Shown here: one piece after another, positions 1 to 42,361 of the stretch
How positions within the stretch are numbered: position 1 is the first letter of the stretch
How the letters are laid out: each line of letters starts with the position of its first letter
From: Bacillota bacterium
GTDB taxonomy: Bacteria > Bacillota > Clostridia > Acetivibrionales > DTU013
Direction of reading: 5' to 3'
Assembly (NCBI GenBank): GCA_029778665.1
Contig: JAKOPX010000245.1
Coordinates: 1-42,361, forward strand
Length of the DNA: 42,361 nucleotides
Translations under genes and position numbers: made by a program
Notes under the pieces: generated by a model
The model's database searches: none
What the model was told of the DNA's origin: nothing
The model's input: only the letters and a program-made list of their open reading frames with translations

Positions 1-581
1 CAGGACACCTGGTGCTGAAGCCCATGAACTGCGACCTGTGCTCGCTCCTGGAGGAGATCGTGCGTTCTGTCCGGCCTTATGCGGCGAAAAAGCAGATCGA
101 TCTCCGGTTCAGCAGGACACACGACAGGATATTCGCCGCTGTCGATATCGAAAAAACGGAAAGGATAATGCTGAACCTGCTTTCGAATGCCATCAAGTTC
201 ACAGAGCCCGGAGGCACGGTCATAGTTTCCTCGCACACGGCTGACGGGCACATATTCATCTCGGTAAAGGACACAGGCATCGGCATCCCTGCCGACAGGC
301 AGAGCAGGATATTCGGCCTTTATCAGCAGGCCGGGCTTGACTCCCTCGCTGAAAAAGAGGGATATGGCATAGGCCTCTACCTGGTGAAAACATTTGTGGA
401 ACTGCATCACGGGTATATCAGGGTTATCAGCGAAGAAGGAAAGGGCAGCGAATTCATCATAGAGCTTCCCGACGGGACTGCCAAGACTCCCCAGGGAATA
501 CAGGATACGGATGATTACGGGATCATGGCTGATGACACAGCAAACATCGAGTTCTCAGGCGGGCACACCGTTATTGGCTAA
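1..581 (+). CDS. Histidine kinase, C-terminal ATPase part (5' truncated by window)
   Basis: This is the C-terminal part of a sensor histidine kinase; the reading frame is open from base 3, so the gene starts outside the window. The visible protein is the HATPase_c domain, which binds ATP to phosphorylate the kinase's own histidine. The N box (NLLSNAIKFT), the G1 box (DTGIGIP), the F box region (IFGLYQQ) and the G2 box (GYGIGLYLVK) follow in the normal order. A short, polar, probably unstructured tail of about 40 residues follows the domain. The sensor part and the response regulator are not visible, so the signal is unknown. It converges on the next gene (yigZ) with only 28 bases between the stop codons. 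Confidence 0.9.
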   Translation, partial: GHLVLKPMNCDLCSLLEEIVRSVRPYAAKKQIDLRFSRTHDRIFAAVDIEKTERIMLNLLSNAIKFTEPGGTVIVSSHTADGHIFISVKDTGIGIPADRQSRIFGLYQQAGLDSLAEKEGYGIGLYLVKTFVELHHGYIRVISEEGKGSEFIIELPDGTAKTPQGIQDTDDYGIMADDTANIEFSGGHTVIG

Positions 582-609
582 AATAAACATGTCTGAGCAA
601 AGGCGGAAA

Positions 610-1242
610 TTACGCTTCCTTCGTGATATATACCCTTTCTCCAGCGATGATGCCGGCCCGTCCGTTCGACGCATCGGTCACCATGGCTGAAAAAGTGTCG
701 AACTCATCAACAGGAACATATACGTCCATGACTACATTGTCCGCATATAAGGTGTCCTTGACGCTGTAGCCTTTAGAAGCGATTGTTGCCTGCAGTTTTC
801 CAAGAAGTGGATAGTCCATGGTGACGCGTGTCTCGATGCACAGCATCTTCCTGACTATTCCGGCCGCATCGATGCCCAGTGCTGCACTCCTGCCATACGC
901 CCTCACCAGGCCCGAGGCTCCGAGCAGTGTGCCGCCGAAATACCTCGTCACGACAACGGCCACATCCTGCACGCCGGTCTTTTTTATAGCTTCCAGCACA
1001 GGCAGCCCGGCTGTTCCCGACGGTTCCCCGTCATCGCTGAACTTCTGCACGACATTGCCGGCACAGATATAGTATGCGTAAACGTTGTGCGTCGCATCCC
1101 AATACCTGGCTTTCAGCCTGTTTATGAAGTCCTGTGCTTCCTGCTCGGAAGACACCGGCCGTACGGTGGCAATGAAGCGCGACTTCTTTTCTTCGATCTC
1201 GGCGACCGCTTCCTTCGAAACAGTCAGGTAATCCTTCCTCAT
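610..1242 (-). CDS. yigZ: YigZ/IMPACT family protein
   Basis: A 210-aa member of the UPF0029/IMPACT family (E. coli YigZ, B. subtilis YvyE). The N-terminal half has the family signatures SRFIATVRPV and DATHNVYAY, followed by FSDDGEPSGTAGLP and VVVTRYFGGTLLGASGLVRAY. The C-terminal third is the DUF1949 ferredoxin-like domain. The family's biochemical role is not settled, although eukaryotic IMPACT affects translation control. The start was placed at the ATG beginning MRKDYLTVSK, because a GGAGG lies 14 bases upstream and the length then fits the family. An in-frame ATG 20 codons further up (1302) has no ribosome site. Confidence 0.92.
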   Translation of the reverse strand: MRKDYLTVSKEAVAEIEEKKSRFIATVRPVSSEQEAQDFINRLKARYWDATHNVYAYYICAGNVVQKFSDDGEPSGTAGLPVLEAIKKTGVQDVAVVVTRYFGGTLLGASGLVRAYGRSAALGIDAAGIVRKMLCIETRVTMDYPLLGKLQATIASKGYSVKDTLYADNVVMDVYVPVDEFDTFSAMVTDASNGRAGIIAGERVYITKEA

Positions 1243-1326
1243 AACTTTTCGCTTATCCTCCGTTACAGTATTCCGGACAGGCCATTGTTCCGGTCGATCC
1301 ATCGTCCCGCATCAGGCTTAAAATAC

Positions 1327-1358
1327 AAATGGCAGCATTGACTGCTGCCATTTATTTT
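1327..1358 (-). terminator. Probable terminator after the Nudix gene
   Basis: An 11-bp perfect stem (AAATGGCAGCA / TGCTGCCATTT) with a 5-base loop lies about 120 bases past the Nudix stop codon. On the minus strand it is followed by GTATTTTAA. Its plus-strand side is also T-rich, so it may work in both directions. Confidence 0.6.
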
Positions 1359-1475
1359 ACCACATGACAATAATGCCGTGGTGTATCTATCTGAACACCA
1401 TCAGGTCCTGTACACCATTACGTCCACGCACCTGTCGTCATGTGCTGTTCTCAGCGCTTTCCGGTCATCCGTACG

Positions 1476-1901
1476 TCAAACCGCTACGGAAGTGATATCC
1501 TTGTATTTCCTGAAGGACAAATTCAAAAGTGCCTTGTCCTGGCTGTAAGTGACAAGTCTCATTGCTTCGTCGATATCAAAAAATCCTCCGTCGACGAATT
1601 TTTCACGTTCGCTGATTTCATAACTGAGACTGTCTGTACGCATGATGTACCAGATGATTTTATTACAGACCGGTTTCTGACGTGTTACGGAATAGAACTC
1701 GTAATTGGTGTGACCTGCAGTTGAGATTATTTCTGCCGTGATACCGCCTTCGGCTTTCACTCTGGCGAGAGCGACTTCGTTCGGAAGTTCGCCGTTTCTG
1801 ACGACACCCTTGGGAAACACCCATTCTCCCTTTTCATTCCTGAGAAGAAATACCTTACTGCCGCAGAAGACTATGCCTCCTGCGCAATTTCTGACTAACA
1901 T
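1476..1901 (-). CDS. Nudix-fold protein with degenerate Nudix box
   Basis: A 141-aa single-domain protein with a Nudix fold. The N-terminal strand (CAGGIVF) and the FPKG entry to the Nudix box are clear. The box itself (residues 32-54) keeps the first Gly, the first Glu (E38) and the final Gly. The catalytic REUxEE core is replaced by A-R-V-K-A-E, leaving only the last Glu. Metal binding and pyrophosphohydrolysis are therefore doubtful. The fold may serve as a binding module. The protein is complete, with a purine-rich ribosome site (GGAAGG) about 10 bases before the ATG, and the surrounding residues look conserved rather than decayed. It is transcribed alone, with its own promoter and terminator. 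Its substrate cannot be named. Confidence 0.8.
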   Translation of the reverse strand: MLVRNCAGGIVFCGSKVFLLRNEKGEWVFPKGVVRNGELPNEVALARVKAEGGITAEIISTAGHTNYEFYSVTRQKPVCNKIIWYIMRTDSLSYEISEREKFVDGGFFDIDEAMRLVTYSQDKALLNLSFRKYKDITSVAV

Positions 1902-1954
1902 ATAAAGGTCCCTTCCTTTCCCCGGCTGACCAGGTCTGCCGTTACTCTAATATT

Positions 1955-1983
1955 ATGATACCCTAAAAGCAGATTTTAATCAA
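1955..1983 (-). promoter_or_regulatory. Promoter candidate for the Nudix gene
   Basis: TTGATT, 17 bases, then TATCAT on the minus strand, with the -10 about 55 bases upstream of the Nudix ATG. It lies just after the end of the methyltransferase gene, so the Nudix gene is probably expressed independently. Confidence 0.5.
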
Positions 1984-1996
1984 CTTGCCAGAAGGT

Positions 1997-4117
1997 TCAT
2001 GGTATAAATTTATGGCCATAAATCATGAAAACCATTTCATCTATCTCGCCGAGCAGCCTTTTTGCCATCACGCCACTGCAGGAAGACCGCTGAAGCTTTT
2101 CAGCCCTTCGGGCGATCTCCTGCTCCGTTTTCCTGTCGGCCCTGACCAGCGGCAGTTGCTCAAGGACGAATTTATTAACGGCAAGATATCCTCCCGCAAG
2201 ATGCCTTTCATAAAATCTCTCTCTCAGGTACCACGACATGAACCTGCTGTTGAGCAGTGCCAGCAGGTAATACGGATCAATATCCCCGAAACCGTAAACA
2301 GCATATGTACCCACTCCAAGCGCCAGCGGTTCCCTGCTGTAATACGCCTCCAGCTCCCTGGTCATCCCTGCGATGCAGATTTTTTCGCTGCACCAGAGCT
2401 TCCACCTGCTCCCGGATATTTCCCCGTCTTTGCGGATACACGGATTTTCGTACGTTGTTCCCATATACCGCACTTTGCTTCGGTCAAGGCTATACCTGTC
2501 TATCGAACCGCTGACCGCAAACGGTATATAGCCGCTGCATCCGCTGCAAACGCCGCATCCGGCACTTACGGGATCTCCGGCCTGCACTGCTTTATTCACC
2601 TGCACTGATTTACCTGACTCGCAAGGTGCCTCTTTTATGTACTGTTTCAGCATGCCGGCCTGAAAGCCGGCAATGCCGGATGCTATTTTTATGTTGTGAT
2701 CCGCGAATGTCTCATACTGCTTTACTTTGGATTTTATGACAAAACAGCGGGCACCCAGCTGCTGAAGGCTGCCTGCGGCATATTGGCGGAAGCCTTCCGG
2801 CCCCCGGTCATCTTTGACATTCACTTCGGATCTTTCCGGTCCTGTGTTTTCATCTCCTGCAGGTTTGCACCTGTTTCCTGTGACGATCACGGGATAGACG
2901 CCGACCCCTGAAAACACCCTTATGTCTGAAATGCTTATGGTGTACCTGAGCCCGTTTTCTTTCAGATGCTCCAGCACCGGCACAGCATACTGCGACACCA
3001 GGAGCCTGTTCGGGACGATCCAGCAGTATACCCCCCTTTCGCTGATCCTGCGGATCCCGTCCAGCAGGAACGCGGCATATATGTCGAACGCGCCTTTCAA
3101 CTGCGGGAATTTCTTTTTGAGTGCATGCCTTGTGCCCCGGCCGCTTCTCGCAGCCTCAACGGCCGAAACATACGGCGGGTTGCCTATGACGATGTCAAAC
3201 CCGCATACATCATGATCGAAGAGGCTGTCGGCACATACAACATTGCATCTGAAATCCCCGGAAGCAGGTATTTCCGTAATGTCCCCTGTTTCACGAGCTG
3301 CCATGACGGCTGCGGCCGCAGTTTCATCCCGGTACCGTCTGAATTCGGCAATCAGTCCATACCACAGGCGCAGCCTGGTTATCTCCACTGCCGTTGCGTC
3401 GATGTCGGCACCATGGATACTGTTTGTAATTGTATTATACTTCATCATGAAAGGGTGGTTTTGTGCAGAACCGTTCCCTGCATATCCATAGCCTTCCCCG
3501 GAAAGCCTTGCGATGGCATGGCGGAGATCCGCTATTTCTTCGAGCATGCCGCATATAAATGCACCGCAGCCTGCGGCAGGATCGAAGATCCTGACGGTTT
3601 CCAGCGCTTTGTCGGCTCTCGCAAGCAGTCCATGGTCGACCTTAAGGCTGTCCCTGTTGCCCCGGCTGCCTTTGCCATCCGGCTCTTCCGTACCATCCTG
3701 CCCTTCAGGTCTTTCCCTTCGGTCCTGTCCGTCCTTTCCTTCCCCGCTGTCCTGTCCTTCATTTGTCAGGCGGCCCATGAGTTCCAGGGCCTGTTCAAAA
3801 GAAATGCCAGCGGAATTTGAAAGGTAATGCGCCAGGCTTTCCCTGCACATGAACCTGACCACTTCGGGAGGAGTGTAAAAAACACCAAGGCTCTTTTTGC
3901 GGCCTGCATTCAGGGTACCGGTGTAGAGTTTCACAAGTATTTCAGGGTCCGGCAGGCGGTCTGGAAAAGTACCGGAAGAAATGTCAGAAAAATCATCATC
4001 GGGGAGAAGCACCTTAGCATGATCGATCAGAGAAGCACCGGCTGTGATCTTTTTATATATGCTGTAAAAGGCTTCCCTGTAAGCGTTTTCCCAGTCAGCA
4101 ACCATTCCGCGGGTCAT
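1997..4117 (-). CDS. Adenine-N6 DNA methyltransferase, solitary (TaqI/Eco57I-like)
   Basis: A 706-aa gamma-class N6-adenine DNA methyltransferase. Motif X (GVFYTPPEVVRFM, residues 78-90), motif I (DPAAGCGAF, 179-187) and motif IV (IGNPPYV, about 311-317) are in order. The C-terminal half resembles a TaqI-type target recognition domain, including a conserved YYLLALLNSR segment. No PD-(D/E)xK or other nuclease domain is visible, and there is no restriction gene beside it. A 40-residue insertion rich in Gly, Asp, Glu and Arg (119-158) separates motif X from motif I. A Cys-rich patch (CGVCSGCSGY) lies in the recognition half. The ATG at 4117 is 6 bases past the dUTPase stop, so the two genes are cotranscribed; an ATG at 4105 is an alternative start. 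Function could be an orphan regulatory methylase or a restriction remnant. Confidence 0.88.
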   Translation of the reverse strand: MTRGMVADWENAYREAFYSIYKKITAGASLIDHAKVLLPDDDFSDISSGTFPDRLPDPEILVKLYTGTLNAGRKKSLGVFYTPPEVVRFMCRESLAHYLSNSAGISFEQALELMGRLTNEGQDSGEGKDGQDRRERPEGQDGTEEPDGKGSRGNRDSLKVDHGLLARADKALETVRIFDPAAGCGAFICGMLEEIADLRHAIARLSGEGYGYAGNGSAQNHPFMMKYNTITNSIHGADIDATAVEITRLRLWYGLIAEFRRYRDETAAAAVMAARETGDITEIPASGDFRCNVVCADSLFDHDVCGFDIVIGNPPYVSAVEAARSGRGTRHALKKKFPQLKGAFDIYAAFLLDGIRRISERGVYCWIVPNRLLVSQYAVPVLEHLKENGLRYTISISDIRVFSGVGVYPVIVTGNRCKPAGDENTGPERSEVNVKDDRGPEGFRQYAAGSLQQLGARCFVIKSKVKQYETFADHNIKIASGIAGFQAGMLKQYIKEAPCESGKSVQVNKAVQAGDPVSAGCGVCSGCSGYIPFAVSGSIDRYSLDRSKVRYMGTTYENPCIRKDGEISGSRWKLWCSEKICIAGMTRELEAYYSREPLALGVGTYAVYGFGDIDPYYLLALLNSRFMSWYLRERFYERHLAGGYLAVNKFVLEQLPLVRADRKTEQEIARRAEKLQRSSCSGVMAKRLLGEIDEMVFMIYGHKFIP

Positions 4118-4123
4118 CCGGCA

Positions 4124-4750
4124 TTACCTGCTTCCCGTATGGCCGAACCCTCCGCCCCTGTCCTCGCCTATGCTTCTGGGATCCGGGTGCGGTATGAATT
4201 CGGCCCGCCTATATTCACTGAATACCATCTGCGCTATCCTCTCGCCCTTTTTTATGTATATGGTTCCGTACGGATTGCCGTGTTTGTCGATGTAGATCTT
4301 CTGTCCCAATACTGCCGGCGACGCCTCAGCCGGCACCATGATGCCGTAATGACTGCCGAGGTAACTGCCAAGGTCGACTTCCTCATAGTTTTTCCGCAGT
4401 TCATCCAGCAGTTCAGGGTTTGCAGCTATCTGGTACGGAAGGTTAGCGATGTTGTATGTGTTCTGGAGTATGATCCCGACAGTATCGCGGTAATCGCTGT
4501 CGATCGTCCCCGGACTGTTCGGCAGCCTGAGTTCGGTCCTCAGCGACAGGCCGCTCCTCGGCCTTATCTGGGCTTCAAGATGTGCATCGATGGCCATCGA
4601 GAAATCCAGCGGCATTATTTTCGTCTCGCCGGGCCTGACCGCCATATCCATAGTCGCATACAGATCGCATCCCGCAGCGTGGCTCGAGGCATACTGCGGT
4701 ATCCTGCCTTCTCCCCAGACCTTGATATACACACTGACCTTGTTTTCCAT
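4124..4750 (-). CDS. dut: dUTPase, long form with internal insertion
   Basis: Deoxyuridine triphosphate nucleotidohydrolase, which hydrolyses dUTP to dUMP. All five family motifs are present in the 208-aa protein: AAGCDLYA (25-32), PRSGLSLR (64-71), GTIDSDYRD (81-89), GERIAQMVF (169-177) and RGGGFGHTG (198-206). The usual trimeric enzyme is about 145 residues. The extra length is a block of about 60 residues between motifs 3 and 4. Motif 3 ends DYRD where DYRG followed by an acidic residue is typical. The start was set at the ATG (MENKVSVYIK) because GAGGAGGAG lies 6 bases upstream; the frame runs 42 codons further without a ribosome site. It is directly upstream of the methyltransferase. Confidence 0.9.
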   Translation of the reverse strand: MENKVSVYIKVWGEGRIPQYASSHAAGCDLYATMDMAVRPGETKIMPLDFSMAIDAHLEAQIRPRSGLSLRTELRLPNSPGTIDSDYRDTVGIILQNTYNIANLPYQIAANPELLDELRKNYEEVDLGSYLGSHYGIMVPAEASPAVLGQKIYIDKHGNPYGTIYIKKGERIAQMVFSEYRRAEFIPHPDPRSIGEDRGGGFGHTGSR

Positions 4751-4933
4751 GCACTCTCCTCCTCGGGCAGAGGGACAGTTCTCCTGCAACAGGCACATGC
4801 AGGCCCTCAGGCACGGGGACGGTAGCCACGCGTTAAACCGCGCCGGCATGGCAACGGCCCTTTCGGATATCACCATAACCTCTAACCTGTGTGCCGATTA
4901 TCAGACTGTGTACAGGCTTTCTCACAGCATTCC

Positions 4934-7705
4934 CTACACGCCCCTGTAATAGTGGCCTTTCGTAAAGCCTGCAGCTTTTATTTTTTCAGCAAGCCAACCG
5001 AAAGCATTTCCGTCACTCCCGCCGGTCCCTGCCAGCTCTGCCCTGTACAGCTTTACAAGTCCTTTTATTGTATCGTCGTCCTCGTCCCATATATAAAGCC
5101 TGAAAATACCGATGCCGGCGTCTGCAAGGCTCCTGACCGAATCGGGCACGAACAGCACATCTGAGTTCAGGATGATGCTCCTGCAGTCTACATTATCGCA
5201 CATGACAGGGAATTTCTTTCCCAGCCTGTCCTTCAATGCGTATTCGCCCCTGCTGCAGCATCCGCTGCATTCAGACCCGGCGTCAAAGCCGCCTTCGACA
5301 CAGCCGACCGGGCAATACTCGCTGATCATCAGCGGCAGCCTGCCATATACAGCAGCTTCAAGATCAATGGACAACGGGTATGAGGTTCCCGGCCGGCCGT
5401 TATCATCATCCCGCAGCATTCCGGAGGCCTGCCCGGAACAGCGTTCCGGATCCATCAGGCACAGACGGGCTGCCAGTCCGGATATCTGCCGCAGAGTCAG
5501 TTCAACGGATATCGCAGCGCTTTCCAGTCCAAGTCCGGCATACCCGGCGACCGTGTATGAGTTGAAAAGGTTGAGCGATATGTCCCCGGCCAGCCGCAAT
5601 CCTTCAATACCCATCAATTTGTGTACTGTTCCTATGTTTGCAGCAAGGATGCCGTCGATTTCACCGCTGTGTCCGGCACTGCCGCTGTATTCGGCTATGA
5701 ACCTGTCGATCAGTTTCTCATAATTGCCCTTCGTGATGGAAGGAAGCCAGCAGAATACTTCAGTCCCGCTTTTCCTCGCGGCCTCCGCGGCACTTCTGAA
5801 CCCGGGCCTCCAGACCGCCGTTACAGGTACGTATACCCTGTCCGCGCCGAGTCCGGCTATTTCCCGGCTGCTGTCCCACCTGCAGAAGTACAGCGATATC
5901 AGCGGCCGCTTCCCTGCCGTGTCCAATCGGCCGACCCTACCAATACCGGAAGCATTTCCTGGTTTGCCGGCTTCCGGGCATTCTGCCCGATCCGATCCCA
6001 TCCCGGATTGCAGGTCCTTCTGCCCGGTGTTCTGCTTCCCGGCAACATTGCGCCCGCCGCCGAAAAGCCAGGTACCGGCTGTTCCCTGTCCAGTACAGTT
6101 GCCCCGACTGTCTCCGTTGTCTCTCAGCCGCCTTTCAGGATACCTGTCCGCCCTTGCCTCATAAAGCTCCTCAAGGGCTTTCCTCCTGATTTCATTGATC
6201 TCGCTGACCGGGACAGTCAAGCCATCCGGCATCCCGACATCCAGCCGCACAAAGTCAAAAGGTGTCGAGCCGGTCTTTTTCAGCTGTTCTGTCAGCCTTT
6301 CCCTCGTAAGAGGCCTGTTCACGGCTGTTTCAACCGGGATTGTACCCAAAACTGTGACCCTGTGCCCGTCTTCATCTTCCACTGTGAGCACAGGCGGCCG
6401 GCCTTTTTCCAGTACAGCGGCCCCCTTTACCGGGACACGCCGCGTATACCCGTCGCTCCAGCTCTTTCGAGCCTCCTTCAGTTGTTCGATATCTGTGGTC
6501 CTGAACACTTTTCTTCCAGGTGTGATGTTCCCGCTGAAATAGCCTGCTTCAACAATGTCACCCTTTTCAGCATTCCTTGAATTCCGGCCGTCCTTTTTTA
6601 TCAGGGTGACAGTTCCGCCGGGACTGTCGGAGCCGCCTGTCCAGATCTCTATACCATCGCCGACGGACAGGGCCTCTTCCAGTTTTATTTTAACGGTCCG
6701 CCGCTTCCTGTCATATGATAAAACGCTCCCTATACAGACTCCGCTGTTGTTGGGCTTTTCATAGCTCATCATTCCGGCTCCTGTTTTGCCTTTCAGGTAG
6801 CCCGCAGAAAACCCGCCCCTGTTGAATATCTGCAAAAGATCGCGTCTGTCCTTTTCATCAACATCCAGTTTCGACGTGTCACCTTTGCCTGCCCGGTCCA
6901 GGGCTATGTCAAGGTATTTGCGGTATATCCGCACCACGGTGGCGACATACTCGGGGCTCTTCATCCTGCCTTCTATCTTGAGCGACCTGACGCCTGAAGA
7001 AACGATTTCAGGCAGGTATTCCAGCGCGTTCATATCTTTGGGGCTCAGCAGGTAACGCGGCCTGTCCCGGACTTCGCCCTTGCCTCCGGGTCCGGCCAGC
7101 GTATATGCAAGCCTGCACGGCTGGGCGCATCTTCCCCTGTTGCCGCTCCTGCCGCCGATCATGCTGCTCATGAGGCACTGTCCGGAATAACAGACACACA
7201 ACGCACCATGGACAAATATTTCCACTTCCAGCCCCGTGTTTCGGGCTATCCATGCCGCCTGCTCCAGGGTGAGTTCCCTTGCAAGCACGACTCTGCTGAA
7301 TCCCATTTCCTCTGGCATCCGTGCGCCTTCCAGGTCGTATACCGTCATCTGGGTGCTCCCGTGAAGCGGCAGATCGGGCAGCTTCTTCCTGAGCAGCGCC
7401 GCCAGGCCGAGGTCCTGCACTATTACTCCGTCGATCCCCGCGTAATACGCTTCTTCAGCATATGTTAGCGCCTGCGGGATTTCCTCGTCATTGACCAGTG
7501 TGTTGAGGGTCAGGTATATGCTCACGCCCCTGGCATGGGCATATCTCAGGCCCTCTGTGAGTTCCGGCATGTCAAAATTGTCTGCCTGGTGCCTGGCGTT
7601 GAAAAACTTCCCTCCAAGGTAGACCGCATCAGCGCCGTTTTCAACTGCCGCATGCAAAGACTCCGCGTTGCCTGCCGGAGCCAACAGTTCAACGGTTTTC
7701 CTCAT
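4934..7705 (-). CDS. U32 family peptidase, RlhA-like (with DUF3656-type region)
   Basis: A 923-aa U32 family protein. The N-terminal half is the TIM-barrel-like U32 domain: LLAPAGN at the start, the signature HGALCVCYSGQC at 166-177, and the Cys pair CAQPCR at 193-198. Proteins of this architecture include E. coli RlhA, which hydroxylates 23S rRNA C2501, so an RNA-modifying role is more likely than true proteolysis. The C-terminal half has a second Cys cluster (CPVGC, CSGCCSRG) suited to metal binding. Between them lies a hydrophilic Gly/Asn/Arg-rich insertion of about 75 residues (bases 5905-6130). The start was chosen at MRKTVELLAP, with AGGAG 6-7 bases upstream; an earlier ATG (7750) is 15 codons up and lacks a ribosome site. 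Confidence 0.88.
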   Translation of the reverse strand: MRKTVELLAPAGNAESLHAAVENGADAVYLGGKFFNARHQADNFDMPELTEGLRYAHARGVSIYLTLNTLVNDEEIPQALTYAEEAYYAGIDGVIVQDLGLAALLRKKLPDLPLHGSTQMTVYDLEGARMPEEMGFSRVVLARELTLEQAAWIARNTGLEVEIFVHGALCVCYSGQCLMSSMIGGRSGNRGRCAQPCRLAYTLAGPGGKGEVRDRPRYLLSPKDMNALEYLPEIVSSGVRSLKIEGRMKSPEYVATVVRIYRKYLDIALDRAGKGDTSKLDVDEKDRRDLLQIFNRGGFSAGYLKGKTGAGMMSYEKPNNSGVCIGSVLSYDRKRRTVKIKLEEALSVGDGIEIWTGGSDSPGGTVTLIKKDGRNSRNAEKGDIVEAGYFSGNITPGRKVFRTTDIEQLKEARKSWSDGYTRRVPVKGAAVLEKGRPPVLTVEDEDGHRVTVLGTIPVETAVNRPLTRERLTEQLKKTGSTPFDFVRLDVGMPDGLTVPVSEINEIRRKALEELYEARADRYPERRLRDNGDSRGNCTGQGTAGTWLFGGGRNVAGKQNTGQKDLQSGMGSDRAECPEAGKPGNASGIGRVGRLDTAGKRPLISLYFCRWDSSREIAGLGADRVYVPVTAVWRPGFRSAAEAARKSGTEVFCWLPSITKGNYEKLIDRFIAEYSGSAGHSGEIDGILAANIGTVHKLMGIEGLRLAGDISLNLFNSYTVAGYAGLGLESAAISVELTLRQISGLAARLCLMDPERCSGQASGMLRDDDNGRPGTSYPLSIDLEAAVYGRLPLMISEYCPVGCVEGGFDAGSECSGCCSRGEYALKDRLGKKFPVMCDNVDCRSIILNSDVLFVPDSVRSLADAGIGIFRLYIWDEDDDTIKGLVKLYRAELAGTGGSDGNAFGWLAEKIKAAGFTKGHYYRGV

Positions 7706-7811
7706 GGCGTCTCCTATCTTGAAACGTGACGTGTTACCGTTATATATCATGTTTTTATTTTGTACCCCAAATTACTGCCTCATAAAACCGGTATAAAAAA
7801 TCCGCACACAT

Positions 7812-7843
7812 AAAAAAAGCTCTGCAGGATCGCCTCGCAAAGC
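7812..7843 (-). terminator. Terminator of zapA
   Basis: On the minus strand GCTTTGC / GCAGAGC pair (one G-T), with an inner AGG/CCT helix, and are followed directly by seven T. It lies about 120 bases past the zapA stop. It separates zapA from the U32 peptidase gene. Confidence 0.8.
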
Positions 7844-7961
7844 GGTTGCTGAAACTCTGTTTTCAACAGCATCAATCATTGACCAGCATGCCTTGTCCGG
7901 ATCCGGTCTGCCGGCGGCCTCGGTACCAGCCGTCCTTTTCCCGGTCCAGGAAAGCCCATGC

Positions 7962-8384
7962 TCATTCTTTCGTCCGTTCAGCCTTGTCCAGTGTATTTCT
8001 CACTTCGTTCAGTTCGGCTTCCCTTTTTGCCAGTTCAAGTTTCAGTTCGGTATTCTGGCTGCCCAGCACCGTATTTTCCTGCTGCAGGGCCTTGTTTTCC
8101 CTCTTCAGTCTTTCCAGTTCCTCAGAGACTTTCTTCAGCTGATTTTTCAGTTCCTGTTCGGATTCCCGGCTCTTGAAAAGGTCGTCGACCACATTGATCG
8201 CCGTAAGGACGGCAGCCAGCGAAGTGCTGAGCTTGTTGTTCATTCTCATTATATCCGTCATTTTTTTGTCTACGTAAAGGCCAACCCTGTGTATGTACTC
8301 CACCGGCTCTGAACCAACCACCGTATAGTCCTTGCCGGCTATCCTAAGTTCGACCTTGTTTTTGGCAGTCAATGAAATCAGCAT
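7962..8384 (-). CDS. zapA: Cell division protein ZapA
   Basis: A 140-aa ZapA-like protein that promotes FtsZ assembly at the division ring. The N-terminal globular domain shows the family pattern KVELRIAGKDYTVVG followed by VGLYVDKKMTDI. A long coiled coil rich in Glu, Lys, Gln and Leu (about residues 65-138) forms the dimer or tetramer stem and is longer than in short Bacillus homologues. The start is uncertain. The ATG at 8384 fits the family N-terminus, but the purine tract GAAAGG abuts it. An ATG at 8444 sits inside a leader hairpin. A start further up is excluded because it would fall in the likely -10 element at 8481-8486. Confidence 0.85.
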   Translation of the reverse strand: MLISLTAKNKVELRIAGKDYTVVGSEPVEYIHRVGLYVDKKMTDIMRMNNKLSTSLAAVLTAINVVDDLFKSRESEQELKNQLKKVSEELERLKRENKALQQENTVLGSQNTELKLELAKREAELNEVRNTLDKAERTKE

Positions 8385-8433
8385 CCTTTCGGCTTTATAA
8401 AGAACTTCCTGGCATCCGCTGAAGATAAAATAC

Positions 8434-8478
8434 AAGGAGACCATTTCCGGAAATTCGCCGCGCCGGAAATGTCTCCTT
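8434..8478 (-). promoter_or_regulatory. Leader hairpin of zapA
   Basis: A 16-17-bp near-perfect inverted repeat (AAGGAGACATTTCCGG and its complement, one bulged base) with a 12-base loop lies in the zapA 5' leader. One arm contains a Shine-Dalgarno-like AAGGAG that the pairing would hide. It may protect the mRNA 5' end or control translation. A T-run of terminator quality does not follow. Confidence 0.6.
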
Positions 8479-8480
8479 AT

Positions 8481-8486
8481 ATTATA
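8481..8486 (-). promoter_or_regulatory. -10 element of the zapA promoter
   Basis: A perfect TATAAT on the minus strand, about 100 bases upstream of the chosen zapA ATG and just before the leader hairpin. No good -35 hexamer was found at 16-18 bases, so activator dependence or a weak promoter is possible. Confidence 0.5.
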
Positions 8487-8560
8487 CAATATTTCGCCAA
8501 AAAATCATATCTTTTAATATTTTTTGACTGTTTATTCTTGTCATGCTTTTTTCATGATTT

Positions 8561-9988
8561 TCACTGTTCTTTCGCTTCATCGGCCTGGGCTGCCCTGGGC
8601 TCGGCGTAGTTCCTGAGTATGTTCGTCAGATCGATCCCTGTGAGCCCTTTGACCGTCTCAGGCAGCTGAGCCATGATTTCCGTTATATCCTTCGTTATCT
8701 TCGAAGCTCCTGAATCTCCTATCATGACTATCTTTTCGGTCTTTGCGAGCGGCTGGGCTATTGCTGCGGCTATCTCGGGCAGCTTCTCGATGACCATCTG
8801 CGCTATGGCAGCATCGTTGAACTGCTTGTAAGCCTCTGCCTTCCTGGCGAGCGCTTCCGCTTCCGCTTCACCCTTTGCCTTTATGACTTCCGCCTCAGCA
8901 AGACCTGCGGCCTTGATGGCCTCAGCCCTGGCAGCGCCCTCGGCCTTGATGGCGAAAGCCTGTGCCTCGGCTTCCATTGATTTTTTGACCTTTTCAGCTT
9001 CCGCGTTCAGTTCGGTTTTGTACTTCTCCGCTTCAGCAGGCTTTTTGATGGTTGCATCCAGTTCCTGCGCCTTCCTCAGTACTTCCTGCTCCTGCAGTTC
9101 GATCTCTTTCTGCTTCTTTACGATCTCGACCTGCATGGCTTCCTTTTCGACTTCCTGCTGGAGCATGTACTTCTTCTTGTCGTAAGCGAGATCAGCCTCG
9201 GCCTTCTTTTCATTGATCGCGGCCTGGTATTCGGCCATTTTCATCTCTTTGTCCCTGTTGGCCTCGGCTACCTTGGTCTCCGCCAGGAACCTTGCTGTCT
9301 GGCCTGCCTGCATGGCTTCCGCGCTCTTTATGTCAGCGTCCCTCTTTGCCTCGGCCTGGCCGATGACCGCGTCCCTCTGGACCCTTGCGATCTGCGCTTT
9401 GCCAAGGCTCTCAAGATAACCGTTCTTGTCGGAGATCTCCCTGATGGTGAACGAGATTATCTTCAGCCCCATGTTTGCCAGATCGCTTGCTGCCAGTTCC
9501 TGTACCTTCTGTGCGAACGCGTCCCTGTTTGCCATGATCTCTTCGACGGTGAGGTTGCCTATGATTGAACGCAGATGGCCTTCCAGGGTCTGTGTCGCTA
9601 TCCGCCTGATCTCTTCATCTTTCAGGCTCAGGAACTGCTCTGCCGCCGTCGCGATGGCTTCCTGGGTGGAATCGATCTTGACCTGGGCCACTCCGTCCAC
9701 GTTGACCTGTACTCCCTGTGACGTATAGGCACTGGAGTTCAGGTCCAGGGGCATGATCCTCAGGGATATGGTTTTGGCTTTCTCGAGGATAGGCCATACG
9801 AATGTGGCTCCGCCCTTTACTATCCTGAAGCCGACGACCTGGCCGTTCGGGAGCTTCTTTTTGCGGCCTGACACGATCAGAGCTTCATCCGGACCGACCT
9901 TGACATATCTTCCCACGAACACCGAGATCAGCAGGAAGATGACAACGACAAGGCCTATCGCAATCAGTACGGGTATCAGGTATTCCAT
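8561..9988 (-). CDS. floT: Flotillin-like membrane scaffold protein FloT
   Basis: A 475-aa flotillin of the B. subtilis FloT (YuaG) type, which organises functional membrane microdomains. One N-terminal membrane segment (about residues 5-27) is followed by the SPFH/band 7 domain. The motif GVQVNVDGVAQVKI and the start LISVFVGRYVKVGPDEALIVSGR are typical. From about residue 205 to 400 runs a long Ala/Glu/Lys coiled coil with the repeated EA-rich pattern of flotillins (RAEAIKAAGLAEAEVIKAKG). The length suits FloT (about 500) better than FloA (about 330). The start ATG has AAGGAGG 8 bases upstream. It lies 102 bases downstream of nfeD, the usual partner. Confidence 0.95.
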   Translation of the reverse strand: MEYLIPVLIAIGLVVVIFLLISVFVGRYVKVGPDEALIVSGRKKKLPNGQVVGFRIVKGGATFVWPILEKAKTISLRIMPLDLNSSAYTSQGVQVNVDGVAQVKIDSTQEAIATAAEQFLSLKDEEIRRIATQTLEGHLRSIIGNLTVEEIMANRDAFAQKVQELAASDLANMGLKIISFTIREISDKNGYLESLGKAQIARVQRDAVIGQAEAKRDADIKSAEAMQAGQTARFLAETKVAEANRDKEMKMAEYQAAINEKKAEADLAYDKKKYMLQQEVEKEAMQVEIVKKQKEIELQEQEVLRKAQELDATIKKPAEAEKYKTELNAEAEKVKKSMEAEAQAFAIKAEGAARAEAIKAAGLAEAEVIKAKGEAEAEALARKAEAYKQFNDAAIAQMVIEKLPEIAAAIAQPLAKTEKIVMIGDSGASKITKDITEIMAQLPETVKGLTGIDLTNILRNYAEPRAAQADEAKEQ

Positions 9989-10090
9989 CTCATATCCTCC
10001 TTTGCATCTGGTTATATTTCACGCATCGCTGCATGATTTTCATTTGCCATCCTGCATACGGCATATAGTCCGTACATGCAGCAGGAACGC

Positions 10091-10894
10091 TCAATTGCCC
10101 TGCTGCCTGTCCTTCGCTTCCTTCAATTCTCCCCTCCGCTTCAGTACGCCTTCCTCCACTTCTATGTCATCAATAGTCAGCTTCTGCTGTACGACCGCCG
10201 TGTTGCCCGCGATCTCCCTTATGATGACAGGCGTTCCCCTGTGTATTTCGCATTCCTCCAGCGACCTGGCGGAGAGAGTGTACCTGATGCCGTTGATCGT
10301 ATATGCTATCTCGCCCAGCCCTTTTGCGGGGACAGGGGTTATGACTTCTGCTTCGATTCCGATCAGGTCATTGAGCGAAAATATCGAATTGGACTGGGAA
10401 CCATACATGAATTTGACGATCCCGAAAAATATCGCTGCACCCATGGCGCCGGCAAAAGCCAAAGCCACGAAAGTGCTGGCAAGGCCGCTCAGCCCGAAGC
10501 CTTTCATCGATATGATGCCGACCGCTCCGAACGTGGTTATGGCACTCGCCATCACCACCGGGCTGAAAGGCGAAGGTGAACCTGCAGTATCTGAAGCACC
10601 TGTCTTCTGGACGGCTGATGCTTGTCCGGCTCCTGCTCCGTGGGTGAAATCCATCTCTTGCCCCGTACTTATTTCCACGCCGGCATCAGGACCTATATCC
10701 AGCCCGTCCGCATCGATACCGGATCCGATATCCACGCCGGCGGGATCCATGTCTCCGATATCAATGCCGCCTATATCCGCGTCATGGCCGATATCGACAC
10801 CGTCACCGCCGGCGTCTCCATGTCCGCCGAGCAGGAACGACAGGGCAGCGTAGAAAGCCCCGAATGCAAAGCATCCGATGAATACATAAAGCAG
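10091..10894 (-). CDS. nfeD: NfeD-family membrane protein (probable non-AUG start)
   Basis: An NfeD2-type protein, the usual partner of flotillin (B. subtilis YuaF with FloT). The frame contains an N-terminal membrane segment (LLYVFIGCFAFGAFYAALSFLL). Next is an Asp/Gly-rich stretch with repeated DIG units, then two membrane helices (about residues 115-160). Last comes a C-terminal OB-fold domain (LIGIEAEVITPV to GNTAVVQQKLTI). The first ATG in frame (10750) would remove the first helix. Upstream, GGGGGTGAT is followed 7 bases after the G-run by an in-frame CTG at 10894, or by ATT at 10897. One of these is the likely start, giving about 267 aa. The frame closes with TGA at 10910-10912. Confidence 0.85.
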   Translation of the reverse strand: MLYVFIGCFAFGAFYAALSFLLGGHGDAGGDGVDIGHDADIGGIDIGDMDPAGVDIGSGIDADGLDIGPDAGVEISTGQEMDFTHGAGAGQASAVQKTGASDTAGSPSPFSPVVMASAITTFGAVGIISMKGFGLSGLASTFVALAFAGAMGAAIFFGIVKFMYGSQSNSIFSLNDLIGIEAEVITPVPAKGLGEIAYTINGIRYTLSARSLEECEIHRGTPVIIREIAGNTAVVQQKLTIDDIEVEEGVLKRRGELKEAKDRQQGN

Positions 10895-10925
10895 AATATC
10901 ACCCCCGTTTCATGTGCTCCAGACT

Positions 10926-10934
10926 ATTTTACCA
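10926..10934 (-). promoter_or_regulatory. Extended -10 promoter candidate for nfeD-floT
   Basis: TGG directly before TAAAAT on the minus strand, about 30 bases upstream of the presumed nfeD start. No clear -35 is present, which extended -10 promoters tolerate. Confidence 0.4.
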
Positions 10935-10996
10935 TATTTAGCGGGATATTACATTGCAGGCATCCACACATGTTACGGGGCAAAAAAAGAAAAAGT

Positions 10997-12595
10997 TTAC
11001 CTGCCGGGGTGCAGTATCCTTCCATTATCCGGATCGATATATACGAGCCAGTATCCGAAAGCTCCGTACCTGGGCCGCGTGCCCTGCACCTGCACCCACC
11101 TGTTCATTTCTCCGAAAGGTTTAATGTCTTCCATATGTCTGCCGGGAACTCCGCATACTACGTATCTCTTGCCGTTTTTATGGCTGAAGATCCCTATTAT
11201 GAGGTGCTTGTACCTGTAGTGTGCCAGCATCACGGCGGGGTTGAACATCAGCGGGGACCGTATATTGTTCTGGTATAATATGTTGTTCAGGTTTACAGGG
11301 TTCGTCACTCTCCACCATTTATAGTCGCTCCTGCCGCTGCGGAACGGGTCGCATACCTCGAAATTCATATCAAGATCGCATATCAGCCCGTCGATGTTTC
11401 CCGGCGGGCGTGTTCCCGCCATCGTCCCGTTCCGGTTTATCCGGCATGAACCGCAGGGGTCGGGATCTGTCCGGTTATTGACCAGGGCATCGCATATATT
11501 GCCGTTGAGATAGACGCATTCTGTATTGAGTTTGCTTTTTGCGTCCACAGCAGTGCCTGTGCATTGCCCCGTTCCTGGTTCCGTTTCCGGCGCCGGCCCC
11601 TGTTCAGCCATGCTTTCATGTACCCGGATATAACCATGTCCATAACCTTGTTCAGACTCCGGCTGGTTTCCCTGCTCCTGCTGATCCTGTCCCTCCTCAT
11701 ATTCCGGTTCCATTTCCTGTTCCGGTTCAGCCTCATTCTCCCATTCCTGCTCCTTTGCCGGCTCCATGTCCCGTTCAGGTACATTTTCCTGTTCCGGTCC
11801 TGTTTCCTGCCCTGGCCGGTACCGGGCCTGAGGTACGGCGGCAAGGTTTTCCCGGTCCGGTCCGGCATTAGGCCCGGGTCCTGCAGCATCGTCCGGCACG
11901 ATATCCTCAAGTGACTGCCGATCAGTTGATTCCGCCGGCCGAGATAACGGGACCGTTTCCGTCCGGCCGCCTGGTTGCGCTTGTCTGCCTTCTGAATATG
12001 GCACTGACTCCGCCTGTCCGTCTGCTGCAAACGGCGTCGGTTCCGCGCGGCTGTATGTTGTATGCAGCATCGGATCTGCCTGTCCGGCGGCATGCAGATC
12101 CGGCTGCTGTCCACGCGGATCCTGCCGCCCGGCGTCTGCGGTCCGTTCACGCAAAAGTGCTTTCCGCAGACCGCTTCTCCACCCGGCCGTTTTCTTCCTG
12201 TACGCTGCCAGCGGGCATATTATGTTGTTCAGGGAACCGTCCCCGAATTCCACCACAACTGCGGCGACGTCGTATTGATCGGCAGGATGGACTGTACCGC
12301 CCACGCGCTGTGGATCAAACCCGCATTTGAGTTCAGCCCGGCCGGCCGTATGCGTTACCTCCCCTATCCTGGCATAATCCGTGCCGTCACCTGTCTGCTT
12401 CACCAGGTACAGCACATACCTGAACCTTCCTTTCCCGTTCCTCAGGTTATGTATGACGGTCTCGAGTCTTCCCTTTCCGTCCCGGACTTCGATCATGACA
12501 TGCCCGGAAGGTTTCCCGCCTTCTTCAAAGCCACTGTCCTCGTTCACGAATATCATGAAATTTCTCCGGAATCTGTTTGCAGAAGCAGTTCCCAT
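10997..12595 (-). CDS. Uncharacterised clostridial protein with acidic repeat middle region
   Basis: A 532-aa protein of unknown function. There are three parts. The N-terminal domain (about 1-140) is beta-rich and starts FMIFVNEDSGFEEGGKPSGH. The middle (about 145-350) is low-complexity, first Gln/Arg/Ala/Pro-rich and then strongly acidic with Glu-Pro-Gln runs. The C-terminal domain (about 350-532) has a Cys-containing region (CVYLNGNICDAL, DPCGSCRIN, ICDLDMNFEVCDPF). It ends in a dense aromatic block (WWRVTNPVNLNNILYQ to FGYWLVYIDP) that I recall as conserved in other clostridia without known function. No membrane segment or signal peptide is visible. The start ATG has GGGGAGGGG 5-6 bases upstream; an ATG 11 codons earlier lacks a ribosome site. 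Confidence 0.75.
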   Translation of the reverse strand: MGTASANRFRRNFMIFVNEDSGFEEGGKPSGHVMIEVRDGKGRLETVIHNLRNGKGRFRYVLYLVKQTGDGTDYARIGEVTHTAGRAELKCGFDPQRVGGTVHPADQYDVAAVVVEFGDGSLNNIICPLAAYRKKTAGWRSGLRKALLRERTADAGRQDPRGQQPDLHAAGQADPMLHTTYSRAEPTPFAADGQAESVPYSEGRQAQPGGRTETVPLSRPAESTDRQSLEDIVPDDAAGPGPNAGPDRENLAAVPQARYRPGQETGPEQENVPERDMEPAKEQEWENEAEPEQEMEPEYEEGQDQQEQGNQPESEQGYGHGYIRVHESMAEQGPAPETEPGTGQCTGTAVDAKSKLNTECVYLNGNICDALVNNRTDPDPCGSCRINRNGTMAGTRPPGNIDGLICDLDMNFEVCDPFRSGRSDYKWWRVTNPVNLNNILYQNNIRSPLMFNPAVMLAHYRYKHLIIGIFSHKNGKRYVVCGVPGRHMEDIKPFGEMNRWVQVQGTRPRYGAFGYWLVYIDPDNGRILHPGR

Positions 12596-12678
12596 ACGAC
12601 CCCTCCCCGTGATCCGGCCGCTGATCATTCATAATGGCAGACTATCGCTTCATAAGCTATATATATGTGCCATCCTCC

Positions 12679-12713
12679 AAAAAAATCACACGGGCCGGCC
12701 CACACAGCCCGTG
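12679..12713 (-). terminator. Terminator-like hairpin in the leader of the 532-aa gene
   Basis: CACGGGC / GCCCGTG stem with an 11-base loop, followed on the minus strand by a run of seven T. It lies about 85 bases upstream of the 532-aa gene, and no minus-strand gene precedes it. It could be an attenuator or the end of a small RNA. On the plus strand only four T follow. Confidence 0.55.
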
Positions 12714-12929
12714 CCTTTTGCTGCCCGGCCGTTATCCGGCCGGTACCGCTTTTAAAAATGCAGGATTAGTCTTATCGAATTGCAAATTCCCAATAAAGAT
12801 GATATGGCCCGGCGCCGCTTCAATACCGGATACCGCAGCGTATTATCCGTTTTGTTTCAGGCAGTTTTTGCAGCCTGTCCCGGTTGCCGGCCCAGTATCT
12901 TTTCCGTCCTGTTTTTGAATGTTTTTATA

Positions 12930-12958
12930 TTGAAAGTTTCATTATTATGTGCTAATAT
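12930..12958 (+). promoter_or_regulatory. pckG promoter
   Basis: TTGAAA, exactly 17 bases, then TAATAT. Transcription would begin near 12965, leaving a leader of about 130 bases before the pckG ATG, which has AAAGGAGAG as ribosome site. Confidence 0.75.
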
Positions 12959-13093
12959 GGTGGAGATGGTTGGTGAAAAAATTAACCAAGTCCGCATGTG
13001 TTTTTACCTGCGTTTATGCCTGTAATAACCCTGTTAGCAACAAATCCGTCAGGGAAATAATAAATATCACGTCACGACGAAAGGAGAGTTACC

Positions 13094-14887
13094 ATGACGA
13101 AGAACAAGAAGCTGCTCGATTGGGTAAAAGAAATGGCTGATATGTGTCAGCCTGACAAAATTTACTGGTGCGACGGTTCCGAGGAAGAGAACAATCGCCT
13201 GCTGCAGGAAATGGTCGATACAGGAATGGCGATCCCGCTTAATCCGGAGAAAAGACCCGGTTGCTATCTTTTCCGCAGCCATCCGTCCGATGTTGCGCGT
13301 GTAGAGGATAGAACGTTCATTTCATCGAAGACCCAGGACGACGCAGGTCCGACCAACAACTGGATCGACCCCACCGAGCTCAAGGGGACTATGAAAGAGC
13401 TCTACACCGGATGCATGAAGGGCAGGACCATGTATGTCATCCCGTTCTCGATGGGTCCCATCGGTTCTCCGATCTCGAAGATAGGTGTCGAGCTTACGGA
13501 CAGCCCGTACGTCGTAGTAAACATGAGGATAATGACAAGGATGGGCAAGGAAGTCCTCGAAGCGCTCGGCGATGACGGAGAATTCGTGCCCTGCCTGCAT
13601 TCAGTCGGCGCTCCGCTTGAAGAAGGGCAGAAAGATTCATCCTGGCCCTGCGCTCCCATGGAGAAGAAGTATATCAGCCACTTCCCCGAGGAAAGGACTA
13701 TCTGGTCCTATGGTTCAGGCTACGGCGGCAACGCCCTCCTTGGGAAGAAATGCTTCGCGCTCCGTATTGCATCGGTCCTCGCGCGTGATGAAGGCTGGTT
13801 GGCTGAACATATGCTCATCCTGAAGATCACCGACCCCAAGGGAAGGAAGTTCTATGTGACCGGCGCATTCCCGAGCGCATGCGGAAAGACCAACCTGGCG
13901 ATGCTGATCCCGACGATCCCCGGCTGGAAAGTCGAGACCATCGGCGACGATATCGCCTGGATGAGATTCGGGGAAGACGGCAGACTCTATGCTATAAACC
14001 CTGAAGCCGGATTCTTCGGAGTCGCTCCCGGTACATCCATGGAGTCGAACCCGAACGCGATGCTCAGCTGTGCAAAGAACACCATATTCACGAATGTTGC
14101 GCTGACCGATGACGGCGACGTATGGTGGGAAGGAATCGGAACAGAGCCCCCCGCTCACCTGGTCGACTGGAGAGGTAATGACTGGACGCCCGCTTCCGGC
14201 GAAAAGGCCGCGCATCCCAATGCGAGGTTCACAGCGCCTGCAAGCCAGTGTCCCGTAATCGCTCCTGAATGGGAGGATCCCAATGGTGTGCCGATTTCGG
14301 CGATACTCGTCGGAGGACGCCGTCCGAGCACTGTTCCGCTGGTTCATGAGAGCTTTGACTGGAACCACGGCGTGTTCATGGGCTCAATAATGGGTTCGGA
14401 AATAACTGCTGCAACCATATCCAAGGATATCGGAAAGGTACGCCGCGACCCGTTCGCGATGCTGCCCTTCATAGGCTACCATGTATGTGATTACCTGCAG
14501 CACTGGCTCGACATGGGCAAGAAGACGACGCCCGACAAACTCCCGAAGATCTTCTACGTCAACTGGTTCCGCAAGGACGAGGACGGCAACTTCCTGTGGC
14601 CCGGATTCGGCGAGAACAGCCGTGTCCTCAAGTGGATAGTCGAGAGGGTTTCCGGCGAAGGAAAGGCAGTCAAGACACCTATCGGTTATATGCCTACGCC
14701 CGACGCGATCGACACCACTGGCCTCGACATTTCCGAAGAGACCATGAAGGAATTGCTGAAGGTCAACAGGGACGAGTGGCTCAGGGAAGTCGAATCGATC
14801 AGGGAGCATTACGCATCATACGGTCCGAAGATGCCGAAGGAACTCTATGATCAGCTCGATGCCCTTGAAAAGAGGCTGAAAGGCTGA
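13094..14887 (+). CDS. pckG: Phosphoenolpyruvate carboxykinase (GTP)
   Basis: A 597-aa GTP-dependent PEP carboxykinase that interconverts oxaloacetate plus GTP with phosphoenolpyruvate, GDP and CO2. The kinase-1a loop [11 protein letters not shown] (257-267) carries the hyper-reactive Cys typical of the GTP enzyme, unlike the ATP form. The family N-terminus around the substrate region ([13 protein letters not shown], 110-122) and the [11 protein letters not shown] metal/kinase-2 segment (about 282-292) are present. The length is the usual one. It stands alone on the plus strand with its own promoter, ribosome site and strong terminator. It converges on rsmA. In a fermentative clostridium it may run in the oxaloacetate-forming or gluconeogenic direction; sequence cannot decide. 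Confidence 0.97.
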
Positions 14888-14903
14888 AAAAAGCTGAACG
14901 ATA

Positions 14904-14935
14904 AAACCCGGCTTGATGACAAGCCGGGTTTTTAA
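14904..14935 (+). terminator. pckG terminator
   Basis: A 12-bp perfect stem (AAACCCGGCTTG / CAAGCCGGGTTT) with a 4-base loop and a T-run, 17 bases past the pckG stop. Confidence 0.92.
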
Positions 14936-14956
14936 TATTCTGGGCCTGGTATCCGG

Positions 14957-15025
14957 TGCCTGGCATATCAATCAGCCAGTTATTGCACAACGAATATATA
15001 TCAGAAACTGGCTGATGTCCAGGCA
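14957..15025. repeat. Long imperfect inverted repeat between pckG and rsmA
   Basis: TGCCTGG pairs with CCAGGCA on the outside. ATCAGCCAGTT (14971-14981) pairs perfectly with AACTGGCTGAT (15006-15016) on the inside, around a 24-base loop. It sits immediately after the rsmA stop, so it may stabilise or end the rsmA transcript, although there is no T-run. Confidence 0.6.
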
Positions 15026-15028
15026 AGA

Positions 15029-15901
15029 TCATTGCTTCAGAAGATCATGCAGTTCATTGGCCAGCTGCGCAAACTGCTGGATCGACAGCGTCTCTCCCCG
15101 CTGCATTTCGTCTATGCCGACCCTCTCCAGCAGCATCCTGATCTGTTCCTTGTCCGCGCCGATATATCCTGCGTTGTTCAGCGCATTCAGAAGGGTCTTC
15201 CGTCTCTGCCCGAACGCCGCCTTTACCACTTTGAAGAAAAGATCCCTGTCCTTTAGTTCGACCGGCGGAGTTTTGTACAGGTCCAGCCTGACGACCGTAG
15301 AATCGACGCCCGGCTGTGGTATGAAGCAGTCCGGCGGCACATCCATTATGACCGTCGGCCTGGAATAGTATCCTACTGACACCGAGAGGGCTCCGTAGTC
15401 CTTGCCTCCCGGCTTTGCCATCATCCTGGCTGCCACTTCCTTCTGAACCATTATGACCATGCATTCTGCGTCCAGGCCGTTTTCCAGCAGCTTCATTATG
15501 ACTGGCGTAGTTATGTAATACGGCAGGTTTGCAACGACCTTCAGTGAACGAGGCGTGCCGTCGGGAGAAGTCATGAACGGTGCAAGTTCTTTTTTCAGGT
15601 CCAGCCTGAGTATATCGGCATTTATTATGTGGACATTGCGGTATCCGATAAGCAGGTCGTGCAGCACCTGCGCCAGGCGTTTGTCGATTTCCACGGCCAC
15701 CACGCATCCGGCATCTTCTGCCAGGTATGACGTCAGGTTCCCGATACCCGGGCCGATCTCAAGCACAGTATCATTCGGCGTCAGTTCGGCAGCCTCTGTG
15801 ATCCTCTGCAGCACCCAGCCGTCCGTCAGGAAATTCTGACCCAGCGATTTGGATGGACGTATGTTGAGTTTCCTGAGTATTCTTCTGACATCTGCTTCCA
15901 T
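15029..15901 (-). CDS. rsmA: 16S rRNA dimethyladenosine transferase RsmA (KsgA)
   Basis: A 290-aa enzyme that dimethylates two adjacent adenines in helix 45 of 16S rRNA using S-adenosylmethionine. SLGQNFL (19-25) is the family N-terminus. EIGPGIGNLT (48-57) is the SAM-binding motif I, and NLPYY (125-129) is motif IV. FGQRRKTLLNAL lies in the C-terminal helical domain. The start ATG has AAGGAG 6 bases upstream. It follows yabE, as ksgA does in B. subtilis. The rnmV gene that normally stands between them is missing, since only 71 bases separate the two. Confidence 0.97.
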   Translation of the reverse strand: MEADVRRILRKLNIRPSKSLGQNFLTDGWVLQRITEAAELTPNDTVLEIGPGIGNLTSYLAEDAGCVVAVEIDKRLAQVLHDLLIGYRNVHIINADILRLDLKKELAPFMTSPDGTPRSLKVVANLPYYITTPVIMKLLENGLDAECMVIMVQKEVAARMMAKPGGKDYGALSVSVGYYSRPTVIMDVPPDCFIPQPGVDSTVVRLDLYKTPPVELKDRDLFFKVVKAAFGQRRKTLLNALNNAGYIGADKEQIRMLLERVGIDEMQRGETLSIQQFAQLANELHDLLKQ

Positions 15902-15972
15902 ATCTTTCTCCTTCCGGCCGGACGGTTCCAGGGCCGTGCCTGTCTATATCTGACACCCGTCCGTCACTGCTG

Positions 15973-17040
15973 CTATTGGTCATTCAGTATATATACCCTG
16001 ACTTTTTTGACGCCGAAACGGTCCACGTACTCCTGCGAGTCATAATAGAGGTCGATCTTGTTGCCCTTTATCGCGCCCCCCACGTCTCCGGCAATGCAAA
16101 ATCCGTAATCCGGCGTGTTCGGATCCAGTATCTCCACATACAGCTTGGTATGCAGCGGTATCACCTTGGGATCCACGGCCACTACGCCCTTCCTGGCTTT
16201 CATCCCCGTGGCTGTTATCCCGAACAGCGGATGGCCCGGAGCCTTCCCGGTATCCTTGAGCGAGGCGGTGTAGGCTGTCGCTTTCATCTCCAGGACCTTG
16301 CTGTACCGGACAACTTCGCCCCTGGAATTGGTGAAGTTAGGAACCGTACCATACTCAATTATCATGTTCACAGGATGCTGAAGTACTGTCTCGCTGACCA
16401 GTTCCCTGGCAACCTCTGTTCCGTCTTCGAAGTCCACCCTGTACAGCTTTTGGAGCACGCCTTCCCTGCCTTCCTGGTATACCCGCTCGGTACCCGCATC
16501 CATTCTTTTGTTCGCCTTTCTCTGGATGGTGAAAGGAATTTCTTCCGTCTCGCTTATATAGCTCTCCTTTACCCTTATGATCCTCAGTTCCATCCCGCTG
16601 GTGATCCTGTCTTCCATCGACGCTCCCACCAGCCGGTCTGATTTTCCAGGCTTTACCGGGCTGTCCGTGAACATCTCCTCCACGGTGTCCCTGTATGTCA
16701 TGACCTCGGTCCTCGTGTTGTCAGCCGTTATATAGACTGGCACAGCCCTTTTTATGTAAAGTTCATTGGTTTCTGTTGTCTGCAGCCTGGTATCGGCTGA
16801 AGCACTGACATAATCATGCTCCGACACTTCAATGCCGAGTTCCTCCATTACTTCTCCAAAGGTATTTTTCATTGTCCTGCAGGTAATAACGCTGCCGTCG
16901 TCGTTTATTACTACGTCCTTTTCAAGCCAGGAGAAAACGCAGTAGCCTGCGCCGGACGATACTGCTGCGGCGACCATAAGCAGCAGCATGTGCCTCTTCA
17001 ATGAAAAAAACCTTTTCAAATTCCTTGTAAATGCCAACAA
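15973..17040 (-). CDS. yabE: YabE-like cell wall protein with DUF348, G5 and 3D domains
   Basis: A 355-aa exported or membrane-anchored protein of the YabE/Rpf-like group, which acts on peptidoglycan. One membrane segment (about 18-36) is followed by one or two DUF348 repeats (about 42-145). A G5 domain comes next (about 155-232, VLQKLYRVDFEDG). The C-terminal 3D domain has its three aspartates at D290 (VAVDPKVIP), D319 (AGDVGG) and D330 (IDLYYDS). Such domains act as lytic transglycosylase-like folds. The start is a TTG at 17040 with AGGAGG 9 bases upstream; a second TTG is the next codon. It is in the conserved tatD-yabE-rsmA order. Confidence 0.93.
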   Translation of the reverse strand: MLAFTRNLKRFFSLKRHMLLLMVAAAVSSGAGYCVFSWLEKDVVINDDGSVITCRTMKNTFGEVMEELGIEVSEHDYVSASADTRLQTTETNELYIKRAVPVYITADNTRTEVMTYRDTVEEMFTDSPVKPGKSDRLVGASMEDRITSGMELRIIRVKESYISETEEIPFTIQRKANKRMDAGTERVYQEGREGVLQKLYRVDFEDGTEVARELVSETVLQHPVNMIIEYGTVPNFTNSRGEVVRYSKVLEMKATAYTASLKDTGKAPGHPLFGITATGMKARKGVVAVDPKVIPLHTKLYVEILDPNTPDYGFCIAGDVGGAIKGNKIDLYYDSQEYVDRFGVKKVRVYILNDQ

Positions 17041-17084
17041 CCAAAAAAACCTCCTGTTAAAATTTTGCTGAAGGACTGCAAGCT

Positions 17085-17113
17085 ATTTTATTCTAATCTG
17101 CTTTGTTTGTCAA
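17085..17113 (-). promoter_or_regulatory. yabE promoter
   Basis: A perfect TTGACA, 17 bases, then TAAAAT on the minus strand, about 45 bases upstream of the yabE start. This is one of the best sigma-A type promoters in the window. Confidence 0.8.
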
Positions 17114-17247
17114 ATTTATTGCCATAATGTTCCTGTAATCAGGATTATATACATACTTTTGGCTGTTTATACCAAAGAAGGTTCATTGCCGGAGATGTAA
17201 CGGAGATGTGGCAGAGAAATGCCGGGAAGGTGTTGCTGGAGATAAGA

Positions 17248-17270
17248 GGCCTGCATTGACGCCGCAGGCC
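17248..17270 (-). terminator. Weak terminator candidate after the coat-like gene
   Basis: GGCCTGC / GCAGGCC stem with a 9-base loop, followed on the minus strand by a pyrimidine tract (TCTTATCT) rather than a clean T-run. Confidence 0.4.
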
Positions 17271-17342
17271 CCCTGGAATGAGGAAACAACGTATCGTCCG
17301 GCGCCGCAGGGTGCAGGCCGGTCCGGATTAGGCGGCAGATGA

Positions 17343-17939
17343 TCAGTAATTCATCCCGCTCACCGGGTAATATTGACTGCCCGCAGAAGGCAAAGCGCCC
17401 ATTCCATACGGCTGATATAACCCGGCGGATGGCATCGGTCCTCCTGGCAACGCAGGCATCGAACCGCTTCCGGCATATGGCATCATATTATCCGGGACCG
17501 GTCCCGCCCCAAAAGGCATAGCATAAGTCATCGGGCATTGCAGGTTCATAAGATATGGACAGCAGATAACAGGAATCTGCTGCATCATATAAGGCATGAC
17601 TCCGAACGGGCCCGGCTGTACAGGCACGTTGTTTGCCGGGGCCGTACCTGTCGCTGCCTGTGCAGGCATTTGATCACCTGACGACTTTGCCGGCAGTGTT
17701 TCAGGCATTGCAGCAGTCTTGCCGGGCGAAACGCCGGAACCGGCAGTCCCGGGTGACGTTTCGGGCGTCTCCTTTGCCGCAGGTGCCTTGGGAAGTGTCT
17801 GGGCAGGCGATGTTCCGGAAACTGTCTTTTCTTTTTCTGCCCCGGGTGCAGCAATCAAATGCTGCTTGGCGCCGACAAGAGGCATCGTGCCTCCGGGCAC
17901 GGCTTTCGCGATTTCCTTCAGCTTTTTATCTTCCTTCAT
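17343..17939 (-). CDS. Pro/Met/Tyr-rich protein, possible spore coat component
   Basis: A 198-aa protein of unknown function. A short basic N-terminus (MKEDKKLKEIAKAVPGG) is followed by a Pro/Thr/Ala/Ser-rich linker (about 40-115). The C-terminal part is rich in Met, Pro, Tyr and Gly and carries the compact motif ICCPYLMNLQCPM. Low-complexity Pro/Tyr/Met tails with such Cys-Pro motifs are common in coat or exosporium proteins, and the setting beside yabE and near spm genes agrees; that is inference. There is no signal peptide or membrane helix. The start was placed at the ATG with GGAGG 9 bases upstream. The gene appears to be a single-gene unit. Confidence 0.65.
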   Translation of the reverse strand: MKEDKKLKEIAKAVPGGTMPLVGAKQHLIAAPGAEKEKTVSGTSPAQTLPKAPAAKETPETSPGTAGSGVSPGKTAAMPETLPAKSSGDQMPAQAATGTAPANNVPVQPGPFGVMPYMMQQIPVICCPYLMNLQCPMTYAMPFGAGPVPDNMMPYAGSGSMPALPGGPMPSAGLYQPYGMGALPSAGSQYYPVSGMNY

Positions 17940-18027
17940 ATAATGATTCCTCCGATCCGGGTGCATTCAGTATCATTATATGAGGCAGATAACATTATGT
18001 GAGGCTTTTATGTCACTTGGAACGGTG

Positions 18028-18729
18028 TCAGTAGATATTCATGGAAGATATGACGAAACCCTTTTTATCTTTTGAATAGTCCAGCTTTACGGACATCTCA
18101 TTTTCTCCTTCGGAAAACCGGGATACGGACACGTTGGCATTTTCCCTGAGAGTGACATTCAACGTCACGTTCAGGTAGATTTCACCGCTTGCCGAACCCC
18201 TGAACCTGTCCATTTTTATTTCTGTGATCTCTATTTTTGCAACAGTGGATTCCATCTGTTCGACATATGTGCCCAGGCTTACGTTCCTGTCCTTCTGTGG
18301 TACCCCTGCAAACTCAATGGAATATGCTTCATCATAGCTGCCGTTGTTCAGCGCTTCCGCCCATGAAACGACCGGTCTGGACAGGAACCCTATATCCGCA
18401 TTTTCCTTAAGTACGTTTATCAGGTCGATCTTTGCCCTGAGTTCCGCTTCGTCCTGAAGTTTTTCACTGATCGCTTCCTCTTTTTCCTTCTGCAGCTTTT
18501 CGATTTCAGCCCTGTACTGCTGGATCTGATTGTTCAGGTTTTTGATTTCGTCCTCAAGTGCGCCTATTTCCCTTTTTTGAACGCTTATACTTGCGCTGTA
18601 GCTTGCATTGACGGACTCCAGGTTCTTTATCTCTGCCAGCTTGCTCTCCCTGTCCCACAACAGGTAATTGAAAGCAATAAACACAGCGATCAGAAGGGCA
18701 AATATCATCACAAGGAAAAACTTTTTCAT
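18028..18729 (-). CDS. Membrane-anchored coiled-coil protein, uncharacterised
   Basis: A 233-aa protein. One N-terminal membrane helix (about residues 4-24) is followed by a coiled coil (about 28-105) rich in Glu, Lys, Gln and Leu. A C-terminal domain of about 120 residues (from SRPVVSWAEALNNGSYDEAYSI) looks like the small alpha+beta fold often found outside the membrane in clostridial envelope proteins. The topology suggests that the coiled coil and C-terminal domain are extracytoplasmic. It follows tatD with 21 bases between the genes, so it is probably cotranscribed with it. I do not recognise a family and give no function. Confidence 0.75.
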   Translation of the reverse strand: MKKFFLVMIFALLIAVFIAFNYLLWDRESKLAEIKNLESVNASYSASISVQKREIGALEDEIKNLNNQIQQYRAEIEKLQKEKEEAISEKLQDEAELRAKIDLINVLKENADIGFLSRPVVSWAEALNNGSYDEAYSIEFAGVPQKDRNVSLGTYVEQMESTVAKIEITEIKMDRFRGSASGEIYLNVTLNVTLRENANVSVSRFSEGENEMSVKLDYSKDKKGFVISSMNIY

Positions 18730-18750
18730 ATCACACCACCGGACCGATTT

Positions 18751-19518
18751 TTATGGGATGCCGAACAATCTCTTCGCATTGGCTGTCGTGGTTTCACCTA
18801 TGAACTCGGGGGATTTCCCCCTGATTTTCGCTATTTTCTCCGCCACGAACCTTACATTCGCCGGTTCGTTCCTTTTGCCCCTGTGAGGTTCGGGAGCCAG
18901 GTATGGGGAATCCGTCTCGATAAGCAGCATATCGTCAGGAACGTATTTTGCAACGTCCAGCAGTTTCTTTGCATTTTTGAACGTAACAGGCCCGGCAAGC
19001 GAGATCATGAAGCCGAGATTCAGTACTTCCCTTGCCATTTCGACACTGCCGCTGAAGCAGTGCAGAACACCGCCCACGTCTTTTGCACCCTCGCTCCTGA
19101 GAATATTGAGCGTATCCTCGTGGGCATCCCTGTCATGGACGATAACAGGCAGCTTCAACTCCCTGGCAAGCGATATCTGCTTTGCAAACCAGATTTTTTG
19201 AACATCACGGGGTGAATTGTCGTAGTAGTAATCGAGACCTGTCTCGCCAATGGCGACCACCTTGGGATAAGACGCAAATTCCTTCAGCAATGATATGATA
19301 TTGTTGTTCTGGTTGATCGCGTTATGCGGGTGTATCCCCACGGCGGCATAAAAAATGTCGTATTTCTGAGTCAGTGTGACGTTTTCAACAGACGAGGCAA
19401 TGCTGTCGGAAGCTGTCAGAATATATCCGACGCCGTTTTCTTTTGCCCGTGATATCACCTCGTCCAGATCATCGTCAAACTTTGCGTCATTCAGATGTGC
19501 ATGCGTGTCAAACAACAT
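18751..19518 (-). CDS. tatD: TatD-family metal-dependent DNase
   Basis: A 255-aa TatD/YabD deoxyribonuclease of the amidohydrolase superfamily. The metal site is complete: THAHLND (HxH at 6-8), GIHPHN, the Glu of GETGLDYYYD, VIVHDRDAHEDTL, and HCFSGS later, with ETDSPYLAPEPHRGKRNEP as the closing signature. These enzymes act on 3' DNA ends and in RNA quality control in some species. The start was placed at MLFDTHAHL, with GCGAGG 5 bases upstream, which fits the family; the frame extends 7 codons more. It lies after metG, as metS-yabD in B. subtilis, but has its own promoter. Confidence 0.96.
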   Translation of the reverse strand: MLFDTHAHLNDAKFDDDLDEVISRAKENGVGYILTASDSIASSVENVTLTQKYDIFYAAVGIHPHNAINQNNNIISLLKEFASYPKVVAIGETGLDYYYDNSPRDVQKIWFAKQISLARELKLPVIVHDRDAHEDTLNILRSEGAKDVGGVLHCFSGSVEMAREVLNLGFMISLAGPVTFKNAKKLLDVAKYVPDDMLLIETDSPYLAPEPHRGKRNEPANVRFVAEKIAKIRGKSPEFIGETTTANAKRLFGIP

Positions 19519-19553
19519 ATATACCTCGCATAAGCTCAAAGGTACTCTTGTCT

Positions 19554-19582
19554 ATTATATATTATTATCCCGGACACTGCAA
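19554..19582 (-). promoter_or_regulatory. tatD promoter, overlapping the metG hairpin
   Basis: TTGCAG, 17 bases, then TATAAT on the minus strand, with the -10 about 35 bases upstream of the tatD ATG. The -35 lies inside the 3' arm of the hairpin at 19568-19609. Confidence 0.65.
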
Positions 19583-19609
19583 CAAAGCAGTCTGCTGCAG
19601 TATCCGGGA
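19568..19609 (-). terminator. Strong stem-loop at the end of the metG transcript
   Basis: A 14-bp stem (TCCCGGATACTGCA with its complement, one G-T pair) and a 14-base loop, 61 bases past the metG stop. An A/T-rich tract follows instead of a pure T-run, so it may be a terminator or an mRNA-protecting hairpin. Confidence 0.55.
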
Positions 19610-19669
19610 AACCCTTGAGCCATCGTCCGCAGCGGTCATCCTGTCAGGGAATGAGGTTCCGGGCGCTTC

Positions 19670-21784
<2,115 letters not shown>

Positions 21785-21786
21785 CT

Positions 21787-21792
21787 ATTATA
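21787..21792 (-). promoter_or_regulatory. -10 element candidate for metG
   Basis: TATAAT on the minus strand, about 50 bases upstream of the metG ATG. The best -35 (CTGAAA) is 15 bases away, which is short. Confidence 0.4.
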
Positions 21793-21931
21793 ACCAGCAT
21801 CTGACCATTTCAGACTTTATTTTAATATACCTTTTGAGCATATTTTTTTCAAGTGATATTTGGCACCGGCGGAATATATCACCGGCGCGGAAAATAAAAT
21901 CTAAACAGATAGGTGAAGGGAGCCCGTACCC

Positions 21932-23041
21932 ATGGGGAAGTTGACTGAAGCGGCAGCGTTTTATGCGAGATTCGCAGGCAAAGTATTGCCTGAAGCCTAC
22001 AGGCAGCGCAGCCTCGCCGGGGAAGAGCTGAGGCAGTGCCTTCATATATCCGCATCAGAAAAGGATGCAGCCGAAGACCTGCTGTCAGGAAGGTTCCCCG
22101 TCAGGCAGGCATGCTGTTTCCTTTTCTCTATGTTTCCGGGGACCGATCCCCGCGACCTGGTTTCATTCATGATCTCTCTGCATTCCATCGCTGATACCCT
22201 TGAGATATACCGAAAAAAAAAGGACATCAGGGATGAGAAGGAGATCCGCGACCTCCTGGGCTGCCTTTCCGCCGCGGTGGATCCCTCGAGGAACCTTCCG
22301 CCGGCCGATCCTGCAGGATATTTCACATGCGATGCCCAGGCCCTGGATACAGAGTATCATGCAGCACACACACAGGCCCGGGCGCCGTTGATGTGCCACA
22401 CGGAACGGTGCAGGCTGAAACTGGCAGTCCTGCCTTCATACAGGCAAATCTCGTCAAAAATAAAGAAGTATATGCAGATGTACATAGACCTTCAGTCATA
22501 CAGGCACTACCCTCCCGTTATCAGCACGGACCTGCTGAAAACATGGAGCAGCAGTTATCTGAAACGCTATCGCGACATTTCCTGCTGGGAACTTTGTGCC
22601 GCAGCCGATTCTTTCCTTGGGATCGCGGCAATGTTTGCAGCCGCGTCCGTTCCGGATATCACGGAAGAGGAAGTCCAACTGCTGGATGAGTTCTGCTTCC
22701 CATGGTTCAGCGGTTTCTGTTCGATGCTCGATTCGGTGATCAGTCTGAGGACGTCAACTGGTGCCGGGGAAATCAACTTCTCGTCGTTTTACAGGAACCT
22801 GAGGGAATGTGAAGAAAGACTCGTCTTTTTTGCCGAAAACACCATGGCTTCATGCAACAGGCTAAGGGACAGCAGCCTTTACCTGCTTGTCACCAAAGCA
22901 GCCGCAGGCATGTACCTGTCGCATCCTGAAGCGGGTTTCGGCATGCTGCGCCTCACCACGTCGAACATAATACAGAAAGCGTCCCTGAGGCCATATCGCA
23001 TCGCAGGCTTCCTGATGCGCATGCTTCGCCTTCTTAATTAA
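21932..23041 (+). CDS. DUF2600/YtpB-like protein (diverged terpene synthase family)
   Basis: A 369-aa all-helical protein that resembles the DUF2600 family, whose B. subtilis member YtpB makes tetraprenyl-beta-curcumene, precursor of the spore lipids sporulenes. Shared features are a central LQSYRHYP segment, the FPWFSGFCSMLDS block (about 256-268) and INFSSFY (281-287). The two acidic regions expected to bind the diphosphate metals look reduced: the first reads ADTLEIYRKK (87-96) and the second MLDSVISLRTS (265-275), each keeping one Asp. The enzyme may have changed function. The ATG has AAGGGAG 9-10 bases upstream. It is a lone plus-strand gene, divergent from metG and convergent with spmB. 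Confidence 0.7.
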   Translation: MGKLTEAAAFYARFAGKVLPEAYRQRSLAGEELRQCLHISASEKDAAEDLLSGRFPVRQACCFLFSMFPGTDPRDLVSFMISLHSIADTLEIYRKKKDIRDEKEIRDLLGCLSAAVDPSRNLPPADPAGYFTCDAQALDTEYHAAHTQARAPLMCHTERCRLKLAVLPSYRQISSKIKKYMQMYIDLQSYRHYPPVISTDLLKTWSSSYLKRYRDISCWELCAAADSFLGIAAMFAAASVPDITEEEVQLLDEFCFPWFSGFCSMLDSVISLRTSTGAGEINFSSFYRNLRECEERLVFFAENTMASCNRLRDSSLYLLVTKAAAGMYLSHPEAGFGMLRLTTSNIIQKASLRPYRIAGFLMRMLRLLN

Positions 23042-23062
23042 GGGGACAGTTCTTCGAAACCT

Positions 23063-23602
23063 TCACCTTCCGAATATCAGTGCGCATATAAACGCCGATG
23101 CGACTGCGCTGACAGCGTCGGCAATCAGTGCCGCTGCCAGCGTGTATCTTATATTCCTGATGCCGACAGAGCCGTAATAGACAGCAAGCGTATAGAAAAC
23201 AGTCTCGGTGGAACCAAGCATAGTGCACGCAACTCTTCCTGCATATGAATCCGGTCCGTAGTTCCTGATTATATCAGAGACGATTGCCAGGGACGCACTG
23301 CCCGAAACCGGCCTCATCAGGACGAGCGGGATGGCTTCCGCAGGTATGCCCAGCAATCTGAACGCCGGCGCCAGTAATCCTACGACGGCGTCCAATGCTC
23401 CCGATGCCCTGAAGACGCCTATGGCTGTTATGATCCCCACCAGTGACGGCAATATCCTCACAACTGTCGAGATACCTTCGGCGGCGCCTTCGGTGAAAGC
23501 CTCGAATATTTTGACTCTACGGACCAGCCCTGCGCCAAGTATGAGCAGGATGGCCGCAGGAAGTATGTACATGGATATGGCAGTCAAAACCGGGGATCTC
23601 AT
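23063..23602 (-). CDS. spmB: Spore maturation protein B
   Basis: A 179-aa integral membrane protein of the SpmB/nucleoside-recognition (Gate) family, needed with SpmA for spore core dehydration. Four or five hydrophobic helices are visible. LPSLVGIITAIGVFRASGALD and LMRPVSGSASLAIVSDII (about 96-113) are the conserved segments, followed by GSTETVFYTLAVYYGSVGI. The start was placed at MRSPVLTAIS, 7 bases past the spmA stop; the frame is open for 64 codons further, but that stretch overlaps spmA and is polar. SpmB is the second gene of the spmA-spmB pair. Confidence 0.93.
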   Translation of the reverse strand: MRSPVLTAISMYILPAAILLILGAGLVRRVKIFEAFTEGAAEGISTVVRILPSLVGIITAIGVFRASGALDAVVGLLAPAFRLLGIPAEAIPLVLMRPVSGSASLAIVSDIIRNYGPDSYAGRVACTMLGSTETVFYTLAVYYGSVGIRNIRYTLAAALIADAVSAVASAFICALIFGR

Positions 23603-23609
23603 GCTGTCA

Positions 23610-24380
23610 TCAACCTGTCCTTTTCTTTGTCTCCGATACGGTCCGCGGCCCTGCAGCGCACCTTCCGGCAGCGCTGCGTCCGCTTCGCGCTGCAGCGCCG
23701 GACCTGACGATCCGTGGCCTGGTTCGCCGGGCAGACATATCCGGCAAGTGCGCCAGGCCATCGGCGGCTGTTTCTGCGTCTGCGCATGCCGCATCAGGCA
23801 GCCCTGGCTTCCACATCCTCATCATTGTTTTGGCCGACAGTATCCCGGCAAATGCTGCACACAGTGACGCAGCCCAAATGCACGGTATGATTTCCGCCGG
23901 TGCCGCTGAGCCGGCATCGCTCCTCAATGCCAGCACGGTCGTCGGTATAAGCTGCAGTGCCGATGCATTCAGCACAAGGAACATGCACATGGCATCAGTG
24001 GCCGTATCTTTTTTCCTGTTGACTTTCTGTAGTTCCTCCATGGCTTTTATCCCGAACGGCGTCGCTGCATTGCCAAGCCCCATGAAATTGGCTGACAGGT
24101 TCATTACGATGGCGCCCATGGCCCTGTCACTGATTTCATGCTCAGGGAAAAGAGGCCTGAGAAGGGGTTTTGCAACCTTTGCTATCGATTTTGTCATCCC
24201 GCTTTTCTCCATTATTTTCATCAGGCCCGACCACAGGCACATGACCCCAAGCAGTCCCAGGCTCAGTTCCACAGCATCGCCTGCCGAACTGAAAGCCGCT
24301 TTGGTCACCTCGTCTGTCCTGCCGTTGACAATGCCGGCCAGAAACCCGACAGCCAGCAATCCTGCCCAGATGTAATTCAT
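23610..24380 (-). CDS. spmA: Spore maturation protein A with extra C-terminal tail
   Basis: A 256-aa membrane protein of the SpmA family. The conserved core (about 1-192) has the helices MNYIWAGLLAVGF, LSLGLLGVMCLWSGLMKI, and the motif MNLSANFMGLGNAATPFGIKAMEEL (92-116). The family is usually about 195-200 residues. Here the frame continues for about 64 residues into a basic, Arg/Ala/Gly-rich tail (193-256) with no membrane segment, ending just before spmB. The tail's base composition is much more GC-rich than the core, so a frameshift or a recent low-complexity extension are both possible. The ATG has AGGGAGG about 5 bases upstream. Confidence 0.92.
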   Translation of the reverse strand: MNYIWAGLLAVGFLAGIVNGRTDEVTKAAFSSAGDAVELSLGLLGVMCLWSGLMKIMEKSGMTKSIAKVAKPLLRPLFPEHEISDRAMGAIVMNLSANFMGLGNAATPFGIKAMEELQKVNRKKDTATDAMCMFLVLNASALQLIPTTVLALRSDAGSAAPAEIIPCIWAASLCAAFAGILSAKTMMRMWKPGLPDAACADAETAADGLAHLPDMSARRTRPRIVRSGAAARSGRSAAGRCAAGPRTVSETKKRTG

Positions 24381-24421
24381 CCATTACCTCCCTGCTATCC
24401 CCAACCAGCCAGTCATTCCTG

Positions 24422-24441
24422 TTGACGGTCATTGACGGTCA
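24422..24441. repeat. Tandem palindromic decamer upstream of spmA
   Basis: Two head-to-tail copies of TTGACGGTCA. Each contains the inverted repeat TGAC/GTCA, and the pair lies about 45 bases upstream of the spmA ATG. The symmetry suggests an operator for a dimeric regulator. Confidence 0.55.
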
Positions 24442-24705
24442 ATTATTTATATTGAAAAAGCAGTTGCAACATTACAGGAAATTTCTCCCGGAAACAACAC
24501 AACAGTATGTCGAATTTCGTGCAATATTTCCCGACAGATTTTCTAGTAATTTTGCAGGTTCCGTGCATGCAGAAAAAATCATTTTTACGCTTGGAAAATA
24601 TTGGTATTCCTCAAACACGCTTTACTATCGGCTTTTCAGGAACTGCCACGGACGGTTTTCACTAAATTTTCCATAACATTTTTTTGAATATATATAAAAT
24701 AATTG

Positions 24706-24734
24706 TTGACGCAAACTGGAATTTGTGTTAGTAT
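24706..24734 (+). promoter_or_regulatory. abrB promoter
   Basis: TTGACG, 17 bases, then TAGTAT, with TGT just before the -10 (extended -10). Transcription would start about 40 bases before the ATG. Confidence 0.78.
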
Positions 24735-24781
24735 ATTTTCATAAAAGAATGTCGAATATTGTTAGCAGAGGAGGAAACAGT

Positions 24782-25024
24782 ATGAAATCTACAGGAATAG
24801 TAAGAAAAGTCGACGAACTTGGCAGAGTAGTACTTCCGATAGAACTGAGGAGAACACTCGACATCGCTGAGAAGGACGCACTTGAAATATATGTCGATGG
24901 CAACACGATCATACTGAAGAAATATGAACCGGCATGTATCTTCTGCGGCGATGCCAAGGACGTCACCACTTACAAAGGCAAGAACATCTGCCCGAACTGC
25001 ATGAAAGAGCTCAGGAAAGGCTGA
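24782..25024 (+). CDS. abrB: AbrB-family transition-state regulator with zinc ribbon
   Basis: An 80-aa DNA-binding regulator. Residues 1-48 are the AbrB/MazE swapped-hairpin domain (STGIVRKVDELGRVVLPIELRR, then LEIYVDGNTIILKKY). Residues 51-76 form a small zinc ribbon with two CxxC pairs (CIFCG, CPNC), the form common in clostridia, in place of the B. subtilis oligomerisation tail. It probably represses post-exponential genes; targets cannot be read. The start ATG has AGGAGG about 7 bases upstream; the frame extends upstream through the promoter and is not coding there. Position next to rsmI matches B. subtilis. Confidence 0.94.
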   Translation: MKSTGIVRKVDELGRVVLPIELRRTLDIAEKDALEIYVDGNTIILKKYEPACIFCGDAKDVTTYKGKNICPNCMKELRKG

Positions 25025-25039
25025 TGCAGACAAGTATGA

Positions 25040-25070
25040 AGCCCGGCTTTCTCAGTCGGGTTTTTTATTT
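25040..25070 (+). terminator. abrB terminator
   Basis: CCCGGCT / AGTCGGG stem (one G-T pair) with a 5-base loop and six T, 17 bases past the abrB stop and before the convergent rsmI stop. Confidence 0.85.
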
Positions 25071-25081
25071 TGCTTCCTGTT

Positions 25082-25933
25082 TCAGTCTTTCCCCAGAAGG
25101 CTGCTGTATACCTCTCTCTTGCTGATCCCCCGGTCCTCGGCCACCCTTTTCATGGCCTCTTTTTTATCAAGGCCGCTGTCCGTGTACATCCTGACGTGCT
25201 CCTCGATGCTGATATCTTCCCAGCTTTTCTTTTCCTCCTCCTGGAGGCCTCGTTCGTCCGCCCCCTCAAGGATGAGCACGAATTCGCCTTTCGGCGTCTC
25301 TTTCTCATACCTGGCCACGGCCTCATCCAGTGTGGTCCGCCAGACCTCCTCGAACCTTTTTGTCAGTTCCCTGGCTATTGCGACCCTTCTGTTGCCGAAC
25401 ACATCCCTGAGATCCTTCAGCGTATGGATAAGTTTGTGGGGCGCCTCGTAGAACACCAGCGTCCTTGTATCCCTGCTGACGGACTCAAGCCTCTCCCTCC
25501 TTGCCCGCCTGTTCACCGGCAGGAAGCCTTCAAAGGCAAATCTGCCTGACGGAAGTCCTGACAGTACGACACCGGCTATGACCGCTGAAGGTCCCGGAAT
25601 CAGAGTGACAGGTATCCCATTGTCTGCAGCAAGCCTTACAAGGTCTTCCCCGGGATCGGAGATGCCGGGGGTACCCGCATCCGACACCAGCGCCACATTC
25701 CTGCCTTCAAGAAGCTGGCCTATAAGGTAATTGCCCTTTTCTGCCTTATTGTGCTCATAGTAACTCACGAGCGTATTCTTTATTCCAAAATGGTTGAGCA
25801 GCTTCAGGGTCTGCCTCGTATCCTCGGCAGCGATGATGTCGGCCTCTTTCAGTATCCTTAAGGCCCGCAGGGTTATATCCTCAAGATTGCCTATGGGTGT
25901 TGCAACCAAATACAGTGTTCCGGTTTTTCCCAC
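25082..25933 (-). CDS. rsmI: 16S rRNA cytidine-1402 2'-O-methyltransferase RsmI
   Basis: A 283-aa enzyme of the tetrapyrrole methylase fold that methylates the ribose of C1402 in 16S rRNA. The N-terminal LYLVATPIGNLEDITLRAL, the AEDTR motif, VSDAGTPGISDPG (substrate loop) and LIPGPSAVIA are diagnostic. A short HTH-like tail (AMKRVAEDRGISKREVY) ends the protein. The start is a GTG at 25933; a purine-rich tract with AAAGG lies 12 bases upstream. It follows trmN6 with only 18 bases between, so they are cotranscribed. Confidence 0.97.
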   Translation of the reverse strand: MGKTGTLYLVATPIGNLEDITLRALRILKEADIIAAEDTRQTLKLLNHFGIKNTLVSYYEHNKAEKGNYLIGQLLEGRNVALVSDAGTPGISDPGEDLVRLAADNGIPVTLIPGPSAVIAGVVLSGLPSGRFAFEGFLPVNRRARRERLESVSRDTRTLVFYEAPHKLIHTLKDLRDVFGNRRVAIARELTKRFEEVWRTTLDEAVARYEKETPKGEFVLILEGADERGLQEEEKKSWEDISIEEHVRMYTDSGLDKKEAMKRVAEDRGISKREVYSSLLGKD

Positions 25934-25951
25934 TGTCTTCTCTGCCTTTCG

Positions 25952-26701
25952 TCATAATACTGGATCTCTGCTGTATATCTCGTTTATTTCATTGGTGTAT
26001 CTGCCTGAACTGTCATACACGTACAGCGGTTCCTGCACCCTGAGTTCGACCTTTCCGCCCTTCGTACCGCTTATCAGGACCAGGTTGGGCTTTCTTCCCG
26101 GCGAAGGATGTACAAGCCTCATCAGTTTCGGCTCTATACTGTATTTGCGCATGTTGTACATGATATCCGCCAGCCTGTGCGGCCTGTGGACCATGGAGAA
26201 TTTCCCGCCGGGTTTCAGCAGCCTGGCTGAAACGGAGATCACATCCTCGAGCGAGCAGAGTATTTCGTGTCTTGATATCGCTTTGGTATCTTCCGGGTTC
26301 AGAAGTCCTGCGCCTTTTTCCATGTAAGGAGGGTTGGTCACTACCGCATCGAAGCTCGAGGGGCCGAACAACTGCACGGCATCCCTGATATCTCCGCGGA
26401 CTATGCTTATTTTATCCTGCAGCCCGTTGAGGGCAACACTGCGCGAAGCCATCTCGGCCATATCGTCCTGTATTTCCAGTCCGACAACCCTGGCAGGCTC
26501 CTTTTTTGCTGCCACCAGAACAGCGATGATCCCCGTTCCTGTGCCGAGGTCGATCACGGCGCCATTTTTCGGCACCTGCGCAAAGTACGCAAGCAATACA
26601 GCGTCTATGCCGAAACAGAAACCGTCTGTTTTCTGTATCAGCCTCAGGCCTTTGTATTGCAGGTCATCTATCCTTTCATTTTCCCTGATAGCGATGTCCA
26701 A
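25952..26701 (-). CDS. trmN6: tRNA1(Val) adenine-37 N6-methyltransferase, TrmN6/YabB
   Basis: A 249-aa SAM-dependent methyltransferase of the YfiC/TrmN6 family that modifies A37 of tRNA. The N-terminus (GLRLIQKTDGFCFGIDAVLLA) is characteristic. Motif I is IDLGTGTGIIAVLVA, and the catalytic NPPY motif is in VVTNPPYMEKG. It corresponds to B. subtilis YabB. The start is ambiguous: a TTG at 26701 is well placed behind AAGGGTGGATC, which matches the anti-Shine-Dalgarno, while a GTG at 26710 lies inside that ribosome site. I prefer TTG. The yazA gene found here in B. subtilis is absent. Confidence 0.94.
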   Translation of the reverse strand: MDIAIRENERIDDLQYKGLRLIQKTDGFCFGIDAVLLAYFAQVPKNGAVIDLGTGTGIIAVLVAAKKEPARVVGLEIQDDMAEMASRSVALNGLQDKISIVRGDIRDAVQLFGPSSFDAVVTNPPYMEKGAGLLNPEDTKAISRHEILCSLEDVISVSARLLKPGGKFSMVHRPHRLADIMYNMRKYSIEPKLMRLVHPSPGRKPNLVLISGTKGGKVELRVQEPLYVYDSSGRYTNEINEIYSRDPVL

Positions 26702-26766
26702 TGGATCCACCCTTCATGTCCTGCAGTTTTTTCACCTGCAAAGCGAAAGAATAAAGGAACTTCTCC

Positions 26767-26822
26767 AAAATAAAATAAGGAGCCCTGCATCAGCCTGAAA
26801 GCTGCTGCCTGACCCCTTATCG
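26767..26822 (-). terminator. Terminator candidate after the ferredoxin gene
   Basis: An imperfect long hairpin (ATAAGG / CCTTAT ends, inner GCTG / CAGC) that runs into TTATTTTATTTT on the minus strand, just past the ferredoxin stop. It would separate the ferredoxin from trmN6. Confidence 0.5.
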
Positions 26823-26832
26823 TCCCAACCAG

Positions 26833-27003
26833 TTATACCGGCTTCGGAGCTTCGACCGGACAGACTTCTGCGCATGATCCGCAGTCGATGCACGCATCCT
26901 CGTCTATCTCATATTTGGCGTCTCCCTGGGAAATTGCTGAAACCGGGCATTCGGGTTCACATGCTCCACAGCTGATGCAGTCTTCACTGATGCGATATGC
27001 CAT
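26833..27003 (-). CDS. 2[4Fe-4S] ferredoxin
   Basis: A 56-aa clostridial-type ferredoxin. Two complete cluster motifs are present: CISCGACEPECP and CIDCGSCAEVCP, each CxxCxxCxxxCP. It carries low-potential electrons to and from fermentation enzymes. The ATG has TAGGAGG about 9 bases upstream; 8 more codons are open but are not needed. It lies between ricT, which encodes an iron-sulfur protein in other Firmicutes, and trmN6. It probably has its own transcript, as 92 bases of AT-rich DNA lie on its 5' side and a hairpin on its 3' side. Confidence 0.97.
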   Translation of the reverse strand: MAYRISEDCISCGACEPECPVSAISQGDAKYEIDEDACIDCGSCAEVCPVEAPKPV

Positions 27004-27119
27004 CAGAGTACACCTCCTAAAATACATTTTGATAACCCACTAACAAACAGTTACTATTTTATCACTTAAGGCGGATAAAGAAAATACTTTTTGTCAATAA
27101 TCCGGAATTTTCGACAGAT

Positions 27120-27998
27120 TTAGTCCTCCAGGGCCTTCAGTTCCTCCATTTCAACATCTTCGATGTCGTTTTCATCCTGGGCTGCGGCATCCTGTATTAC
27201 CCTGAGTTCGCTGAACCTGTACGATTTGAGGTCTGTTTCGTTATCATTGTCGAGCTTTACTTTCGCCGTTTCTTTCAGAAGGAACCTTTCGACCACAACT
27301 CCCTGGCCGTCAGGCGTCTCGACCACGGCGCCGATCTTGGGCGCGTATTTTATGGTCTGTTCGTATGCCTCCTGTTCATATCTCAGGCAGCACATCAGCC
27401 TTCCGCAGTTGCCGGAGATCTTGGCCGGATTCAGCGACAGTCCCTGCTCCTTTGCCATTTTTATAGAAACCGGCTGGAATTCACCCAGGTGCGAACAGCA
27501 GCACAGTTCCCTGCCGCATACGCCGATGCCTCCCATCATCTTCGCTTCGTCCCTGACTCCTATCTGCCTGAGCTCTATCCTTGTTTTGAAAACTGAAGCC
27601 AGGTCCTTCACCAGCTCCCTGAAATCCACCCTGCCGTCGGCGGTAAAATAGAACAGGATCTTGTTGTTGTCAAATGTATATTCCACGTCAATCAGTTTCA
27701 TTCCAAGGTTGTGGTCCCTGATTTTCTGGAGGCAGATGCCAAAAGCATCCTTTTCCTTTTTCCTGTTCTCCATGGCATGCTTTTCGTCATCCTCAGTGGC
27801 GATCCGCATGACTTTTTTCAGCGGAGCGACGATCTCCTCGTCAGGGACTTCGCGAGGGGGTATCACGACTTCACCAAACTCCACGCCCCTTGCGGTTTCC
27901 ACGATTACATGCATACCTTTTTCTATCTGCAGTTCATCAGGGTCGAAATAATAAATTTTCCCCGCCCTTTTGAACCTCACTCCAACTACCTTTACCAT
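27120..27998 (-). CDS. ricT: RicT (YaaT/PSP1), Y-complex subunit
   Basis: A 292-aa PSP1-family protein. In B. subtilis RicT joins RicA (YmcA) and RicF (YlbF) in an iron-sulfur complex that guides RNase Y cleavage and affects sporulation and competence. The protein has an N-terminal beta-rich part (VVGVRFKRAGKIYYFDP). The Cys-rich core is GIGVCGRELCCCSHLG and ISGNCGRLMCCLRYE, the likely cluster ligands. An acidic tail follows. It stands 19 bases after holB, in the conserved holB-yaaT order. B. subtilis yabA, which normally follows, is missing. Confidence 0.95.
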   Translation of the reverse strand: MVKVVGVRFKRAGKIYYFDPDELQIEKGMHVIVETARGVEFGEVVIPPREVPDEEIVAPLKKVMRIATEDDEKHAMENRKKEKDAFGICLQKIRDHNLGMKLIDVEYTFDNNKILFYFTADGRVDFRELVKDLASVFKTRIELRQIGVRDEAKMMGGIGVCGRELCCCSHLGEFQPVSIKMAKEQGLSLNPAKISGNCGRLMCCLRYEQEAYEQTIKYAPKIGAVVETPDGQGVVVERFLLKETAKVKLDNDNETDLKSYRFSELRVIQDAAAQDENDIEDVEMEELKALED

Positions 27999-28017
27999 CC
28001 AATGTCCTCCTGTGTTT

Positions 28018-28995
28018 TTATCCCTGTAATTTTATCAGTAAATAGTCCGTTAGCAGCTGATAATTCGCATGCTGCCTCAAAGCTCCCTTCGCAGCCCCTA
28101 TGGCGTCTATGCACTCTATGATCCTGCTGCTGCGGCAGTTTCGGGCATTATTCATTATAATATCTTTTTTATCGGAATTTATCAACATACCAGCAGCGCC
28201 TTCGCTTGCGACGAGCAGATCCCGGTAGTATGCCAGCATTATGTCCAGCAGCACGTCTATATTTTCCCTGTTTTCTTCCAGGAAAGCGGCAAGTTCGAAA
28301 ATGTCCCTTGTCCTGCCTGATCCGATCCCCGGCATCAGTTCGAACAGCCGGTCCCGCATGGCGGAAAATTCACTGGACTCCGCCAGTTTCAGGGCCTGTC
28401 CTATATTACCGTCGGCATAGCCGGCTATAAGCTCCAGCACACTGCTGCTGCCGCCGATCCTTGCCTTGAGCGCCTGCATCACCTGGTCGTGAGTATACTT
28501 CCTGAACTGCAGATGCTGCGCCCTCGAACGGACTGTCTCCAGCAGGCTTTCATAATTGGTGGTAAGCAGGATGACGACGACATATCCCGGCGGCTCCTCA
28601 AACGTCTTAAGGAGGCAGTTCTGGGCCTGGACTGTCATCTTCGCCGCATCTTCGACGATATATACCTTGCGCCTGGAATACATGGGCCTGAGCACGGAAT
28701 CGCTCTGGATACCACGTATCAGGTCCACGCCTATGCTGGGACCGTCGGTATTTATGCTGATGAAATCGGGATTGGTTCCGTTCTCCATGAGAAGGCAGGC
28801 CTTGCACCTGCCGCATGTGGCGCCGCCATGCGGGTCGTTACACAGCAGCAGTCCTGCGAAGACCCTTGCTATGGTTTTTTTGCCGATCCCCTGCGGTCCT
28901 GAGAATATATATGCATGACTGACCCTGTCTTCGGAAAGCGACCGCTTCAGGTTTTCGATCACTTCCCTCTGACCCGTTATACCCTCAAAATCCAT
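28018..28995 (-). CDS. holB: DNA polymerase III delta' subunit
   Basis: A 325-aa clamp-loader subunit. The N-terminal AAA+ fold has a Walker A-like GPQGIGKKT (33-41), a zinc module with CGRCKAC preceded by an upstream Cys (LLCNDPHGGAT), and the sensor region KTFEEPPGYVVVILLTTN. The SRC-like motif reads ETVRSRAQHLQF. The C-terminal collar part is diverged, as usual. The start was placed at MDFEGITGQ, with AGGGAG about 6 bases upstream; 23 further codons are open without a ribosome site. It lies between yaaR and ricT, in the classical order. Confidence 0.94.
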   Translation of the reverse strand: MDFEGITGQREVIENLKRSLSEDRVSHAYIFSGPQGIGKKTIARVFAGLLLCNDPHGGATCGRCKACLLMENGTNPDFISINTDGPSIGVDLIRGIQSDSVLRPMYSRRKVYIVEDAAKMTVQAQNCLLKTFEEPPGYVVVILLTTNYESLLETVRSRAQHLQFRKYTHDQVMQALKARIGGSSSVLELIAGYADGNIGQALKLAESSEFSAMRDRLFELMPGIGSGRTRDIFELAAFLEENRENIDVLLDIMLAYYRDLLVASEGAAGMLINSDKKDIIMNNARNCRSSRIIECIDAIGAAKGALRQHANYQLLTDYLLIKLQG

Positions 28996-29095
28996 TTGTT
29001 GCTCCCTGATAAAATGATTACCCGACCGCACTCCGGAGCAAATCATAATTATCCATGGCTCCATGGTGCGAAACCGGATCTTGGCTGGCTGTGGA

Positions 29096-29548
29096 TCACG
29101 TGAACAGATCCAGTATCAGTCCCCTGATATCTTCAAGTCGCTGGAGAAGCCTCAGATTATCCTTCTCCCCGCTCAAAACATCCTCTGTCAGCTTTTCCAG
29201 TTCTTCATTTATTGTCCTTACGATCGCAAATACCCTGTGCCTGCCGCGCCTGTCCAGCAGGCTCCTTTTTGAGAACTTTTTCGATTTGCCGACGGCCAGG
29301 TCGAGAAATTCGGCTATCAGCTTCTTATAGATTTTCAGTTCGCGTATGTCTACTCTTTCCGCAAGTCTTTCACCCTGCCTGGTGATTTCATCGACCAGGT
29401 CCTTCAGATACTGTTCATAGCCGGCGTCCCCCGCCAATTTCAGCTGATGCCTGAATTCACCGCGTCTGCCGGGATTCACCTTTTTATCATCTTTGACAGG
29501 CAAACCTGCGAGGCCTGCCGTATTGGTGAGAGTGTCACTTATCTTCAA
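29096..29548 (-). CDS. yaaR: YaaR family protein (DUF327)
   Basis: A 150-aa member of the YaaR family, conserved in the same position (yaaQ-yaaR-holB) in many Firmicutes but without a proven function. The protein is mostly helical, with a central conserved block (LVDEITRQGERLAERVDIRELKIYKKLIAEFLDLAV) and a basic segment (KSKKFSKRSLLDRRGRHRVF). The start is a TTG at 29548 with GGAGG about 6 bases upstream. No membrane segment or metal site is visible. Confidence 0.93.
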   Translation of the reverse strand: MKISDTLTNTAGLAGLPVKDDKKVNPGRRGEFRHQLKLAGDAGYEQYLKDLVDEITRQGERLAERVDIRELKIYKKLIAEFLDLAVGKSKKFSKRSLLDRRGRHRVFAIVRTINEELEKLTEDVLSGEKDNLRLLQRLEDIRGLILDLFT

Positions 29549-29580
29549 GGTTTACCTCCGATGGCCTCCTGGTTCCGGAT

Positions 29581-29910
29581 CTATACCTTTTCAAAACGAT
29601 CGACATTCAGGACGAATATCGTGGCGCCCCCGACGACCACTTCCACGGGATAAGGTATGAACATGCCTCCGACCCCGTTGGGCGTCATGTTGGAATTGAT
29701 GACCTGTTTTCTGCTCTTGGATTTTTTCTTGATGACTTCGATCACTTCATCAAGGTGATCTTCATCGACGCCTACAAGCAAAGTTGTGTTCCCTGCCTTG
29801 AGGAACCCGCCGGTGGAGCACAGCTTGGTCACGCTGAACCCGTTTTTGTTCAGTTCTTCCATTACTTTCGGGCCATCTTCGTCATGGACGATAGCAAATA
29901 CCAGTTTCAT
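29581..29910 (-). CDS. darA: DarA (YaaQ), PII-like c-di-AMP receptor
   Basis: A 109-aa PII-like protein of the DUF970 family. The B. subtilis, Staphylococcus and Listeria homologues (DarA/PstA) are trimers that bind cyclic di-AMP. The sequence aligns by eye over its full length: MKLVFAIVHDEDGPKVMEEL, the loop STGGFLKAGNTTLLVGVD and the C-terminal GGATIFVLNVDRFEKV. The effector partner is unknown in the family. It is between tmk and yaaR, as expected. Confidence 0.94.
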   Translation of the reverse strand: MKLVFAIVHDEDGPKVMEELNKNGFSVTKLCSTGGFLKAGNTTLLVGVDEDHLDEVIEVIKKKSKSRKQVINSNMTPNGVGGMFIPYPVEVVVGGATIFVLNVDRFEKV

Positions 29911-29944
29911 ATTCCGCCCTCCTCACCAAAATACATGCATCACT

Positions 29945-30583
29945 TTAGATTTCTCTGACAAATCCGAGAACTGAATCCAATTGCCTCCTCACATCTTTCC
30001 AGACCTCTTCCACGGACCTGGACGCATCTATGGTTTTTATCCTGTCAGGGTTTTCTTTCGCAAGTTGTTTGTAGCCGTAATAGACTCTGCGGTGGAAATC
30101 CAGCTGTTCGTTCTCTATCCTGTCGCCGTTCGCGGAATCCATCCTTCTCCTCAGGCCTGTCTCGGGGTCCAGATCGAAAAAGAACGTGATATCGGGCATC
30201 ATGTTGTCTATGGCTATGGATGTGATCCGCTTCAGCATGTCCATATCAAGTCCTCTTCCATAGCCCTGGTATGCGTAGAATGAATCCACGTACCGGTCGC
30301 ATATCACCGTCTCGCAGTTCGCTATGGCAGGCTTGATCACCTGCTCCACAAGCTGTGCACGTGCTGCTGAATACAGCAACAGTTCTGTTTTGCTGTGCAT
30401 TTCGGTATAGGCGGGATCAAGGATGATGGAACGGATGCTTTCACTGATGCGTGTCCCTCCGGGCTCCCTTGTCACAACGACCTTGCATCCCAATGAAGCA
30501 AGATGGTCCGATATTTTCCTGATCTGTGTTGACTTCCCGCAGCCATCGGTACCTTCCACTGTGATGAAAAGCCCTCTTTTCAT
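29945..30583 (-). CDS. tmk: Thymidylate kinase
   Basis: A 212-aa thymidylate kinase, which phosphorylates dTMP to dTDP. The P-loop is EGTDGCGKST near residue 9, followed by VVVTREPGGT, the DRY motif (CDRYVDSFYAYQGYGRG) and the FFFDLDPE strand with a lid region RRRMDSANGDRIE. The ATG at 30583 lies 11 bases after AGGAG; the GTG three codons upstream is too close to that site. It starts the tmk-darA-yaaR-holB-ricT cluster and has a TATAAT element about 55 bases upstream. Confidence 0.96.
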   Translation of the reverse strand: MKRGLFITVEGTDGCGKSTQIRKISDHLASLGCKVVVTREPGGTRISESIRSIILDPAYTEMHSKTELLLYSAARAQLVEQVIKPAIANCETVICDRYVDSFYAYQGYGRGLDMDMLKRITSIAIDNMMPDITFFFDLDPETGLRRRMDSANGDRIENEQLDFHRRVYYGYKQLAKENPDRIKTIDASRSVEEVWKDVRRQLDSVLGFVREI

Positions 30584-30638
30584 ATTGTCCACATCTCCTG
30601 AAATCTTTTCATCCGATCCGCTCCCGTCACCTACTTAA

Positions 30639-30644
30639 ATTATA
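30639..30644 (-). promoter_or_regulatory. -10 element candidate for the tmk cluster
   Basis: TATAAT on the minus strand between the decarboxylase gene and tmk. The hexamer 17 bases upstream (TGGTAA) is a poor -35. Confidence 0.45.
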
Positions 30645-30675
30645 CCCTATTACAGCATACGTTACCATATCGGAT

Positions 30676-32205
30676 TTATTTCCTGCACAGAACCTGTACC
30701 GTCCCGTCACTGGCCAGTCCATGGACATTCCCGCCTGCTTCGGCCACGTCTGTTATGAAATCCACGGCCTCCCGGGTGATGATCTCCCCCGGGCATACGA
30801 GGGCCGTGCCCGGAGGGTACGGTGAAATAATACACTTGCTTGTCCTTCCGACTGCATCAGCCAGCCTTATTCTCTCAGCATCCGCGCTCAATATGTCCCT
30901 GCTCTCGTACATTTCCCTCCTGCAGGTCTCCGCCTGCAGCTTCAGCAAAGCGATGTATCTTTGCCCCAGGCCAGTCCGCTTAATCACATGGTCCTGTCCC
31001 GTTTTCCGGCCGGCCACGCCCATACAGGCATATGACCGCTTCTGCAGGCCAATGAGCGCATCGAACAGCCTGTCGATCGAACCGGAACTGTCAGCCACGG
31101 TGCTTATAAAGACCACGTTGTACAGATCTGCCATCTCGGCCTGTATGCGGTATTCATGCCTCAGCAGCCTGTCTGCTTCATAGCCCGTTATGCCGAGGCG
31201 CGATACATTTACCGTTATCCTCGTGGCATCATGGTCAAAACCGGGTACCGCCGTACTGTCAAGCAACCGCAGCAGGCTTCCGTCAAGTCTGTCCCTGTTG
31301 GCCCGTATTGAATCGATAAGCCTGTCCAGCAATTCTTTTCCCTGTTTCTGCATTATCTCCCTTGCTATGTCAAGAAAGGTCATGATTATGAATGACGGGC
31401 TGGTAGTCTGATATATGTCGAGGAAGTAATCGATCCTCTCAGGATCCACCCTGTCAGAACCGATATGCAGGTATGCCCCCTGTGTGAACGCAGGCAGCGT
31501 CTTGTGCGCGCTCTGGACGCAGATGTCAGCACCGGCTTCCAGGGCAGATACCGGCAGCCTTTTATTGAATGCAAGATGCGGGCCGTGGGCTTCATCCACT
31601 ATGAGGATCTTGCCGCGGGCGTGCACGATGTCCGCTATCTTCCTTATGTCACAGCATACACCGTAATAGCCGGGCCTGGTAATGAGCACCGCCGGCGCGT
31701 CTGGTGCATCGTCAAGCGCTTTCTCAACATCGTCCGGGGTGATGCCGGTGCTGATGCAGAATTCTTCGGAATACCCGGGGATAATGTAGTATGGTGAAAC
31801 GCCAGCCATCAGCATTCCGCTGACGACAGAACCGTGACAGTCACGGCCGGTGATAAGGCGCTGTCCCGGCCTGCATACTGCCGCGATCGCTGCATGGATG
31901 CCCCCGGTACTGCCATTGACGACGAACCGGCTCATTTTCGCGCCAAATGCTGATGCAGCCAGTTCCTGCGCTTCCTTCAGCACACCTTCCGGTTTGTGGA
32001 GATCGTCAGTTCCGGGTAATTCCGTAAGATCCAGTTTTTCCAGTTCTGAAAGAAAATCCTCGGGAATGCCCGCCCCAAGCTTGTGGCCGGGCATATGGAA
32101 GGGAAGAATCCCTGAAGCCGAATATGACTTCAGGGCATCGTAAACAGGCGTATTCCGGTCACATGACGTTCGGTTCATTTCAGGCTTCGTTCCTGTTTTT
32201 TTCAT
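30676..32205 (-). CDS. yaaO: PLP-dependent Orn/Lys/Arg decarboxylase (YaaO-like)
   Basis: A 509-aa fold-type I decarboxylase of the SpeA/YaaO group that makes a polyamine precursor. Substrate choice (Arg, Lys or Orn) cannot be told from sequence. FHMPGHKLG (36-44) and TDDLHKPEG are the family N-terminal signature. VDEAHGPH (203-210) holds the cofactor aspartate, and SAHKTLPAFTQGA carries the PLP lysine K235. The C-terminal domain (PPGTALVCPGE) closes it. The ATG at 32205 has AAGGA 6 bases upstream and overlaps coaX by 26 bases; an ATG at 32178 is an alternative. yaaO-tmk adjacency matches B. subtilis. Confidence 0.94.
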   Translation of the reverse strand: MKKTGTKPEMNRTSCDRNTPVYDALKSYSASGILPFHMPGHKLGAGIPEDFLSELEKLDLTELPGTDDLHKPEGVLKEAQELAASAFGAKMSRFVVNGSTGGIHAAIAAVCRPGQRLITGRDCHGSVVSGMLMAGVSPYYIIPGYSEEFCISTGITPDDVEKALDDAPDAPAVLITRPGYYGVCCDIRKIADIVHARGKILIVDEAHGPHLAFNKRLPVSALEAGADICVQSAHKTLPAFTQGAYLHIGSDRVDPERIDYFLDIYQTTSPSFIIMTFLDIAREIMQKQGKELLDRLIDSIRANRDRLDGSLLRLLDSTAVPGFDHDATRITVNVSRLGITGYEADRLLRHEYRIQAEMADLYNVVFISTVADSSGSIDRLFDALIGLQKRSYACMGVAGRKTGQDHVIKRTGLGQRYIALLKLQAETCRREMYESRDILSADAERIRLADAVGRTSKCIISPYPPGTALVCPGEIITREAVDFITDVAEAGGNVHGLASDGTVQVLCRK

Positions 32206-32956
32206 ATATGATCCTTAAGCCCTCCAGGACGAGGCGGCCGTTCACTTCGTCGATGGACTCGGCCTCAGGGGCGATGAACTTGGCCAGTCCGCCTGTAGCT
32301 ATGACTTTTATGTTATCTTCGTTCATTTCCTGCTTTATCTTTTTTACGAGGTAGTTTACCTGTCCCACATACCCGTGGAATATCCCGGCCTGCATTCCGA
32401 CGGCCGTGTTGCGGCCGATCGCCGTACCATGCTTTGCAAGGTCTATTTTGGGCAGCTTGGCCGTCCTCTGGTACAGGGCTTCCGCGGATATCAGTATGCC
32501 GGGGCATATGGCGCCGCCAAGGAACTCGCCTTTTGACGATATGGCGTTGAACGTGGTGGCGGTGCCGAAATCCACGACTATCGCCGGACCCCCGTAGATC
32601 TCGAAGGCGGCTACGGCGTTGGCGATCCTGTCCGCCCCAAGTTCACGCGGATTCTCATATTTTATGTTTATGCCCGTCTTTATGCCGGGACCTATGATTA
32701 TGGGTTTCTTCTTCAGGTATTTCTCAATGGCATGCTCGAATGAAAACATTATCGGCGGGACAACCGATGATATGATAATTCCCTCGATATCCGAAATATC
32801 GAGTTTCTCGTAGTTAAAAAAATTGATGAAGTACATGCCGAACTCGTCGGCTGTCCATCCCCTGTTGGTAGCCAGCTTCCAGTGGGCTATAAGCTTTTTT
32901 CCTTCGTACACGCCGAAACGTATATTGGTATTTCCGACATTTATCGCAAGCAGCAA
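32180..32956 (-). CDS. coaX: Type III pantothenate kinase
   Basis: A 258-aa CoaX, which phosphorylates pantothenate in coenzyme A synthesis. The N-terminal LLAINVGNTNIRFGVY is the phosphate-binding P-loop form of the ASKHA fold. NPRELGADRIANAVAA holds the pantothenate site, and VVDFGTATTFNAI and GGAICPGILIS are the other family motifs. The start was placed at a TTG (32956), because GGAGG lies 8 bases upstream and the N-terminus then reads as usual; a TTG five codons earlier overlaps that ribosome site. It is probably cotranscribed with the RGG/coiled-coil gene upstream and yaaO downstream. Confidence 0.96.
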   Translation of the reverse strand: MLLAINVGNTNIRFGVYEGKKLIAHWKLATNRGWTADEFGMYFINFFNYEKLDISDIEGIIISSVVPPIMFSFEHAIEKYLKKKPIIIGPGIKTGINIKYENPRELGADRIANAVAAFEIYGGPAIVVDFGTATTFNAISSKGEFLGGAICPGILISAEALYQRTAKLPKIDLAKHGTAIGRNTAVGMQAGIFHGYVGQVNYLVKKIKQEMNEDNIKVIATGGLAKFIAPEAESIDEVNGRLVLEGLRIIYEKNRNEA

Positions 32957-32989
32957 CTTGTTCGCCTCCAAACAGGCAGCATACAGACC

Positions 32990-33007
32990 GGCGGAGATTT
33001 CTCCGCC
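32990..33007. repeat. Small perfect hairpin upstream of coaX
   Basis: GGCGGAG / CTCCGCC with a 4-base loop, 20 bases before the coaX ribosome site and 45 bases past the preceding stop. There is no T-run. It may be an mRNA processing or stability element. Confidence 0.45.
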
Positions 33008-33051
33008 CGCCTCGTCAGCCTGGAAATCTTCAGAGTCTCAGGGCAGGATCC

Positions 33052-33489
33052 TTACAGGAACTTCATGCTCCTGATCTCCTTTATCTCGAGTTCTATCTCC
33101 TTTTCGATCCTTTCTATATCACGCTTGATGTCTTCGATAGTCTCTTCTTCCCTGCTTTTATGCGTATGTCTCCCGGAATATTTCTGGTGGTCCCTGTCCG
33201 CGCCCTTTCCCTTGTCGCGGTAATATCCCCTTTGCCTGGAGTTTTCACGGTTATATGAATCATGGCTTTTCGAGTTTTTCTGGGCACCCTGGGAATGGGC
33301 CTGGCCCGCTGAAGATGGACCCTGCATATCCTTGCCTCCCTGATCCTCGCTTTTTGCCATGTTTTGCTGACGGCCCCTGAACTTCCCCCTGGAGTTCCCA
33401 CGGCCGCGGGACTGCTGTTCCCTGTGTCCCTGGTTTGCTTCAGTCCTTACAGCGCTGTCGTCGATGTCTTCGTTTCTGTTTCTGACCAT
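33052..33489 (-). CDS. Small RGG-like basic protein with C-terminal coiled coil
   Basis: A 145-aa protein of unknown function. Residues 1-110 are strongly hydrophilic, rich in Arg, Gly, Asn, Gln, Ser and Lys, with RGRGNSRGKFRGR resembling RGG-type RNA-binding tracts. The last 32 residues are a regular charged coiled coil (TIEDIKRDIERIEKEIELEI). No hydrophobic core is visible before the coiled coil, so most of the chain is likely disordered. The ATG has GGAGG 5 bases upstream. A strong promoter lies just upstream, and coaX and yaaO follow. RNA binding is a guess from composition. Confidence 0.75.
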   Translation of the reverse strand: MVRNRNEDIDDSAVRTEANQGHREQQSRGRGNSRGKFRGRQQNMAKSEDQGGKDMQGPSSAGQAHSQGAQKNSKSHDSYNRENSRQRGYYRDKGKGADRDHQKYSGRHTHKSREEETIEDIKRDIERIEKEIELEIKEIRSMKFL

Positions 33490-33521
33490 TTTAACCTCCA
33501 AAATAGTGAAGCAATGTAATT

Positions 33522-33550
33522 ATTGTATTTTAAATGCTTCAACAAGTCAA
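33522..33550 (-). promoter_or_regulatory. Promoter of the RGG-protein / coaX / yaaO unit
   Basis: TTGACT, exactly 17 bases, then TACAAT on the minus strand, about 35 bases upstream of the ATG at 33489. Confidence 0.78.
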
Positions 33551-33654
33551 CCCCGGCACTTTCCGGCGTTCCGGCCGCATATGCCGTGTCCGGAGACGGC
33601 CGCAGCCGTACCTGCCGCTGCCGTGCACATGCCTGCACTGAACGAAGGCGGCCG

Positions 33655-34758
33655 CTAGCCTGCATAGCCGAAAATGCCCCGGACGGATATCTCTCCTGAC
33701 AGCAGTTCCCTCCTGACTCCGTCACTGCAGTCCACAAGAAGGCTGCCGTTTTCCGTGATATCGACTGCCTTGCCGGTATATTCGGCATTTCTCAGCGAAA
33801 ACCTCACTTCCTTCCCAAGCGTGACGGAAAATCTCCGCCATTCATCCAGTATTTCACCTGTTTTCCCGCTGAGTATATCATGGTAGATATTGTCGATCTC
33901 CCGCAACAGTGTGCGTATCAGGGAAAGCCTTCCCGCATCTCCGTCATATGAGTTTTTCTGCGCGTACTGCGTATTTTTCCGTGCGCCTGGCGTGTTTTCC
34001 GGCCCGCCTGGCCCATTTTCCCGTCCGTCCGGCTCAGCCCGCCCTGGTATCCTGCCGCCTGACGCGGAAAGGACAGAGACTGCCCTGTCCCGGAGTTCCG
34101 GCGGAAAATCCTCCTCTGTCTGCGAATAGTTTATCCCGATCCCCAGTATGATGTAATTGACCCTGTCAGCCTCTGAATTCATTTCCAGCAGGATCCCGCT
34201 GATTTTCCTTCCATTAAATATTATATCGTTGGGCCATTTTATCCCGGTCCTGATGCCGGTTGCGGCATATATGGCCCTTACCGTTGCCACAGCCGCTGCG
34301 AGGGTAAGGACCGGGGTCTCAGGGGGCGCCATCGGTGGCCGCAGGACTACTGAAAGATAAATACCTTTTCCTCCCGGAGATTCCCAGCTCCTGCCGAGCC
34401 TTCCCTTCCCGTGTGTCTGCATTCCGGCAACCACCGTCATTCCCTCGGAACAACCTTCTGCGGCAAGTTTGGCTGCATGGGTGTTAGTTGAAGTGATCTC
34501 ATCGAACCAGACCACTTCACAGCCTGCTGTCCTCGTACCAAGGCCGTTCATTATCTCGAACGGATTCAGCCTCCCGCTGCCTGACAGCAGCCTGTAGCCC
34601 AGGTTCGGGGCCGATTCTATTTCATATCCTTCGCTCCTGAGTTCGTTTATGTGTTTCCAGACGGCAGACCTTGATATGCCGAAACGGGTCCCTATATCGA
34701 CTCCGGTGACATAATCGGAGCCTGCTTCCTTCAAAAGCTTTAAAATTTCATATCTCAT
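33655..34758 (-). CDS. birA: Biotin ligase / biotin operon repressor BirA with repeat insertion
   Basis: A 367-aa bifunctional biotin-protein ligase. The N-terminal winged helix (1-60, FGISRSAVWKHINELR) should bind the biotin operator. The catalytic domain has the biotinyl-AMP loop GKGRLGRSWESPGGKGIYLSV, then KWPNDI and GILLEM. The C-terminal SH3-like domain ends the protein. BirA is usually about 320-330 residues. The excess is an insertion at about 230-275, made largely of four heptapeptides (EPDGREN, GPGGPEN, TPGARKN, TQYAQKN) encoded by a 21-bp tandem repeat. The insertion falls late in the catalytic domain, probably in a surface loop. The ATG overlaps the preceding stop (ATGA) and has GGGGAGG 5 bases upstream. 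Confidence 0.94.
   Translation of the reverse strand: MRYEILKLLKEAGSDYVTGVDIGTRFGISRSAVWKHINELRSEGYEIESAPNLGYRLLSGSGRLNPFEIMNGLGTRTAGCEVVWFDEITSTNTHAAKLAAEGCSEGMTVVAGMQTHGKGRLGRSWESPGGKGIYLSVVLRPPMAPPETPVLTLAAAVATVRAIYAATGIRTGIKWPNDIIFNGRKISGILLEMNSEADRVNYIILGIGINYSQTEEDFPPELRDRAVSVLSASGGRIPGRAEPDGRENGPGGPENTPGARKNTQYAQKNSYDGDAGRLSLIRTLLREIDNIYHDILSGKTGEILDEWRRFSVTLGKEVRFSLRNAEYTGKAVDITENGSLLVDCSDGVRRELLSGEISVRGIFGYAG
33953..34036. repeat. Four 21-bp tandem imperfect repeats inside birA
   Basis: Units at 33953-33973, 33974-33994, 33995-34015 and 34016-34036 each begin with four or five T on the plus strand and continue with a C/G-rich stretch. They are in frame and code for heptapeptides ending in EN or KN. 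Confidence 0.85.
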
Positions 34759-35378
34759 TGGGTCCTCCCCGGTGCATTGAAAATGTATGGCCTGTTGTTC
34801 TCCTTAAGTATGAACACGGCGGGACCGGCAGTCCCGTCGCAGACCATGTCGGCTTCCCCCTGGCTGCAGAGCCATTTGAAGTACAGATAGAGGAAAGTGT
34901 CGTCGAGATCACTGTGCTCCTCTCTGAGCTGTTCAGCCAGGTTGCTGAGGTAAAGTTCCTGCGAACTGTTATACAATAACGGGGTGTCGAGCATTTTGCC
35001 GGTCACGCTTATCTGTTCGCCCAGGACGGTACTGGTCACAAGGACTTCGGGAAACCTGTAGTCACCGAACCTGTAGTCCATGACAGGTATTATGGACTCC
35101 TCATACAGTTTCATCGCTTCGGGGTTCCCACAGCCGGCTTCATACAGGGATCTGTCGGCTATATAGCAGCATTTCGGAGGAACCTCCATCTTAAGACACC
35201 TGTATTCGCTGGATGTATATTTTTCGTACTCATCTCTCGGGTTAAGCAGTGCTGTGATACATTTTCTCATGATCCCGCCGATACGAACCTCGCGGCTGTA
35301 CCATTCAGAGAGCTTTATCCCGCAGTCGACAGCATCACCGGCCTTTTCTGCAGGTATGTGAAAATATACCTCTACCAC
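34755..35378 (-). CDS. Uncharacterised clostridial protein upstream of birA
   Basis: A 207-aa soluble protein of unknown function. It begins VVEVYFHIPAEKAGDAVDCGIKLSEW. Several motifs look conserved from memory of clostridial homologues: CITALLNPRDE, PPKCCYIADRSLYE, IPVMDYRFGDYRFPEVLVT and LLYNSSQELYLSNL. No membrane or known catalytic motif is seen. The start is a GTG at 35378, with GGAGG 7 bases upstream, and a good promoter lies 70 bases further up. The stop overlaps the birA ATG, so translation is coupled to birA. Confidence 0.78.
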   Translation of the reverse strand: MVEVYFHIPAEKAGDAVDCGIKLSEWYSREVRIGGIMRKCITALLNPRDEYEKYTSSEYRCLKMEVPPKCCYIADRSLYEAGCGNPEAMKLYEESIIPVMDYRFGDYRFPEVLVTSTVLGEQISVTGKMLDTPLLYNSSQELYLSNLAEQLREEHSDLDDTFLYLYFKWLCSQGEADMVCDGTAGPAVFILKENNRPYIFNAPGRTQ

Positions 35379-35448
35379 ACTTCCACCTCCGTGACGATGC
35401 GGAGCCATCCGGCATCGGGACCGTCCACTTTATCGAACCCCAATTCCT

Positions 35449-35477
35449 ATTCTACTGTAATGCGGCTGTCTGTTCAA
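35449..35477 (-). promoter_or_regulatory. Promoter of the 207-aa gene and birA
   Basis: TTGAAC, 17 bases, then TAGAAT on the minus strand, about 70 bases upstream of the GTG start. Confidence 0.7.
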
Positions 35478-35598
35478 CCGTGCGGCCTGCCACACGCCGG
35501 GAGGATTCGGGTATTCCCGGTGTCCACACAGGTACAGGCAAAGGCGGCTGCATCCTGCTTTGCTTTATTGCCGGGACAGCGGGAAATGTTATCTTGTA

Positions 35599-35627
35599 TT
35601 GAATATCATACCAATATTACTTATAAT
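35599..35627 (+). promoter_or_regulatory. Promoter of the zinc-ribbon gene
   Basis: TTGAAT, 17 bases, then a perfect TATAAT, about 60 bases upstream of the ATG. Confidence 0.75.
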
Positions 35628-35653
35628 AGTTTTGTACGGAACCAGTTTTGTAC
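35628..35653 (+). repeat. Direct repeat AGTTTTGTAC in the zinc-ribbon gene leader
   Basis: Two exact 10-base copies with a 16-base period lie at the expected transcription start. This is a possible operator or initially transcribed regulatory element. Confidence 0.5.
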
Positions 35654-35687
35654 ATATCCCGATGAAATCGTGATTGGAGGTATCATA

Positions 35688-36167
35688 ATGCAGTTTTTTG
35701 AGAATCTGGGCAAAAAAGTGGGTGAAGCCGCGCAGGCAGCTGCAAAGAAATCCGGCGAACTCGTCGAGATCACCAAGCTGAACGCAAGCATCAGTTCTGA
35801 AGAAGACAAGATACAGAAGCTTTATGTTCAGATCGGAAAAACCATCTTCGAAAAATTCGAACAGACAGGCACAGCTGATGACACAGTAAAGGAAGCCTGC
35901 GTCCAGATCACTGAACACATGGCGAATGTCAAGGCTTATAAGGAAAAAATAGCTGAGCTCAAGGGCGTAAAGACATGCATCAACTGCGGTGCTGAAATGG
36001 AAAGGACCCAGTTGTTCTGCGGCAAATGCGGGACCAAGAACGAACTGCCCCAGACCGGCACAACCGCCCAGGCAGCAGAACAGCCGGCAAAGCCGACCTG
36101 TCCGGCCTGCAATGCAGAAGTGACCGAAGGTGCAGCATTTTGCACCAACTGCGGCCAAAAACTCTGA
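35688..36167 (+). CDS. Helical protein with two C-terminal zinc ribbons
   Basis: A 159-aa protein. The N-terminal part (1-90) is helical and amphipathic and starts MQFFENLGKKVGEAAQAAAKKSGEL. Two zinc ribbons follow, CINCGAEMERTQLFCGKCG (about 97-115) and CPACNAEVTEGAAFCTNCG (about 138-156), joined by a Thr/Ala/Gln/Pro-rich linker. Similar zinc-ribbon proteins are common in clostridia and have no settled role. The ATG follows GGAGG by 7 bases. The gene has its own promoter and a strong terminator. It is plus-strand, between the birA unit and cphA. Confidence 0.85.
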   Translation: MQFFENLGKKVGEAAQAAAKKSGELVEITKLNASISSEEDKIQKLYVQIGKTIFEKFEQTGTADDTVKEACVQITEHMANVKAYKEKIAELKGVKTCINCGAEMERTQLFCGKCGTKNELPQTGTTAQAAEQPAKPTCPACNAEVTEGAAFCTNCGQKL

Positions 36168-36215
36168 TACCCGGACAAAATCGTCCAGGTATCGCTTATT
36201 GACTATGAACAGTCA

Positions 36216-36245
36216 TTAAAAGGGCGGGATATCCGCCCTTTTTTC
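36216..36245. terminator. Bidirectional terminator between the zinc-ribbon gene and cphA
   Basis: AAAAGGGCGGGATATCCGCC-type perfect stem (AAGGGCGG / CCGCCCTT) flanked by A and T runs on both sides, so it can end the zinc-ribbon transcript and also the convergent cphA operon. Confidence 0.85.
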
Positions 36246-36266
36246 ATTCCATTTCCTGTACCTTTG

Positions 36267-36293
36267 GCATGGTACCGGTATGCAAAACCATGC
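36267..36293. repeat. Second hairpin in the cphA 3' region
   Basis: GCATGGT / ACCATGC stem with a 13-base loop, about 80 bases past the cphA stop. No T-run follows in either direction. Confidence 0.4.
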
Positions 36294-36371
36294 TGGACTT
36301 CCGTTCCGAAAACATATTGTCCATCGGCAGCACTATCTCTTCATCATTACACCGGCCACAGCCTCTGATCC

Positions 36372-39038
36372 TTATCCGGTTGCTGAATGCTGCATACCTT
36401 GTTCGCCCTGTTTTTCGGCGCTCCGGCCGGTAAGCCCCCTGGCCTTCCGGTATTTCTCCAGGACTTCGACGGCAGGGTCGAATTCCTCATAGAACATGAC
36501 GATCATTTCGCCAGGTACTGCTTCTGCCATAGCTTTTTTGAGCGCCAGGTCCTCCTGGTATATTACAGTTATCCTGTCCTTGTCCATGCCCGCTTCGATA
36601 GCGCCGCGATAAAGGAGGTCGGCAACTTCTCCGGCGTCTCTCCCCCTCAGGTCGCTGTCTTCCTTGATATAGAGCTTGTTGAAAAAGCGCCCGCAAATCC
36701 TGCCGACTTCGATTATACTTTCGTCCAGCCTGTCTCCCGGCATGCCTATCACGCCTGTATATACGGAAGCATTGAAATGCTTCAGCATGTCTGTAACGGC
36801 AATGTAGCCAGCTTTATTGTGGCCGTAATCGAGCATGACGGAAAACCCGCCCATGTCGAATATGTTGAATCTGCCCGGATTCGCAGCCAGGTCCGGCCTG
36901 AAGCTCATTATGCCTTTCCTGATCCTGGCGACCGGCATGCCCAAAGCCAGGAGCGCCGACACAGCGGCGAGCGAATTTTCAATATTACATGCAGCCCTGC
37001 CTCCGTACGTTATCGGGATATCGCCGATCCGCGCTATAAACTTCTCGTGGCCCGATATGGAAGCGTAAATCGAGCCTTCCCTGATGTATACCGCATCCCG
37101 TCCATCACTCAGCCACTTGCGGATCTCGGGACTGTTTTCGACCGCCGAAAACAACAATGGTCTGCAATTTATCCTGCCTAGTATGAACGCGGTCATTTCA
37201 TCATCCGCATTCAGAACGGCTGTCCCATCAGGCTTGACCGCCTCGGCTACCAGAGACTTGACCTTGGCCAGTTCCTCTTTTGTGTTTATACCGTCAAGTC
37301 CAAGGTGGTCGTCGCCTATATTGACGATCACCCCCACATCGGCAAGGTCATAGCCCAGTCCTCTCTTTATGATGCCTCCCCGCGCCGTCTCAAGCACAGC
37401 TGCTTCGACCCTGGTATCGCCCAGGATCCGCGCCGCGCTCAGTGCACCCGTGTTGTCACCTTTCAGGATACACTCGTCTCCGATGTATATGCCTCCCGTG
37501 GTCGTCATTCCTGTCGTTAAGCCGTTTGCTCGCAATGTATGGGCGATCATCCTGGTCACGGTAGTCTTGCCATTGGTCCCGGTTACGGATACTATCGGGA
37601 TGCTGCTGGGCTGTCCCTTCGGGAAAAGGTACTCTAATATGTCGCAGGCAACATTCCTTGGCTTCCCTTCCGTTGGGTATATGTGCATCCTCAGCCCGGG
37701 CGCCGCATTCACCTCGATGATGGCACCATTGTCCTCATCCAGCGGTTTCGATATGTCAGCACAGGTGATATCTATACCAGCAATGTCGAGTTCCATCAGT
37801 TCAGCGGCCTTCACAGCCAGTTCCGCGTTGCGGGGATGGACTTCGTCGGTACAGTCCCTGGCAGTTCCGCCGGTGCTGAGGTTTCCGTTGCAGCGAAGCA
37901 GTACCTTTTCGCCGGCTTTGGGTATGCTGTCCTCGGTATAGCCCATTTTTGCAAGGACCTGCCTTGACATGTCGTCTATCCTGATAATCGTCAGCGGTTT
38001 TTCGTGGTCTGTTCCCCTTAACGGGTTTTTGTTTTCGATTTCGACAAGCTCCCTGATGGTGTGCACACCGTCCCCGATTACGAAAGGCGGCCTGCGCTCT
38101 GCAGCCGCGACCATTTTACCGCCGACGACAAGCAGCCTGTAGTCCTTTCCTTCGATGTGCTTTTCGACTATCACTGCATGACTGAACCTGGCAGCTGCAG
38201 TGAATGCTTTTTCCAGTTCTTCAAAGCTTGTTATGTTTGTGGACACGCCCTTCCCCTGGTTCGCATCGAAGGGCTTGACGGCTACAGGCCATCCTATGGC
38301 CGCGGCGATGGCAGCCGCGGACCTGTATGTGTAAGCCACGTCGCCCCGCGGTACAGGTATCCCGGCTTCGGAAAGCCTCTGCTTTGTAAGGTGCTTGTTG
38401 CCTGCGATATCGACCGCCACACAGCTGCTGCTGTCTGACAGCGAGGCTTCAAGGTACCTGGTGTACTTGCCCGTGCCAAGCCTCAGCACGCTCGAGTGCT
38501 CCAGGCATACAACAGGTATGTTCCTCCTGCGCGCTTCTTCATACAATGCCTCTGTGCTGGGTCCCATGCCGGATTCGGCTGCGACCTTCGCCAGGCGCTT
38601 TTTTATGTTCTCAATGTCCGGCATTTCGCCGGCAATGAGCATGTTGACCATATCCGAAACGGCCAGCAGGCACTCCGTCGCAGCCTTCTCGTTTTTGTAC
38701 TCAAAAATGATGTGATACAGCGACGGTTCTTCGACGACCCTGCTTTTACCGTAATGCACGTCATAGCCAAGCACGCTCTGGAGTTCAAGCACCATGTGCT
38801 CAGCCACATGCGCGAGGTACGTTCCCTCTGCCAGCCTATCGACAAAACCGCCCTCATAACCGAGGGAACAGACATGTTTCGCCAGCCCAGGCAGCATTTC
38901 CAGGAGCCGTTCATTGAATCCCTCTATCTGCCTGGTCGGCGTGTCATAATGTTCGCCGAGATCAGCAACCGCCCTGATCACGGGCCTGTGGCTGTAAATG
39001 TTCCTTCCTCTGAACGGCTCTATTTTTATTATTTCCAC
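36372..39038 (-). CDS. cphA: Cyanophycin synthetase
   Basis: An 888-aa enzyme that builds cyanophycin, a poly-Asp backbone with Arg side chains, from Asp and Arg with ATP. The length matches bacterial CphA (about 870-900). The three modules are in order: an N-terminal domain (1-160, GYEGGFVDRLAEGTYLAHVAEHM), an ATP-grasp domain (about 215-475, PVAVKPFDANQGKGVST and AAPGLRMHIYPT) and a Mur-ligase-like domain with P-loop GTNGKTT (487-493) and the ETARGGIIKRGLG segment. The start is a GTG at 39038 with GGAGG 7 bases upstream; it overlaps the cphB stop by 10 bases, so translation is coupled. It is the last gene of the operon. Polymer granules would form in the cytoplasm. Confidence 0.97.
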   Translation of the reverse strand: MEIIKIEPFRGRNIYSHRPVIRAVADLGEHYDTPTRQIEGFNERLLEMLPGLAKHVCSLGYEGGFVDRLAEGTYLAHVAEHMVLELQSVLGYDVHYGKSRVVEEPSLYHIIFEYKNEKAATECLLAVSDMVNMLIAGEMPDIENIKKRLAKVAAESGMGPSTEALYEEARRRNIPVVCLEHSSVLRLGTGKYTRYLEASLSDSSSCVAVDIAGNKHLTKQRLSEAGIPVPRGDVAYTYRSAAAIAAAIGWPVAVKPFDANQGKGVSTNITSFEELEKAFTAAARFSHAVIVEKHIEGKDYRLLVVGGKMVAAAERRPPFVIGDGVHTIRELVEIENKNPLRGTDHEKPLTIIRIDDMSRQVLAKMGYTEDSIPKAGEKVLLRCNGNLSTGGTARDCTDEVHPRNAELAVKAAELMELDIAGIDITCADISKPLDEDNGAIIEVNAAPGLRMHIYPTEGKPRNVACDILEYLFPKGQPSSIPIVSVTGTNGKTTVTRMIAHTLRANGLTTGMTTTGGIYIGDECILKGDNTGALSAARILGDTRVEAAVLETARGGIIKRGLGYDLADVGVIVNIGDDHLGLDGINTKEELAKVKSLVAEAVKPDGTAVLNADDEMTAFILGRINCRPLLFSAVENSPEIRKWLSDGRDAVYIREGSIYASISGHEKFIARIGDIPITYGGRAACNIENSLAAVSALLALGMPVARIRKGIMSFRPDLAANPGRFNIFDMGGFSVMLDYGHNKAGYIAVTDMLKHFNASVYTGVIGMPGDRLDESIIEVGRICGRFFNKLYIKEDSDLRGRDAGEVADLLYRGAIEAGMDKDRITVIYQEDLALKKAMAEAVPGEMIVMFYEEFDPAVEVLEKYRKARGLTGRSAEKQGEQGMQHSATG

Positions 39039-39844
39039 TGTTTTTCCTCCACTCTCAGAACTTTTCTGTTTGTCATGTCGAATCCGTATCCTGCAGGCAG
39101 CACATGCAGTACCACGTTGGTGATGGCAAGGTTCTCGTCCGGCATCAGTTCTGAAACGTTGGAACTTTTGATGCTCTTGCCGTCCACCACCATGACCGAA
39201 TTGCTCCCTATTACTTTGAAATGATCGTCAGGATATACTCTGATCGCCGTATCCTCATCTATGCCGATCCCAAGTATCGACGGGTTTTCAGCAACTCCGC
39301 AGAGCAGCCTGCCTATCCTCCCTCGCTGGTGGAAGTGCTGGTCGATCAGCGCCCTGTCCAGCAAACCCAGGCCGGGTGCCATTTTGAGCGTGCATTTCCT
39401 GGCGGGATCATTGTCATTCCCGTCCACGATCATGGTCCTGCTCATGGCTGACGCCCCGGCACTCGTTCCTGCGATGACAGCGCCTGACTTCCAGGCCTGG
39501 TGCAGCATCTCGTATATTTTCGTGCCTCCCAGTATGCTTGTTATCCGCAACTGGTCACCGCCGGTGAAGAATATGCCGGTGGCTTCGGCTATGAGCCTGG
39601 CATTCTGATCAGCTTCAGCATCTTCCCTGGTATTGATGTTCAGGAAGCTTACATTGCCTGCTCCAAGGCCAATAAACAATGACTTGTACTGGCTTCCTGC
39701 CTCGATAGGTTCTTCCGTGGCAGTTGTGATTATCACGATATTTGCTTTCGATGCTCCGGAAATCTCGACAAACGTCTTCAGAATAAGACATTCCCCTGTC
39801 TTATCCTCAGCGCCTCCTATGATTATTAAGTTTCCTGTACTCAT
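39029..39844 (-). CDS. cphB: Cyanophycinase
   Basis: A 271-aa serine exopeptidase of family S51 that cuts cyanophycin to beta-Asp-Arg dipeptides. The nucleophile elbow is GTSAGAS with S128, and DQHFHQRGRIGRL is the second conserved segment. IIIGGAEDKTG at the N-terminus is typical. No signal peptide is visible, so it works in the cytoplasm on the cell's own store, unlike secreted scavenging forms. The start is ATG 39844; a GTG three codons earlier (39853) is possible because a GGGAG lies nearer to it. It sits between the 91-aa membrane gene and cphA. Confidence 0.96.
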   Translation of the reverse strand: MSTGNLIIIGGAEDKTGECLILKTFVEISGASKANIVIITTATEEPIEAGSQYKSLFIGLGAGNVSFLNINTREDAEADQNARLIAEATGIFFTGGDQLRITSILGGTKIYEMLHQAWKSGAVIAGTSAGASAMSRTMIVDGNDNDPARKCTLKMAPGLGLLDRALIDQHFHQRGRIGRLLCGVAENPSILGIGIDEDTAIRVYPDDHFKVIGSNSVMVVDGKSIKSSNVSELMPDENLAITNVVLHVLPAGYGFDMTNRKVLRVEEKQWK

Positions 39845-39942
39845 TGATTTCACCGTCTCCCTGGCGGGTCAATACTGAACAGTGCCGCAGCCTCCTGTAC
39901 GGGACCTGCCCGGATAGCGGCTCCGGCATCGCCTGATTTTGG

Positions 39943-40218
39943 TCAGACACCAATGATATTTTTCAGGTATTCATGCAGCATATCGGAGAATATCAGCCCT
40001 GCCGCCATCAGCAGGATGCTCGCCGCGACAAGGGGCAGCCCCGCCCTGCTTCCGCCTTTGCTGATCCTGATACCCAGTATGATAGCCGCCGCTCCGAACA
40101 CATACGGGTAGCTCACCAGTGAAGCGAGAGCCGCAGCCCACCCCGCAGCAGTACACATCATCATACCGGCTTTCGGCAGTGTCCTGCCCTGTTTTCCGGC
40201 ACGGACCATATCATCCAT
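39943..40218 (-). CDS. Small membrane protein in the cyanophycin operon
   Basis: A 91-aa protein of unknown function. After a short polar N-terminus it has two or three hydrophobic segments (about 18-35, 38-50 and 60-76). It ends in an amphipathic tail, HEYLKNIIGV. No charged catalytic residues sit in the helices and no known family is recognised. The ATG has GAGGTGATC 3 to 8 bases upstream. It lies 44 bases after iadA and about 98 bases before cphB, so it is likely part of the same transcript. It could help place the granules or transport Asp, Arg or dipeptide; this is speculative. Confidence 0.7.
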   Translation of the reverse strand: MDDMVRAGKQGRTLPKAGMMMCTAAGWAAALASLVSYPYVFGAAAIILGIRISKGGSRAGLPLVAASILLMAAGLIFSDMLHEYLKNIIGV

Positions 40219-40262
40219 CAGATCACCTCGATATTATTCTTTTATGCCGGGCTTTCGTATAT

Positions 40263-41387
40263 TCATTTTTTTAGTGTAAATATTTGTCGCAGCCTGCCCC
40301 CCGACATCAACATGCGGGGCGTCAATGATGCCTTGTCGGCAAGCAGGATGTCGGCATCACTTCCAATGGCTATTCTCCCTTTACGCGGATACAGTTTCAG
40401 TGTCTTTGCCGGGTTTTCCGTCACGGTTTTCAGTACGAGTTCCAGCGGCAGCCCATGATCGGCCACCGCGGACCTGATATCATTGAAAAGGGCCATTATG
40501 CTTCCTGCATCATTTTGTGACGGACCGGCGCCGCTCCCGTTCCCGTCGGACGATACCGTCACCCTGTCCAGTCCGTTCCCGCTTTCAACGAGCGCGACAA
40601 GGCACTGCGGAACATTTATGCCTTCGTCGGTGTCTTCTCCTGCCGTCAGGTCGATCGTTCCTCCGCCGCTGTGGTACCTGCGGGCCTGGTCGAATAAGGA
40701 CCTGTTCCTGTTGAGGTGGGTGGGAACAAACATTTGCATGGGAAAGTCCGTAAATTCCAGCAGGTCGAAAAGCGGTGAGAGTCCTTCCCTGCCGTTGCCC
40801 ACGTGCAGATGTACAATACCTGCTTTGCCGCCCAGCATGCCACCTGTCAGGACCTCATAAGCCAGCTTTGCCAGCTCGTTCCGTGTCGGGCAGGCAGACC
40901 TGTGGTCTGAAATGGCTATTTCACCCGCGCCGATGACCTTGTCTATAAGCGCGATGTCCGTCAGTATCCTTCCGGTTATAGTGACAGGCGGTATACCGTA
41001 ATTGCCCGAATATATGAAAGCAGTCAGTCCGTCTGCTTCCAGCGCCCGCGCTTTCATCAGCAGTTCCTCCATGCTTTTGCCGACCCCGTCGCATCCGAGG
41101 AGACCAACAACAGTGGTTATCCCTGCGTTCATCAGTTCGTCAGAACTTATCGGTCCTATAGTGCTGCCCGGACCTTGTTCCCCTCCGCCGCCAGTTATAT
41201 GGACATGCTGGTCTATCAGTCCTGGCATGGCAACCATACCGCTGCAGTCGACCACTTCCGGCCGGAGTTGCTGCCATATATCTATCCGGTCCGATATCAG
41301 CGCTATCTTACCGCATGCAGTCAGGATATCCTTTATCCCAGAATATTCAGGAGTATAGAGTTCGACATTTTTCAATACCGTGAACAT
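40263..41387 (-). CDS. iadA: Isoaspartyl dipeptidase
   Basis: A 374-aa amidohydrolase of the IadA family that splits beta-linked aspartyl dipeptides, here the beta-Asp-Arg released by cyanophycinase, to Asp and Arg. The metal-site residues are HVH (61-63), H195 in HLHVG, the His of PTHLNRN (about 224) and the Asp of SSDGNGS (about 278). GGGGE (66-70) is the gate region. The bridging lysine of E. coli IadA (K162) appears to be Glu here (E156 in GEIAISDHR). It is the first gene of the operon; the ATG has AAGGA about 10 bases upstream. Confidence 0.94.
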   Translation of the reverse strand: MFTVLKNVELYTPEYSGIKDILTACGKIALISDRIDIWQQLRPEVVDCSGMVAMPGLIDQHVHITGGGGEQGPGSTIGPISSDELMNAGITTVVGLLGCDGVGKSMEELLMKARALEADGLTAFIYSGNYGIPPVTITGRILTDIALIDKVIGAGEIAISDHRSACPTRNELAKLAYEVLTGGMLGGKAGIVHLHVGNGREGLSPLFDLLEFTDFPMQMFVPTHLNRNRSLFDQARRYHSGGGTIDLTAGEDTDEGINVPQCLVALVESGNGLDRVTVSSDGNGSGAGPSQNDAGSIMALFNDIRSAVADHGLPLELVLKTVTENPAKTLKLYPRKGRIAIGSDADILLADKASLTPRMLMSGGRLRQIFTLKK

Positions 41388-41497
41388 TCAACCAGATTCC
41401 TTCCAAGTTAGTTTGGACAACATTTATAAATATACAGGCAAATTTGCAGAATATTCATCCAATTTCCACCAAATTCAGCGATTTGTTACTTTTTAGC

Positions 41498-41526
41498 TTG
41501 ACCTGACAGTTTTAACGTGCTAAAAT
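41498..41526 (+). promoter_or_regulatory. Distal promoter of the LexA-like gene
   Basis: TTGACC, 17 bases, then TAAAAT. It would give a leader of about 180 bases and run through the palindromes. Confidence 0.65.
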
Positions 41527-41548
41527 TTTACAGTCGTATTAAAAAAAT

Positions 41549-41565
41549 ATTAACAATATGTTAAT
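41549..41565. repeat. Palindromic operator candidate
   Basis: ATTAAC, 5 bases, GTTAAT, inside the shared control region and just downstream of the distal promoter. Flanking A and T runs make it hairpin-prone as well. It resembles, but does not match, GAAC-N4-GTTC boxes of Gram-positive LexA. Confidence 0.5.
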
Positions 41566-41621
41566 TTTTTAATGTAAGGACATTATAATGTACTAATTTA
41601 ACAGTACTGTAAGAATTTAAT

Positions 41622-41650
41622 TTGATTATTTAATATTATTCTGCTAAACT
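41622..41650 (+). promoter_or_regulatory. Proximal promoter of the LexA-like gene
   Basis: TTGATT, 17 bases, then TAAACT. The start would be about 55 bases before the ATG, which has an AAAGGGTGA ribosome site. Confidence 0.5.
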
Positions 41651-41710
41651 GTTTTGAGAATTATGTAAAGCTTATAAATACAAAAGTATACAGGTACAAA
41701 GGGTGATAAA

Positions 41711-42346
41711 ATGGCAGCTAACTACAGCAGTTTAACAGCAAAACAGAAAAAGGTGTACATGGTTATCGAATCTTACATCAAGACCCATGGTATACCCCCA
41801 ACAGTTCGCGAAATAGGGGAACTGGTCGGTGAAAAGACCCCGGGCGCCGTTCAGGGGATACTGAACAGGCTTGAACAGAAAGGTGTCATTAAAAGGCAGC
41901 TTGGCGCCGCCAGGTCGATACAGCTCGTTTCTCCTGACGATCAGATGTACGGCAAGCATGTTTTCGTTCCCAAGATTAAAAAGATCAGCAAGCGGAACAT
42001 AAATGATCTGACGAACATTTACAATATCGAACTGTACCATCCCATTTCGCAGGAAGTCCTGTCGGAAGACGGGGACTATATCATTTCCGAGTGCCCGGCC
42101 GACGGATTGACGGAAAGCGGCTTCGGCGCCAACGATATAATCGTCGTCAACAGGGCGGCGGAACTGAAGCCGGGGGATATCGTCCTTGCATTCTATGAGA
42201 CGATCTCACTCCTGAGAAGGTATTATCCTGAAAGCAACGGCACCATTACTCTGAAAGCAGACTCGAAGGTAATCGACAGGGATAACTTTACCCCGGATGA
42301 GATCACGATAATAGGCAAAGTTGAAGGAAGGTACACGAGATTCTGA
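41711..42346 (+). CDS. LexA-family repressor with inactive peptidase domain
   Basis: A 211-aa protein with LexA architecture. Residues 8-72 are an excellent LexA winged helix (LTAKQKKVYMVIESYI, GIPPTVREIGELVG, ILNRLEQKGVIKR). The C-terminal half still follows the S24 fold (DIIVVNRAAELKPGDIVLAF). The catalytic Ser position of GDSM is Gly (ADGL, 130-133), and the catalytic Lys of TVKR is Leu or Arg (LLRR, 167-170). No Ala-Gly cleavage site exists in the linker (73-120). It should bind DNA but not self-cleave, so it cannot be derepressed by RecA in the normal way. It is divergent from the cyanophycin operon, which suggests control of that operon or of itself. A true LexA elsewhere in the genome is expected. 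Confidence 0.9.
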   Translation: MAANYSSLTAKQKKVYMVIESYIKTHGIPPTVREIGELVGEKTPGAVQGILNRLEQKGVIKRQLGAARSIQLVSPDDQMYGKHVFVPKIKKISKRNINDLTNIYNIELYHPISQEVLSEDGDYIISECPADGLTESGFGANDIIVVNRAAELKPGDIVLAFYETISLLRRYYPESNGTITLKADSKVIDRDNFTPDEITIIGKVEGRYTRF

Positions 42347-42361
42347 AGTAAATTTGCCTGG

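Follow-up and report, generated by a model that had tools for sequence, protein, structure and literature searches.

The window, a stretch of 42,361 nucleotides from a Bacillota bacterium, carries near its end a gene for a LexA-fold regulator. We use LexB as a working name for this protein and for the orthologous clade founded on it. The gene is divergent from a cluster in which cphA, cphB and the gene for an isoaspartyl dipeptidase (iadA) lie side by side, all three products scoring above the cut-offs of their TIGR models, together with a gene for a small membrane protein (TM). The coordinates of these genes, of the LexB domains and of the sites discussed below are collected in Table 1.

Table 1. 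Features of the lexB locus, in window coordinates.
Feature	Position	Strand	Basis or remark
LexB, LexA-fold regulator (211 aa)	41711..42346	+	ORF; orthologues at 49-94% identity, 40/58 genomes of the order
LexA-type winged-helix DNA-binding domain, residues 6-68	41726..41914	+	Pfam PF01726 (LexA_DNA_bind), 63 bits
Position of the LexA Ala84-Gly85 scissile bond, Lys94-Arg95 in LexB	41990..41995	+	Arg95 in 39/39 orthologues
S24 (LexA C-terminal) domain, residues 105-204	42023..42322	+	Pfam PF00717 (Peptidase_S24), 37.5 bits, cut-off 23.3
Position of nucleophile Ser119, Gly132 in LexB	42104..42106	+	GDSM -> ADGL; Ser in 30/39 orthologues
Position of catalytic Lys156, Arg169 in LexB	42215..42217	+	TVK -> LLR; Arg in 39/39 orthologues
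Candidate LexB operator 1, TAACAGTACTGTAA	41599..41612	.	one mismatch from TTACA-N4-TGTAA
Promoter-like block for lexB, TTGATT-N17-TAAACT	41622..41650	+	extended -10 TG; between the two operator sites
Candidate LexB operator 2, TTATGTAAA (= TTTACATAA on the opposite strand)	41661..41669	.	10 bp past the lexB promoter -10
iadA, beta-aspartyl (isoaspartyl) dipeptidase, divergent from lexB	40263..41387	-	TIGR01975, 387 bits, cut-off 331
TM, small membrane-protein gene, about 90 aa (91 in the window)	39943..40218	-	retained beside lexB even without cyanophycin genes
cphB, cyanophycinase	39029..39853	-	TIGR02069, 327 bits
cphA, cyanophycin synthetase	36372..39038	-	TIGR02068, 1176 bits

Both halves of LexB are those of a LexA protein, as the sequence-only reading of this DNA had proposed. 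Each is recognized by its Pfam model, and residues 85-211 of the AlphaFold model (mean pLDDT 83.8, pTM 0.61) match residues 75-199 of the E. coli LexA C-domain (1jhc) over 123 residues (Z = 14.9, r.m.s.d. = 2.6 Å). Other structure matches were 3k2z (Z = 16.8) and, for the DNA-binding domain, 1lea (Z = 12.1). The recognition helix, TPGAVQGILNRL, is almost unvarying in the alignment of the clade. An hhalign comparison of LexB with a profile of canonical LexAs of the same order gave an E-value of 1e-23. The score against the LexA equivalog model TIGR00498 is 97.2 bits, under the cut-off of 110.95, and LexB is 27% identical to the LexA profile of its own genome.

The profile-profile alignment, an ungapped count from the serine to the lysine position (37 residues in LexB and in canonical LexA alike) and the structure match all give the same placement of the catalytic parts. 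Residues 132, 168 and 169 of the window protein thereby correspond to Ser119, Val155 and Lys156 of E. coli LexA. The earlier claim that the nucleophile and the catalytic lysine are both missing is thus confirmed by alignment and structure, and the absence of an Ala-Gly bond in the linker by profile alignment, Lys94-Arg95 standing at the scissile position with a two-residue insertion immediately behind it. The possibility that another part of the domain supplies a Ser-Lys dyad was considered and rejected: the lysine position is occupied by arginine in all orthologues, and the sequence, profile and structure alignments give a single register.

Clade-wide counts refer to 39 distinct lexB loci or sequences. 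Among these the serine position holds Ser in 30, Gly in six, and Cys, Asp and Ile in one each, and Lys90 is invariant along with the two arginines of Table 1. As the Lys-to-Arg and Gly-to-Arg changes are found in all 39 sequences and the serine is kept in 30, the replacements of the lysine and of the scissile bond are ancestral to the clade, and the serine disappeared later in at least three lineages, that of the window included. Self-cleavage of LexB by the chemistry of LexA is very unlikely. A more permissive possibility is that LexB still serves as an SOS-type repressor, inactivated with RecA through an unusual cleavage, either by a Ser-Arg dyad or in trans by canonical LexA or another protease. 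The serine retained by most orthologues and the conservative nature of a Lys-to-Arg change would fit this scenario. However, the scissile bond reads X-Arg in 39 of 39 sequences with the insertion adjoining it, the serine is missing in the window lineage and was lost independently in others, at neutral pH arginine works poorly as a general base, and the GAAC-N4-GTTC box is absent from nearly all lexB regions. We consider an SOS-type role highly improbable.

The sequence-only reading had suggested a search for a second, intact lexA, and one is present in the same genome (G000:C346), with GDSM, TVKTF and TAGQP motifs; the source assembly is incomplete (84% complete). This canonical lexA adjoins a gene for a LysM protein, and two GAAC-N4-GTTC boxes lie between them (L001). 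All 15 canonical LexAs inspected in the order are likewise intact. When placed in a tree with canonical LexAs, the LexB sequences form a single clade with a support of 100/100. Within the order to which Acetivibrio belongs, 40 of 58 genomes have a lexB orthologue, among them Acetivibrio straminisolvens, A. mesophilus and Anaerobacterium chartisolvens, and a survey of 291 genomes of the class indicates that the gene is confined almost wholly to this one order. Outside it, genome G058 carries a lexB sequence identical to that of locus L054. A further match outside the order, in G160, has Ser, Lys and Ala-Gly and was discarded as a canonical LexA. Phage relatives of LexB are distant, all below 60% identity and at 27-30% among the matches listed. 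The complete genome G311 has two lexB-TM copies (L085 and L087) of equal score and opposite orientation, about 1.9 Mb apart and apparently within a duplicated segment.

Within the genus, omega is 0.04-0.06 for the S24 half and 0.01-0.05 for the DNA-binding half. With omega near 0.05, purifying selection is strong, which speaks against decay and for a LexA paralogue put to a new use. The loss of active-site residues might also be expected of a functionless, decaying lexA duplicate, but next to no weight can be given to this explanation in view of the omega values of both halves, a reading frame that is open in every orthologue found, 15 invariant positions in the linker and S24 half, and a conserved synteny and operator.

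The survey of clostridial genomes called for by the sequence-only reading, for this paralogue next to cphA, established that the link between lexB and the cyanophycin genes is common, though not absolute. The nearest gene upstream of lexB is iadA at 28 of the 39 distinct loci, TM at nine and cphB at one, with none at the remaining locus, and cphA and cphB come next wherever the flank of lexB is long enough, with some exceptions. Sorting the 58 genomes by lexB and cyanophycinase gave 33 with both genes, seven with lexB only, 11 with cphB only and seven with neither; lexB is therefore not invariably present with cyanophycin genes in the order. In genus g29, cyanophycinase is missing from five genomes with lexB, which have kept the gene together with the operator and the divergent TM gene; no cphA was found in G311, the one g29 genome checked for it. 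G330 likewise has lexB without cyanophycinase. G025, another of the seven lexB-only genomes, does have cphA, so its missing cphB may be an assembly gap. The reverse situation is found in genus g7, where 11 genomes have cyanophycinase and no lexB; the three inspected have kept TM-cphB-cphA, iadA is gone, and the motif described below is missing at two of the three loci. Genus g7 has lost lexB, and genus g29 apparently the cyanophycin genes. The proposal of a dedicated regulator for the cyanophycin operon stands only in part: the divergent linkage is conserved across the order and comes with a shared candidate operator, but "dedicated" is too strong a word given the g29 genomes and the 11 g7 genomes. 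The most constant neighbour of lexB is the TM gene, whose product has an invariant FG core and for which a Pfam search returned no confident family.

To look for recurrent sites at the locus, k-mers were counted in 31 intergenic regions. The top nonamer, TTTACATAA, occurs in 28 of them, compared with a shuffled mean of 1.4, and in 36 of 39 lexB intergenic regions in a wider set. In 24 long loci, the lexB intergenic regions contain 30 copies in 9.05 kb (3.3 per kb), and 110 other intergenic regions of the same loci contain five copies in 29.7 kb (0.17 per kb), a density ~20-fold lower; the lexB regions are related by descent, so that the formal (Poisson) P of this enrichment is too small and overstates independence. 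The palindromic form TTACA-N4-TGTAA, with one mismatch at most, was found in 16 of 39 regions (shuffled mean 3.0), often as the upstream site. It has the same spacing as the LexA box of Gram-positive bacteria, and its half-sites differ from those of that box. Inverted site pairs (up to one mismatch) mostly lie 64-67 or 74 bp apart, start to start, and these two classes differ by about one helical turn. Between the upstream and the downstream site, a promoter-like block is conserved as TTGAAA-N17-TAAACT with an extended -10 in nearly all intergenic regions compared. The second half-site is weak at many candidate operators, including the downstream one. No GAAC-N4-GTTC SOS box was found in the lexB intergenic region of the window. 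Single loci deviate from this pattern: the lexB region of L050 has no candidate operator site at all, that of L032 additionally carries a canonical GAAC-N4-GTTC, and L058, a region without lexB, contains one copy of TTATGTAAA.

The sites go with lexB. They stay beside it where the cyanophycin genes have disappeared or been relocated, and are absent near the relocated operon: in G040/G339, iadA-cphB-cphA has moved to another contig without the motif, and lexB-TM has retained two sites. This distribution speaks against the idea that the TTTACATAA sites belong to another regulator, of nitrogen, arginine or sporulation genes, with LexB binding elsewhere or activating from different sites, and so does the LexA-family spacing of the palindromic form. 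In favour of such an owner are a Spo0A-box-like TGTCGAA in some of the regions and a link of clostridial cyanophycin genes to sporulation in work cited within PMC13241827; we regard it as unlikely on balance. The TGTCGAA element itself is located in the lexB-iadA intergenic regions of L013, L015, L026, L028 and L039, and may point to a connection of the cluster with sporulation.

A genome-wide search located paired sites at the lexB locus only. The extended operator is present at the lexB locus in five of eight lexB genomes tested, and elsewhere it is scattered at unrelated genes with about the frequency of a reversed control pattern. A genome-wide LexB regulon was rejected on these grounds. 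LexB could nevertheless be a global or metabolic regulator with its main targets elsewhere, its place beside iadA-TM-cphB-cphA being inherited gene order, as might be suspected from the lexB genes kept without cyanophycinase in g29 and G330 and from L054, where lexB lies beside folE and leuB with no cyanophycin gene. The scatter of the extended sites at control frequency and the loss of the site where the cyanophycin operon has moved off both run counter to this, the latter suggesting local action, and a global role seems rather improbable.

Taken together, the sequence comparisons make it probable that LexB is a non-cleaving LexA paralogue, acting as a local and autoregulated transcription factor of the divergent region common to lexB and iadA-TM-cphB-cphA. 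A LexB dimer, held together by the S24 domain as its architecture suggests, would bind the TTACA-N4-TGTAA-like sites and TTTACATAA half-sites flanking the lexB promoter, and would thereby repress lexB as well as the operon on the other side. Control in this direction is more likely than activation, since one candidate site lies about at the expected transcription start of lexB; the upstream candidate site faces the divergent operon. The targets would be mainly local, namely lexB, the TM gene and, where they belong to the cluster, the cyanophycin genes. Release or activation would have to come from something other than RecA-driven self-cleavage, and candidate signals are a small ligand in the remodelled active site, a partner protein, or the protein level alone. 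For the first of these, it is conceivable, if somewhat speculative, that the former active site has been rebuilt as a ligand pocket, in which the invariant Arg95 and Arg169 would meet and might hold an anionic metabolite, for instance aspartate or beta-Asp-Arg. If so, a one-shot, self-destroying repressor would have been turned into a reversible, metabolite-responsive one.

Compared with canonical LexA (TIGR00498; the proteins of E. coli and Thermotoga maritima, and LexA_1449 of Acetivibrio thermocellus), LexB has the same winged helix and S24 domain over its full length, the same predicted fold, a probable autoregulation and a candidate operator of N5-N4-N5 geometry, but the window protein lacks the Ala-Gly bond, the lysine and the serine, falls below the TIGR00498 cut-off and has a different operator half-site. 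DAP-seq mapping of LexA_1449, the SOS LexA, showed that it recognizes a Bacillus-type SOS box; in the available text of that study, which covered more than 90 regulators of A. thermocellus DSM 1313, it is the only LexA-family member reported (PMC8457756). Non-cleaving LexA is a kind already known, since in Synechocystis sp. PCC 6803 LexA has neither the Ala-Gly site nor the dyad serine and controls non-SOS genes (PMC7567884; PMC4759255). Like the window LexB, it has the full LexA architecture without scissile bond and serine. It is, however, described as the LexA of that organism, with a wide regulon and possibly tuned by phosphorylation, whereas LexB occurs in addition to an intact SOS LexA, as a paralogue in which Lys-to-Arg and Gly-to-Arg are fixed and whose targets are presumably local and near cyanophycin genes. 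New in LexB are thus its coexistence with an intact LexA, the fixation of arginine at both positions, the candidate operator and the cyanophycin neighbourhood. Two further LexA relatives offer partial parallels. The truncated homologue gp6 of phage GIL01 is also a LexA-derived DNA-binding protein that is no longer an SOS repressor (PMC6182141), but it consists mainly of the DNA-binding domain and acts as an activator, whereas LexB retains the entire S24 domain. IrvR of Streptococcus mutans is likewise a LexA-like regulator outside the RecA paradigm; unlike LexB, which is without the residues needed, it seems, judging from its abstract, still to undergo autocleavage (PMC7101444).

LexB would accordingly show how duplication of a switch that works irreversibly, by proteolysis, can give rise to a local regulator that is no longer cleaved. 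The order of the steps can be read from its tree, with the lysine and the scissile bond replaced first and the serine lost afterwards. The paralogues all match the LexA family model, yet they should not be taken for SOS repressors. Literature on cyanophycin in combination with Clostridium, C. thermocellum or LexA yielded no regulator of the clostridial cyanophycin operon, and LexB and its sites provide a candidate regulator and operator for such operons.

The cyanophycin genes of the relatives also vary. cphA is broken in two of them, lying in two frames in L036 (L036:562-3331) and containing an in-frame TAG in Acetivibrio straminisolvens (L039:624-3208). Several genomes have a second, divergent cphA of ~50% identity (L059, L060, L061, L062), with cphB, iadA, lexB and a TTTACATAA at its start all absent. 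At L089 (G041:C1:31000-44000), rearranged and apparently fragmented pieces of cphA surround cphB, and the lexB of the same genome lies apart, beside folE and leuB.
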